From a virus, in the IMG/VR virus record IMGVR_UViG_3300020312_000702, positions 1 through 41,372 of that record: a DNA stretch of 41,372 nt, one strand, 5' to 3'. A program made the translations under genes and the position numbers. Under the pieces are notes generated by a model. That model made no database searches. It saw only the letters and a list, made by a program, of their open reading frames with translations, and was not told where the DNA came from. Shown here in pieces: positions 1 to 41,372 of this stretch (within the stretch, counting starts at the first letter, position 1; every line of letters begins with the position of its first letter).

Positions 1-1
1 A

Positions 2-181
2 ATTATTAGTATGATTCTTGGTTTTATTTGTTTAGCTTTATTCTTAGATGGCACACTTAGATTGTTAGGAATTATTCCTCCTTTCTTAGATATTGATATA
101 AGTATTGTTGACAGAATTGCAGAGAAAGTAGAAACAGAAGTTCTACCTTTAATTAATCAAGCTAAACAAAATCTTTTTTAA
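2..181 (+). CDS. Small membrane protein, 5' end possibly outside window
   Basis: The reading frame is open to the left edge and ends with TAA. An internal ATG at 11 would give 56 residues. The N-terminal half is hydrophobic (a single membrane segment, roughly residues 2-24 from that ATG) and the rest is a short amphipathic helix rich in E, V and Q. The family is not recognised. A small one-pass membrane protein such as a holin-like or virion accessory protein is possible, but nothing shows the function. It converges on the next, minus-strand gene with a 4-bp overlap, which is typical of this tightly packed genome. Whether the ATG at 11 or an upstream start is used cannot be decided here. Confidence 0.5.
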   Translation: MISMILGFICLALFLDGTLRLLGIIPPFLDIDISIVDRIAEKVETEVLPLINQAKQNLF

Positions 182-531
182 GCTTTCATCCTCACGTTAC
201 CAAGACGTCCTGCTCCACTATTAAATAAAAATCCTCCAGAACCACTATTAGCATCTGGATAATATTTAATTGGGCTACTAGGTCCTTGATTTTGAGCAGT
301 TAAAAAGTCATTTAAAAAAGGGATCGCACTAGCTTGTGGCCCTTGCTCTCTAAGCAGTTGGTACTCTTTTTCTTTTTGATGCTCTGGAAGACCTTGAAAA
401 CCTGGTCCTTGATAACCTGGATTTAAAGGTTTTACGTTACCGTCTTCATCTAGAGGATTTCCAAAAATAAAATTACCAAGACCTTCGCCAAACTTTTTTA
501 AAAAGCCTAATGCATTTCCTCCCCAATTCAT
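178..531 (-). CDS. Gly/Pro-rich hypothetical protein, probably virion-associated
   Basis: This is a 117-residue protein with no recognised domain. It begins with an amphipathic glycine-rich segment (residues 3-25, GNALGFLKKFGEGLGNFIFG) followed by Pro/Gly/Gln-rich low-complexity sequence. Its style (N-terminal Gly-rich helix, a QKEKEYQLLREQ-type charged stretch, disordered tail) is like the 133-residue protein at 18327-18728, which has a similar K-EQW-K segment. The two may be distant paralogues, but this is an impression and not an alignment. It is transcribed away from the replication operon that starts at 608, so the gap 532-607 must carry divergent promoters. Confidence 0.6.
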   Translation of the reverse strand: MNWGGNALGFLKKFGEGLGNFIFGNPLDEDGNVKPLNPGYQGPGFQGLPEHQKEKEYQLLREQGPQASAIPFLNDFLTAQNQGPSSPIKYYPDANSGSGGFLFNSGAGRLGNVRMKA

Positions 532-559
532 AATTCCAATAACTCTTAATTAATTCCTC

Positions 560-587
560 TTGCCATTTTAAACGAAGTAAGTACAGT
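560..587 (+). promoter_or_regulatory. Putative sigma70-type promoter of the SSB operon
   Basis: TTGCCA at 560-565, a 16-bp spacer and TACAGT at 582-587, followed 20 bp later by the ATG at 608. The spacing and the TACA(G/A)T -10 box match the better candidate at 2963-2990. It is supported by pattern only. Confidence 0.35.
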
Positions 588-607
588 TACAGTGCTGACT
601 CAAATAA

Positions 608-769
608 ATGATCACTACTACAAAAGAAACTGATTTAGAAATCATTTCAGACGAAGAACTGTTTGAACTACAACAAGGTTTCATTAAACTGCATGATCAT
701 GCTAAAAAATCTCTCGAAGAAGTTCATGTAGAAATCCAACGTCGTCTAGAAAACAATTTTAAAAAGTAA
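608..769 (+). CDS. Small charged helical protein, first gene of the SSB operon
   Basis: This 53-residue ORF starts with ATG at 608 and ends with TAA at 767-769, two bases before the ATG of the SSB gene, so translational coupling is likely. The protein is predicted from composition to be almost all helix, with alternating acidic and basic residues (SDEELFELQQGF, then KSLEEVHVEIQRRLE), as in a short coiled coil. The family is not recognised. Its position directly upstream of a single-strand DNA-binding protein suggests a role in replication or early regulation, but this is inference. Confidence 0.55.
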   Translation: MITTTKETDLEIISDEELFELQQGFIKLHDHAKKSLEEVHVEIQRRLENNFKK

Positions 770-771
770 TT

Positions 772-1599
772 ATGAACATCCTCACTGCAGCTGCTGTCTA
801 CAAAGGTGTTGTGCCTAATCCATTTAATAGTAATGGAGAACCTTTAATGCATTTTGAAATGCCAGCAAATCCTAAATCTAAAAAAGACATACCTATACCA
901 CTTCTTGTTTTATCAGGATATAAATGTCCTAAAACTATTCCAGGTTCTATTGAAAAAGGTACAAATGTTTTAATTAATGGAAGAATGTATCCCAATAAAC
1001 AAACTGGAGATTTGTATGTTGTACCTATAGAAGATTTCCAAGAGTTACCAAAAGATACATACATTAATCAAGTTTTTATTTCTGGTGGATGCGGTTATGT
1101 TTCTAATAAATATGTTCCAAAACTAGATAGTGAAGTTACTGAGTTTGGAATAATGACTAAATCAGCTAGTGAACCAAGAGTTTTTTATAGTAGAAAACAT
1201 AATGATCTTGAGTTTCCATTGGAATCATATAGAAATGATGCAGTAAGACTAAAAGAATATTTATATAAAGGCAGATCCGTCTCAATTGGTGGTGCTCTTA
1301 AATTTGAAACTTATATAGACAAAGAAGAAAAAAGAGTTAATAAATACAAAGTTACTGTTAAACCTCAACAGTATGCTCCTTTTGGAGATAATAAAGGAAC
1401 TGTAAAAGTAAATATAACAAGATTAAGTGATGAAGATCGGAAAACTGTGATGGATTTAGTTAGTAAACTTGCATCACAAAATAACTCCTCTCCTTCTTAT
1501 ACAAGACCACCTCGTCAAACAGTAGAGACTAAACCAAGAGTTTATGACTCACCTCATCAACAAGCAATTGCAAATGCAGAAGATGATGTACCTTTCTAA
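772..1599 (+). CDS. Single-stranded DNA-binding protein with acidic DDVPF tail
   Basis: This 275-residue protein ends in EDDVPF (residues 270-275). That tail closely matches the acidic C-terminal tip (DDxPF) by which bacterial-type SSBs recruit repair and replication partners. Upstream of the tail is a disordered Ser/Pro/Gln-rich linker (about 235-268). The body looks like two OB-fold-like halves: residues about 57-95 (GTNVLINGRMY then a strand rich in V and P) and 97-200, which begins NQVFISGG in the manner of SSB N termini. It is longer than a typical 150-200 residue SSB, consistent with a tandem OB arrangement. It should coat ssDNA during phage replication, working with the primase-helicase at 6018 and the nuclease at 5079. 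The family assignment rests on the tail and general strand pattern, not on an alignment. Confidence 0.75.
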   Translation: MNILTAAAVYKGVVPNPFNSNGEPLMHFEMPANPKSKKDIPIPLLVLSGYKCPKTIPGSIEKGTNVLINGRMYPNKQTGDLYVVPIEDFQELPKDTYINQVFISGGCGYVSNKYVPKLDSEVTEFGIMTKSASEPRVFYSRKHNDLEFPLESYRNDAVRLKEYLYKGRSVSIGGALKFETYIDKEEKRVNKYKVTVKPQQYAPFGDNKGTVKVNITRLSDEDRKTVMDLVSKLASQNNSSPSYTRPPRQTVETKPRVYDSPHQQAIANAEDDVPF

Positions 1600-1642
1600 A
1601 AAGTAACTTCATCGCTATTATTTACACAAAACTCCTTTTATT

Positions 1643-2554
1643 ATGCCTTCCGTATTAGATCGGTTTAAAGACACAGAAAAATATCCACGCCAAATGCGTG
1701 AACTTGGGATGCTTATTTCACTGCGAGATGAAAAAGGTTTATTCCTCAAACAAAAAGATCAAGATCGCTGTGCTTGGCATGGTGACGTAGATGAATTTGA
1801 TGATGCTGAAGAACTAGAACATACTTTTGGTGAAGGTACTGAAGAGAAAGGTATTCTATTTAGAACTCCACGTCTAATCATTCTCAGAGGTGCTTATAAA
1901 GATGACACTACTTTCATTGAAAATACAAAAGAACGTAATTCAATCGAAGGTACATATCATGAGATGAATTATCTCTATGACGATTGGAAAGCAAAGCATG
2001 GTGCTGAACCTTCTCCTTATAGAAGAAGACGTCTAATTCTTTGCTACCTAGTAAATAAAAATGGTGAGAAGTTACATGGAAAACCTCTCTACATTTCATT
2101 ACATGGTGGTGCCGCCAGATTGTTCGTAGAAAAATACGCTCAATTCCTAGAGCAACTTGAAGGTGTCTACGCTAAAGCTACAGGTGATGACCATGCCCAA
2201 GGCTTTGGTGAAAAAATGGCTGCCTCAGTTATTTGGACTCCTACCTTTGGAACTGAACTCTACGGTGGAGATAAGAAATCTAAAGTAATGGTTGCCAAGT
2301 CTTGGAAGGAACCTACAGAAAAAACTATCTTGTCATTCTGGCCTAAGAGTGCTGAGACAATTGACAGCATAGAAAAAGTATGGGAGTCATGCCCAATAGA
2401 AGTCTATGCAGCTAAATTCTTTAAGCAATTAGAGAACGAAGTAGGTATCAACGCTTTGAAACCTGGAGTTGACTTAGCTTCTCCTGCATTGCCAGCTGCT
2501 ACAAATCTTGGTGACAGAAATCCTGACACTGGTGAAATTAATCTTGCAGCTTAA
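1643..2554 (+). CDS. DUF5895-like protein of the replication/recombination module
   Basis: This 303-residue soluble protein lies directly downstream of the SSB and upstream of a strong terminator. The segment GILFRTPRLIILRGAY (about residues 69-84) followed by a basic RRRRLILCYLV strand and a KPLYISLHGG strand resembles cyanobacterial and cyanophage proteins grouped as DUF5895, whose function is not established to my knowledge. There is no visible catalytic motif, signal peptide or membrane segment. The C terminus is a loose Pro/Asp-rich tail. Because it sits between an SSB and, further on, a Gp157-like protein and a PD-(D/E)XK exonuclease, a single-strand annealing or replication accessory role is a reasonable hypothesis and no more. 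Confidence 0.6.
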   Translation: MPSVLDRFKDTEKYPRQMRELGMLISLRDEKGLFLKQKDQDRCAWHGDVDEFDDAEELEHTFGEGTEEKGILFRTPRLIILRGAYKDDTTFIENTKERNSIEGTYHEMNYLYDDWKAKHGAEPSPYRRRRLILCYLVNKNGEKLHGKPLYISLHGGAARLFVEKYAQFLEQLEGVYAKATGDDHAQGFGEKMAASVIWTPTFGTELYGGDKKSKVMVAKSWKEPTEKTILSFWPKSAETIDSIEKVWESCPIEVYAAKFFKQLENEVGINALKPGVDLASPALPAATNLGDRNPDTGEINLAA

Positions 2555-2596
2555 GTAAGTTTTAACTGAACCTTATCTGCTTTTTTCAGCAGCTTT

Positions 2597-2625
2597 TGCG
2601 CTTCTTTTCGAGAGGCGCATTTTTC
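2597..2625 (+). terminator. Rho-independent terminator after the SSB operon
   Basis: A 9-bp stem (TGCGCTTCT with AGAGGCGCA, one G-U pair) around a 5-nt loop at 2597-2619 is followed at once by a T run at 2620-2624. It faces the plus strand and ends the operon 608-2554. Confidence 0.75.
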
Positions 2626-2677
2626 TGCTTTGTTGACTAATTTAATTAATTTTTTGTGCTGTTTTTCCCGATTCAAA

Positions 2678-2926
2678 TTAACCTTTGTGAGTAGTCTTCA
2701 TTACACCATCTGTTTCAACTTTCGCTAATCGCTTGCACAATCCACGAATTATTGCCTGACGTTGCATTGTTATCACTAATAAGTTTAATGCAGCCATCTT
2801 CAATTTCTCAGGATCTTTTATAGATTCAATCTCTCTAGTAACAGAAGTCATTGTAAATTCATCCTCCAATGTAGGCTTGATGTCCATCGGTTCAAACGGC
2901 ACTTCAATTACATTGAATTTCGACAT
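2678..2926 (-). CDS. NblA-like phycobilisome degradation adaptor (candidate)
   Basis: This small protein has 82 residues when started at the ATG at 2926, which is preceded by a strong Shine-Dalgarno GGAGGA (2931-2936 on the plus strand); a further ATG at 2947 would add seven residues and lacks such a site. The middle of the protein reads LEDEF, then a hydrophobic every-third-to-fourth pattern, SV-REIESI, and a second helix with LL--TMQRQ. This follows, without gaps, the pattern of NblA proteins (LEQEF, S-E-QV--M, then a helix with L---M--R). NblA directs Clp protease to phycobilisomes. Viral nblA genes are known from some freshwater and marine cyanophages. It is oriented against the flanking replication genes. 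The match is from memory of the family and needs a profile search. Confidence 0.5.
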   Translation of the reverse strand: MSKFNVIEVPFEPMDIKPTLEDEFTMTSVTREIESIKDPEKLKMAALNLLVITMQRQAIIRGLCKRLAKVETDGVMKTTHKG

Positions 2927-2962
2927 AAACTCCTCCATATATATCAAGTCTAACCGCTATTA

Positions 2963-2990
2963 TTGACACACACCGTACAAATACTACAAT
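2963..2990 (+). promoter_or_regulatory. Sigma70-type promoter for the 3014-5918 operon
   Basis: A perfect TTGACA at 2963-2968, a 16-bp spacer and TACAAT at 2985-2990, with the first gene starting at 3014. This is the best -35/-10 pair seen in the window. Confidence 0.6.
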
Positions 2991-2992
2991 CA

Positions 2993-3004
2993 ATCCGTGC
3001 GGAT
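2993..3004. promoter_or_regulatory. Palindrome over the predicted transcription start, possible operator
   Basis: ATCCG-TG-CGGAT, with perfect 5-bp arms, begins 3 bp after the -10 box TACAAT and so covers the expected transcription start. It would be a natural repressor site. The winged-helix protein encoded at 4239 in the same operon is one candidate ligand. Confidence 0.35.
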
Positions 3005-3013
3005 AACTAACTA

Positions 3014-3151
3014 ATGGCAAAGAGTTCTTGGAATGAAGGTAAGAGAAATACTGAAGCTATACCTAAAAAAACCTCTATTGGTAATGGAAGAAGGAAAACT
3101 GGATCTTACAAATGGAAGGGACAAAAAAAATATAGAGGTCAAGGTAGGTAA
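3014..3151 (+). CDS. Small basic protein ending in RGQGR
   Basis: This 45-residue, very basic protein has Trp and Tyr residues set among Lys, Arg and Gly (KWKGQKKYRGQGR at the C terminus). Short basic proteins ending in a GQGR-like motif recur in marine phage genomes, where their function is unknown to me; nucleic acid binding would fit the charge. Its TAA overlaps the ATG of the next gene by one base (TAATG), so the two are probably translationally coupled. It is the first gene behind the TTGACA promoter at 2963, suggesting early expression. Confidence 0.65.
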   Translation: MAKSSWNEGKRNTEAIPKKTSIGNGRRKTGSYKWKGQKKYRGQGR

Positions 3152-3753
3152 TGGCTGATCCCGTATCTTTTTTAAATCTTCTCGAACAGAGCCAACAAAT
3201 AGAATATCTGCTTAATCTTCCTGAAGTTGACGAGGATGAAAAAGCGGAATTAGAACATATCTATAGGTCTCTAAAAACTAGAGAAGAATCAAAATTTGAT
3301 GCGATTATTGGAGTACTAAAAGAGTGCGATAAATATACAGATCAAATCATTGATGAGATCGCAGAGCTAAAAGGAAACCTAGAACACTGGAAAAATAAGA
3401 AATCTAATATTATTAACATCATTAAGTTGGCCTATGAAAATCAATTAATAAGCTCAAAACCTACTGGAAAGAAGTATCAAGCCACAATAAAAAAAGTAAA
3501 ACCAAGATTGATTGACAATTTTGATCAGTGGACTGAGAAAGAAAAAAATGCCTTTGGACTCAAGAAAAAAACCGTAGTGAAAAGAATCGTGTCCGATGAA
3601 ATAATTAAAGAAACCGAAGAGGATCTTCCTGATAAAGAACAGCTACGAGTAGCTATTGAACAAAATCCTGGTTCAGCTCCAGATAAAGCAAAATTGATGA
3701 GACGTGTTTCCCTGTCTTATCGAAGAAGAAAACGAATTAAAAAAGGTGTGTAA
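3151..3753 (+). CDS. Gp157-like coiled-coil protein
   Basis: This 200-residue protein follows the layout of the siphovirus Gp157 family. A charged helical N terminus is followed by a long coiled coil (about residues 45-105, with a KNKKSNIINIIKLAYENQL end), then the turn SSKPTGKKYQATIKKVKPR, which matches the family's short strand after the coiled coil, and a C-terminal part about an expected DEIIKETEEDLPDKEQLRVAIEQ acidic helix. Gp157 proteins are common in phage recombination clusters beside SSB and annealases; an effect on phage resistance was reported for one, but the mechanism is unclear. The extreme C terminus is unusually basic (RRVSLSYRRRKRIKKGV). Coupled to 3014 by a 1-bp overlap. Confidence 0.55.
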   Translation: MADPVSFLNLLEQSQQIEYLLNLPEVDEDEKAELEHIYRSLKTREESKFDAIIGVLKECDKYTDQIIDEIAELKGNLEHWKNKKSNIINIIKLAYENQLISSKPTGKKYQATIKKVKPRLIDNFDQWTEKEKNAFGLKKKTVVKRIVSDEIIKETEEDLPDKEQLRVAIEQNPGSAPDKAKLMRRVSLSYRRRKRIKKGV

Positions 3754-3790
3754 AGCCACGTTAGGATTAATCGCACACCAGAGAAAGTAA

Positions 3791-3907
3791 ATGGCTGAAA
3801 AAGAAAATTGTCCTATCTGTGACGGTGATCACTCAGAATCAGAACATAGTGATAGTGAGGAAAGTGAAAGTGAGGTATGGGTAGACCCAAATCTATTTGA
3901 TCGTTAA
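3791..3907 (+). CDS. Tiny acidic CxxC protein
   Basis: This 38-residue ORF starts ATG at 3791, six bases after a GAGAAAG purine stretch, and ends TAA at 3905-3907. It opens with CPIC and CDGDH-like residues and continues in a Ser/Glu/Asp-rich stretch, then a short WVDPNLFDR end. It may bind one metal through the CxxC and His, or be an anionic decoy. No family is recognised. It sits in a 207-bp space that otherwise would be empty in a compact operon, and its codon use is like that of its neighbours, so I lean toward it being real. Confidence 0.45.
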   Translation: MAEKENCPICDGDHSESEHSDSEESESEVWVDPNLFDR

Positions 3908-3960
3908 AGTTTGTTCTCGGATTAGGGGGGATAATCTAGTCATACTGTTGCCACAGGAGA

Positions 3961-4239
3961 ATGAAAAATTTAAAGAAAATTAAGTACCAAGGAGGAGCAA
4001 CTGAAGTGTTGGACTCTATCCATTTTTCTGATTATGAAATTAAATCAATAAAACATGGCAACACTGGTCACATCCTCTATCGATTCCCTAGCAAAGCTCA
4101 TGACTGGGAAAATTGTTGGACTATGGATTTGCAAACAGCAAAAAGTGGAGTAATGAAGTATAAACAACACCTTTCTAAAGGCGAAGATGTGTCCGATGAT
4201 TCTAAAATTGAATCTGTAGTAACTGAGAGTGCCAAATAA
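3961..4239 (+). CDS. Hypothetical protein upstream of the wHTH regulator
   Basis: This 92-residue protein has no recognised family. The middle contains alternating strand-like sequence with aromatic residues (HILYRFPSK, DWENCWTMDL) and the C terminus is acidic and probably unstructured. The start ATG is preceded immediately by AGGAGA, unusually close at about one base, so the true start could be a few codons downstream, although no second ATG lies near. Its TAA overlaps the ATG of the winged-helix gene by one base (TAATG), linking the two products. It could be a partner of the regulator, but this rests on neighbourhood only. Confidence 0.6.
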   Translation: MKNLKKIKYQGGATEVLDSIHFSDYEIKSIKHGNTGHILYRFPSKAHDWENCWTMDLQTAKSGVMKYKQHLSKGEDVSDDSKIESVVTESAK

Positions 4240-4493
4240 TGGCAAGACCCGTAATGTCTACGTTGATGGATGATCTAGCAATGGATATTCACAACTATCT
4301 CCTTGAAAAATCAACTCGATTTCAAGGTAAAAATCTTGTTTTAATTCCAATTACAGAAGTCGTTAAAAAATTTGGTCGCAATCATCGAACTATACAGAGA
4401 CGTATTCACGCTCTAAAAGACGAAGGTCTACTTGATCCTGTCATCAAAAGAAATACTATATCTTTATATCACATTCACAATTTTACGGAGTAA
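4239..4493 (+). CDS. Winged-helix DNA-binding protein, putative transcription regulator
   Basis: This 84-residue protein has a plausible winged helix-turn-helix: helix 1 (residues 10-24), a strand, ITEVVKKFGRNHRTIQRRIHALKDEGLL (helix-turn-helix, about 38-65), then a short beta wing with KRNTISLYHI. The basic recognition helix (NHRTIQRRIHAL) and the following DEGLL are typical of MarR/ArsR-type and replication-initiator winged helices. No ligand domain is present, so it is probably a simple repressor, perhaps of its own operon, where a palindrome covers the predicted start site at 2993-3004. It is coupled to the preceding gene by a TAATG overlap. Confidence 0.65.
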   Translation: MARPVMSTLMDDLAMDIHNYLLEKSTRFQGKNLVLIPITEVVKKFGRNHRTIQRRIHALKDEGLLDPVIKRNTISLYHIHNFTE

Positions 4494-4495
4494 TT

Positions 4496-4816
4496 ATGGC
4501 TGAACAATCTGCCCCAGACCCTTATCTGGAACACCTAGATTTCCTTGTTTCATCTTTTACAGATAACGGAAAATCTTTGAGAGGTTTTGTTACTAACCCT
4601 CAAGAACTCTCCATATCAATATTGACAGCAGGTTTATTAGCTAATTCAAAGCTAATGATTAGTCCTGATGATGCAATTAAATCCGCATTTGATATTCATG
4701 CTCGAATACAAAACCATGTAAGTCAGTTCCAAAATATGCAATTTGCTCAAAGAATTGACAATTGTTTTACGAATAATAACCCTTCTGAAAGACCTCCTGA
4801 AATTGAACACGATTAG
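4496..4816 (+). CDS. Hypothetical helical protein
   Basis: This 106-residue protein follows the wHTH gene by two bases; ACGGAG lies upstream as a likely ribosome binding site. The sequence is soluble and mostly helical, with a segment LSISILTAGLLANSKLMISPDDAIKSAF-like in the middle (residues about 38-67) that could be a buried helix pair rather than a membrane span, and a Pro/Asn-rich tail. No catalytic motif is seen and the family is not recognised. It belongs to the 3014-5918 operon by spacing. Confidence 0.6.
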   Translation: MAEQSAPDPYLEHLDFLVSSFTDNGKSLRGFVTNPQELSISILTAGLLANSKLMISPDDAIKSAFDIHARIQNHVSQFQNMQFAQRIDNCFTNNNPSERPPEIEHD

Positions 4817-4848
4817 GACTAAAATAAAATTAGTAAATTAAACCTTTA

Positions 4849-5031
4849 ATGGCTGAGAAACCAAAGCTCATATATACGTCAATTAATGGAGGTACTGTCC
4901 ATACTTATCCAATAACTGGTGGTAAAACAACTTTTGAAAGATATTTAAGTTGCTACATAGGTAGCTGTAAATTCTGTAACGACTTAGAAGAAGCAAAAAA
5001 ACACTTAACTACAGTAGAACCTAAAGATTAG
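4849..5031 (+). CDS. Small protein with paired cysteines
   Basis: This 60-residue ORF lies in the operon between the hypothetical gene at 4496 and the exonuclease. It contains a strand-rich N terminus (PKLIYTSINGG and TVHTYPITGG) and a central C-YIGSC-FC arrangement (cysteines at about residues 35, 40 and 43) that might hold a metal. The C terminus is charged. No family is recognised. The upstream sequence has no clear Shine-Dalgarno. The ORF fills the only space between its neighbours, which favours it being a gene. Confidence 0.5.
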   Translation: MAEKPKLIYTSINGGTVHTYPITGGKTTFERYLSCYIGSCKFCNDLEEAKKHLTTVEPKD

Positions 5032-5078
5032 GCAAGATTTAGTAAGGTTATTCTCCTTAGAGCCGATACACAAATCAT

Positions 5079-5918
5079 TTGGATTATCGCTCTGAAGGTG
5101 ACACACGTCTCACTATTGATGGCTCTCGACATTACAAGACTCCATATGGCGCTCTACCTTCGGTAACGACAATTCTTTCAGCTACATCAGGTAATAAAGC
5201 TGCCTTAGAAAGATGGGCTAAGAAAAATCCAGGTGGTAGAGAAGCTGCAGCTGCAAGAGGTACAAAAGTTCATGCCTTAATGGAAAATTTTCTATTAGGT
5301 AGGGATAAAGATCCTCAAATAGATGATCCTGAAATTGCAGAATTTTGGGATGGATTACCCAATAACTTAGAAAAATTATCAAATGTGATTTGGGCAGAAA
5401 ATCCTGCTAATCCAGATGACTTTTCTTGGGTAGTTGGTGGAGATGGTGTTTCTCGTGTATGGCATCCTGGAGTCAATAAAAAAGAAAACTGGGGTTGGGC
5501 TGGTACTCCAGATATCGTTGCTGAGTACAAAGGAAAAGTTGTTTTAGGAGATTTAAAAACAAGTAATGGACCATATTATGCCAAATGGCCTGGTCCTGAT
5601 ACTCCTAAAAAACTGTATGGAATGAAGCGAGCAGGTTTCATGAAATATTCAAAATGTCAGATGCAAATGGCTGCTTATGCTTTAGCGCTAGAGCATACCG
5701 TCAATATAAAACCTGAACTAATTATGACCTTTGTAGCGACTAGGGATAGGACTCAAGTTTTTGCAATTCAAAGCTCAACAATCGAGAAGTACAAAGAGAA
5801 GTGGCTGAATGCAGTTGAAAAATACTACTCTGAAATCCTACCTGCACAACAGGAAAAAGAAGTCGAAATGGAAGCAGTTAATGATAGTGAAAGTACAAGT
5901 ACATGCAACTTAAATTAG
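5079..5918 (+). CDS. PD-(D/E)XK exonuclease, RecB/Cas4-like
   Basis: This 279-residue nuclease carries the signature of the PD-(D/E)XK superfamily as seen in RecB-like and phage exonucleases: His65 and Glu69 in the helix ARGTKVHALMENFL, Asp145 in GTPDIVAEYKGK, Asp158-Leu-Lys160 in VVLGDLKTS, and Gln194/Gln196/Tyr200 in the following helix (QMQMAAYALALE). It should degrade or resect DNA ends, feeding a strand-annealing protein and the SSB during phage recombination. There is no ATG at the 5' end; the frame opens with TTG at 5079, and PSVTTILSATSG near residue 27 matches the usual N terminus of this group, so a TTG start is likely. It is the last gene before the terminator at 5965. Confidence 0.75.
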   Translation: MDYRSEGDTRLTIDGSRHYKTPYGALPSVTTILSATSGNKAALERWAKKNPGGREAAAARGTKVHALMENFLLGRDKDPQIDDPEIAEFWDGLPNNLEKLSNVIWAENPANPDDFSWVVGGDGVSRVWHPGVNKKENWGWAGTPDIVAEYKGKVVLGDLKTSNGPYYAKWPGPDTPKKLYGMKRAGFMKYSKCQMQMAAYALALEHTVNIKPELIMTFVATRDRTQVFAIQSSTIEKYKEKWLNAVEKYYSEILPAQQEKEVEMEAVNDSESTSTCNLN

Positions 5919-5932
5919 AGATACAGAATAAT

Positions 5933-5946
5933 TCCCTATTTAGGGA
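5933..5946. promoter_or_regulatory. Palindrome upstream of the primase gene, possible operator
   Basis: TCCCTA-TT-TAGGGA, a perfect 14-bp palindrome, lies between the exonuclease stop and the terminator hairpin. It may be a protein-binding site controlling 6018 or part of a 3' end structure. Confidence 0.3.
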
Positions 5947-5964
5947 CTAGCGCATCTATAAAAA

Positions 5965-5997
5965 CCAGTTACCCTCGAACTGGCGTTAATTTTTTTT
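5965..5997 (+). terminator. Rho-independent terminator before the primase gene
   Basis: CCAGTT (5965-5970) and AACTGG (5978-5983) form a 6-bp stem with a 7-nt loop; a run of eight T follows at 5990-5997. It separates the operon ending at 5918 from the primase gene. Confidence 0.6.
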
Positions 5998-6017
5998 ACG
6001 ATACCAAGACAAAGAAC

Positions 6018-8594
6018 GTGACAACAGCATCACCAGATAGACAACCAAACTTCAACTTAGTGGCTGGTGAGATAAACCTCGACCTAATCCCACCTGACTG
6101 GGCTTTAACACCACTTAGAGATAAAAAAGCTTATATAGCTGGATGGCCGTCACAACCATACACGATTGATCAGATCAGACGTGAGTTGGAAGATGGAAAA
6201 GCAACTGGCATAGGTTTAATAACGGGCCAATGGTCTAATGAAGGAGGCTTGATTTGGGTAGATATTGATGGTCCAGAAGCCATTCCAGAACTAGAAAAAT
6301 TGGGTGGTGGAAAACTGTCTGAAATCTTCCCTCCAACACTCACTATTTCGTCAGGGAAAAAAGATAGACAGAGAATGCTTTTTAGCATTCCAACATCAAA
6401 AATTGGATTGCTCCCAGATAAAGCAACCATAAAAATTGGTATTTCTTCTTTCGAGATCTTATTTAGATCAAGACAAGGAGCAATAATGGGAAGTCATCCT
6501 GAAACAGAAGGATATTTCACCACAGAGCACGGAAATTTTGAGTACGCAAAAAATCCACCAGAAATGCCTGAGTGGTTATATTCAGAAATTGAAAAAGCTT
6601 ATCCCTCTAACAAATACAAAAAGAAACCTAAGACTGGGATACTAACTCAACAAATTAATCTCTCCTATGAAGAAGGTTCTGAATTTCAAAGAAAAGAACT
6701 ACTTAGCGAAGTAAAGGTATATCTAGAATTTTTAAATGAAGATAGAGCAATTGATTATGAAGAGTGGATAACCATTGGTATGTCCCTCCATCAGATTGAT
6801 GATTGTCTATTAGAAGAATGGATTAAATGGTCTGAGCAAGCACCTAACTTCCAAGAGGGTGTATGTGAAAGTAAATGGAATACATTTGAGCGCTTACCTG
6901 GTGGTCCTGCTCCAGAAGGAAGCTGTGGTCTTCATACAATAAAAGCTAAGGCCAAGGAAGATGGATATGTAGATCTAAATGGCTTCGTCGTCGATTCAAA
7001 AGAGGTAATGGCAGAGAAAGCAAAAAAACTTTTTAAAAATGACAAGACAGAAATTAACGCCGATACAATACAAGGTGCTTTGCAAGCAATTATGGGAGCA
7101 CCAGAAAAAGAAATAAAAAAAGAAATAGCTCAGAAAATCGAAAAAAAAGGAAGACCAAAGACACCACCAGCTTCAGAACTAGCAGAAGTTGTAACTCAAT
7201 TAGTTATTGAATGCGGTTGGAGATATGATCCTAAATTCGATACTTTTATGTTCTATCAAAGAACTAAAGGTACATGGAGAAGGGAAGAATATAAACATGA
7301 ATACCGACACTTCGTACAAGACCTCTTTTTAAGGGAAAATATTCCTACGCCAGGTGGTTTCACATCTCATTTGATTTCAGATGTTGTCAACCTAACTCAG
7401 GCTTACATCACTCACACCTACTGGGATGATGACCCTGATCGACTTGCTTTTAATAATGGAGTTTTAGAAATAAGTACAGGAGAATTTTTAGACCATGATC
7501 CCGAAAACTTTTTAACTTGGGGTCTTGATTTTGATTATGACTCTGAAGCTGATCCTGGACCAATTATTAGATGGCTAACAAGAACACAATACGGCGATGA
7601 GCAGCGTGTACAAGTCCTCAGAGCATGGCTAAAAGCATGTTTGGTAGGACAAGGTCATGAGCTACAAAGATTCCTTGAGGTAATCGGTCCAGGGGGTCGT
7701 GGTAAGTCTACTTTTGCAAACCTATGCTGTGCTTTAGTTGGTCATGGAAACTATGCAAGTACAACATTAAATCAACTAGAACAGAGTCGATTTGAAATTG
7801 CTTCTATTAAAGGAAAAAGACTTACCCTCATCAATGATTCAGAAAGATATGGTGGTTCAGCTCAGATCTTTAAGGCACTTACTGGAGGAGACAACCTTCG
7901 CTTTGAAGAAAAAAATAAAAATGTAGGTGAACCATTTGTTTACACAGGAATGGTTATGGTCTGTGCTAATGAACCAATTCAAACTACTGACAACACCTCT
8001 GGACTCACAAGACGTCGTCTAACCGTGGAGTTTAACCGCCCATTATGGGATAAAAATTCCGAAGCAAAAGAGATGATAAAACTTGAGAACGGAATAGTAA
8101 AGGGCTTATGGAAGGATTATTTACCTGGCTTAGTTAACTGGGTATTGAAGATGACTACTCAAGAAATGCGTGAATATCTATTAGATACATACGAAAAAGT
8201 ACCTTCACTCAAAAAAGTTAGAAATGAAATCCTTCTTAATAGTAATAACTTAGTGGAATGGCTCCAGTCGGAAGTGGTTCATGAGCCTAACAGCGTTGCC
8301 TCTGTAGGTAAGAAAATTCCTGCGGCTAAAGATGCTAAGGAAAGATATTGCAATAGCAATTTTCACCTGTATGCCAGTTATTGTTCCTACTGTGAGGATA
8401 CTGGGTCAAAACCAGTAGGTCAGAAACGTTTTATTGCACTTTTACTTGACTGTTGCAAAAACCAACTGGCACTAAAGGATATTTACCACTTCACTAAGCA
8501 AGGAAGACCCTATATTAAAGGTCTAGTTGTACGGAATTCCGATCAAAAACTAACAACATTACCAACAATACTGCCAGAAAATAAATTGGCATAG
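6018..8594 (+). CDS. Primase-polymerase / SF3 (D5-family) helicase
   Basis: This 858-residue, multidomain replication protein has the following parts. Residues about 20-195 resemble the AEP-type bifunctional primase/polymerase domain, with the metal-binding VDID at 81-84, a SSGKKDRQRMLF strand at 111-122 and FEILF near 145. Residues about 228-305 look like a PriCT-2 domain (EEWITIGMSLHQID, W-KWSEQ). A D5_N-type region follows (about 390-545), then the SF3 helicase: Walker A GPGGRGKST at 557-565, Walker B-like LTLINDSE at 602-609, sensor VMVCANEP near 646-653 and the arginine motif LTRRRL at 663-668. It would make primers and unwind DNA at the fork. The frame opens with GTG at 6018. It stands alone between two terminators, so it is probably its own transcription unit. 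Confidence 0.85.
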   Translation: MTTASPDRQPNFNLVAGEINLDLIPPDWALTPLRDKKAYIAGWPSQPYTIDQIRRELEDGKATGIGLITGQWSNEGGLIWVDIDGPEAIPELEKLGGGKLSEIFPPTLTISSGKKDRQRMLFSIPTSKIGLLPDKATIKIGISSFEILFRSRQGAIMGSHPETEGYFTTEHGNFEYAKNPPEMPEWLYSEIEKAYPSNKYKKKPKTGILTQQINLSYEEGSEFQRKELLSEVKVYLEFLNEDRAIDYEEWITIGMSLHQIDDCLLEEWIKWSEQAPNFQEGVCESKWNTFERLPGGPAPEGSCGLHTIKAKAKEDGYVDLNGFVVDSKEVMAEKAKKLFKNDKTEINADTIQGALQAIMGAPEKEIKKEIAQKIEKKGRPKTPPASELAEVVTQLVIECGWRYDPKFDTFMFYQRTKGTWRREEYKHEYRHFVQDLFLRENIPTPGGFTSHLISDVVNLTQAYITHTYWDDDPDRLAFNNGVLEISTGEFLDHDPENFLTWGLDFDYDSEADPGPIIRWLTRTQYGDEQRVQVLRAWLKACLVGQGHELQRFLEVIGPGGRGKSTFANLCCALVGHGNYASTTLNQLEQSRFEIASIKGKRLTLINDSERYGGSAQIFKALTGGDNLRFEEKNKNVGEPFVYTGMVMVCANEPIQTTDNTSGLTRRRLTVEFNRPLWDKNSEAKEMIKLENGIVKGLWKDYLPGLVNWVLKMTTQEMREYLLDTYEKVPSLKKVRNEILLNSNNLVEWLQSEVVHEPNSVASVGKKIPAAKDAKERYCNSNFHLYASYCSYCEDTGSKPVGQKRFIALLLDCCKNQLALKDIYHFTKQGRPYIKGLVVRNSDQKLTTLPTILPENKLA

Positions 8595-8596
8595 GC

Positions 8597-8622
8597 AAAA
8601 CCCTTGCAATATCTGGGTTTTT
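8597..8622 (+). terminator. Rho-independent terminator after the primase gene
   Basis: AAAACCC (8597-8603) pairs with GGGTTTT (8615-8621) around an 11-nt loop, ending in a T run. It starts two bases after the primase stop codon. Confidence 0.6.
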
Positions 8623-8674
8623 GAGTGTTAGCCTTACTAGGTAATTACTCTCATTCCTGAAATAAGGAAAACTA

Positions 8675-9037
8675 ATGATTAAAACTTTTATTGCTCTTGC
8701 AGCAACAACTGCCTCTGTAGCTGCTCCTGCTGCATTTGCTGGCACATATGTAAATGTTGAAGCTAACTCTGGTTTCACAGGTACTGACTATGAAGGATCT
8801 GTAACTGATATCCATATTGGTTATGAAGGTGGTAACGAAACTTATGGTTTCTATGTACAAGGTGGTCCTGCAATCATCGCTCCTGAAGGTGGCGACGGTG
8901 AAACACGTTTATCTGGAAAGATTGGCGGTGACATTTCTGCAACTGAAAAACTTGGTGTTTATGGTGAATTTTCACTATTGTCACAAGAAGATGACAACCT
9001 CTATGGAACAAAAATCGGAGCTAAATACAAGTTCTGA
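8675..9037 (+). CDS. Secreted beta-barrel, porin-like outer membrane protein
   Basis: This 120-residue protein has a textbook signal peptide (residues 1-22, basic start, hydrophobic core, AFA before the likely cleavage). The mature part alternates hydrophobic and polar residues in short strands separated by Gly/Asp turns (YVNVEANSGF, DIHIGYEGG, YGFYVQGGP) and ends in KYKF; the terminal aromatic residue is typical of outer membrane beta-barrels. Similar small barrels with signal peptides occur in cyanomyovirus genomes. It would be placed in the host outer membrane during infection, perhaps excluding other phages or altering permeability, but this is inference. AAGGA precedes the ATG. GC and codon use are close to the surrounding genes. 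Confidence 0.65.
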   Translation: MIKTFIALAATTASVAAPAAFAGTYVNVEANSGFTGTDYEGSVTDIHIGYEGGNETYGFYVQGGPAIIAPEGGDGETRLSGKIGGDISATEKLGVYGEFSLLSQEDDNLYGTKIGAKYKF

Positions 9038-9134
9038 TCTACGTTATTACAATTGCTAATCGTTTGTATTAGCTTTTGTAAAGTAGTGTTAAGTTCGGTT
9101 ACAAAGTGTAAATATGTATAAAATATGAAGAGAC

Positions 9135-9158
9135 AAGCCTCACCTCGGTGGGGTTTCT
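9135..9158 (+). terminator. Hairpin terminator or attenuator before the hli cluster
   Basis: AAGCCTCAC (9135-9143) pairs with GTGGGGTTT (9148-9156) around a CTCG loop, with two G-U pairs; a T-rich stretch follows. The ATG of the first hli gene is only 20 bases further, so it may end the porin-like transcript or control readthrough into the hli genes. The rest of 9038-9134 shows only a weak TATAAAAT at 9117-9124. Confidence 0.6.
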
Positions 9159-9177
9159 TCATACCTTTTTCATACTT

Positions 9178-9318
9178 ATGACTACTAAAGAAACTGCTGT
9201 TAATCAGCAACTCTCTGAGAATGCAGAATTGACTAATGGTCGGTTGGCAATGATTGGAATCGTCGCTGCTTTAGGAGCTTATGTGACAACTGGAAACATC
9301 ATCCCTGGTATTTTTTAA
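9178..9318 (+). CDS. hli: High-light-inducible protein (HLIP) 1
   Basis: This 46-residue one-helix chlorophyll-binding protein has the conserved ELTNGRLAMIGIVAALGAY segment (residues 17-35), with the ExxNxR chlorophyll-ligand motif at Glu17, Asn20 and Arg22, and ends in the cyanophage-type TTGNIIPGIF. HLIPs dimerise in thylakoid membranes, bind chlorophyll and carotenoid, and protect photosystem II and its assembly intermediates. Phage copies are thought to keep photosynthesis running during infection. It is the first of four genes that each overlap by one base in a TAATG arrangement, so the set is probably translated as a coupled series in fixed proportions. Confidence 0.93.
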   Translation: MTTKETAVNQQLSENAELTNGRLAMIGIVAALGAYVTTGNIIPGIF

Positions 9319-9515
9319 TGACATCCTCCCATATCATTACAGAATACGGTAAGCAAAATATTTTTGCTAAAGAAACAAAACCACAGCTGGTAGAAAATTA
9401 TACTAGCCACCTAGAGGAAGCTGAAAAAGCTAACGGACGCTGGGCAATGATTGGTTTTGTCGCATTATTAGGCGCATACACCACAACAGGTCAAATTATT
9501 CCAGGAGTTTTCTAA
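9318..9515 (+). CDS. hli: High-light-inducible protein (HLIP) 2
   Basis: This 65-residue HLIP has a longer N-terminal extension (about 30 residues, partly charged) before the EKANGRWAMIGFVALLGAY helix (residues 36-54; ligand motif Glu36, Asn39, Arg41) and the terminal TTGQIIPGVF. The last 25 residues are nearly the same as in HLIP 1, so the two probably arose by tandem duplication with an added N terminus. Its ATG overlaps the stop of HLIP 1. It should insert in the host thylakoid as a single helix and pair with itself or with the neighbouring HLIPs. Confidence 0.93.
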   Translation: MTSSHIITEYGKQNIFAKETKPQLVENYTSHLEEAEKANGRWAMIGFVALLGAYTTTGQIIPGVF

Positions 9516-9619
9516 TGTCTACTAATTCTTTAATCTGGCAAAAGGCTAATGGTCGTTTTGCTATGTTGGCTTTCTGGGCTATTATTGGAGTATATACACA
9601 CTTTAAATACTTCGTATAA
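9515..9619 (+). CDS. hli: Minimal HLIP-like protein with Gln in place of the ligand Glu
   Basis: This 34-residue ORF is one of the shortest HLIP-like proteins one could expect. It keeps QKANGRFAMLAFWAIIGVY (residues 9-27), matching the HLIP helix, but the conserved glutamate of ExxNxR is glutamine (Gln9) and the TTGxIIPG tail is absent. The Glu in HLIPs both binds chlorophyll through its carboxylate and pairs with the Arg of the partner helix, so this protein should bind pigment differently or act only as a partner helix. ATG overlaps the stop of HLIP 2 and its stop overlaps the next ATG (TAATG twice). Confidence 0.8.
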   Translation: MSTNSLIWQKANGRFAMLAFWAIIGVYTHFKYFV

Positions 9620-9837
9620 TGCCTTTTGGTCTTATCAACTTTGTAGAGGCGTGGAATGCTATCAGCTGGTCTGATGCCATTCCATTTTGCCTCTTTCTTT
9701 ATGGAGCATACTGGTTAAAAGTAAGAATTGACACTAATGCTGGTATAGGTAAAAAGAAACGAAATGAATTAAAGAGAACAATAGTAGAAGCACTTCAAGA
9801 GCACTACGAATCTCGTACTTATGGTAAAAACGATTAG
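9619..9837 (+). CDS. Small membrane protein coupled to the hli genes
   Basis: This 72-residue protein has one hydrophobic segment (about residues 17-34, SDAIPFCLFLYGAYWL) followed by a basic, helical cytoplasmic tail (KKKRNELKRTIVEALQEHYESR). The family is not recognised. It starts on the TAATG overlap at the end of the third hli gene and so is produced together with the HLIPs. A thylakoid or inner membrane accessory of the HLIP group would fit, but nothing in the residues points to pigment binding. It converges on the minus-strand gene at 9834 with a 4-bp overlap. Confidence 0.65.
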   Translation: MPFGLINFVEAWNAISWSDAIPFCLFLYGAYWLKVRIDTNAGIGKKKRNELKRTIVEALQEHYESRTYGKND

Positions 9838-10016
9838 TCTTCTAATATCTTTTCAAAAATATCTGATACTTCAATTAAAGAATCAATACGTAATAACATA
9901 TCAGCAATATGCTTACTAACATAAGGCTTTTCTGTTCTTGCAGCAAAGGCTAAGGCATTACGTAAATCCTCTTGAGAATCTAATAATGCCTGTTCAACTT
10001 GTTTAGTTAAAGTCAC
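9834..10016 (-). CDS. Conserved small helical phage protein
   Basis: This 60-residue protein is predicted entirely helical: KQVEQALLDSQEDLRNALAFAARTEK then a second helix with IADMLLRIDSLIEVSDIFEKI. Short proteins with this two-helix pattern (QE-LRNALA-AAR--KP, then IADM--RID) are, as I recall, widespread in marine cyanophages, without known function. It is the last gene of the minus-strand late region. A TATAAATA motif, like a T4-type late -10 box, lies 25 bases upstream of its start codon, at 10042-10049. Confidence 0.65.
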   Translation of the reverse strand: MTLTKQVEQALLDSQEDLRNALAFAARTEKPYVSKHIADMLLRIDSLIEVSDIFEKILED

Positions 10017-10026
10017 GACTATTTAA

Positions 10027-10056
10027 TATCGACGTATACTTTATTTATAGTCGATA
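10027..10056 (-). promoter_or_regulatory. TATAAATA late-promoter-like box within an inverted repeat
   Basis: On the minus strand TATAAATA (10049 to 10042) lies 25 bases before the start codon at 10016, as in T4-type late promoters. It is enclosed by the perfect 7-bp inverted repeat TATCGAC (10027-10033) and GTCGATA (10050-10056). This is the only well-placed TATAAATA noticed in the window. Confidence 0.4.
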
Positions 10057-10068
10057 ATTAACTAATTG

Positions 10069-10299
10069 TCATTTAACAGCATGTAATTGGGGTTTTAAAT
10101 ATTTGTTGATAATAGAGATTTGATCTTCATATCTAGCGATCTTATCTAACTCTTCCTGTATCGCTCCAGTGACATCGGAATGCTCGCCAATACCTGCAGG
10201 ATTGTTTAAATAAACTTCGACATTTGCAAGATGTACTTGAATCTCTCCATTGGCATGAGCTAGGAGAGATTTGATAATTTTTTCTCTGAGGTTAACCAT
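10069..10299 (-). CDS. Conserved small phage protein
   Basis: This 76-residue soluble helical protein contains the segment KIIKSLLAHANGEIQVHLANVEVYLNNPAGIGEHSD (in two parts, residues 6-25 and 26-41) followed by an EEL-KIARYEDQI helix. Proteins with HA-GxIxxHxANVEVYL and GIGEHSD are, as I recall, common in cyanophages of several morphologies, with unknown role. It lies three bases from the PsbN-like gene upstream in transcription, so the two are likely co-transcribed and made late with the tail fibre genes. Confidence 0.7.
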   Translation of the reverse strand: MVNLREKIIKSLLAHANGEIQVHLANVEVYLNNPAGIGEHSDVTGAIQEELDKIARYEDQISIINKYLKPQLHAVK

Positions 10300-10302
10300 T
10301 TA

Positions 10303-10572
10303 CTATTTAAGCTTTCTTCCATTATGCCCATGTGCTATCCCTAATTCATGCATTTTTGCATGTTCATCTATTGCATCTTTTAAATCTTCCTTACCAGCAC
10401 CGAATGTTAAGTAGATTCCATAACCTACTAAGAACAATAATAAGCCTAAGATGATAGCTATCAGTTGTCCTTGAGGAGGTAGACCTCCGTAAGTACCATG
10501 GTGTATTAAAGGTTTTTCCCAAGTCTCAGGATGAAAATATAAAGAAGGGAAAGAAATAAATAAATCTATCAT
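10303..10572 (-). CDS. PsbN-like membrane protein (candidate auxiliary metabolic gene)
   Basis: This 89-residue protein has a single membrane helix (about residues 37-57) followed by GIYLTFGAGKEDLKDAIDEH (52-71). This matches the C-terminal part of PsbN (a helix followed by (A/G)IYTAFGPxSxELxDPFEEH) position by position, except that the GPP turn is GAG and DPF is DAI. PsbN is a small thylakoid protein required for assembly of photosystem II reaction centres, not a subunit of the finished complex. The phage protein has an added 35-residue N terminus with Trp and His residues and an added His/Gly-rich C terminus. It faces the hli cluster across 470 bp. It overlaps the tail fibre stop region by 4 bp (stop of upstream gene at 10569). 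Alternatively it is an unrelated one-helix virion protein. Confidence 0.5.
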   Translation of the reverse strand: MIDLFISFPSLYFHPETWEKPLIHHGTYGGLPPQGQLIAIILGLLLFLVGYGIYLTFGAGKEDLKDAIDEHAKMHELGIAHGHNGRKLK

Positions 10573-13247
10573 GCAGGTGTTATCAATAAGGAAGTACTTG
10601 TAAGTGCTTTCCCTGCTATAACATCAAATGTATCCTTAGAAGTACCTAATGTTGCATCATCTTGAACATAGTATTTTTCACCTGGAGTAAGACCTGACTG
10701 TGTTGTTGTATTTCCTACCACATTTATAGTAGCAGTTTGACCATTAGTATATCCTGCTGAACTAAACCCAATAAAATTCTTTTGATTTAAATCAGTAGAT
10801 GCCATTTGCCTTATTACTGTTTGGGCTTTACTAGAAGCACTTGTATTTTGATACATTATTGCAACTTTTCCACTTTCCATATAAGAAAAGAATATTTTGT
10901 TAGTGCCTCCAGTATTAAAGAAAGCTTCACTATCAAAAGTAAAGTTATCTTTTGCAGCATTATACGTGGCAGTTCTATACTTACCAGCATTTGCACTATC
11001 TTTATAACCCATAAGCAACTGTCCACCAGGTGAGAACGCTAAAGCGTGATACAGTGTATTATTAGTTGAAAATTGAATTGCACTTCCCCAACTAATAGTT
11101 GTACCAGTAATTGTACCTATTTTTAAATAGTTGCGGTAAGCAGCTACAAGCTGATCATTAAGTGAATCATAAGCAATAGTGGGTTGTTCTCCGTGGGTAC
11201 CAGTTACAACTGTAGATTTTGTACCAAACGATACAGAGGTTCCGCTTCTTGTCCCAACTATGGCGTAAACAGAGTTAGTAGTACCTGAAGACCAAAGAAT
11301 TACAAATTTAGTACCACTTACCTTTACCAGGCGGAAGTTGTAAGGGTCATCAGCTGCACCTCCTGGTGTAAAGCTAGTCACTGATCCCATTGTGAAAGAA
11401 GTCGAAGTACCACTACCTCGTTGACAAATTCTACATTTTCCTTCATCGGGATTAGGCTGCTCGTCATTATAAACAACTGCAAAATATGCACCGTCAAGAT
11501 GAAGAACAGCAGGGACTTCACACTGAGAACTATTATCTTGAATTTGTGTTTCAGAACCAACTGTTTGAGAGGTTCCTTGAAATCTAATAATTCTTCCATG
11601 ACATTGACTAGCTTTATATACCAACAACGCATAGCCGTTTCCATCAGAAGCTATAGTTGGATAATATCGGCCACTACCATGACTTGCATCCGAACCCCAA
11701 GAAGTATCTGTACCTGAAACAGTTCCACCATAAGTATATACTGTTGAGCTATATCTTACGGATGCAATTAAGAGATCTTGTGAAGCATCATAAGTAATAG
11801 GACTAGTACCCCCATAAAAATATGCATTACTAGCAGTACTAATGTCATCAACATTTCCTAAAGAAGCAGAAGTTTGAGTAATCCCTTTTACTTGACCACT
11901 ACTATTTACTATGACAGGTGCATTTGCTGATATTGAACCTGATGCAGTAGCCGTTATGGTTGGAGCAGTAGATAAAGCTGCACCATTAACACTAATCGAA
12001 CCCGTTACGTCAATACCCGTATTGGTGGTTTCTATCTTCTTTGAATTGTTAAAATAGAGTTCTACTTTGCTATTCTCTGCGAAATAGGCAAGAGTTTCAT
12101 TACCAGCAGCATTTCTGAAAGTACAACTACCAGTGTCTACTATTAATCCTCCAGTTGAGTTTGTAATTCTGGAATTTACTGAATCATGATATATAGATAA
12201 ATCTTGTCCAGTACCTACTATTAACTTCTTGTTATCTCCTAAATGTATATGTTCAGAAGAAGTCCACGCATCAGTTGAGTTAACCCAATTAAATGTTTTA
12301 TCGGTGGCTCCTTTCAGAGTCCAACCTCCTCCGTCGGCAGTCGTATCTGATGGGCTAGAAACCTTGCCTATAACTATGTTTTTATCCTCTACATCTAACG
12401 TCTGAGTATTGATAGTCGTTGTTGTTCCACTGACTGTTAAATCGCCAGTAATGGTTGCGTTTGTAGAAACAGTTAACGCACCTGTTATAGATACACCAGC
12501 CGCACTCGTCTCAATTTTTTTGACATTATTGTGATATAACTCTACGGCTCCGTTACCAATAAATTTAGCTAAAGTTTCACTACCAGCCGAGTCCCATATT
12601 TCCGTAGTACCTTCAACGTAAAGAGTACCAGTTGAATTAGTTATTTTCGAGTTGGTTCCATTATGAAAAATTTCTAAGTCATTCCCAGTTCCCCAACGAG
12701 CCTTAACGTTATCGTTAAAATCAATTCCTGTTGCACCACCTATTGATACTGATGCCCAAGTTAAAACTCCACTACCATTTGTCTGTAAATATTGGGAAGC
12801 ACTTCCGTCAGCCGCAGGGAGAGTCCATACCTTATTAGTACTTACAGTTGATGGACTTGCAAAACCTACATAATGTGAACCATCTGCATCCTTTAACCTA
12901 AGATCCCCTGAGAAAGCGAAATTAGTACCTGAAATTTTACTAGGAGTTACTGACGCATCTGGTATAGCAGCCTGATCAATTGTGTCACCCTGCATCATGA
13001 TCCAACAGGAAAGACCAGCAGCTGGAGCAGTAGTAAAGGTTATCTGATTACCTGCAGTCGTAAAGTCTGTATTTGGCTTTTGCATCACACCGCCAAGACT
13101 CACAAAGAGTTGGTATGGCGTTGCAGTGGCAGTGGCTACCGATGAAACCGCTAAGGTAAAAGTTGTGGTACTTCCGTTAAAGCTACTAGATATATCATCG
13201 AAGAGTTTATTCTCTCCTCGTGCCAGCTGTCTTCCAATGTAAGCCAT
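10569..13247 (-). CDS. Tail fibre protein with fibre repeats and beta-rich C-terminal region
   Basis: This 892-residue fibre protein begins with a FDDISSSFNGSTTTFTL module, which serves as an N-terminal attachment domain in many cyanophage fibres and is shared with the protein at 32684 (IIDDISSGFNGSTTSFAL). The middle has the modules SHYVGF--PSTVS-NKVWTLPAADG and repeated xVELYxNNxKKxET units (three copies). The C-terminal half, from about residue 455, looks like repeated beta-propeller-type blades, and the last 60 residues (FIGFSSAGY-NGQTATINVVGNTTTQSGLTPG) are again shared with 32684. It should form the receptor-binding fibre, assembled with the chaperone at 13305 immediately upstream. Confidence 0.8.
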   Translation of the reverse strand: MAYIGRQLARGENKLFDDISSSFNGSTTTFTLAVSSVATATATPYQLFVSLGGVMQKPNTDFTTAGNQITFTTAPAAGLSCWIMMQGDTIDQAAIPDASVTPSKISGTNFAFSGDLRLKDADGSHYVGFASPSTVSTNKVWTLPAADGSASQYLQTNGSGVLTWASVSIGGATGIDFNDNVKARWGTGNDLEIFHNGTNSKITNSTGTLYVEGTTEIWDSAGSETLAKFIGNGAVELYHNNVKKIETSAAGVSITGALTVSTNATITGDLTVSGTTTTINTQTLDVEDKNIVIGKVSSPSDTTADGGGWTLKGATDKTFNWVNSTDAWTSSEHIHLGDNKKLIVGTGQDLSIYHDSVNSRITNSTGGLIVDTGSCTFRNAAGNETLAYFAENSKVELYFNNSKKIETTNTGIDVTGSISVNGAALSTAPTITATASGSISANAPVIVNSSGQVKGITQTSASLGNVDDISTASNAYFYGGTSPITYDASQDLLIASVRYSSTVYTYGGTVSGTDTSWGSDASHGSGRYYPTIASDGNGYALLVYKASQCHGRIIRFQGTSQTVGSETQIQDNSSQCEVPAVLHLDGAYFAVVYNDEQPNPDEGKCRICQRGSGTSTSFTMGSVTSFTPGGAADDPYNFRLVKVSGTKFVILWSSGTTNSVYAIVGTRSGTSVSFGTKSTVVTGTHGEQPTIAYDSLNDQLVAAYRNYLKIGTITGTTISWGSAIQFSTNNTLYHALAFSPGGQLLMGYKDSANAGKYRTATYNAAKDNFTFDSEAFFNTGGTNKIFFSYMESGKVAIMYQNTSASSKAQTVIRQMASTDLNQKNFIGFSSAGYTNGQTATINVVGNTTTQSGLTPGEKYYVQDDATLGTSKDTFDVIAGKALTSTSLLITPA
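12507..12554 (-). repeat. Fibre DNA repeat, copy A
   Basis: It encodes the AVELYHNNVKKIET unit. The sequence is close to that at 17281-17333, 34545-34591 and 34803-34855, better conserved than the flanking DNA, and a likely site for recombination between fibre genes. Confidence 0.6.
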
Positions 13248-13304
13248 TTAGTTATACAACTACTAATTATTTTTTCTATTCTAAAGTGGCTAATCTATAG
13301 AGCT

Positions 13305-13763
13305 TTAACTTGGTGGTGTAGGCCAAGTATGTGTGTGAGGCCAACCACTCGAAGTAGGCATATCTCTAAGAGTCTGTCTATAAGTTTTCCACTCTGTTTT
13401 TTTAGAATCGGTAAGAGGTGAGTCAGTAAATTGAGTCCAATCACAGTTTTGTAATCGTAGATCTCTATCAATTCTCCTATCACGCGCATAACTATTATCT
13501 AAAGCAGTTTTCTGTTCTTCTGTCATATCTGTTACCTTCCATTTCGTATGGTATTTACCATCTTTCAACTCCACTCCATCACGATCAGTAAGTTGATACA
13601 ATGTTGCTTCTGGTTTTTCTGTTATAACAACTCTGTCGTAACCTAATTCCTCTGCAGTTGAATCAGGAAGAGGTACTGTGAATTTCCTACCTGGGTATTG
13701 ATGACGAATAGCTGCTTCACCATAAATAATGCTGCCATCTGATCTTTTTCTATATTCAGACAT
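13305..13763 (-). CDS. Tail fibre assembly chaperone (Phage_tail_APC-like)
   Basis: This 152-residue protein carries, in its C-terminal half, the pattern RDRRIDRDLRLQNCDWTQFT-DSPLTDSKKTEWKTYRQTLRDMP (from about residue 93, read in two parts), characteristic of phage tail assembly chaperones: a basic helix, (S/C)DWTQ, a Pro, then W--YRQ-LRD-P. It lies upstream of the fibre gene at 10569 in the direction of transcription, 57 bp away. The same arrangement occurs at 35599/32684. The N-terminal half, with YRKRSDGSIIYGEAAIR, looks like a small beta domain common in cyanophage versions. It should help trimerise or attach the fibre and not be part of the virion. Confidence 0.7.
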   Translation of the reverse strand: MSEYRKRSDGSIIYGEAAIRHQYPGRKFTVPLPDSTAEELGYDRVVITEKPEATLYQLTDRDGVELKDGKYHTKWKVTDMTEEQKTALDNSYARDRRIDRDLRLQNCDWTQFTDSPLTDSKKTEWKTYRQTLRDMPTSSGWPHTHTWPTPPS

Positions 13764-13807
13764 AATTTAAAAAATACCTATAAAAAGTATAGCCTTAAAA
13801 ATCTATT

Positions 13808-14401
13808 CTACGCTGGGCTAATTACTGAAATATTAAAAGCAACTACAATCCTGTCTTTATCTCCTTTATATATAGACTGATGATGATTCAAAAATGAAGG
13901 AAATAAAACTAATAAACCATCTTCAGGCTGTACTCTTTTTTGATTAAATGCATCTAAAGATCTTGTACCAAAATCTCGATAAGTCCTTACTGCAGGATTA
14001 AGAAAGACAGTATCTCCACTTCCTTTATCTCCCGCTTGTACAAAATAAATCCCACACCAACTACAACTGTCATGTAGATGAGTCTCATGCACACTATATT
14101 TTGATCCAATATGAAACCAACTTTCATTAAATCTTATATTGTAATAACAAGACTCATCATGTAAATTATTTAAAAATTTTCCCAAAGATTGAGAAATAAA
14201 TCTCATAGTATCTTTAACTATTTTTTCATCGGTATAAAAAAAGTCAAATTTTGATTCTTTTAAATTATTTTTAAGTCGTAAAGCACAATTAGATTCCACT
14301 TCCTCAACATTTTGAGAATATATGTAGGTTTTTAAATCAGGAATTAGATCTGTATTTTTAAAAAAAGCAAATGGAGAAGTAAAATTATGCTGAACTTCCA
14401 T
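13808..14401 (-). CDS. 2OG-Fe(II) oxygenase family protein
   Basis: This 197-residue protein follows the pattern of the phage/cyanobacterial 2OG-Fe(II) oxygenases (2OG-FeII_Oxy_5 type). The core reads WFHIGSKYSVHETHLHDSCSWCGIYF-V (residues 95-121), then GSGDTVFLNP, and the distal motif LLVLFPSFLNHHQSIY with RIVVAFN. Likely iron ligands are in the HLHD stretch (108-111) and His173/174; Arg184 would bind 2-oxoglutarate. Such enzymes hydroxylate proteins or small molecules; cyanophages carry several beside structural genes, where modification of virion proteins is suspected. Here it lies between a tail chaperone and a beta-propeller-like fibre protein, on the same strand. Confidence 0.75.
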   Translation of the reverse strand: MEVQHNFTSPFAFFKNTDLIPDLKTYIYSQNVEEVESNCALRLKNNLKESKFDFFYTDEKIVKDTMRFISQSLGKFLNNLHDESCYYNIRFNESWFHIGSKYSVHETHLHDSCSWCGIYFVQAGDKGSGDTVFLNPAVRTYRDFGTRSLDAFNQKRVQPEDGLLVLFPSFLNHHQSIYKGDKDRIVVAFNISVISPA

Positions 14402-14427
14402 ACATAAATAAAAATTTACTAACTATA

Positions 14428-16074
14428 TTACATAGTTGTAGTGGTAACTGCCGAGGCCATAGTCCAATTATTATCCTTGTTTTCACCATAATTACGATAA
14501 TTGTAAAGATAGTTACTCTGATAATTACCTGCTGAGTTATTCATATCTGCCCAAGTATTACCAAAGTTACCTACACCAAATGAACTAGATGCATATGTAT
14601 AGTTACCAACGGTACCAGTACCACTACCATCAGGAGCTACTTTCATAATCACACCTTGAGGTTGTTGAGCTTGTGTACCAGTACCAGGAGCAGCTTGCGT
14701 CTCATCAACCAAATAACCATAAAGTATCAAACTTCCTAGTTGATTTCTCTTTATCCCATAAAACCGAACCACAGAGTTTGCATTATTACTTGTTTTATAA
14801 AATACGTTTTGCCAAGCAACTGTGCCATTGGCATTGAATTTCATAACAATTCCTTTTTCTCTAGTTGAAGTTGCCTTACTCCACCCGACAACATAAGTAC
14901 AACCGTCATCATCAAGTTCTATTGCTTGAAGACGAAGCTGCTGATTTCCATCCTCTTCACCACTGTTATCTGTGATAACTTTAGTCCATGAAACATTTCC
15001 GTCACCATCCCATTTCATTATCCAACCTTGTTCTTGCGTACCTGCATGATTATTTTGATAGCCGCAAACATAATTGAAACTAGTATCAGCTTTAGTACCC
15101 CCACCCCACATACCTGAATTAGCACCATCAGCAAATGTATTTTTATTTTGTCTCCATCCGTCGTAATTGCCTCCACCTTTTGCTGCTTGTCCAAAAGTTC
15201 CATATCCCCTATTTCTTTGCACATGAATCCTATAACCCATCTGGGGTGTTGAATTAGTTACATTGTTATAACTACTAACTGAATAAATAAAGGGAGCAAC
15301 ATTATCCCATTCATTGTTACTAGGATCATAGGAATTAGAGTTTGGTTCGTAATCTATACCTCTAATAATTGGAGATTGATAATAAGTTGAACCATAGAAA
15401 CTAACCGTTATCAACCTTCTAGTAACAGGATTGTATTGACTACAAGCATTGTTTGAATTCCAAGCACTAGATGGATCAGATGAAAATGCTACTTTTCCAA
15501 TAGCTCTTCCACCAAAATAAAAACAACTAAGTGTTTCATTATTAACACCTCCACCAACACCTCCAGACCACCTAAAGCCTCTTTTCGGTGCAGTCATAGA
15601 AACAGATGTACTTGGTGGACCTTCTGCTGCTCTTAATGAATCTACCCCTTGAATTACTAAGTTTGTATTAGCCCTAGCAAAATGATGTGAATTATCTCTT
15701 CCACCTATTAAAACATATTTTTGTTCTGCGCCTGATTGATAATTTTGATCGGAATATTTCTGAACTATACAACCAGTACCATCTGTATATGTATAGGAAC
15801 CTGCTGTAGCATAATTCATCTGAGATTGTATAGCTCCTTCAGTGTCTAGTCTCAGAAAAATACCTTGGTATCTATAATTGGAACTATCTCGGTAGTAAGA
15901 TCTATTACCAGCTACATAAACATCGTCATTATCATCATCACAACTACCAGTTATACACTTGTATTGTTGTAAGGCATAATTACCAGTTTGTGATCCATAA
16001 TTTAACCTATTAAACCAATAAAAATCTCCTGCACTGCCACCCATTCCTAACAGAATTTGTTGTATAGCTGCCAT
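14428..16074 (-). CDS. Beta-propeller-like virion/fibre protein
   Basis: This 548-residue protein begins MAAIQQILLGMGGSAGDFYW and then contains blades of the form (V/T)YV(A/V)G---------GI-(L/M)KF(N/D)--G-(V/I)-W (for example DDVYVAGNRS, YVLIGGRDNSH, CTYVVGWSKATS with GIVMKFNANGTVAWQ). This is the SBBP or delta-60 type repeat pattern and would fold as a propeller. The remainder is Asn/Tyr/Ser-rich. The type is found in tail-associated proteins of marine phages, where a propeller can bind surface glycans. The C terminus (NYRNYGENKDNNW) is low in complexity. It lies in the same late operon as the fibre genes on both sides. Confidence 0.65.
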   Translation of the reverse strand: MAAIQQILLGMGGSAGDFYWFNRLNYGSQTGNYALQQYKCITGSCDDDNDDVYVAGNRSYYRDSSNYRYQGIFLRLDTEGAIQSQMNYATAGSYTYTDGTGCIVQKYSDQNYQSGAEQKYVLIGGRDNSHHFARANTNLVIQGVDSLRAAEGPPSTSVSMTAPKRGFRWSGGVGGGVNNETLSCFYFGGRAIGKVAFSSDPSSAWNSNNACSQYNPVTRRLITVSFYGSTYYQSPIIRGIDYEPNSNSYDPSNNEWDNVAPFIYSVSSYNNVTNSTPQMGYRIHVQRNRGYGTFGQAAKGGGNYDGWRQNKNTFADGANSGMWGGGTKADTSFNYVCGYQNNHAGTQEQGWIMKWDGDGNVSWTKVITDNSGEEDGNQQLRLQAIELDDDGCTYVVGWSKATSTREKGIVMKFNANGTVAWQNVFYKTSNNANSVVRFYGIKRNQLGSLILYGYLVDETQAAPGTGTQAQQPQGVIMKVAPDGSGTGTVGNYTYASSSFGVGNFGNTWADMNNSAGNYQSNYLYNYRNYGENKDNNWTMASAVTTTTM

Positions 16075-16115
16075 TTAGATAACCTCCTTAGTTATAAAGT
16101 AGATGTAATGGCGCA

Positions 16116-17825
16116 TTATGACAACCCTGCACCTGAAATGTAAGCAACACTACTAGACGAGAACCATATAGTAGCCATACCTCTTGTAGCTAAAGTTCTA
16201 TTCGCACTACTACCATCGGAAGCTAAATACATAGTGCTTATTCCTTTAGATATAGTTATATCACTACCACTATTATTTATAATCGTCACAGCATCACCTG
16301 AACTAAAGACACCATTTGGAACAGTTACGGTACTTGTAGCTAAAATAGCTTTACCTACATCTGAAGCAGCTAATGTGACAGAACTAACTGATCTTTGAGG
16401 TATCTGACGTAATTCACCAATACTGTCTGATACCATTCCAGGGAACGTTGTATTTCCAGAACTATTTAAGATTATGTTTCCTCCAAGTCCTGAAAACTTC
16501 ATTTCATTACTTGCATGGCTATATTCAATAAAACCTCTTCCAGTATCAGCAACATCGCCAAAGCGTATTTGTTGAACAGCATCATTAGGACTTAAAAATT
16601 GTAAAGCTGTTGTTCCACTATTTTCTATAGTTACAGTGCTATTTGTACCAGCAGAAACACTCCCAGCAGAACCAGCATGAATATGTAGGCGACTATTTGT
16701 GTCTGGTGCTATACCTATTCCGACTCTTCCATTTCTATCGATTCTCATCGCTTCCGTTGATGTAGATGCTCCGTCGTCTGTTGTACTGAAAGTCAGAGCA
16801 CCAGGAGTATCATTTGAACCAGGAGTTCCGTCTATTTCTGCACCAATTTGCGCAACTTGTTCATAATCACTACCATCAGATGCCCACCAGAAAATATTTC
16901 CAACTCCGTCATTATCATTAACTATTGTATGGCTGCCTTTAGTTGTATTTCTTGATTTAGTGAGATGTAGTGAAGGAGCACCAGCATCATTACTAAATCT
17001 ACCAATTATTGTAGATGAACCATGAGCATCGGTACCCATAACTTGAAGGTTAGAGTTATAAGTACTTGTATCAACCGTTGCCGTATGTCCTACCAACAGT
17101 CTTTGTGAGCTATCTATTGTTATGGCTGTGCTACGGCTATTATTTGCACCAGTATTAAACTTTAATGTGTGAACAGCAATATGACCTATACCATTAGTAT
17201 CTGCACCTAGACACATTTGAGTCCCAGTATCAGCCCAACTATCCGAAAGTCTTAGTGTATCTGGTATATCAACGCCCGTGCTCGTCGTCTCAAATTTTTT
17301 GACGTTATTGTGATATAACTCTACTGAACCGTTTGAATTTAAATTAAGAGCTGATTCATTAGTAGCTACTTTAAAAGCTATATTTGCAACAGATTCAATA
17401 AAGAAATTACCTGACCCTTGAAGATGTTTAATGAAACTATGTTGACCATTATGATATACCTCTAAATCTGCTCCAGTTCCTAAAGTAGCTTTAGCATTAT
17501 CAGCAAATTCAAGAGCGTTATCTGACTTATCAAAAACAATATTTGCAGAATCGCCCGTAAATGTGACATCTCCTGTGAACGAGCCACCAGCAAGAGGCAT
17601 TTTGGTACTATCAGTCGTACTATCAGCTACCCATCCAAGATTACCAGAACCATCAGTTTTAAGGAGATAATTTGCAGTACCATCAGCTGCTGGCAGTGTC
17701 CAAACAAGACTACTAGAAACAGTAGCTGGAGCCTTAAAGCCTACGTAATGTGAGGAGTTAGCATCACCTAGACGTATATCACCTTGATGCCGTGTTTGTA
17801 ATAATTCAGCTTTAGTCTGTGTCAT
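16116..17825 (-). CDS. Tail fibre protein with VELYHNN repeat
   Basis: This 569-residue fibre protein shares with 10569 the SHYVGF-APATVSSSLVWTLPAADG module near its N terminus (residues about 25-48), a GAD-LEVYHNG-HS-IK module and one SVELYHNNVKKFET unit. The segment AMRIDRNGRVGIGI (about residue 360) is the common phage fibre motif that precedes trimeric beta-helix regions. The C-terminal 100 residues are strand-rich with FSSGDAVTIINNSGSDITI, which resembles collars of fibre tips. No peptidase/chaperone tail of the S74 type is visible. It is probably part of the same tail spike set as 14428 and 10569. Confidence 0.75.
   Translation of the reverse strand: MTQTKAELLQTRHQGDIRLGDANSSHYVGFKAPATVSSSLVWTLPAADGTANYLLKTDGSGNLGWVADSTTDSTKMPLAGGSFTGDVTFTGDSANIVFDKSDNALEFADNAKATLGTGADLEVYHNGQHSFIKHLQGSGNFFIESVANIAFKVATNESALNLNSNGSVELYHNNVKKFETTSTGVDIPDTLRLSDSWADTGTQMCLGADTNGIGHIAVHTLKFNTGANNSRSTAITIDSSQRLLVGHTATVDTSTYNSNLQVMGTDAHGSSTIIGRFSNDAGAPSLHLTKSRNTTKGSHTIVNDNDGVGNIFWWASDGSDYEQVAQIGAEIDGTPGSNDTPGALTFSTTDDGASTSTEAMRIDRNGRVGIGIAPDTNSRLHIHAGSAGSVSAGTNSTVTIENSGTTALQFLSPNDAVQQIRFGDVADTGRGFIEYSHASNEMKFSGLGGNIILNSSGNTTFPGMVSDSIGELRQIPQRSVSSVTLAASDVGKAILATSTVTVPNGVFSSGDAVTIINNSGSDITISKGISTMYLASDGSSANRTLATRGMATIWFSSSSVAYISGAGLS
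17281..17333 (-). repeat. Fibre DNA repeat, copy B
   Basis: It encodes SVELYHNNVKKFET and is near-identical to copy A over most of its length. Confidence 0.6.
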
Positions 17826-17881
17826 CTACTCTTCTAAACTTAGCGCTTTATATATAATTTTACGCTCTAAAAACCTACTAC

Positions 17882-18097
17882 CTAAAAGACCTCTCTTCTT
17901 TCTGTATACCAAGGATCTTCTATAGAACTATCTCCTGCCTCATACTCCACATGCTCACCACTAGTAGGTATGCCTGTTCCACTTTGCATAAAAGAAGAAC
18001 TACCACTACTACGAGATTGCCATTGATTAGCTAAATCCCTAGCATTTTTCCAATTACCTCCGTTTGCCATTACAGCTGGAAAATCAGTATCTCCCAT
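17882..18097 (-). CDS. Small Ser-rich hypothetical protein
   Basis: This 71-residue protein is unrecognised. It has a possible short helix (NWKNARDLANQWQ) and a Ser/Gly-rich disordered middle. Its ATG overlaps the stop of the gene upstream (shared base 18097), and the same is true of the pair at 18327; the three form a coupled set, 18728 to 17882. A minor virion or internal protein is likely from the company it keeps, but not shown. Confidence 0.55.
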   Translation of the reverse strand: MGDTDFPAVMANGGNWKNARDLANQWQSRSSGSSSFMQSGTGIPTSGEHVEYEAGDSSIEDPWYTERREVF

Positions 18098-18327
18098 TAT
18101 GCACCTATACGACTCAAAAAGTCGTCAACACGTCCACTAACACCTGGCTCCTGTGAAGCAGCATTCATGGGATTAGTTTTTTCAGCAGCTTTTATATTGG
18201 CTTCAGCATATGGAGCACTTACAGCTTGTCCTTGTGTTGCATATCCACCAGGTAACCCTTCTTGACGACGAGGATCGCCAAGATCTGCCATATCTAAACC
18301 TGCTGGATCAAATCCTGGTCCACCCAT
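18097..18327 (-). CDS. Small Pro/Gly/Ala-rich hypothetical protein
   Basis: This 76-residue protein begins MGGPGFDPAGLDMADLGDPR and ends SGRVDDFLSRIGA; the composition suggests a disordered linker with one amphipathic helix at the C terminus. It is unrecognised. It is coupled to both neighbours by one-base overlaps. With 18327 and 17882 it resembles sets of small disordered proteins seen beside internal virion or tail proteins in other phages, but this comparison is loose. Confidence 0.55.
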   Translation of the reverse strand: MGGPGFDPAGLDMADLGDPRRQEGLPGGYATQGQAVSAPYAEANIKAAEKTNPMNAASQEPGVSGRVDDFLSRIGA

Positions 18328-18728
18328 TAGAAAAACCTCTCAAATTCTTTGTTGTAGTTACGACCTTGATCTCTCTTCCATTGCTCATGCTTTAATTTCT
18401 GCTGCCATAACTGATCATTAGTAAAAGCACCTGATTGCTGTGCTGGACTATTAGCTGTATCTGCTATCCAATCTGATTGAACAGATTTTTCAGAAGGACC
18501 AAAAATAGCAGATCCTATATTAGAACCTAACTTAGCTAATCCAGGTATACCAGCAAGAAAACTAATTCCAGGATTCGTAGCAACAGCAGCAGCAGGAACC
18601 GCTGTCGAAAAAGCATTTAAAAAATCAAAACCTTTATTTTCCTCAGCTTTCTTTGCTTTTTCTCGCTCATTTAAAGCATACATAGCGAGGCCACCTGCCA
18701 TTAGTGGCAAAACTGGTATCTTAGCCAT
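18327..18728 (-). CDS. Hypothetical protein with N-terminal hydrophobic segments
   Basis: This 133-residue protein starts with a short hydrophobic stretch (residues 4-18, IPVLPLMAGGLAMYAL), a charged linker, then an Ala/Gly/Ile-rich region (about 39-75, AFSTAVPAAAVATNPGISFLAGIPGLAKLG in two parts) that could insert in a membrane or form a glycine-rich internal core. The C-terminal 35 residues are a charged amphipathic helix (LWQQKLKHEQWKRDQGR). It has some likeness in style to 178-531. An ejected virion protein that helps DNA cross the membrane would fit the composition. It is the first gene of the minus-strand late block and faces the repeat region at 18942-19334. Confidence 0.55.
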   Translation of the reverse strand: MAKIPVLPLMAGGLAMYALNEREKAKKAEENKGFDFLNAFSTAVPAAAVATNPGISFLAGIPGLAKLGSNIGSAIFGPSEKSVQSDWIADTANSPAQQSGAFTNDQLWQQKLKHEQWKRDQGRNYNKEFERFF

Positions 18729-18776
18729 TTTTATTACTGTTTTTATAATATTAACATCGACAAATTAGTTACTAAA

Positions 18777-18941
18777 GTGACAACTTTCCCACATGGGACA
18801 ACGATTGAGACTCTAAATGACCGTGGTCATGTCTTTCATCGTGTTTGTGCTCCAGGAGGGGGTGTCTGTCGTTACGCCGATAACGAAGATATTGCTCAAG
18901 ATTTTGCAAATATCTACGAAGAATATTTTAAGCACAAGTAG
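18777..18941 (+). CDS. Small Gly/His/Cys protein with GTG start
   Basis: This 54-residue ORF begins with GTG at 18777 (in-frame ATT at 18750 would extend it by nine codons) and ends with TAG at 18939-18941. The protein is not low in complexity: HGTTIETLNDRGHVFHRVCA, then PGGGVCRYADNEDIAQDF and a helical end EEYFKHK. Two Cys, four His and a Gly-rich turn suggest a small metal-binding or ligand-binding module. No Shine-Dalgarno is seen. Its stop codon abuts the first GGTTAGGTA repeat. If real, it would be a small regulator or a peptide under control of the repeat region. Confidence 0.4.
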   Translation: MTTFPHGTTIETLNDRGHVFHRVCAPGGGVCRYADNEDIAQDFANIYEEYFKHK

Positions 18942-18989
18942 GGTTAGGTACTTGGGTGTAACATTTTATTTGACAGTCACATACCTACC
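18942..18989. repeat. Imperfect palindromic repeat, copy 1
   Basis: GGTTAGGTA (18942-18950) and TACCTACC (18982-18989) flank a spacer that includes TTGGGTGTAA and ACAGTCACA. The left half differs from copy 2 (19171-19212) at a single base over 20 bp, and 15 bp of the right half (18973-18987) are identical to copy 2. Confidence 0.7.
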
Positions 18990-19334
18990 CCTACAACCTA
19001 AATTCTAAAAAATTCTAGTAAAAATACTCAAGATCACCTTTAAAAACAGGTAGGGGTAACGCCTTTTGAAACTACATTTTTCTTGAAACTCTTTTTATAG
19101 TAATGGATTAAGAGTGAACACCCAAAACCTGAAAAAAAATGGCCTTTTTCTTTAGGTACGTATAGGCGAGGGTTAGGTACATGGGTGTAATATTACAGTC
19201 ACATACCTAACCTCCAGTTCTCTAAAAGTAAATAAAAGAGGCAAAAAAAATCGGTATTTGGGTGTTGACTCATTGCCATTGCACCGCAAGAGGTTTAAGG
19301 TAATAGTCTCTGAACCCATACTGAAAAGACAAAT
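18990..19334. promoter_or_regulatory. Gene-free intergenic region with repeated GGGTGT motifs
   Basis: No convincing ORF. The 13-mer GGTA(C/T)(T/A)TGGGTGT occurs at 18947-18959, 19176-19188 and 19253-19265 in one orientation, and a close inverted copy (ACACCCAAAACC) at 19118-19129. TTGAAACT is repeated at 19066 and 19083. A TTGACT at 19265-19270 overlaps the third 13-mer but no good -10 follows. The layout is that of an operator cluster or an iteron-type origin for the divergent genes at 18728 and 19335. Confidence 0.5.
19171..19212. repeat. 42-bp palindrome, copy 2
   Basis: An imperfect palindrome in which 17 of 21 positions pair. Outer arms GGTTAGGTA and TACCTAACC are perfect; the centre is AATATT. 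It is the best-formed member of the repeat set. Confidence 0.75.
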
Positions 19335-20441
19335 ATGGATACTTTTCTCTATGAAGAGCTAACGGCTACAGATAAGGTTTTATTTGCTAAAGCTTTTCAA
19401 ATAGCCATCCAGATATGGGGTAAAAACAACTGTTGGTGTATGAAAAAAGCCAGTAATAATATTTTTCAGGGTTTTACAACAAGTAAAAAGGTCAGGCTTT
19501 CTTATAGAGGAAGAGATGCACGTCCTTTATTACTTTCAATGGCTGGATATAATAGTGATTCAACTAATAACGTTATTGTTCGACGTGCATGTTGTAATTC
19601 TCCATACTGTTTAAATCCTTCTCATTATTATTGGGGAAGCAGACAAGATGTCGCTTATGAAAATATAAAAAGGAACAAAATAACACTAAATAAAGACTTA
19701 ATAACTAAGTTGAGAAAGGAAAATACAGCGGGTCTTAATAGTAATAAACTTTCAAAAAAATATAAACTTCCCTATCACACAGTTAGAAGAATTTGTAATA
19801 ACGAAATATATGAATCAGTCGAAAATGAAAAAGAAAACAATGAAATTTGGCAAAATATAGAGTCTATTTGTGAAAGATTAATAATGGACTATCCTGAAGA
19901 AGCAAAGGATTTTAATTTAAAATATTACGTGACTAAAGAACTCGAATGCCCTTGGCATCAAAAAGGTACAAAAACCCATAAAGGTAATTTCGGTTTAATG
20001 GGGGAATGTCTTGACTGTATGAAGGAAATAAAAAATGGAAGAGCTGCTGTAGATGTTAGAAATTTTGATTTTCGTTGGTATTGGCAGGTAAAAAGCTTTT
20101 GGGACAAGGTTGATATAAAAGGTGATGATGAATGTTGGTCTTGGCTAGGACCTACAAAGAAGAACGGATCAGAGTCTGTTGCATACTTTCCTTCCCCTTT
20201 CCACGCATCAAATACGCAATCAGCCCCAAGGGTGGCATTTTGGCTTAGTAGAGGCTATACAGGTAAATACAGAGTCTTTACAAAGAAAACATGTAAACCC
20301 TTCTGTTGTAATCCTCTGCACCTTACAATTAAGGACTTAAAGGATTGCGATCCACCTACAAAGCTACAATGCATCAAAGTAACTCATGACAACATCATCG
20401 AACATTACAAAAAGAGAGAAGGTAACACTCAAAAAGAGTGA
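19335..20441 (+). CDS. Double HNH-like zinc-loop protein with central HTH, nuclease-dead candidate
   Basis: This 368-residue protein contains two zinc-loop segments of the His-Me finger (HNH homing endonuclease) type: CCNSPYCLNPSHYYWGSRQD (residues 86-105) followed by Asn110, and CKPFCCNPLHLTIKDLKD (320-337), the second preceded by ECWSWLGPTKKNG and APRVAFWLSRG, as in phage HNH proteins. Between them are a helix-turn-helix (about 118-158, LSKKYKLPYHTVRRI) and a Cys4-type finger (Cys205/His208, Cys225/Cys228). In active relatives a catalytic His lies two residues before the first Cys of the loop; here these positions are Ala85 or Arg84 and Lys318. It therefore looks like a DNA-binding protein derived from an endonuclease. 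It faces the palindromic repeats just upstream, which could be its sites. RBS AAAAGAC is weak. Confidence 0.65.
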   Translation: MDTFLYEELTATDKVLFAKAFQIAIQIWGKNNCWCMKKASNNIFQGFTTSKKVRLSYRGRDARPLLLSMAGYNSDSTNNVIVRRACCNSPYCLNPSHYYWGSRQDVAYENIKRNKITLNKDLITKLRKENTAGLNSNKLSKKYKLPYHTVRRICNNEIYESVENEKENNEIWQNIESICERLIMDYPEEAKDFNLKYYVTKELECPWHQKGTKTHKGNFGLMGECLDCMKEIKNGRAAVDVRNFDFRWYWQVKSFWDKVDIKGDDECWSWLGPTKKNGSESVAYFPSPFHASNTQSAPRVAFWLSRGYTGKYRVFTKKTCKPFCCNPLHLTIKDLKDCDPPTKLQCIKVTHDNIIEHYKKREGNTQKE

Positions 20442-20736
20442 AGTTATACCAAGTAATTTTCATTTAGAAGAAAAACAGTATGCCCCAATGGTAGTTATTG
20501 GCGGAGAATCAACATTTGGTGCATGGTGTGATACAAAAGAAGAAGCAGCTGCAAGATTAAATCATTTAGAAATTGCCACTGATTATCACAATTACTCCAC
20601 AAAACAAGAAGAAGGTGTATATCCTGAACGGAGTAGAATAATGGAAGAACTATATAATAAATCAGGAAGAACTAATAGTATCTTTACTGGTTTAGCCGAG
20701 GAGTATGTCGAGGTTTCTAACAACAATTCCAAGTAA
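20386..20736 (+). CDS. Hypothetical protein overlapping both neighbours
   Basis: This 116-residue ORF begins inside the last 56 bases of the HNH-like gene and ends 32 bases inside the next gene. The segment YAPMVVIGGESTFGAWCDTKEEAAARL (about residues 32-58) looks like a small beta-alpha fold, the rest is charged and helical. The frame contains no later ATG before the conserved-looking part, so a start within the overlap is needed unless an alternative codon is used. The protein's residues 5-11 (SNITKRE) are the same as residues 6-12 of the protein at 22614, probably by chance. No family is recognised. Confidence 0.5.
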   Translation: MTTSSNITKREKVTLKKSEVIPSNFHLEEKQYAPMVVIGGESTFGAWCDTKEEAAARLNHLEIATDYHNYSTKQEEGVYPERSRIMEELYNKSGRTNSIFTGLAEEYVEVSNNNSK

Positions 20737-21382
20737 TTCTGGTTTCTATAACTTAGGAACCGTTGAATCATATCCAACAGGAGGTTCAGGACCAACAGCT
20801 TATGGTCCTACCTCCTATTTTGGTTCTGATCCACTACCAGAAACATCTGGAGATAGTATTTATAATCCAATCGATCTTGGAATATTATCTGATATTTTTA
20901 AAACAATTACAATTAGTAACTCTCATGGAGGTCTATCCCGTAGACAAACAACTTTCTATAGTTTTGAATTAACGAAACGGAGATCAGTACAATTTACACA
21001 GAATTACAGTCAATTCTCTTATGAAAAGAATACAAATAAAAACACACTTTTAGCTTTTTATGAAATTTTTGAAAAAACTAGAAGAGAAGAGTTACCTATA
21101 AATGATCTTGGATATGTAGCAAAAGAATCAGGAATAGACTATTTAGATGCAGAAGGTGAACTACCAAATATTGATTATCCAAACCTTGCACTAGAACCTG
21201 GAAAATATTTATTTTTAATTACAAATGATATTCGTTATTTAGAAACTACTTATTCAATTGATTTAAATGTAAATAGCCTTGATTGGAGGTTTGTAAAAGA
21301 GGCTATCGATGAAACCGTTGACTTTAGTAAAGTAACTGAAGGCGTTTCAGGAAGTATAGATTTTGGTACTATAGCTAGTTAA
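20705..21382 (+). CDS. Beta-sandwich-like protein (PPC-like fold suspected)
   Basis: This 225-residue protein has a Gly/Ser/Pro/Tyr-rich N terminus (residues 8-50) and a body with the order of a bacterial pre-peptidase C-terminal (PPC) type beta-sandwich: TFYSFELTKRRSVQFT (about 84-99), a loop, TLLAFYEIFE, then LALEPGKYLFLITND (about 164-178) and TTYSIDLNV. The second strand motif, L-PG-Y-L-ITND, is the most typical. Such domains bind surfaces or mediate protein contacts. It has no signal peptide. A virion decoration or adhesion protein is my best guess. It is on the plus strand, unlike most structural genes here, with the regulator upstream. Confidence 0.45.
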   Translation: MSRFLTTIPSNSGFYNLGTVESYPTGGSGPTAYGPTSYFGSDPLPETSGDSIYNPIDLGILSDIFKTITISNSHGGLSRRQTTFYSFELTKRRSVQFTQNYSQFSYEKNTNKNTLLAFYEIFEKTRREELPINDLGYVAKESGIDYLDAEGELPNIDYPNLALEPGKYLFLITNDIRYLETTYSIDLNVNSLDWRFVKEAIDETVDFSKVTEGVSGSIDFGTIAS

Positions 21383-21411
21383 TAAGGTTATAAATATTGG
21401 TTAATAAGGTT
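21378..21411 (+). repeat. 12-bp direct repeat around a convergent gene end
   Basis: GTTAATAAGGTT occurs at 21378-21389 and 21400-21411. The first copy contains the tandem TAA TAA stops of the plus-strand gene. It may be a trace of a slippage duplication or a small target-site event. Confidence 0.45.
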
Positions 21412-21412
21412 C

Positions 21413-22564
21413 TTAACGCTTACTTCCACGGCCTTGTCTACCTTGACCACTAGTTCCTCTACTAGAATTTGAAGATGGTCCTGAACCAGAAGAAGAAGAA
21501 GAGGAGGAGGAACGACCTCCACTACCTCCTTTTCTACCACCTCCCCATTTTCTCTTCATACTCTTATCTCCAAAGGCTTTAAGAAAGTCATTTCCTGTTG
21601 CTGTTCTTGACAAATACATAGCCTGTTCCAGTGTGGTACCTTCATCAATTGATCTTTGGAATAGTTTTGTATATTTGTCATATTCTGGCCCAATACCAAA
21701 GCTCCCTGGAGCAAAACCTCTTTTTTTGTCCCAATTAGGATCATCGGTTAATCCTGGGTTAGGAGGTGCTTCAGGAGTTTTAGTACTTCCTGTAGATGTC
21801 GTTGCACTCTTGTTACCATAACCTTCCATTAACCATTTACCTCCTGGACCTACTCTTGCATCTAACCAATCTTCAGCTGGATTAGTGCCATGCTTGGCTT
21901 TATAATCGGTAACAAGTTTTAGACGATTTTTATATTCATCACTCAGCATGATATTAGATCTAACTTCATCTTTAGTTGCTCCCCTATTTAAATCCCCAGT
22001 CCAATAATTTAAACCTTCAAATCCAGCGTCTCTTCCTAGTAACTCCCTGTATTGTTGATTAATCCAAGCATCATGATTTCCACTAGGAGCAGTATCAGTT
22101 CTTGATTCAGGATAACGAATACTTGGTCCATAACCAAAATCTCCTTTTATTTCTGAAATTTGAGGAGCAGTAGATAATAAGTTTCTTCTTGCAGTAGCTT
22201 CTTCTAATACTTTTCGATAGCTATCAGCAGCATCATAAGCAGCCTCTCTAGCTCCTGAATAACGTCTCCCACCTGGTAAAGTTTCTCCATATGTCTCAGC
22301 TGCTTGTCTTCTAGCAGCAAGATTTGAAGGATTAATACCATATGTAAAACTACTTGGACGATTACCTCTTATTGCATTTATTTCATTAATAGCTCTATTT
22401 GCAACATCACGAGCTACTCCATATTGCTCTCTAGGAGTAACTTTTTGAAAAACACTAGCCTTTTTATCTTTAGGCGTTAAAATTGTATAATCACCAACTC
22501 TGGTCGAGTCATAATTAGGTACTTCATTATTTTTTGGTTCAGAATTATTTTTCGTTTCGGACAT
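21413..22564 (-). CDS. DUF4214-containing virion-type protein with Ser/Gly-rich tail
   Basis: This 383-residue protein has a DUF4214-type module near the middle (residues about 167-216: WINQQYRELLGRDAGFEGLNY, WTGDLNRGATKDEVRSNIM, LSDEYKNRL). In DUF4214 proteins this helical repeat is found in surface-layer, allergen-like and phage tail proteins. The N-terminal 160 residues are charged and helical, rich in Ala/Arg (AARRQAAETYGE). The C-terminal 45 residues are low-complexity Ser/Gly/Arg. A tail or internal virion protein is most likely. It stands alone on the minus strand between plus-strand genes. Length and order are not tied to a known cyanophage protein that I can name. Confidence 0.6.
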   Translation of the reverse strand: MSETKNNSEPKNNEVPNYDSTRVGDYTILTPKDKKASVFQKVTPREQYGVARDVANRAINEINAIRGNRPSSFTYGINPSNLAARRQAAETYGETLPGGRRYSGAREAAYDAADSYRKVLEEATARRNLLSTAPQISEIKGDFGYGPSIRYPESRTDTAPSGNHDAWINQQYRELLGRDAGFEGLNYWTGDLNRGATKDEVRSNIMLSDEYKNRLKLVTDYKAKHGTNPAEDWLDARVGPGGKWLMEGYGNKSATTSTGSTKTPEAPPNPGLTDDPNWDKKRGFAPGSFGIGPEYDKYTKLFQRSIDEGTTLEQAMYLSRTATGNDFLKAFGDKSMKRKWGGGRKGGSGGRSSSSSSSSGSGPSSNSSRGTSGQGRQGRGSKR

Positions 22565-22613
22565 CTACTTGTTTTAACTGTATTTCTATACTGATTCTAT
22601 CTGTGACAAACTC

Positions 22614-22973
22614 ATGCAAATGCTTAATTCCAACATAACCAAAAGGGAGGAAGATAAGAATCAACAACAACTCGGCATAAGTAATTGGTCTACGCATAAA
22701 ACTAAATACCCTTTCGTTAAGGAGTTTAGCGAACTTATCTCTAACGTGTCCACTAAAATCTTAAAAACAGTCTTATTGACACCAGAACAGGAAAATTTAG
22801 CACAATCCTTATGGGCAGCAAACAGAAGTAAACAGCAATCAGACAGTAGTTATAAACCAAAAATTAGCACTCTTAGAGAGTATTACGAAAGAGTTCTACT
22901 ATTGGATCACAAAAAACAATGGGACGATCATGAAAAATCCGCTACTATCTATGAAGACAGCCATCTCGAATGA
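22614..22973 (+). CDS. Hypothetical protein, first gene of the 22614-24613 operon
   Basis: This 119-residue soluble protein is charged, with a central helix (SELISNVSTKILKTVLLTPEQENLAQSL, in parts) and a KISTLREYYERVLLLDHKKQWDD helix towards the end. ATGs at 22614 and 22620 are both possible starts; neither has a clear Shine-Dalgarno. A purine-rich AAAGGGAGGAAG lies 20-30 bases inside the gene, so a later start with a rare codon cannot be excluded. The last four bases overlap the ATG of the next gene (ATGA). No family is recognised. Confidence 0.5.
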   Translation: MQMLNSNITKREEDKNQQQLGISNWSTHKTKYPFVKEFSELISNVSTKILKTVLLTPEQENLAQSLWAANRSKQQSDSSYKPKISTLREYYERVLLLDHKKQWDDHEKSATIYEDSHLE

Positions 22974-23563
22974 CAATAATTAATAACGAGGATTGGCTCC
23001 AAGTCTTAGAAAATACCGATTACGAACCAATAGAAAATGAAAATAATACATATCAGAGCTACAGATTCGTAGACCTAGACATAGATTCTGTCACTACTGA
23101 AAATTATGCTGAAAAATTAATGCCTTCCTTAGTGGAGCAAATAGAAATGTTTATACCTCCGTCTGGTAGTTTTAGAAGTCCTGATTTACGACGATATTTA
23201 GAACTTATACGAGGTTATGAAACTAGTACAACTGATCTAATGCTAGGTTTATCTTTAGCAGATCAAATTCGCCTTACATTTAGTGATATGAGAACAAGCA
23301 CTATTTGTGATCGTTATCCTGAAATCAATTTAGCTGAAAAAAGAAGATACAGGTGTGTAGCAGAATATTTAATTAGACAAGGTGAACTAACAAAATTAAG
23401 AGATGCAAATGGAAAATTGATTAAAAAGATTGGAAATATGCAAAAAGCTGTTGTTTTATATAAACCTTTACCGAAATTACTAGAAACTTTAAAGAAATCA
23501 GGATTAGGACATTTAGTTAAATCAGTACCAAAAGCTAATGCTGTAAAAACAGAGAAAACTTGA
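22970..23563 (+). CDS. Hypothetical protein with helical C-terminal domain
   Basis: This 197-residue soluble protein starts in an ATGA overlap with the previous stop. An acidic N terminus (residues 5-45) leads to SPDLRRYLELIRGYETST and a second helical region, EKRRYRCVAEYLIRQGELTKLRDANGKLIKKIG (about 118-150, in parts), which could be a winged-helix-like module, with a basic C terminus. The pattern (helix, helix, RQGEL-KLRD-NGKLIKK) is reminiscent of restriction-type or DNA-binding winged helices, but not close enough to name. It is in one operon with the Dam-like gene. Confidence 0.5.
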   Translation: MTIINNEDWLQVLENTDYEPIENENNTYQSYRFVDLDIDSVTTENYAEKLMPSLVEQIEMFIPPSGSFRSPDLRRYLELIRGYETSTTDLMLGLSLADQIRLTFSDMRTSTICDRYPEINLAEKRRYRCVAEYLIRQGELTKLRDANGKLIKKIGNMQKAVVLYKPLPKLLETLKKSGLGHLVKSVPKANAVKTEKT

Positions 23564-23588
23564 TACACTAAATTAACTAGAGGATTCT

Positions 23589-23990
23589 ATGACTAGCAGA
23601 AGAAACAAATTACTCCTAAAAATGTTGGGAACAACTACAGGAGAAACAGAAGAAAAATTATTAAAGTTATCAATTGAAAGAATAATTGCTGATCAAGCCG
23701 AGTTTTATAAGAAATTTTATAAAAATGAAGGTCCAGGAGCAATGGTATTTATGCCACAGAAAAAAGATGAAGATAGTATGTTCTATTTAACCGTTGATTT
23801 ACTAATAAAAGCAGTAAATGATGCAAATAGTAGAGAATTAGGAGGAGTAGAGCATTTAAGAAAAGCAATCTCATTAGCTGAATCTTTAGACCCTGAGAAA
23901 GAAGCTTTATTTATCCTTCAAGATAAGGATGATATACAACTATTTCACTTTAAAACAGACGAAGAAAACCCTAGTCTTCTACAAATGTGA
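23589..23990 (+). CDS. Hypothetical protein upstream of the Dam-like gene
   Basis: This 133-residue soluble protein has a basic N terminus, a helix EEKLLKLSIERIIADQAEFYKKFY and a second part with strand-like VFMPQKKDE, MFYLTVDLLIKAVNDAN and ALFILQDKDDIQLFHF. No family is recognised. A ribosome binding site AGAGGA lies five bases before the ATG. Its stop overlaps the start of the Dam-like gene by four bases (ATGTGA arrangement), so the two products are likely made together. Confidence 0.55.
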   Translation: MTSRRNKLLLKMLGTTTGETEEKLLKLSIERIIADQAEFYKKFYKNEGPGAMVFMPQKKDEDSMFYLTVDLLIKAVNDANSRELGGVEHLRKAISLAESLDPEKEALFILQDKDDIQLFHFKTDEENPSLLQM

Positions 23991-24613
23991 AAAAGCGTAA
24001 GCTCACATGGGCTAATTACCGAGTTATTCTCGGAAGAATTGAACATATTGAATATGATTGGTTAACACCAGCTGAATATATACCTTACATATCGGCGTTA
24101 TTAGGAGATATTGATCTCGATCCGTGCTCCACACATAATGCTAATAGTCAATTTTTACGGGCTAGAAAAATTTATACATTAAAAGAAGACGGATTAAATA
24201 TACAAGAACCTTGGACTGGAACAACTTATCTATTTCCACCTACTTATGGTAGATGTTCCTTTAGCAAAGAAAGAGGAACATGGAGATGGAGTAAAAAAGC
24301 TGGAGTAGCTGCAAAAGCTCCATCAGTTATATGGTTTCAACGCCTAATTCGAGAATGGAAATTAAGAAATATACCTGAAGCTCTCTGTTATACGATTTAC
24401 CCAGAAATGATGAGAATCTTACCAGAAATGTGGGATTATCCAGTCTGCATACCAACAGATAGACCTAATACTATTCATGGAAAAGGATTCTTTACTCTTA
24501 AATCTCCTATATATTGGGGCTATTTTATATATTTACCAAAGTTAGAACATGGGTTTCAACAGGCAGATAGATTTAAAGAAATATTCTCACATATTGGAAA
24601 GGTAATTTGTTAA
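23987..24613 (+). CDS. Dam-like (phage N6-adenine methyltransferase family) protein with altered motif IV
   Basis: This 208-residue protein matches the phage Dam family (DNA N-6-adenine-methyltransferase): DWLTPAEYIPYISALLG (residues 24-40), DIDLDPCSTHNAN (41-53, the family's usual D-DPAS-), KIYTLKEDGL (61-70) and W-GTTYLFPPTYG (76-88). In active members the last motif reads (N/D)PPY; here the catalytic Asn/Asp is Phe83 and an extra Thr separates PP from Tyr. It may therefore bind S-adenosylmethionine or DNA without methylating adenine, or have a changed chemistry. A long C-terminal region (about 105-208) includes conserved-looking W and Y residues. It starts in an overlap with 23589. Confidence 0.65.
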   Translation: MKKRKLTWANYRVILGRIEHIEYDWLTPAEYIPYISALLGDIDLDPCSTHNANSQFLRARKIYTLKEDGLNIQEPWTGTTYLFPPTYGRCSFSKERGTWRWSKKAGVAAKAPSVIWFQRLIREWKLRNIPEALCYTIYPEMMRILPEMWDYPVCIPTDRPNTIHGKGFFTLKSPIYWGYFIYLPKLEHGFQQADRFKEIFSHIGKVIC

Positions 24614-24768
24614 CCTTTGAAAGGACGAGGCCAGTCAGTAGCTCGTAAATTGTTAACATAACCACGTAAAAATCTTAAACCTTCAGTATTATCTACTGTG
24701 TGACGATGACCACGTAAGCCTTCGTAGCGTTCGTCAACGTTATAATCTTGGCTAAACTGGGGATTCAT
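24610..24768 (-). CDS. Small conserved-looking protein with HTVDNTEGLR motif
   Basis: This 52-residue protein is read from the ATG at 24768; upstream in-frame residues would overlap the opposite gene and look untypical. The segment GLRGHRHTVDNTEGLRFLRG (residues 18-37) and the end NNLRATDWPRPFKG have the compact look of a real small phage protein, with no low-complexity sequence. The family is not recognised. It is convergent with the Dam-like gene (4-bp overlap) and divergent from the gene at 24793, with only 24 bp between the two starts, so their promoters must overlap the opposite coding regions. Confidence 0.5.
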   Translation of the reverse strand: MNPQFSQDYNVDERYEGLRGHRHTVDNTEGLRFLRGYVNNLRATDWPRPFKG

Positions 24769-24792
24769 ACTTATATTGTATTGGAACCGAAT

Positions 24793-25095
24793 ATGACGAT
24801 GACAAAGACGCAAGAAGAAATTTCTGCAGTTTGTAATGACATAAAAGAACTTCTTCTATATAAAAATAAACAATATGGTGATTCAGCATTAAACCCGTCA
24901 AGAATATTTAGTAAAGCAAGTGCTGTAGAACAACTTCTCGTAAGAATTGACGATAAATTAAACAGAATTAAAAAAGGTGCTGGTTTAGTTGGAGAAGATG
25001 AAGATGTAATACAAGACTTGATCGGATATTTAGTTCTGCTTAAAATAGGTTTAAAGCACCAACAGGCTGAAACAAATGGATTACGAAGTAATTAA
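24793..25095 (+). CDS. Nmad1/DUF1599-like protein
   Basis: This 100-residue protein from ATG 24793 (or MTK at 24799) reads KELLLYKNKQYGDSALNP, then EQLLVRIDDKLNRIKKG, then EDVIQDLIGYLVLLKIGL. This resembles the pattern of DUF1599 (nucleotide modification associated domain 1): KN-DYG, a helix with (I/V)R--DKL-R, and D---DL-(G/N)Y--L. Such proteins are linked to phage nucleotide metabolism or DNA base modification and may belong to the MazG-like helical superfamily. In this window it lies next to a Dam-like protein, which would fit a base modification theme. The last 20 bases overlap the next gene. Confidence 0.6.
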   Translation: MTMTKTQEEISAVCNDIKELLLYKNKQYGDSALNPSRIFSKASAVEQLLVRIDDKLNRIKKGAGLVGEDEDVIQDLIGYLVLLKIGLKHQQAETNGLRSN

Positions 25096-25456
25096 AGAAG
25101 CTTATAAAAATGAGCCAGAACTTCAGTTAGTTGATGCATTAGATCTTCTTAGTCGAGATCCTGTTGCCGCTTCGGAGATCCTAGACTACGTGGCTTCTCG
25201 TTCCAATAACGAAAAAACCGACGTACAACCTCTTGAGACGGGTCCCACTGAAGTAACTTTTTCTCAAGATATTCAATTGCTTTCAGCTGATTGGGTGCCC
25301 CAGTATAAGTCTCAGGGAGATTTAATAAACATCTCTTGGAGTGACACCGATGAGGAACAAACGTTGGAATTGTCTTGTCAGGGGCCAGATACATATCCAG
25401 TTCCGTTCGACGTTGAGCTACCATCAAATCTCCACCTGAACACCACAACCGATTGA
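25076..25456 (+). CDS. Hypothetical protein, antisense-overlapping the lysozyme-like gene
   Basis: This 126-residue ORF starts within the end of the Nmad1-like gene. The first 40 residues (MDYEVIKEAYKNEPELQLVD, ALDLLSRDPVAASEILDYVA) are acidic helices and look like a real protein. From residue 25 onward the coding region lies opposite the 3' part of the lysozyme-like gene (308 bp overlap). The second half is strand-rich and acidic. The shared stretch is visibly more GC-rich in codon choice than the surroundings. Either both frames are used or one end is a fortuitous extension; I favour the N-terminal half being real. Confidence 0.45.
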   Translation: MDYEVIKEAYKNEPELQLVDALDLLSRDPVAASEILDYVASRSNNEKTDVQPLETGPTEVTFSQDIQLLSADWVPQYKSQGDLINISWSDTDEEQTLELSCQGPDTYPVPFDVELPSNLHLNTTTD

Positions 25457-25895
25457 TAAAAGGACTCCACTCACGAATTATTGCTGTCTTAGTAGCGTGA
25501 GTATTGATTAACTCTAGAAGACGACAGGTTTTTAAAGAACTAATACCAATACTAAAAGCAAAACTAAGAATAGCTGCCTTTCTATTTCTATTTAGTGGGA
25601 CAAATACATACTGAGAAACTAGATCCGAAAACTCTTTTAAATCCTCTTCTAATTGATTATTAACTTCCTCTTCAGTAGCTATATCATTAGGTCCTAAATA
25701 ACTTTTACCTAATTTTTTACTTCCATAACCAATACGCCATATATCTTCTCCATAGTCCCTATACGCTGCATAACGACCCATACTGAGGTCAGTACGGGGT
25801 GCGTTATAACTTTTAATAAGATTAATTCCTTTTCTAGTTAAAAAAGGATGTTCTTTCCAACTTTCTTTTAACTTAGTTTTTTTATGGGACGTCAA
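25149..25895 (-). CDS. GH24 lysozyme-like protein lacking catalytic Glu and Thr
   Basis: This 248-residue protein resembles T4-type (GH24) lysozymes: LTRKGINLIKSY (19-30), RYAAYRDYGEDIWRIGYGS (41-59), the helix region with NRNRKAAILSFAFSIGISSL (102-121), and the closing RRTELDMYL (162-170). In T4 lysozyme the triad is Glu11, Asp20, Thr26. Here Asp47 occupies the Asp position, but Thr is Arg54, and the KSYNAPRTDLSMG stretch has no Glu at the expected point. Catalysis by the normal route is therefore unlikely. The C-terminal 70 residues go beyond the domain and include a basic VRRFFRYWNEKPR. The protein may be a virion or cell-wall binding protein, or work with the second GH24-like protein at 27794, which has the Glu but lacks the Asp/Thr loop. 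Confidence 0.6.
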   Translation of the reverse strand: MTSHKKTKLKESWKEHPFLTRKGINLIKSYNAPRTDLSMGRYAAYRDYGEDIWRIGYGSKKLGKSYLGPNDIATEEEVNNQLEEDLKEFSDLVSQYVFVPLNRNRKAAILSFAFSIGISSLKTCRLLELINTHATKTAIIREWSPFINRLWCSGGDLMVAQRRTELDMYLAPDKTIPTFVPHRCHSKRCLLNLPETYTGAPNQLKAIEYLEKKLLQWDPSQEVVRRFFRYWNEKPRSLGSPKRQQDLD

Positions 25896-26265
25896 CGCTG
25901 CCGTTATAACTTACTTCAGAGTACCCATCTAAAGTAAGCAACACAACATAATCTTTAGCTGCGTTAGTTACCGCAACTCCAACAGCACCTTTACCTTTAC
26001 CATCTTTAGCTATGTTTGTAGCAACTTTATAGCCAGTAGCAGCACTACTTCCTGTGTAAGCATCTTCTTGAAAGATTTCCATGGTATTTACACCACTGGT
26101 TTTATCAAGCTTTACAATGATGTTTCCAGTTCCTCCTGGATTAACACGAAAAGCTCTAATAGCTTCTCCTGGATTACCTGATGACGTCGCACCAAGATAA
26201 GTAACTTCAGAGCCTGTATTGACACTAAATGTGTCTAAAGTGCCTTCAATAGTGCGAGTAGCCAT
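25882..26265 (-). CDS. Hypothetical beta-rich structural-type protein
   Basis: This 127-residue protein is almost all strand and turn (TIEGTLDTFSVNTGSEVTYL, then NIIVKLDKTSGVNTMEIFQE and KDYVVLLTLDGYSEV) with many Thr, Gly and Val. It is the kind of small beta-sandwich found in virion decoration or tail proteins. The family is not recognised. It overlaps the start of the lysozyme-like gene by 14 bp, which suggests coupled expression. GC and codon use do not stand out. Confidence 0.6.
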   Translation of the reverse strand: MATRTIEGTLDTFSVNTGSEVTYLGATSSGNPGEAIRAFRVNPGGTGNIIVKLDKTSGVNTMEIFQEDAYTGSSAATGYKVATNIAKDGKGKGAVGVAVTNAAKDYVVLLTLDGYSEVSYNGSVDVP

Positions 26266-26270
26266 AGTAT

Positions 26271-26486
26271 TTAAGAAACCTGTCCCATCGTGGAGATGTT
26301 GAATTTAATATCGGCATCAATGCCGTGATCTTTAAGAACGCCAAAAAACATTTGACGATCCATAGCTCTTTGATGGAGCATTTCGATAAAAGCTTCCTCT
26401 AAGTCGTCACGATCTAAATTTTGAATCGCTAGAGCAGTGGCATGAATCTGAAATTCAACGTCCATTGGAAGCTCGATTGCATCCAT
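26271..26486 (-). CDS. Second NblA-like protein (candidate)
   Basis: This 71-residue protein reads ELPMDVEFQIHATALAIQNL, then DRDDLEEAFIEMLHQRAMDR, then QMFFGVLKDHG. It has the NblA order: a conserved EF near the first helix start (NblA LEQEF), a hydrophobic periodicity through ATALAIQNL, a turn, and a second helix with an L--Q---M-R motif before an aromatic pair and LK-H. It is as close to NblA as the protein at 2678 and the two resemble each other. NblA proteins are 55-65 residues; this one has a 15-residue tail. It lies in the middle of the lysis and late region, not with the hli genes. Its role in phycobilisome loss is inferred only from the pattern. Confidence 0.5.
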   Translation of the reverse strand: MDAIELPMDVEFQIHATALAIQNLDRDDLEEAFIEMLHQRAMDRQMFFGVLKDHGIDADIKFNISTMGQVS

Positions 26487-26538
26487 AAATAGCTAAAACC
26501 TTATAGTTATCTTACCAAGACTGAATTAAAGAGCAATA

Positions 26539-26661
26539 TTAATCGATAATGCGACGTACAGTAGTTATTTTATGAATTTGTTCATCCTTTTTCAAATACA
26601 GTGAACTAACACCGTAAGTGCCTCCAAACATTATGAGGAAAGAAAGAATGGCTGGTTCCAT
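26539..26661 (-). CDS. 40-residue single-pass membrane protein
   Basis: This small ORF was found by its perfect Shine-Dalgarno AAGGAGGT (26669-26676 on the plus strand), seven bases before the ATG at 26661. It encodes MEPAILSFLIMFGGTYGVSS, giving one hydrophobic segment (residues 4-24), followed by a charged tail KKDEQIHKITTVRRIID. The strong ribosome binding site in a region where most genes lack one indicates high translation. The function is unknown; a small holin regulator or a photosystem-associated small protein are possible. Together with the NblA-like gene downstream it may form a two-gene unit. Confidence 0.7.
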   Translation of the reverse strand: MEPAILSFLIMFGGTYGVSSLYLKKDEQIHKITTVRRIID

Positions 26662-26668
26662 TAGAAGT

Positions 26669-26676
26669 ACCTCCTT
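26669..26676 (-). promoter_or_regulatory. Perfect Shine-Dalgarno site AAGGAGGT
   Basis: It serves the 40-residue membrane protein gene that starts at 26661. The match to the anti-SD is complete, unlike other sites in the window. Confidence 0.75.
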
Positions 26677-26697
26677 ATAAGGCTATTCTAGGATCAG

Positions 26698-26895
26698 TTA
26701 CACACGTATAACGCCGTTAATTACTTTACCCTTAATATCATTTCTTTCCTGCCCTCGGAGTGCAGCATCGCCTGTAGCAGGTAAATCTTGTGCAATACGC
26801 TCTGGAATCCAACGCTCTGGATTCTTTGTATATCTATCTAAAAAGTCTTTTGCAGGATCAACTGGAGACCCATCCGATGGAGACATCATTTGCAA
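26698..26895 (-). CDS. Small hypothetical protein
   Basis: This 65-residue protein (or 62 from the third Met) has the sequence type SPVDPAKDFLDRYTKNPERW-IPERIAQDLPATGD. The pattern FLDRYTKNPERWIPER looks like a helical linker used in small phage proteins. The family is not recognised. The 5' end overlaps the 3' end of the HNH gene by 38 bp, which suggests coupling or that the third Met (26889) is the start. There is no clear Shine-Dalgarno. Confidence 0.5.
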   Translation of the reverse strand: MQMMSPSDGSPVDPAKDFLDRYTKNPERWIPERIAQDLPATGDAALRGQERNDIKGKVINGVIRV

Positions 26896-27271
26896 TACAC
26901 GGAATTTTCTTGTCCGTAGATAATATTGGTAAAGGGTAGAACTGCTGTTCCATCCAAGACTTTAGTCTAACAAATCTTTTTTCACAGTATTTTTTATTTT
27001 TTTCTGTATACCAATCTTCTAATAAAGTCGAAGCTTTCTCTTTATTACATTGAGAACAGCAACAACACATATTTGCTCGAATATTATGACCACCCTTAAA
27101 TTTAGGAACTATGTGGTCAATAGTTGCAGTATTTTCATCTAATGGCTTAGAACAATAGGCACATTCCCAGTGCCAGTCTCTAAATATTCGTTGTCTAAAT
27201 TCATGTCGAGCATTTTTTGGAGTGAGAGAGATGAGGTTAAGTAAAAGATCATTCTCACAATGAATCATCAA
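26858..27271 (-). CDS. HNH endonuclease
   Basis: This 137-residue McrA-type HNH nuclease has the zinc ligands Cys37-xx-Cys40 (WECAYCSKPL), the core TATIDHIVPKFKGGHN (residues 49-63, with Asp52-His53 as the catalytic pair and the GG turn), Asn67 and a second Cys pair CSQCNKEK (Cys72/Cys75). In contrast to the HNH-like protein at 19335, the catalytic residues are complete. Free-standing HNH genes of this size are common homing elements in cyanophages, and some assist DNA packaging. Its position between small genes on the same strand gives no further hint. The first two Met codons are both possible starts. Confidence 0.8.
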   Translation of the reverse strand: MMIHCENDLLLNLISLTPKNARHEFRQRIFRDWHWECAYCSKPLDENTATIDHIVPKFKGGHNIRANMCCCCSQCNKEKASTLLEDWYTEKNKKYCEKRFVRLKSWMEQQFYPLPILSTDKKIPCIANDVSIGWVSS

Positions 27272-27315
27272 GTATTATGCAGCCATGAGAAAACTTTAGA
27301 CTGCACAAACTTGCC

Positions 27316-27543
27316 TTAAAGCTGGTCAACTAAACTAATAGGCTCTTCATCAGCGGGATCATAGTCAGCTTCTTCTAAAAGCTTAAGTAAATAATAATGA
27401 ACTTTCTCTGTAACCCAACGTAAATCTTCATCACTAATGTCACTAATAATGGCATCTAGTGATAATTCACGAGAAGGCATTCGTACATGATCTGCTAATA
27501 ATTCTAAAGCTCTATATCGATTTCTGTTTAGTTCACCCAACAT
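27316..27543 (-). CDS. Small helical hypothetical protein
   Basis: This 75-residue protein is mostly helical: NRNRYRALELLADHVRMPSR, LSLDAIISDISDEDLRWVTE, KVHYYLLKLLEEADYD. There are no membrane segments. It is unrecognised, although short helical proteins of this type are usual near cyanophage lysis genes. It lies five bases downstream of the coiled-coil gene at 27548 and the two are likely co-transcribed. Loosely it recalls regulators or adaptor peptides, but I can name none. Confidence 0.55.
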   Translation of the reverse strand: MLGELNRNRYRALELLADHVRMPSRELSLDAIISDISDEDLRWVTEKVHYYLLKLLEEADYDPADEEPISLVDQL

Positions 27544-27547
27544 GGCT

Positions 27548-27754
27548 TTAAGAGGTTACATCCTCAGAATCAGTGGAATCACCAGTACCTTCTGCTTCTT
27601 GTTTCTGAATTGCTGCAAATTCAAGTGCTCCAAGAACTTTTAAATACTGTTCTTTTAGTCTAGACATCTGTGCTTCAGTCTGCCTAATATTTTCCTCTAA
27701 ACTTTGTTTTTGATCTTGTAGTTGATCTTCTAGAGATTTCACTTCTTCAGACAT
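27548..27754 (-). CDS. Small coiled-coil protein
   Basis: This 68-residue protein forms a continuous coiled coil (residues 3-40: EVKSLEDQLQDQKQSLEEN, IRQTEAQMSRLKEQYLKVLG) and ends with GALEFAAIQ and an acidic, Ser/Thr-rich tail. Small proteins with LKE-YLKVLGALEF are, from memory, widespread in cyanophages and marine phages, near lysis and tail genes; the function is unknown. A role in oligomerising a partner protein is likely. Confidence 0.65.
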   Translation of the reverse strand: MSEEVKSLEDQLQDQKQSLEENIRQTEAQMSRLKEQYLKVLGALEFAAIQKQEAEGTGDSTDSEDVTS

Positions 27755-27793
27755 TGATAAAAATTAAAACGTCACATAGGAGAATAATATCCC

Positions 27794-28963
27794 TTAATCT
27801 TTAACCGTATCTATATATTCTCGAAAATTAGTCCAACACCAACCTGTAGCACCTCCAGCGAGGAAAAGTCGTCGATTAAAATGCTCATATTTGTATTTAA
27901 CATTCTTACCAGCTACTGCACTTCTATCCTTCCAACCTCCATTAATTAAATCTAATTCCCCAAAGGGGTCTTGAACTAACCAATAATCATAACCATACCC
28001 AGTAATTACGACATAGTGCGCTCCACCTACAGGATTATCAATATGTTTTTTGGAAATAACACTAGCAATAACTGGTAAACCTTTTTTTATGTTGTCCTTA
28101 ATATCTTCAGAATCTACTGACTGATTAAAAGTAGCTGTATAACCTAAAGTCTTTATTGATTGGAGATGTGCATCACGAGAACCATTGGAACCACGCTTAT
28201 TAAGTAAGTTGATATAGTCATTAACACCATTAATACCCTTTGCATCAAGATATTTCAAGACCATAGACATACAAAATGCTTGACTTCTTCTCCATCCTTT
28301 TATTTCTTCCTCATTAAAATATTCATAAGGAAATTCTCTCAAATAAGTTAGGTCAGCATCTGAAGCATATGGTTGAACTGAAATCTCAGTTTTTAAACCT
28401 TTCCAATGATCGTCGTATACCCACCATTTACCTAAACCAAATCCAAGCTCTAAAAAAGTATGGTTATCTTCACGCTCTAAAACGTAACAACGACGGATCG
28501 CTCTACCTCCGTAAACTTTGGCTTTCTCATCTGATTCAAGACGAATAGCTGGTAGAGGTCTTTTTTTTAACCAAGTATTATTTTTAGACGTCATTGAAAC
28601 CCAACCCCATTTATATTCTGGAGGCTTTTGACAAAACAATTCTAATTCGGCTGCACGACGTCTAGAAAGCCCCTGAAAGACTTGATTACCTTCTTTATTC
28701 CATTTATGCAGTTCTTCTTTAGCGACCTCTGAAGGGTCTTCTAGGTCGTTTATACGTTTTAGTAGTTTTGAATTAGCAAGTTTCTCAACACCTATATTTG
28801 AAGCAAAAGAAAATAAAGCATCAAATTGATTTTGATTTACAGGTGCTGTAATCAATTGACTAACTTCTTTTTCTAATGTCTTTATAGATTCTTGTGATAA
28901 AGGAGCACCTTCAAAAAGACGGATAGTATCTAACCCCGCCTGAGAGACGTGATTAATATGCAC
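27794..28963 (-). CDS. Modular cell-wall hydrolase: GH24-like, SH3-like and C39-like domains
   Basis: This 389-residue protein has three parts. (1) Residues 5-112, GH24-like: AGLDTIRLFEGA has the lysozyme Glu (Glu18), and QFDALFSFASNIGVEKLANS plus LSRRRAAELELF match the later helices, but the AY-D--G--TIGYG loop with Asp and Thr is missing. (2) About 132-190, a small beta domain (LESDEKAKVYGGRAIRR, NHTFLELGFGLGKWWVY) resembling SH3-type wall-binding. (3) About 222-365, a C39-like papain-fold peptidase: Gln228, Cys231 in RSQAFCMSMVL, His316 in GGAHYVVITGYG, Asp332 in LVQDPFG. A C39-like domain could cleave peptide cross-links. It sits three bases from the membrane protein gene and close to the holin-like gene, so it is most likely the endolysin. 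Confidence 0.7.
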   Translation of the reverse strand: MHINHVSQAGLDTIRLFEGAPLSQESIKTLEKEVSQLITAPVNQNQFDALFSFASNIGVEKLANSKLLKRINDLEDPSEVAKEELHKWNKEGNQVFQGLSRRRAAELELFCQKPPEYKWGWVSMTSKNNTWLKKRPLPAIRLESDEKAKVYGGRAIRRCYVLEREDNHTFLELGFGLGKWWVYDDHWKGLKTEISVQPYASDADLTYLREFPYEYFNEEEIKGWRRSQAFCMSMVLKYLDAKGINGVNDYINLLNKRGSNGSRDAHLQSIKTLGYTATFNQSVDSEDIKDNIKKGLPVIASVISKKHIDNPVGGAHYVVITGYGYDYWLVQDPFGELDLINGGWKDRSAVAGKNVKYKYEHFNRRLFLAGGATGWCWTNFREYIDTVKD

Positions 28964-29491
28964 TTAGCAACCTTCTATTGCTTTAGCTATATCTCCACCA
29001 AGATTAGCCCCTGTTTTTTGACCGAACATTGTTGCCCATCCACCAGCAACCCATCCAATTATAGGTATGTTTGAAAGTGCAGGAGCCGCTTGAGCACCTA
29101 CAGAAGCACCTATAACACCTCCTGTAGACCCTCCAGCTCCTTCTGCTTTGATGCAAGCAATTTCTTTGGCGGTAAGTTTAGAGGCATCATCTCCACCGTC
29201 TAAATGAACCTTTCCATTCATCGTATATTCTTCATATAAATTTACTGTTGTAGGCTTACTACTAAACAAACCACCAGGTTTCACTACATCTTCTGTTTTT
29301 ATCATTACCTTCGGATCATTAGCGTTATATCGAATCTTATAACCATCCTTGGTAGCTTCCATCTCGTAAGACGTGTAACTACCAACTGGGAAATCGACAA
29401 CAGGTAAGTTGCCTTTACTTATTAAGGTACCCATTAAGCCAATATTTGAGACTCCAAGAAAGGCACCTAGTCCAAGAGCTGTCCAATTCAT
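28964..29491 (-). CDS. Membrane-anchored protein of the lysis cassette
   Basis: This protein is 175 residues from the ATG at 29491, which has AGGAAGAG about 5-10 bases upstream; an earlier ATG at 29509 has no such site. The N terminus is a hydrophobic anchor (residues 3-24, TALGLGAFLGVSNIGLMGTL). A soluble middle with strands (KDGYKIRYNANDPKVMIKTED) follows. The C-terminal third is a Gly/Ala-rich hydrophobic region (GGSTGGVIGASVGAQAAPAL, IIGWVAGGWATMFG), a glycine-zipper-type membrane segment. It is unrecognised by name, but resembles proteins beside holin and endolysin genes in cyanophages; a spanin-like or pore-supporting role is possible. Confidence 0.6.
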   Translation of the reverse strand: MNWTALGLGAFLGVSNIGLMGTLISKGNLPVVDFPVGSYTSYEMEATKDGYKIRYNANDPKVMIKTEDVVKPGGLFSSKPTTVNLYEEYTMNGKVHLDGGDDASKLTAKEIACIKAEGAGGSTGGVIGASVGAQAAPALSNIPIIGWVAGGWATMFGQKTGANLGGDIAKAIEGC

Positions 29492-29515
29492 GTTGCTCTT
29501 CCTATACATCTAAAA

Positions 29516-29983
29516 TTAGGAGTTGAGAGAGGTCTTGTTATCCACTGTAGTGATTTTAATAGGCGCTTGCTCGATACGCAACGTCTGAGTAGGACCAACT
29601 TGTGACATCTTTTCAATTAAGCGCTCAAAATCAGCCTTACTAATATCACCTAACCCACCCTTTTTCTTGTCATCCATCTTCATTGTTCCGTCACCTTTTT
29701 TAGATGCTGTTTGAAGTCCAAAACTCGCCAAAGCCCCTGTAAACACTGAGGCTACAAAGGTTATATCTTTAGGAGATTGTTGACCCATTCCTGGGATTTC
29801 GATGTAATTTAACGAAATAATAAATCCACTCCAAACGACAACGCCAAGCCGCACAAAAGTGGACAAAATTGCTAATTGTTCTTCTTTATCATCAATTCCC
29901 TCTTTTAATTTAGTAAAAACGCTCTTCTTTTTCTCCTCTTTTTTGGATGGTGTTGTAGGAGACTTTGTTACATCTTCAGTCAT
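29516..29983 (-). CDS. Holin-like protein with two membrane segments
   Basis: This protein is 155 residues from ATG 29983 (an earlier ATG at 30001 adds six). A lysine-rich N terminus is followed by DKEEQLAILSTFVRLGVVVW and SGFIISLNYI (first membrane segment, from about residue 38), a short loop with Pro and Gly, and ITFVASVFTGALASFGLQTA (second segment, about 74-93), then a charged C terminus. This N-in, two-helix arrangement with DKEEQ-AILSTF-RLGVVVWSG matches, as I recall, cyanophage holin-like proteins. It should make the inner membrane pore that releases the hydrolase at 27794. It lies next to a divergent strand switch with an inverted repeat at 30004-30027. Confidence 0.7.
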   Translation of the reverse strand: MTEDVTKSPTTPSKKEEKKKSVFTKLKEGIDDKEEQLAILSTFVRLGVVVWSGFIISLNYIEIPGMGQQSPKDITFVASVFTGALASFGLQTASKKGDGTMKMDDKKKGGLGDISKADFERLIEKMSQVGPTQTLRIEQAPIKITTVDNKTSLNS

Positions 29984-30003
29984 CGTATAGTGGCAGTACA
30001 TAC

Positions 30004-30027
30004 TAAGTTTACCCCTTAGTAAACTTA
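30004..30027. promoter_or_regulatory. Inverted repeat between divergent genes
   Basis: TAAGTTTAC (30004-30012) and GTAAACTTA (30019-30027) are perfect 9-bp arms around CCCTTA. It lies between the starts of the holin-like gene and the plus-strand secreted protein gene at 30057, so an operator acting on both promoters is likely. No T run follows, which argues against a terminator. Confidence 0.5.
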
Positions 30028-30056
30028 TAGAAACGTTACGCTAATTTATTAGTAAA

Positions 30057-30566
30057 ATGTGGAAATTATTGCCATTATTGTTTATATTTAATGCTCCAAT
30101 TGCTCGTGCTGGCTTGGTGCATACGCTGTCTACATCAACACAACTTCAAGTTAATGGTGCAGCAACGGTTTCAGAAAGAATTGGAAGCACCTACACCGTA
30201 TCTGGTACAAACATCAAAGTTGGTACAGGAAACAGCGACGTGTTTGGAGGTTTAACATCTGGTTCAGCTACAGCCGCAGCGACGATGAAGGCTGGTACAT
30301 ACGATATCAATACGGCTGGCTCGGCATTTTCGTTCTCAGAAAGTTGGCTCCAGGGTGACGCTGTACCTGCAATAGGATCGGGCGTTGACGTCACCAGTGG
30401 TGTTGTGGCTGATATGCCAGCATTTGGTGAGACGACAACCCAATCTGGAGGTGTTGCTGGCACATTGGCAGGTACTATTTTGAGTTCTGGAGTTATGACG
30501 ATAACCGCTGGAGGCGCAGGTACAAGTGCAACGGGTCAATTCGTTAGTACAATTTCTGTAGACTAG
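30057..30566 (+). CDS. Secreted cyanomyovirus-type protein 1
   Basis: This 169-residue protein has a signal peptide (residues 1-18, hydrophobic core LLPLLFIFNAPIARA with ARA before cleavage). The mature part is Gly/Ser/Thr/Ala-rich beta sequence: TYTVSGTNIKV, AGTYDINTAGSAFSFSESW, LQGDAVPA and the end TAGGAGTSATGQFVSTISV. A gene with the same order (GLVH, YTVSGTN, FGGLT, AFSFSxSxxQGDALP, TAGGAGTSAxGQ) is, as I recall, widespread in T4-like cyanomyoviruses, beside two more secreted proteins as here. Its role is unknown; a virion surface or periplasmic protein is likely. The start codon region lacks an obvious Shine-Dalgarno. Confidence 0.65.
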   Translation: MWKLLPLLFIFNAPIARAGLVHTLSTSTQLQVNGAATVSERIGSTYTVSGTNIKVGTGNSDVFGGLTSGSATAAATMKAGTYDINTAGSAFSFSESWLQGDAVPAIGSGVDVTSGVVADMPAFGETTTQSGGVAGTLAGTILSSGVMTITAGGAGTSATGQFVSTISVD

Positions 30567-30568
30567 TC

Positions 30569-30994
30569 ATGAAGCGGCTTTTAGGGCTGTTTTTATTATT
30601 TCCAACGGCTGTAAATGCAGTTCCCGTGGTCCCAAATTTCCAGTCTGGAAGTATGACTAGCCACACTGAGACGACCACAAAAGTTACGGAGGTCATAAAT
30701 TCGATAGACTATCAAACTGGATGGGAATATACAGTCACAGGAACAAATATAAAGGCTGATGGTGCTACGCTATTACCGCCATCAACTTCAGTTAGTAATA
30801 CGATGGATGGCGTGACGACAACTTGGAGTTCGTTAGATGCAAATAATGTTCCTAACTTCTCCATAAAGAACCCAGACCAATCATGGCAATTCACCACAAC
30901 CCTATCTCAACCAGGGATGGTCAATCAAACCATAATAAATCGCACAACCGACATGACGAGTGTGACAGACACGGTTTCAACGTTCAGCCAATAA
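30569..30994 (+). CDS. Secreted cyanomyovirus-type protein 2
   Basis: This 141-residue protein has a signal peptide (1-17, LLGLFLLFPTAVNA) followed by VPVVPNFQSGSMTSHTETTT. A Thr/Ser-rich mature part contains YQTGWEYTVTGTNI, NTMDGVTTTWSSLDANNVPN and WQFTTTLSQPGMV, ending RTTDMTSVTDTVSTFSQ. The start PNF-QGSMTS, the motif TGWEYTxTGTN and the end LSVFSQ-like are what I recall from the second gene of the T4-like cyanomyovirus trio. It is coupled: its start is two bases after the stop of gene 1, and its stop overlaps the next start. Confidence 0.65.
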   Translation: MKRLLGLFLLFPTAVNAVPVVPNFQSGSMTSHTETTTKVTEVINSIDYQTGWEYTVTGTNIKADGATLLPPSTSVSNTMDGVTTTWSSLDANNVPNFSIKNPDQSWQFTTTLSQPGMVNQTIINRTTDMTSVTDTVSTFSQ

Positions 30995-31839
30995 AGTATC
31001 TATTAATACTACTATTAGGAGCTAATAATTTCTTATATACCTCAAAAGCAGAGACAGTAGGAGGTGTATCGGCTACTGCCAATCCCGTTGCTAATTCATC
31101 TGGCAGTGTAACGAATCAAGCAATTCAGGTTCTTCAAGGTCCATACATAACTAATACTTATGGTGGAGGTGTGTCATGTCAAGGACCTACGCTCAATTTC
31201 ACCCCTTTCTTGACTGGTCTACATTCTTTTAAAACGCCATACGAAGCTTACTATAACGATCCTGTTTATGATACGTCTACAGATGAGGATGGTAATCTAG
31301 CAAACCCTGGAGAAATTCTTTACTATATGCCTACAAGAACAGGTCAGAAACAAAATAGTAACGTTAGTTTAGGTTTATCTGCTACCTTATCTATACCACT
31401 TGATAGACGTTTACAGAAAGGATGTCTTAGAGCCGCTACAACACAAACAGATTTGAATCAACAAATACTAGCTAATAAACGTTTAGATTTTGAAATGGCA
31501 AGGCTAAAACACTGTGGTGAACAAACAAAATTAGGTGTAACCTTCCATCCGAAGTCACCTTATGCCTCAATTTGTGCCGATATTATCGTTCAGAATGTAA
31601 ACGTTATTCAACAACATAAACATACTATTTCTTCAGAGCAGTCCTCAAAGCCCGTATCGCCTGATTCCGATCTCTCTGAGCAATCATCCGTTCCCGCAGA
31701 GACTCAATCTTCGGAGGCTTCCCTCTCAACTTCTGAAGCTTCTTCATTAAAGTCTTTATCGTCGGCTTTATCACCTTCAGAATCAAATCCGCTAGGGGTT
31801 TGGCAAGTAGGGCGGATGAAGTCGCCACAACAGCAATAG
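30991..31839 (+). CDS. Secreted cyanomyovirus-type protein 3, AUA start and antisense tail
   Basis: Its frame has no ATG, GTG or TTG that would give an N-terminal signal peptide. An ATA at 30991 overlaps the TAA of the preceding gene (ATAA, mimicking the common ATGA overlap) and would begin a textbook signal peptide (KYLLILLLGANNFLYTSKA). The mature part contains GSVTNQAIQVLQGPYITNTY, GGGVSCQGPT, NPGEILYYMPTRTGQK, and LDFEMARLKHCGEQ, matching the third gene of the cyanomyovirus trio from memory. After HKHTIS (about residue 213) a Ser/Pro/Glu-rich tail of some 70 residues is read opposite the 3' end of the gene at 31625; relatives are expected to end there. An in-frame ATG at 30883 exists but lies inside gene 2. 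Confidence 0.6.
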   Translation: MKYLLILLLGANNFLYTSKAETVGGVSATANPVANSSGSVTNQAIQVLQGPYITNTYGGGVSCQGPTLNFTPFLTGLHSFKTPYEAYYNDPVYDTSTDEDGNLANPGEILYYMPTRTGQKQNSNVSLGLSATLSIPLDRRLQKGCLRAATTQTDLNQQILANKRLDFEMARLKHCGEQTKLGVTFHPKSPYASICADIIVQNVNVIQQHKHTISSEQSSKPVSPDSDLSEQSSVPAETQSSEASLSTSEASSLKSLSSALSPSESNPLGVWQVGRMKSPQQQ

Positions 31840-32425
31840 AAGCAGTAGTTGTTACAGCTCCAGCACTAGGTAAGGATGCTACAACTTGGTTAATAATAGG
31901 TACATCTTCGTAAAGAGTTACACATCTATTGTTTTGAATTTCATAACCACTGATCTTTTTCTTACCTCCTTCAACTTTTGTTCCTACTACAGGAGCTTCC
32001 CTTGGAGGACAAATAATATTTGATGTATTAGTCGGTATATCCCCAGTAGGAGGTATTGCTGCATCAGTATCTGTATCGTTATCAGTTTTATTTTCAGTGT
32101 TAGGTATAACAGGTACACCTGCTGGTTTAGTTTTTAATACTTGTTCAGGCTCAAAATCAATTGGATTAAAACTTGGCATAGAGCCATCACACAAGACTAC
32201 ATTTCCGTTTTCATCGTCATCTACTAATTGTCGTGATTTTTTATTAGCTCTATTAAATTCAACACATCCTGGGAGATCAATAACAGGCGCACCAATGTTT
32301 AAAGAAACTGGAGACGCTTGAGGAATCTGATACGTTGAAGGAAATGAAAATTCAGGAATCCTTGAAACATCAGCAATTTCAATATTAATAGTACCTTTGA
32401 TTCCTATATCAGGAATTGGCTCCAT
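31625..32425 (-). CDS. Cyanomyovirus-type membrane protein (MEPIPD type)
   Basis: This 266-residue protein begins MEPIPDIGIKGTINIEIADV; a Pro-rich region and an acidic low-complexity stretch with NDTDTDAA follow. The C-terminal part has a hydrophobic segment (about 190-214, AVTTTASIAVVATSSALLAK PLADL), then a basic helix (KPTIKTLMKKLQKLRGKPPK). The start MEPIPDxGI, the segment VIDLPGCVEFN, GNVVLCDGSMPSFNPIDF and SALLAKPLADL-L-V-KPT all recall a protein conserved in T4-like cyanomyoviruses and found there beside the secreted trio. Its function is unknown; one membrane span and a soluble basic tail are likely. It overlaps the next gene by one base and converges on 30991 with 215 bp of overlap. 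Confidence 0.65.
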   Translation of the reverse strand: MEPIPDIGIKGTINIEIADVSRIPEFSFPSTYQIPQASPVSLNIGAPVIDLPGCVEFNRANKKSRQLVDDDENGNVVLCDGSMPSFNPIDFEPEQVLKTKPAGVPVIPNTENKTDNDTDTDAAIPPTGDIPTNTSNIICPPREAPVVGTKVEGGKKKISGYEIQNNRCVTLYEDVPIINQVVASLPSAGAVTTTASIAVVATSSALLAKPLADLILKVIKPTIKTLMKKLQKLRGKPPKIESLRERMIAQRDRNQAIRALRTALKK

Positions 32426-32646
32426 TAGAGAGGAGGTATAGCTAATCCTGTAGAGCTAGGTAATGATGGAGTCGGTAAATTGTTTAATACTGCCCCAGCC
32501 GCTGCCTCTCCTGCTTGTCTCATAATCTTTTCCTTAGCACTTTCTATGAGTGCATCCTTATTCGCATATACGTAAATACCAGCACCAGCAATGGAGCCAG
32601 ATATAACGAAAGACGCAATAGAAAGTACATTGATTATCTTTTGCAT
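32425..32646 (-). CDS. Cyanomyovirus-type small membrane protein
   Basis: This 73-residue protein has an N-terminal membrane helix (residues 4-28, IINVLSIASFVISGSIAGAG, IYVY) followed by NKDALIESAKEKIMRQAGEA, an amphipathic helix, and a Pro/Ser/Leu tail ending in AIPPL. Start MQK-INVL-ASF and YVY-NKDA is the pattern I recall from the gene preceding the MEPIPD gene in cyanomyoviruses. The stop and the next ATG share base 32425. It is not a predicted signal peptide because no cleavage site follows the hydrophobic stretch. Confidence 0.65.
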   Translation of the reverse strand: MQKIINVLSIASFVISGSIAGAGIYVYANKDALIESAKEKIMRQAGEAAAGAVLNNLPTPSLPSSTGLAIPPL

Positions 32647-32683
32647 TTCTGTACCTTTAGATTCTGTCTAATTGTATGAGTCC

Positions 32684-35545
32684 CTAACCTTTGATTAAAA
32701 GTTTAGTTGAAGAAAGAGCCTTACCAGCAAAAACTGAACCTACAATCTCAGCAGGATCTGTTTTTATAGTTCCATCTCTCTGAACATAGTAATCTTGAGC
32801 AGGTGTTAATCCAGACTTAGTAGTTGTATTACCTACAACGTTTATCGTTCCCGTATTACCGTTTGAGTAAGCTGCGCTAGAAAATCCTAGAAAGTTCTCA
32901 GTCGTTAAATTAGTACTTGAAGAACCTGCATCTAAATGCCTTACCTCACCAAATTGTTGGTTATTCTGTCTATAACCAATAATAGATACACCATAAACCT
33001 TCATATCCTGAATTTGGAATTTTTGTGCTGGTGTTCCTGTATTCACATTATTAGTTTCAAAAGCATTAGACGTACTACTGGTTAATGTAATAGTAGTACC
33101 ACTTACAGTGGCTGTTCTCACAAAACCGTCTTGATTATTATTTCTTCTCCATGCGATAGGGTTAGATTTTGTTGTTTCATCATAACCAACGCTTGTATAT
33201 GTACAATTATTGGAATCTAGCTGTTGATTTGAACCTTGTGTTATTGCAAGAGTACTGCTATTAACTGTAACTGCTTTACATTTAGGTTTACTATCATCGC
33301 ACCAAACGAATACAAATGCACCTGCACCTGTGTTATAAGAAATATCAAAATATGCTCCAGTTGTAGTATTAGTCTGATTAGTTATCTCTGCAGCACTTCC
33401 CCATGTAACTTTTCCTGTTGCACTTGCATCATATTTACCTGCTCTAAGGTATGAATTACCATTGTCATGTTGATAAGCTATTAATACAAGGCCATTTCCA
33501 GCACCTACGGCTACTTGATTGCTACAATCAGTAGTACCGTTTGGAGTGCTTGGTGTTGATTCTATAGTTACACCACCTGATGTAGTTGCTGCCGCATAAT
33601 AAACTTCTATATCATCATCGTTATCATCTTTGAAAATAGTATAAAAATGACCTGCTCCCATATCGACGGCACATCTAGCTGGATTATTACCTGAGTTAGT
33701 ACGATTATTAGTAGTACCTAGCGCCGAGGTTTTTGAATCCCAACTTATATCTGTTCCTTCATCATTTCCACCAGAACCAGTCCAATCATTGAAACGACCA
33801 GATCCTATTGCTACTCTATTATTATTATTCCACGGCATAGAGACAATAAATATTTGATTAGTCCCAGGGTAATAGCAAGAATCGAGAAAAGTTATTCCGT
33901 GACTAACGTATGATTTATTAGCTCCCCAGTTACCAAATGCCCATCCACCATTACCATCGTAAGCCCAGATATAATATCTACCTCTATCACTTTGATTTCC
34001 CTCTTGGTAAAGAGTTAAGACTGATTTTTTCGCTGAAGATGTAACCTGAACAAAACTTTGTGTCTGGTTTTCAGGCCCAATTTCCTGTCTAACACCTCCA
34101 AAAGTGGCTGGATTGTTTATAGAAATTGTCTCAGTTATTTTCTCAACATTTCCAGTAGTCTTTAATATCACAGCGTCATTTGCACTTAGTGATCCATCAA
34201 CTGTAGCCGTTACCTGTGGAGCTGCAGAAATCGTTGTCCAACTAGCTGCAGAACCTGTACCACCTGAAGTTAATACTTGTCCACTTGAACCGTAGTTAGC
34301 TCCACCTATTCCAATTTCACCATCCTTATTAAGGATTAATTTATCGCTACCATCTACATTTAAAATTATTTGTGAATTATTTTGGTCGTTATTAGGATCA
34401 GCCCTAATATTTAATTTTGAACTATCCCACTGTATTCTGTGATCCTGACCTGATTGATAACCAACAGTTATCCAAGGAGTAGTTGAATCATAAATAGTTA
34501 AAACATCAGTTATAAGGGTTCCAGTTACCTTTGATCCCGAACTAGTCGTCTCAAATTTTTTGACGTTATCATGATATAACTCTACGGCTCCCCCATTAGT
34601 AGCTTTAAGTAAACTCTCATTATTATTCTGATTAGATAAAGCAAAGTAATTACTTATAACATTAATACCAGATGCATTTGAATTATAAATTCTAGCTTCG
34701 CCTGATGTATTGTGATGGAAAAGTTGGAAATCTCCAGAATCACCTAGACGTATTTCCTTAGCATCATCCATATATAAATTGCCTTCTAATTTAGCGCCAT
34801 TACTCGTTGTCTCAAATTTTTTGACATTATCGTGAAATAACTCTACGGCTCCGTTATTTGTAATGCTAATTGCATCTTCATCATCACTAACACGTAGATG
34901 CAATGCACCTTGAGTTTTGATATAAAGATTTCCATCGTCATTGTCAATAGTTCCATGATCTCCATCATGTGAAATATTTAAATCACCAGCGAAAACAGCT
35001 TTAGCATTAGCCGCAAATTCAAGAGCACCATCTGACTTATCCCATAACAAATTCTTAGCAGAATCTCCAACAAAGGAGGCGTCTCCTGTAACAGTTAATC
35101 CATTACCATCAAAAGTTAGAGTCTGTACACCATTAGCGCTATAACCTACAGCACCAGAGCCATTACGGAACCAACCTGTATCTTGGTCATCTTGGAATGT
35201 AAAACTAGGTGCAGTAGCTGAACCATCTGGGAACTCTGAACCTGCTGTTACATAGTCAGCACCTGCATTGATGACACCAAAGAAAGCATGTCCATTAGCT
35301 GGAGCAGAACTAAATACTATATTTGAACCTAATAATTTAAAACCTGCACTACCACCAGGATCTGGTTCCTGAACAACACCATTAACAGATATCATTACCT
35401 GCTGTGTACTGATCGGAAATGGAACTGGAGTTGCTCCGTTTACTTGTAAAGCAAATGAAGTTGTACTTCCGTTAAACCCTGAACTAATATCGTCAATTAT
35501 CTTATAGCTAGGATGTGCAATCTGAAGATCGTTCCCAATATACAT
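32684..35545 (-). CDS. Large tail fibre protein, paralogue of 10569
   Basis: This 953-residue fibre protein has the same plan as the one at 10569: N-terminal IIDDISSGFNGSTTSFALQV, SAPANGHAFFGV, a repeat region with two VELxHDNVKKFET units, LSANDAVIL (junction), a long beta-rich part from about residue 480, and the C-terminal FLGFSSAAYSNGNTGTINVV, GNTTTKSGLTPAQDYYVQ. The central part differs, so the two fibres probably carry different receptor specificities on conserved ends. Segment FGVINAGADYVTAGSEFPDG is typical of marine phage fibres. Its chaperone is encoded just upstream at 35599. Confidence 0.8.
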   Translation of the reverse strand: MYIGNDLQIAHPSYKIIDDISSGFNGSTTSFALQVNGATPVPFPISTQQVMISVNGVVQEPDPGGSAGFKLLGSNIVFSSAPANGHAFFGVINAGADYVTAGSEFPDGSATAPSFTFQDDQDTGWFRNGSGAVGYSANGVQTLTFDGNGLTVTGDASFVGDSAKNLLWDKSDGALEFAANAKAVFAGDLNISHDGDHGTIDNDDGNLYIKTQGALHLRVSDDEDAISITNNGAVELFHDNVKKFETTSNGAKLEGNLYMDDAKEIRLGDSGDFQLFHHNTSGEARIYNSNASGINVISNYFALSNQNNNESLLKATNGGAVELYHDNVKKFETTSSGSKVTGTLITDVLTIYDSTTPWITVGYQSGQDHRIQWDSSKLNIRADPNNDQNNSQIILNVDGSDKLILNKDGEIGIGGANYGSSGQVLTSGGTGSAASWTTISAAPQVTATVDGSLSANDAVILKTTGNVEKITETISINNPATFGGVRQEIGPENQTQSFVQVTSSAKKSVLTLYQEGNQSDRGRYYIWAYDGNGGWAFGNWGANKSYVSHGITFLDSCYYPGTNQIFIVSMPWNNNNRVAIGSGRFNDWTGSGGNDEGTDISWDSKTSALGTTNNRTNSGNNPARCAVDMGAGHFYTIFKDDNDDDIEVYYAAATTSGGVTIESTPSTPNGTTDCSNQVAVGAGNGLVLIAYQHDNGNSYLRAGKYDASATGKVTWGSAAEITNQTNTTTGAYFDISYNTGAGAFVFVWCDDSKPKCKAVTVNSSTLAITQGSNQQLDSNNCTYTSVGYDETTKSNPIAWRRNNNQDGFVRTATVSGTTITLTSSTSNAFETNNVNTGTPAQKFQIQDMKVYGVSIIGYRQNNQQFGEVRHLDAGSSSTNLTTENFLGFSSAAYSNGNTGTINVVGNTTTKSGLTPAQDYYVQRDGTIKTDPAEIVGSVFAGKALSSTKLLIKG
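34545..34591 (-). repeat. Fibre DNA repeat, copy C
   Basis: It encodes AVELYHDNVKKFET and matches copies A, B and D with few changes. Confidence 0.6.
34803..34855 (-). repeat. Fibre DNA repeat, copy D
   Basis: It encodes AVELFHDNVKKFET; within the same gene as copy C, about 260 bp apart, which would allow an in-frame deletion or duplication by recombination. Confidence 0.6.
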
Positions 35546-35598
35546 CTTTAGTATTTAGTAACTTATTATCTTCTATTGTATTCTGCCCTTATACAGCC

Positions 35599-35913
35599 TT
35601 AGTCAGTATGAGGTCCTTTTGTCGATGGAGCAGTAGGCCATTTAACAGCACTATAACCATCTACTCGATATGTTTGAGGTATATCTCTTAAGGATTGTCT
35701 ATATGAAGCCCATGCTGACTGATCTACAGTACAACCAGGAGTCATTGTCCAGTCTGTTGTTCTTAAAAGAAAATCTCTTTTTTTACGAATAATTGCCCAA
35801 CTTGTTTCTTCTAAATTTAATATGGTCTTATCAAATTGCTTGTCAACCTCCTCTTTAATTGTCTCAAACTGAGTTTGAAGCGCAGCAATGTCGCCAACAA
35901 GTGTTAATCCCAT
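35599..35913 (-). CDS. Tail fibre assembly chaperone, second copy
   Basis: This 104-residue protein has a C-terminal half like that at 13305: IRKKRDFLLRTTDWTMTPGC, then WASYRQSLRDIPQTY, the Phage_tail_APC pattern (basic helix, TDWT, W-SYRQ-LRDIP). The N-terminal 50 residues are a coiled coil (DIAALQTQFETIKEEVDKQF) in place of the beta domain of the other copy. It lies 53 bp upstream of the fibre gene at 32684 in the direction of transcription. Thus each fibre gene has its own chaperone, which supports specific pairing of the two. Confidence 0.7.
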   Translation of the reverse strand: MGLTLVGDIAALQTQFETIKEEVDKQFDKTILNLEETSWAIIRKKRDFLLRTTDWTMTPGCTVDQSAWASYRQSLRDIPQTYRVDGYSAVKWPTAPSTKGPHTD

Positions 35914-35917
35914 AATC

Positions 35918-36259
35918 TTAAGTCTGATCTAGGTAGCTAACGGTAATGTCTGCTGCACTACCTGTATCACATCTAGCTCTTAAAATGTCACTAGATTCTA
36001 AAATAATTTTACTTCCACTAATAAGCTCTAACGAAGATCCTGCAGGTACTGGTACATCTTTTAAAAGATACACAGCATTACCGCTATTAGGTACAATATA
36101 AAGATCTATATTTACGCTCGACGATGTCTTATTAGCGACCATAGCACTAAGAAGAATAAGCGTAGAAGAGCTTCCAGCAGTAAAAATATTCGTATTAGTC
36201 GAACTAATAGCATCTGTAACTAAACTGGATTTTGTAGCTTGTTTGAAGGTATTTGCCAT
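35918..36259 (-). CDS. Structural-type beta protein
   Basis: This 113-residue protein is strand-rich with TLILLSAMVANKTSSSVNID, IVPNSGNAVYLLKDVPVPAG and SSLELISGSKIILES, ending with DITVSYLDQT. This pattern (a -N-T---V-V-LY--- followed by G-S-LEL--G-K-ILE) resembles small cyanophage tail or neck proteins with an immunoglobulin-like fold. The family is not certain. It is the gene next to the fibre-like gene at 36261, separated by one base, so they are translated together. Confidence 0.6.
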   Translation of the reverse strand: MANTFKQATKSSLVTDAISSTNTNIFTAGSSSTLILLSAMVANKTSSSVNIDLYIVPNSGNAVYLLKDVPVPAGSSLELISGSKIILESSDILRARCDTGSAADITVSYLDQT

Positions 36260-36260
36260 A

Positions 36261-36659
36261 TCAACTTAGAGCAACAATGAGAGCGAGGTTGTCTGGGTAT
36301 GATCCAGTTACAGATAAATCTCCACTAATGGAGACATTTCCTGAAAAAGTCACGACACCCGATGAGTCTATTGTAAGCCTAGCACTACCTCCAGTAGAAA
36401 GCCCTATCTGATCTGGACCACCAGAAAATAATCCAGTATTACTATCACCTATAAAACTTAAAGTAGGACTTCCTGCTGATCCTGCTAACAATGATGCATT
36501 ACTTCCATCACTTCTTAATAAAGAAAAACCACCTGGAGTTGATCCATCATGTATGACACATGTATTAAGAGTGGTATTAACTGTAACTTCGCCTACAGCA
36601 CCAGTAAAAGTACCAGTTTCTCCTGTAGTGCCTCTTCGGAATTGTACTTGGGTTGACAT
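36261..36659 (-). CDS. Short fibre protein with MTD-type N terminus
   Basis: This 132-residue protein begins STQVQFRRGTTGETGTFTGA followed by VGEVTVNTTLNTCVIHDGST, the N-terminal module shared by many phage fibre and baseplate-attached proteins (major tropism determinant N-terminal type, QVQLRRGTAA-----GE---ET--N-LV-GDG). A middle with DSNTGLFSGGPDQIGLSTGG and NVSISGDLSVTG follows. It is short and may join other fibre proteins as a trimeric connector. The last residues, ALIVALS, are unusual for a fibre tip. No reverse transcriptase or template repeat of a diversity-generating retroelement is seen nearby. Confidence 0.65.
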   Translation of the reverse strand: MSTQVQFRRGTTGETGTFTGAVGEVTVNTTLNTCVIHDGSTPGGFSLLRSDGSNASLLAGSAGSPTLSFIGDSNTGLFSGGPDQIGLSTGGSARLTIDSSGVVTFSGNVSISGDLSVTGSYPDNLALIVALS

Positions 36660-36663
36660 AAGA

Positions 36664-37893
36664 CTATCCTAATGCAACTGCTATTGCGGTGGCAAAACTT
36701 TCAGTGGATATTGTCCCTGAATCGTCAGGCGCCGTTAACGTTCGAGTGGTGCTACCCGATATTCCTGAACACTCAAAAGCTAATTGTTTTGAGGTGTCGG
36801 CGTTATCTTGTATTCTAAAACCACTGTCTTTAGTGGTGATTGTGTCACAACTGAAAGAACTTATTCCTGAAAGAGTAGTTAAAGTTCCTCCTAAAGCTAC
36901 AGAAGAGCTTCCAAGAGTAATTGAATTATTTTGTAATTGTGCATTTGGAATATTACTTGTACCGAAAGCACCTGTACTTGAGTTATATGTAAGTCCAGAA
37001 CCACTTGCAACACTTAAAGAAGAAAGAAGTGCAACAGTACCTCCTGCATTAGGGAAGTTAATTGCTCTATCTGCTGTTGCATCCACAACATTAATTGTGG
37101 TTTCATAACCATCAGCTGTCGATCCTTCAAAAACAAGTCCAGCAGTCCCTATAGATACTGAGTTAGCAGCATTAGCAGCTCCTGCATATAAAGTAGTTGC
37201 TGTTAAAGCAGTTAACCCTGCAACTGTTGTAGTTGTAGATCCTAATTGTATAGATGTACTGCCTAATGTGAAAGTATCGACTGTAGGACTAATATTTGAA
37301 GCTGTTGTTAAAATAGTACCTGTTTCATTTGGTAGCGTAATAACACGATCAGCGGTTGCATCTGCTGCTCTTAACGTGGTTTCATAGCTATTAGCAGTTG
37401 ACCCTTCAAAAACTATATCCCCACTTCCTATGGATATTGAGTTTGCAGCATTAGCAGCTCCTGAATAAAGAGTAGTTGCTGTTAATGAAGTTAATCCTGC
37501 AATTGTTGATGCTGTTGCACCTAAATTAATAGATGTACTACCAACAGTCAATGAACTATTAGCTAACTTGTTGTTTGGTATTGCATTCGTACCAATCTCA
37601 CCATTGCTATAAGTTAAACCAGAACCACTTGCTACACTTATTAAACTTGTAACATCTGAGTTAGACGGCCCAGTATATGTAATAACTCCAGTACTGTTGT
37701 TATAAGCTAAACTTCCTAAACCACCAGAATCTGTAACAGAAACAGCACCTCTGGCTCGTGCGTTTGTGTAGTAAAGATTAGTACCTTCAGGGATATCAGT
37801 TGATGTATTACCACCAAGATCTAATTTATCTGCAGAAGTGTTTAACTCCTGAAACAAACCACTAACTATTACTAAGGATTTTCTTGTTGCCAT
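36664..37893 (-). CDS. Fibre protein with long internal repeats
   Basis: This 409-residue protein starts with EGTNLYYTNARARGAVSVTD, then GLGSLAYNNSTGVITYTGPS, modules common in cyanomyovirus fibres. The middle is two copies of an approximately 80-residue repeat: SLTVGSTSINLGATASTIAG up to ITLPNETGTIL, and TFTLGSTSIQLGSTTTTVAG up to INFPNAGGTV, with a partial third (SITLGSSSVALGGTLTTLSG). Each contains AANAANS-SIG and a Y-TT----DATADR core. The protein is strongly Ser/Thr/Gly-rich, consistent with trimeric beta-structure. The C terminus carries EST-ATAIAVALG. Confidence 0.75.
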   Translation of the reverse strand: MATRKSLVIVSGLFQELNTSADKLDLGGNTSTDIPEGTNLYYTNARARGAVSVTDSGGLGSLAYNNSTGVITYTGPSNSDVTSLISVASGSGLTYSNGEIGTNAIPNNKLANSSLTVGSTSINLGATASTIAGLTSLTATTLYSGAANAANSISIGSGDIVFEGSTANSYETTLRAADATADRVITLPNETGTILTTASNISPTVDTFTLGSTSIQLGSTTTTVAGLTALTATTLYAGAANAANSVSIGTAGLVFEGSTADGYETTINVVDATADRAINFPNAGGTVALLSSLSVASGSGLTYNSSTGAFGTSNIPNAQLQNNSITLGSSSVALGGTLTTLSGISSFSCDTITTKDSGFRIQDNADTSKQLAFECSGISGSTTRTLTAPDDSGTISTESFATAIAVALG

Positions 37894-37902
37894 ATCTTAA
37901 TT

Positions 37903-38364
37903 TTAACCAACCTTAACTGGGGGTTCTAAACTTACGTGCAAAGAAGCACTTGATATCGCCTCACCTACTCTTGTCATATATTGTCCTGAACCAGAAGGAG
38001 GAGTAGTTGTTATACCCCCATAACCTGTACTAAGGAAATAAAGTTCTCCAGCATCCAATCCTGAAGTTGCTAAATTACCAAAAACTAAACATCTCACTGT
38101 TCCACCTGCAGATTTACTGGTTTGTGCAAAACCAACAACTCTTGCTTCATCTGCACTACCAGCAGCTCTAGCTAAACCTAATTTTCCATCACTACTTCTT
38201 GCATATAAAGGTTGTCCTTGAGATACATTCTCAAACGCAACAGATTCAAAACCAGCAACAGAGTAAACTGTTCTACCAGCTAACGTATCTTTGAAATCTA
38301 TAAGAGCCTCAGTAAAACCTTTAGCATTAGGTTCGTATGGAGGATAATTACTTGTTCCAGCCAT
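37903..38364 (-). CDS. Tandem paralogue 2, decoration-type protein with YEPN start
   Basis: This 153-residue protein shares with the gene upstream (38364) the order YEPN(A/Y)-G---A-ID-KD, then VAFENVSQGQPLYARSSDGK, LGLARAAGS, ARVVGFAQT and a C-terminal VTR-GE---S-S----LEPPVKV. Short genes beginning with YEPN followed by a helix occur in cyanomyovirus tail regions. The beta-rich body resembles capsid or tail decoration modules (DUF2190-type pattern FENV--G--V---DG-VG-A). It overlaps its paralogue by one base. The two probably arose by duplication. Confidence 0.7.
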   Translation of the reverse strand: MAGTSNYPPYEPNAKGFTEALIDFKDTLAGRTVYSVAGFESVAFENVSQGQPLYARSSDGKLGLARAAGSADEARVVGFAQTSKSAGGTVRCLVFGNLATSGLDAGELYFLSTGYGGITTTPPSGSGQYMTRVGEAISSASLHVSLEPPVKVG

Positions 38365-38894
38365 TATGCTAACTTTACTGGAGGTTCAACATAAATACTA
38401 AAAGAAGTAGACGTAGCTCCTTCTCCAACTCTTGTAACAGCTTGTCCAGAACCAGTAGGTGCAGTTGTTGTTATAGCTCCAGCAGTTGTAGGACTTAAAA
38501 AATACAAATCTCCAGGGTCAATTCCAGACATTGTTTTCATACCTGCTACTAAAACTTTGACATCATTACCAGCAGACGCAGCTGCATCTGCAAAACCTAC
38601 AACATGTGCATTTTCAAGAGCACCATTAGCAGCACTAGCTTTTCCAACCTGTCCATCACTAGATCTCATATAAACTGCGTCTCCATCAGCTACATTTTCA
38701 AAGGCAGTTACGTCAAAACCAACACGAGTTGGTGAAAAAACAGGAAATCCGTCTTTTACATCGATAATTGCGTCTACTAATCCTCGATAATTAGGTTCAT
38801 AAGGTTGACGAGTCATTGTAAAGTTATTAGCAGTCATTAAATCAATTAAGACTGCAATAGCACCCTCTACATTTGGTTCATATCCTGTTGCCAT
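38364..38894 (-). CDS. Tandem paralogue 1, decoration-type protein with double YEPN
   Basis: This 176-residue protein begins MATGYEPNVEGAIAVLIDLM and then repeats RQPYEPNYRGLVDAIIDVKD, so the N-terminal YEPN module is doubled. The body has FENVADGDAVYMRSSDGQVG, HVVGFADAAASAGNDVKVL and the C-terminal EPPVKLA, in parallel with 37903. It is the first gene of the minus-strand block ending here; a 68-bp gap to the plus-strand gene 38963 must hold divergent promoters, with no clear -35/-10 pair. Confidence 0.7.
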   Translation of the reverse strand: MATGYEPNVEGAIAVLIDLMTANNFTMTRQPYEPNYRGLVDAIIDVKDGFPVFSPTRVGFDVTAFENVADGDAVYMRSSDGQVGKASAANGALENAHVVGFADAAASAGNDVKVLVAGMKTMSGIDPGDLYFLSPTTAGAITTTAPTGSGQAVTRVGEGATSTSFSIYVEPPVKLA

Positions 38895-38962
38895 ACGTAT
38901 ATTCCAACTATTTAATATTTTAAATTGTAAAATCCTTTAGAATAGAGAAAAAGGAAGTAAAA

Positions 38963-39208
38963 ATGGAAGTAGAACTCATCGCTGCAATCATTTCTGGAAG
39001 CATCGGTGTTTTTGCTGGCTTAACACGAGCTTTAGGTAATTTTAATAAGAAATTAGACAGAAGATTTTATAACGTAGAAAGTAATCTTGATAAACTAAAG
39101 AATGAAGTACTCCATGACTACGTTTTGAAAGAAGATTTTTTACGAGAAATGCAAGCTGTCCATACAAAATTGGATAGAATACTTGATCACCTACTAGCTA
39201 AGAGTTAA
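38963..39208 (+). CDS. Membrane-anchored coiled-coil protein
   Basis: This 81-residue protein has an N-terminal membrane segment (residues 3-24, VELIAAIISGSIGVFAGLTR) followed by a charged coiled coil: RRFYNVESNLDKLKNEVLHD and the end YVLKEDFLREMQAVHTKLDR-ILDHLL. The closing YVLKEDFLREM--(L/V)H-K-DRILDHLL is a signature I recall from cyanophages; no function is established. GGAAG precedes the ATG. It is isolated on the plus strand among minus-strand tail genes, which suggests separate regulation. A holin-antiholin or spanin-like role is possible. Confidence 0.65.
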   Translation: MEVELIAAIISGSIGVFAGLTRALGNFNKKLDRRFYNVESNLDKLKNEVLHDYVLKEDFLREMQAVHTKLDRILDHLLAKS

Positions 39209-39636
39209 GGTCCAATATTTATCCAAGCAGTAGTAGCTAAATCATAAATAACTAATTTATTTGTCGATTTATTATAGTGAAGTTGTCCATCTACTGGATT
39301 TGTTGGAACACCTGCTGAAATTGAAGCAACTGCTTTTACCATTTGCCAGTTAGTTCCATCATGAACTTTTAAAATATGAGTACTATTTGTATCTAACCAA
39401 GATTCACCTTTACTATTAGATGTAAAACCTACAGCAGAAACATTTGGAGCAGCGGTACCTACAGATATAGGTCCAATTTTAACTAACCCCGTAGAAGGAG
39501 AAGCTGTGCTATCAGCAAAAAAGAGTCCAGGGTCACCTGGATTATTATTAACAGCCAACTCAGCAGAACCCAAACGAATGGGGAAGGGGCGATCATGTAA
39601 AACACTAGAACGTCGAGATAAAATTTGTACGGCCAT
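39205..39636 (-). CDS. Structural protein with fibre N-terminal-type module
   Basis: This 143-residue protein begins VQILSRRSSVLHDRPFPIRL, then GSAELAVNNNPGDPGLFFAD, which resembles the attachment modules of fibre proteins, followed by VGFTSNSKGESWLDTNSTHI and a C-terminal repeat-like GQLHYNKSTNKLVIYDLATT (G-L-Y---T-KL-(V/I)YDG-TW). The end IN(I/V)GP is typical. A tail or baseplate adaptor that joins fibres is likely. It overlaps the end of the plus-strand gene by 4 bp. Confidence 0.65.
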   Translation of the reverse strand: MAVQILSRRSSVLHDRPFPIRLGSAELAVNNNPGDPGLFFADSTASPSTGLVKIGPISVGTAAPNVSAVGFTSNSKGESWLDTNSTHILKVHDGTNWQMVKAVASISAGVPTNPVDGQLHYNKSTNKLVIYDLATTAWINIGP

Positions 39637-39638
39637 AA

Positions 39639-41372
39639 CTAAATATTAATATATAGATCAGAATCGACAACAGTATCTTGATCTGTAAGTGGAAAATAAG
39701 TATCACAATCAATTGTACTCACGGATGAAGCTGCATCTGTAGGAGTACCATTTAAATATTCTCCTGCATCTATAAGACCTTCCTCAAACTCAGAAGTATA
39801 TTCATTTAGTGGTTTACTTACAATACCTAATTTTATATCTTCAAGTAATGTTGGAGATTTGTTAAATAATTTATTAACTAAAGTAATCATCCTATTTGTT
39901 AAATTAACTGGTTTTCCTGACCTACTTAAATTTCCATCTGCATCACGTTTTGTACTATCAGTTAATGTCATTCCAAGTAGTGAAGGATCAAAGTCTGCTA
40001 CTGATTGAGGTAAACCTCTATTACCAATAATTTCTTTTTGTCCACTCCATTTAGTATTTTGTTTTGTTAATAAAAGACTCTCAACAGCAGCCTGTAATTT
40101 CTCTCTTTCCTTTTCAAAAGTACGCTCAAATTTAGTTAAACCTTCTCCTATAGGTTTATCGTTAGGTTCTAATAACCATGCACCTACATAATCATGGTGT
40201 TTTAAATTACTTACAGTGCAATATCCACTAGTTAAATTACTAAAAGGATATATAACAACAAAACTATCAGGAGTAGGTACAGATGTAACTGTATATTCGC
40301 CAGATACAGCATTTCCACTAGTAAAAGTTATTTCAATTTTAGTATTTATTTCTAAATTATGCCCAACAGAATCAATAGTAATATTTGGTCCGTTTTGAAT
40401 ATAAGAACCTAATAAACTAATTGGATCATTACCTTCGTCATGCTTCAATGCAAACATCGCCGCATAAATATGCTTACACCACCTCAATTGGTAATAAGCT
40501 AAATTAGCAACTGAGAAATCTGCAGTATCTTCATATTCTGGTAATTGATAATAATTATTAACAGTTACAAAGCCTAAATCTCTAAAAGTACCTGGAATAT
40601 CTCTTTCGTTACTTAAAGTTCCATCAGGTTGTAATACTTGACCTGGTTTTGTTGAACGAACAGTTGTAGTTGGAAATCTTCTCTTTGTTAATTCACTATA
40701 TAAATCATAACTATCTCGACGTGAAAAATCTTGACAAGAACACTGCCAACGTAATTCAGTAGTTAAATAACGACCTACCTCAAAACCACGTTGAGCTGGA
40801 ACAACTGTTTTTGTAACTGTATCTACAGTTGTTGCTCCATAACTATCTTTTCTTTGAAAAATTATTTCATTTGTAACTGCATTTATACCTTTAACTGTAT
40901 AACCAACAAAATTATCATGTCGTTGACCACGTAATAATCTACTTAAAGTTAAATTACCTGAAGTAGTACCGCTAGTAATTGTAGATATCTCTAATTGAGT
41001 TGTATTAGGGACTGTAACAGTATATCGACCAGAAGAAACATCTCCACTACTTACATCTATATAAACTTTATTTCCAGTGGATAAACCATGTGCAGAACTA
41101 CATGTAATAGTAACGGTAGAACCTGATCTTGAATATGTTGAACTTATACCAGGATCTTTTTCGACAATTCTATCTGCTAAACGCTCCCCTGCAAAGAAAG
41201 CAACGTCTGTAGGCAAATACCGAAGACGAACTCGAATAGTGGTCCAACGTGTATCCCCAAAAGTAGTCGATAAATAATAGTTAACATTGCCGTTTACGTT
41301 CGCATTATTAGAGACAGTTAATGTAAATGTATTCTGAGTAGTACTTGTAATTAGTGCGGTTTCGTCTACAGC
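39639..41372 (-). CDS. Virion protein with SWIM-type CxC...CxH motif, 5' part outside window
   Basis: The frame stays open to the right edge, so this gene is partial: at least 577 residues, and the start at 41216 that might be taken (TTG) is inside the protein. Visible N-terminal residues are strand-rich (NTFTLTVSNNANVNGNVNYY). A repeated beta module occurs twice: STVTITCSSAHGLSTGNKVY and ITIDSVGHNLEINTKIEITF, each followed by SG-YTV. Between them lies LRWQCSCQDFSRRDSYDLYS followed about 90 residues later by WCKHIYAAMFAL, giving CxC-xn-CxH, the SWIM zinc-finger pattern. The C terminus is charged. I recall similar CxC/CKHIYA proteins in T4-like cyanophages. A structural role is inferred from its company. 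Confidence 0.65.
   Translation of the reverse strand, partial: AVDETALITSTTQNTFTLTVSNNANVNGNVNYYLSTTFGDTRWTTIRVRLRYLPTDVAFFAGERLADRIVEKDPGISSTYSRSGSTVTITCSSAHGLSTGNKVYIDVSSGDVSSGRYTVTVPNTTQLEISTITSGTTSGNLTLSRLLRGQRHDNFVGYTVKGINAVTNEIIFQRKDSYGATTVDTVTKTVVPAQRGFEVGRYLTTELRWQCSCQDFSRRDSYDLYSELTKRRFPTTTVRSTKPGQVLQPDGTLSNERDIPGTFRDLGFVTVNNYYQLPEYEDTADFSVANLAYYQLRWCKHIYAAMFALKHDEGNDPISLLGSYIQNGPNITIDSVGHNLEINTKIEITFTSGNAVSGEYTVTSVPTPDSFVVIYPFSNLTSGYCTVSNLKHHDYVGAWLLEPNDKPIGEGLTKFERTFEKEREKLQAAVESLLLTKQNTKWSGQKEIIGNRGLPQSVADFDPSLLGMTLTDSTKRDADGNLSRSGKPVNLTNRMITLVNKLFNKSPTLLEDIKLGIVSKPLNEYTSEFEEGLIDAGEYLNGTPTDAASSVSTIDCDTYFPLTDQDTVVDSDLYINI

Follow-up and report, generated by a model that had tools for sequence, protein, structure and literature searches.

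The DNA analysed here, in its whole length called the window, is a virus record of 41,372 bases from IMG/VR. It represents part of the genome of a marine phage related to cyanophage S-EIV1. Its primase-helicase is 34% identical to the counterpart of Synechococcus phage S-EIV1 at 98% coverage, and the terminase-like protein of near-complete relatives shares 65% identity with that of S-EIV1. Between a leftward operon and the rightward operon of a gene that starts at 19335 lies an array of repeated sites, S1 to S6 (Table 1). The gene order around this array is common to four long relatives, i.e., G019 (79.6 kb), G020 (81.0 kb, a complete genome with a 94-bp end repeat), G005 (87 kb) and G021 (67 kb).

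Table 1. Features of the array and its flanks, in window coordinates
Feature	Position	Strand	Evidence or remark
AT-rich element CGATGTTAATATTATAA	18743..18759	-	30-45 nt upstream of leftward gene (ends 18728); likely promoter, possibly bidirectional
Small conserved ORF, 54 aa, GGGVCRYA motif	18777..18941	+	sequences upstream of array in relatives
S1, outer left pair	18942..18961	+	site match; PWM score 25.0
S2, outer left pair, inverted	18971..18990	-	site match; PWM score 29.4
Conserved middle motif GGTAGGGG, possibly degenerate site	19049..19056	+	conserved columns, alignment A1
S3, weak; left arm of outer inverted repeat GAGTGAACACCCAAA / TTTGGGTGTTGACTC	19112..19129	-	arms 93% complementary
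A-tract (A8) within outer inverted repeat	19132..19139	+	conserved in A1
Degenerate site TAGGTACGTATAGG	19153..19166	+	A1; full-site score in L011
S4, central palindrome left arm	19171..19190	+	repeat analysis, site match, PWM
S5, central palindrome right arm	19193..19212	-	PWM score 32.7
Purine-rich AT block CTCTAAAAGTAAATAAAAGAGG	19220..19241	+	contains the region's most conserved 16-bp segment, mean column identity 0.89
Second A-tract (A8)	19243..19250	+	sequence; varies among lineages
S6, weak, AAATCGGTATTTGGGTGTT	19248..19266	+	just upstream of -35; weight matrix
Predicted -35 TTGCCA, rightward promoter	19273..19278	+	comparative; in window alone not significant
Predicted -10 TAAGGT	19296..19301	+	17 bp past -35; TATACT or TATGCT in many relatives
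368-aa putative DNA-binding protein, candidate array reader	19335..20441	+	PHROG matches, family alignment, model

The original prediction placed the repeats in a gene-free stretch. This holds only from 18941 onwards, where the stop codon of an unannotated 54-aa ORF abuts S1; leftward it fails. The ORF is found upstream of the array in many lineages and is missing from others, and it has no match in PHROG or Pfam. The conserved noncoding module itself reaches left beyond the ORF, to about 18743. There the AT-rich element CGATGTTAATATTATAA marks the left end of the module. The window, G019, G020 and G005 each have it once, in this place and with at most one mismatch. On the plus strand it contains TATAAT (18744-18749), and TAGCCA-16-TATAAT scores 10/12, which suggests a promoter function. 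The element is nearly self-complementary and may be a bidirectional promoter.

The repeats are as they had been described. The 42-bp palindrome at 19171-19212 pairs at 17 of 21 positions; it is the best gapless 42-bp palindrome of the whole window and the sole one with 17 pairs, and none of 20 shuffled windows contained any. When a gap of up to 49 between the arms is allowed, the single-sequence palindrome barely exceeds chance, hence it is the comparative evidence which carries the claim. The diverged copy comprises 26 nt, of which 24 are identical, at 18940 and 19169, i.e., 229 bp apart. Single copies of the 13-mer are located at 18947, 19176 and 19253, and a near-copy in inverted orientation at 19118. 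A better unit than the 13-mer is an asymmetric site of about 20 bp, GGTTAGGTAYWTGRSTGTAA (GGTTAGGTAnnTGASTGTAA). It has four matches, at 18942 and 19171 on the plus strand and at 18971 and 19193 on the minus strand, and none elsewhere in the 41 kb (expected 0.00). The four sites form two head-to-head pairs about 225 bp apart, and at least two weaker copies are present at 19112 and 19248.

Conservation of the array among relatives

A protein search of IMG/VR yielded 21 relatives, one identical and the others with 59-66% identity. A profile search gave 147, of which 80 were kept, with identities down to 49%, and eight S-EIV1-type relatives were added to the comparison. Searching IMG/VR with the DNA pattern alone returned 27 and 39 stretches on about 45 contigs. 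The relatives are from IMG/VR; the phage collection contained neither a DNA match nor a tblastn match for the 19335 protein. A module of about 400 bp with the same architecture is present in every contig of the DNA-pattern search. The layout is retained in a large group of S-EIV1-related marine and freshwater viruses.

The search for the repeats over whole genomes, which the original prediction had proposed with recurrence at many unrelated places as its refutation, found a single cluster per genome in records of up to 87 kb, one of which has terminal repeats. All strong copies of the site lie within 270 bp. A phage-wide promoter motif was rejected on account of this single cluster. It also weighs against the idea that the sites are promoters of a phage-encoded RNA polymerase or sigma factor which fire both ways from the gap; such promoters should be scattered throughout the genome. 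Asymmetric sites of about 20 bp in both orientations between divergent operons are what one would look for in this case, yet the left arm and the right arm point towards one another, and of the window proteins inspected none was recognised as an RNA polymerase. We consider this explanation very unlikely.

Alignment A1 comprises 16 lineages. S5 is the best conserved site, and its ACAGTCA..TACCTAACC columns are invariant or nearly so in these 16 lineages. The alignment also conserves TTAG/TAGG of S4 and the outer inverted repeat TGAACACCCAA / TTTGGGTGTT, to which S3 and S6 belong; S3 has invariant columns and scores as a site in L052, L055 and L067. The degenerate site TAGGTACGTATAGG is located 21 bp, i.e., two helical turns, ahead of TAGGTA of S4. 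With S2 and S5 as the training set, a weight matrix places S1, S4, S6 and sometimes S3 at fixed positions. Wherever S6 scores, its distance to S5 is 54 bp; at the threshold used about 0.08 matches per 400 bp are expected. The spacings of S1 and S2 fall into two groups, 30-32 bp and 39-41 bp, which differ by one helical turn; the lineages compared are not independent of each other.

More divergent lineages keep the layout, and the sequence of their sites is altered in step on both arms. In altered sites such as GGGTTATTC, GGGTTTGGG and GGCCTAGGT the change is shared by the two arms. A first test of co-variation used hand-picked arms and was discarded for its bias; its successor had matched search freedom, the right arm being scanned against the 60 bp upstream; the arms of the divergent lineages had first been located by eye, before this test. 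Out of a score of 19 the match was 14.7 within the own lineage, 11.35 across lineages and 9.7 in shuffled windows, a result reached by none of 20,000 permutations. Concerted change of this kind is to be expected if one protein reads both arms, and it indicates a DNA-binding protein that is dimeric or multimeric.

Inverted repeats in a gene-free stretch also bring to mind a packaging site (pac or cos), a structured RNA or a leader. In G020 the terminase-like gene (29.3-30.8 kb) is, however, 24 kb away from the array (5.3 kb). On the 621-column alignment of the 16 lineages RNAalifold gave -7.3 kcal/mol, to which covariation contributed -0.05, and Rfam had no match. The lack of compensatory changes together with the Rfam result speaks against an RNA element, and packaging and RNA taken together are highly improbable.

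Two observations were made elsewhere in the relatives. A near-site, TACGTAnnTGACTGTGA, occurs at G020:63580, G008:3128, G026:3995 and G003:58008; in G020 this is the start of a DNA polymerase gene, and it is either chance conservation of coding sequence or a second site. The other conserved noncoding stretch of G020, 55906-56427, consists of a terminator, a promoter and small ORFs and was rejected as a second array.

The adjacent gene and its protein

Where the sequence beyond the array is long enough, the gene at 19335 comes next in 57 of 58 cases; the one exception, L053, is a truncated contig. Some contigs contribute several loci, which makes the number of independent genomes smaller than 58. 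On the left side both the neighbouring gene and the small ORF vary among lineages. The array tracks the right-hand gene only.

Residues 251-332 of the encoded protein match PHROG 1872 and 3593, which are endonuclease/HNH families, with E-values of 6e-10 and 3e-7; Pfam returned no HNH match. The protein is composed, in this order, of a degenerate HNH-like segment (C..S.YCLNP.HYYWGT), an HTH (KLSK.Y.LPYH.VRRIC), a Zn-ribbon-like CPWH...CLDC and a second degenerate HNH-like segment (C..FCCNP.HL), and these motifs are conserved in the family. Both HNH-like segments preserve the Cys/His framework and appear devoid of the first His when aligned manually with the HNH_3 consensus. The catalytic His appears lost in both segments of all aligned members, and the protein may be a DNA binder without nuclease activity.

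The weak HNH matches could mean that the palindrome is the homing target of a mobile HNH endonuclease gene or the scar left by its insertion. Yet the gene belongs to a family that is stable and syntenic, an empty site bearing the array was not seen among the relatives, the catalytic His is apparently gone, and there are multiple sites whose arms change in concert. We consider this explanation extremely improbable.

Position 150 in the recognition helix (VRRIC) is Val in 14 of 25 aligned lineages, all of which have TAGGT in the site. It is Ala or Thr in the remaining 11, and ten of these are without TAGGT, L176 being the exception. As the lineages are related and phylogeny was not controlled for, this correlation is supportive only. 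An AlphaFold model of the protein, with a modest mean pLDDT of 66, contains the HTH helices. A fold search of the PDB with this model returned only weak HTH look-alikes and no confident structural relative, and the sequence search of the PDB gave no match. From position, motifs and co-variation the 19335 protein appears to be the best candidate reader; the array comes with a named candidate protein. If the degenerate HNH protein is indeed the reader, a selfish nuclease fold would have taken on a core role in the phage, as regulator or initiator, and the sites would evolve in step with the protein.

A proposed operator and a possible origin

The original prediction further stated that no standard promoter fully explains the repeats. 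This has to be qualified. Most lineages have a sigma-70-like promoter downstream of the array and 60-85 bp ahead of the start codon, with TTGCCA or TTGACA, usually 17 bp, and TANNNT. Examples are TTGACA-16-TACAAT in L128 and L130 and TTGCCA-17-TATACT in L112 and L126. Only in some lineages is it clearly above shuffled sequences. The window copy, TTGCCA-17-TAAGGT, is weak when taken alone; it scores 8/12, no better than shuffles.

Three readings had been offered, i.e., operator array, binding site of the 19335 protein and replication origin. The first two fit best and are probably one and the same thing, with the origin as their rival. We propose that the array is an autoregulatory multi-site operator which feeds the sigma-70-like promoter of the 19335 gene, and we put the probability of this at roughly one half. 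The 19335 protein would bind asymmetric sites of about 20 bp, in the head-to-head pairs S1/S2 and S4/S5 and at the weaker S3 and S6. Bound to S4, S5 and S6 beside the -35 region and to the distal pair S1/S2, it would set transcription of the HNH-protein operon. S1/S2 are probably joined to S4-S6 by a loop over about 225 bp, and the divergent leftward operon may be set by the bound protein as well. We infer the reader, the control of transcription, the sign of the effect and the looping alike.

As expected of an operator, repeated specific sites lie beside the promoter of a gene, albeit a promoter which is weak in the window itself. Other properties fit less well. At least six sites, the A-tracts and the purine-rich AT block exceed the needs of a simple operator and are reminiscent of an iteron origin. 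Confidence in the model of the protein is modest, and the nuclease-dead reading derives from the manual alignment described above.

Phage origins with iterons next to the initiator gene are well known. S1-S6 could be iterons of a phage replication origin, bound by an initiator which may also autoregulate. This initiator would be either the 19335 protein or the Prim-Pol/D5 primase-helicase encoded at a distance (6018-8594). The purine-rich AT block and the A-tracts would then be the place where the DNA unwinds, in the manner of lambda ori or of satellite phage P4. Repeated sites clustered at a single locus, one copy per genome, agree with this, as do inverted and direct iteron-like sites adjoining the most conserved AT block, which is kept even in S-EIV1-type phages. 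The genome is AT-rich, and a similar purine-rich AT block follows the palindrome in divergent lineages and in S-EIV1. Further, the primase-helicase possesses D5_N, PriCT_2 and Prim-Pol domains and a P4 match, and it resembles the P4 alpha type. Its gene, however, is 7-10 kb away from the array with other operons in between. Cumulative GC skew does not turn at the array in G019, G020 or G005; the nearly constant asymmetry is compatible with unidirectional replication, and such tests are limited by G+C content and codon effects. The position of a site on the -10/+1 region of the S-EIV1 gene suits a repressor. The NrS-1 primase recognition site was examined as a lead, and no link to the array was established. 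The elaborate array and its AT block keep the origin reading alive, and we entertain it tentatively. A combination of both is doubtful in our estimate: a nuclease-dead HNH-fold protein would be the sequence-specific replication initiator, or initiator and autorepressor, of a whole lineage of S-EIV1-like phages. It would read long bipartite sites set in helically phased inverted pairs, and the array would be origin and operator at once.

Known systems and S-EIV1

In lambda ori, the target of the O protein, direct-repeat iterons lie inside the initiator gene. The array shares with it a cluster of sites of about 19-20 bp which adjoins a purine-rich AT block and is present in a single copy per genome; it differs in having head-to-head pairs upstream of the gene and no skew signal. 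P4 ori/crr with its alpha primase-helicase likewise has two separated site clusters, and a P4-type D5 primase-helicase is encoded in the same phage here. The type I iterons of P4 are, however, short decamers, and no HNH/HTH gene is known to be tied to them. In the early-late switch of phi29, p4 and p6 sites are situated between divergent promoters. Inverted-repeat protein sites between rightward and leftward operons are common to both systems, whereas the proteins are unrelated and the present array tracks the right-hand gene only.

A precedent for the proposed autoregulation is I-TevI of phage T4, which represses its own late promoter (PMC2988022). It, too, is an endonuclease-related multi-domain protein with a zinc finger, a long asymmetric site and an operator upstream of its own gene (PMC2988022). 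In contrast to the 19335 protein, I-TevI is a GIY-YIG enzyme, an active nuclease and intron-encoded, and it uses a single operator site without a paired array.

The closest comparison is S-EIV1 itself (KJ410740). Its homologous gene, 7027-7704, is in the same place, and the product is about 25% identical to the 19335 protein. Sites of the GTGGATATGTAAGATT type form an inverted pair upstream, and a third copy, AATCTTACATATCC, lies over the TATAAT and start region of the gene. This is where a repressor would sit, and it favours autoregulation. The S-EIV1 sites are TCTTACATATCC; the site cores compare as GTGGATATGTA versus GTGGATAGGTA. Differences exist: the S-EIV1 protein is shorter and is without the N-terminal HNH-like/HTH half, the sites are fewer, and their inner half is different. 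Few isolates of S-EIV1-like phages exist and almost nothing is known of their regulation. If the proposed operator is real, no other large noncoding control element found here for this group would be as well conserved as the array.

Two minor observations concern gene arrangement. In the S-EIV1-type relatives L092 and L093 (about 2420-2700) an extra HNH-like ORF is located between the gene and a palindromic stretch GTTACATCCCC / GGGGTGTAAT, as if a gene had been inserted into the operon. At 30057-31839 of the window, and at the counterparts in all relatives, two to three plus-strand genes with signal-peptide-like starts are embedded in the leftward structural region.
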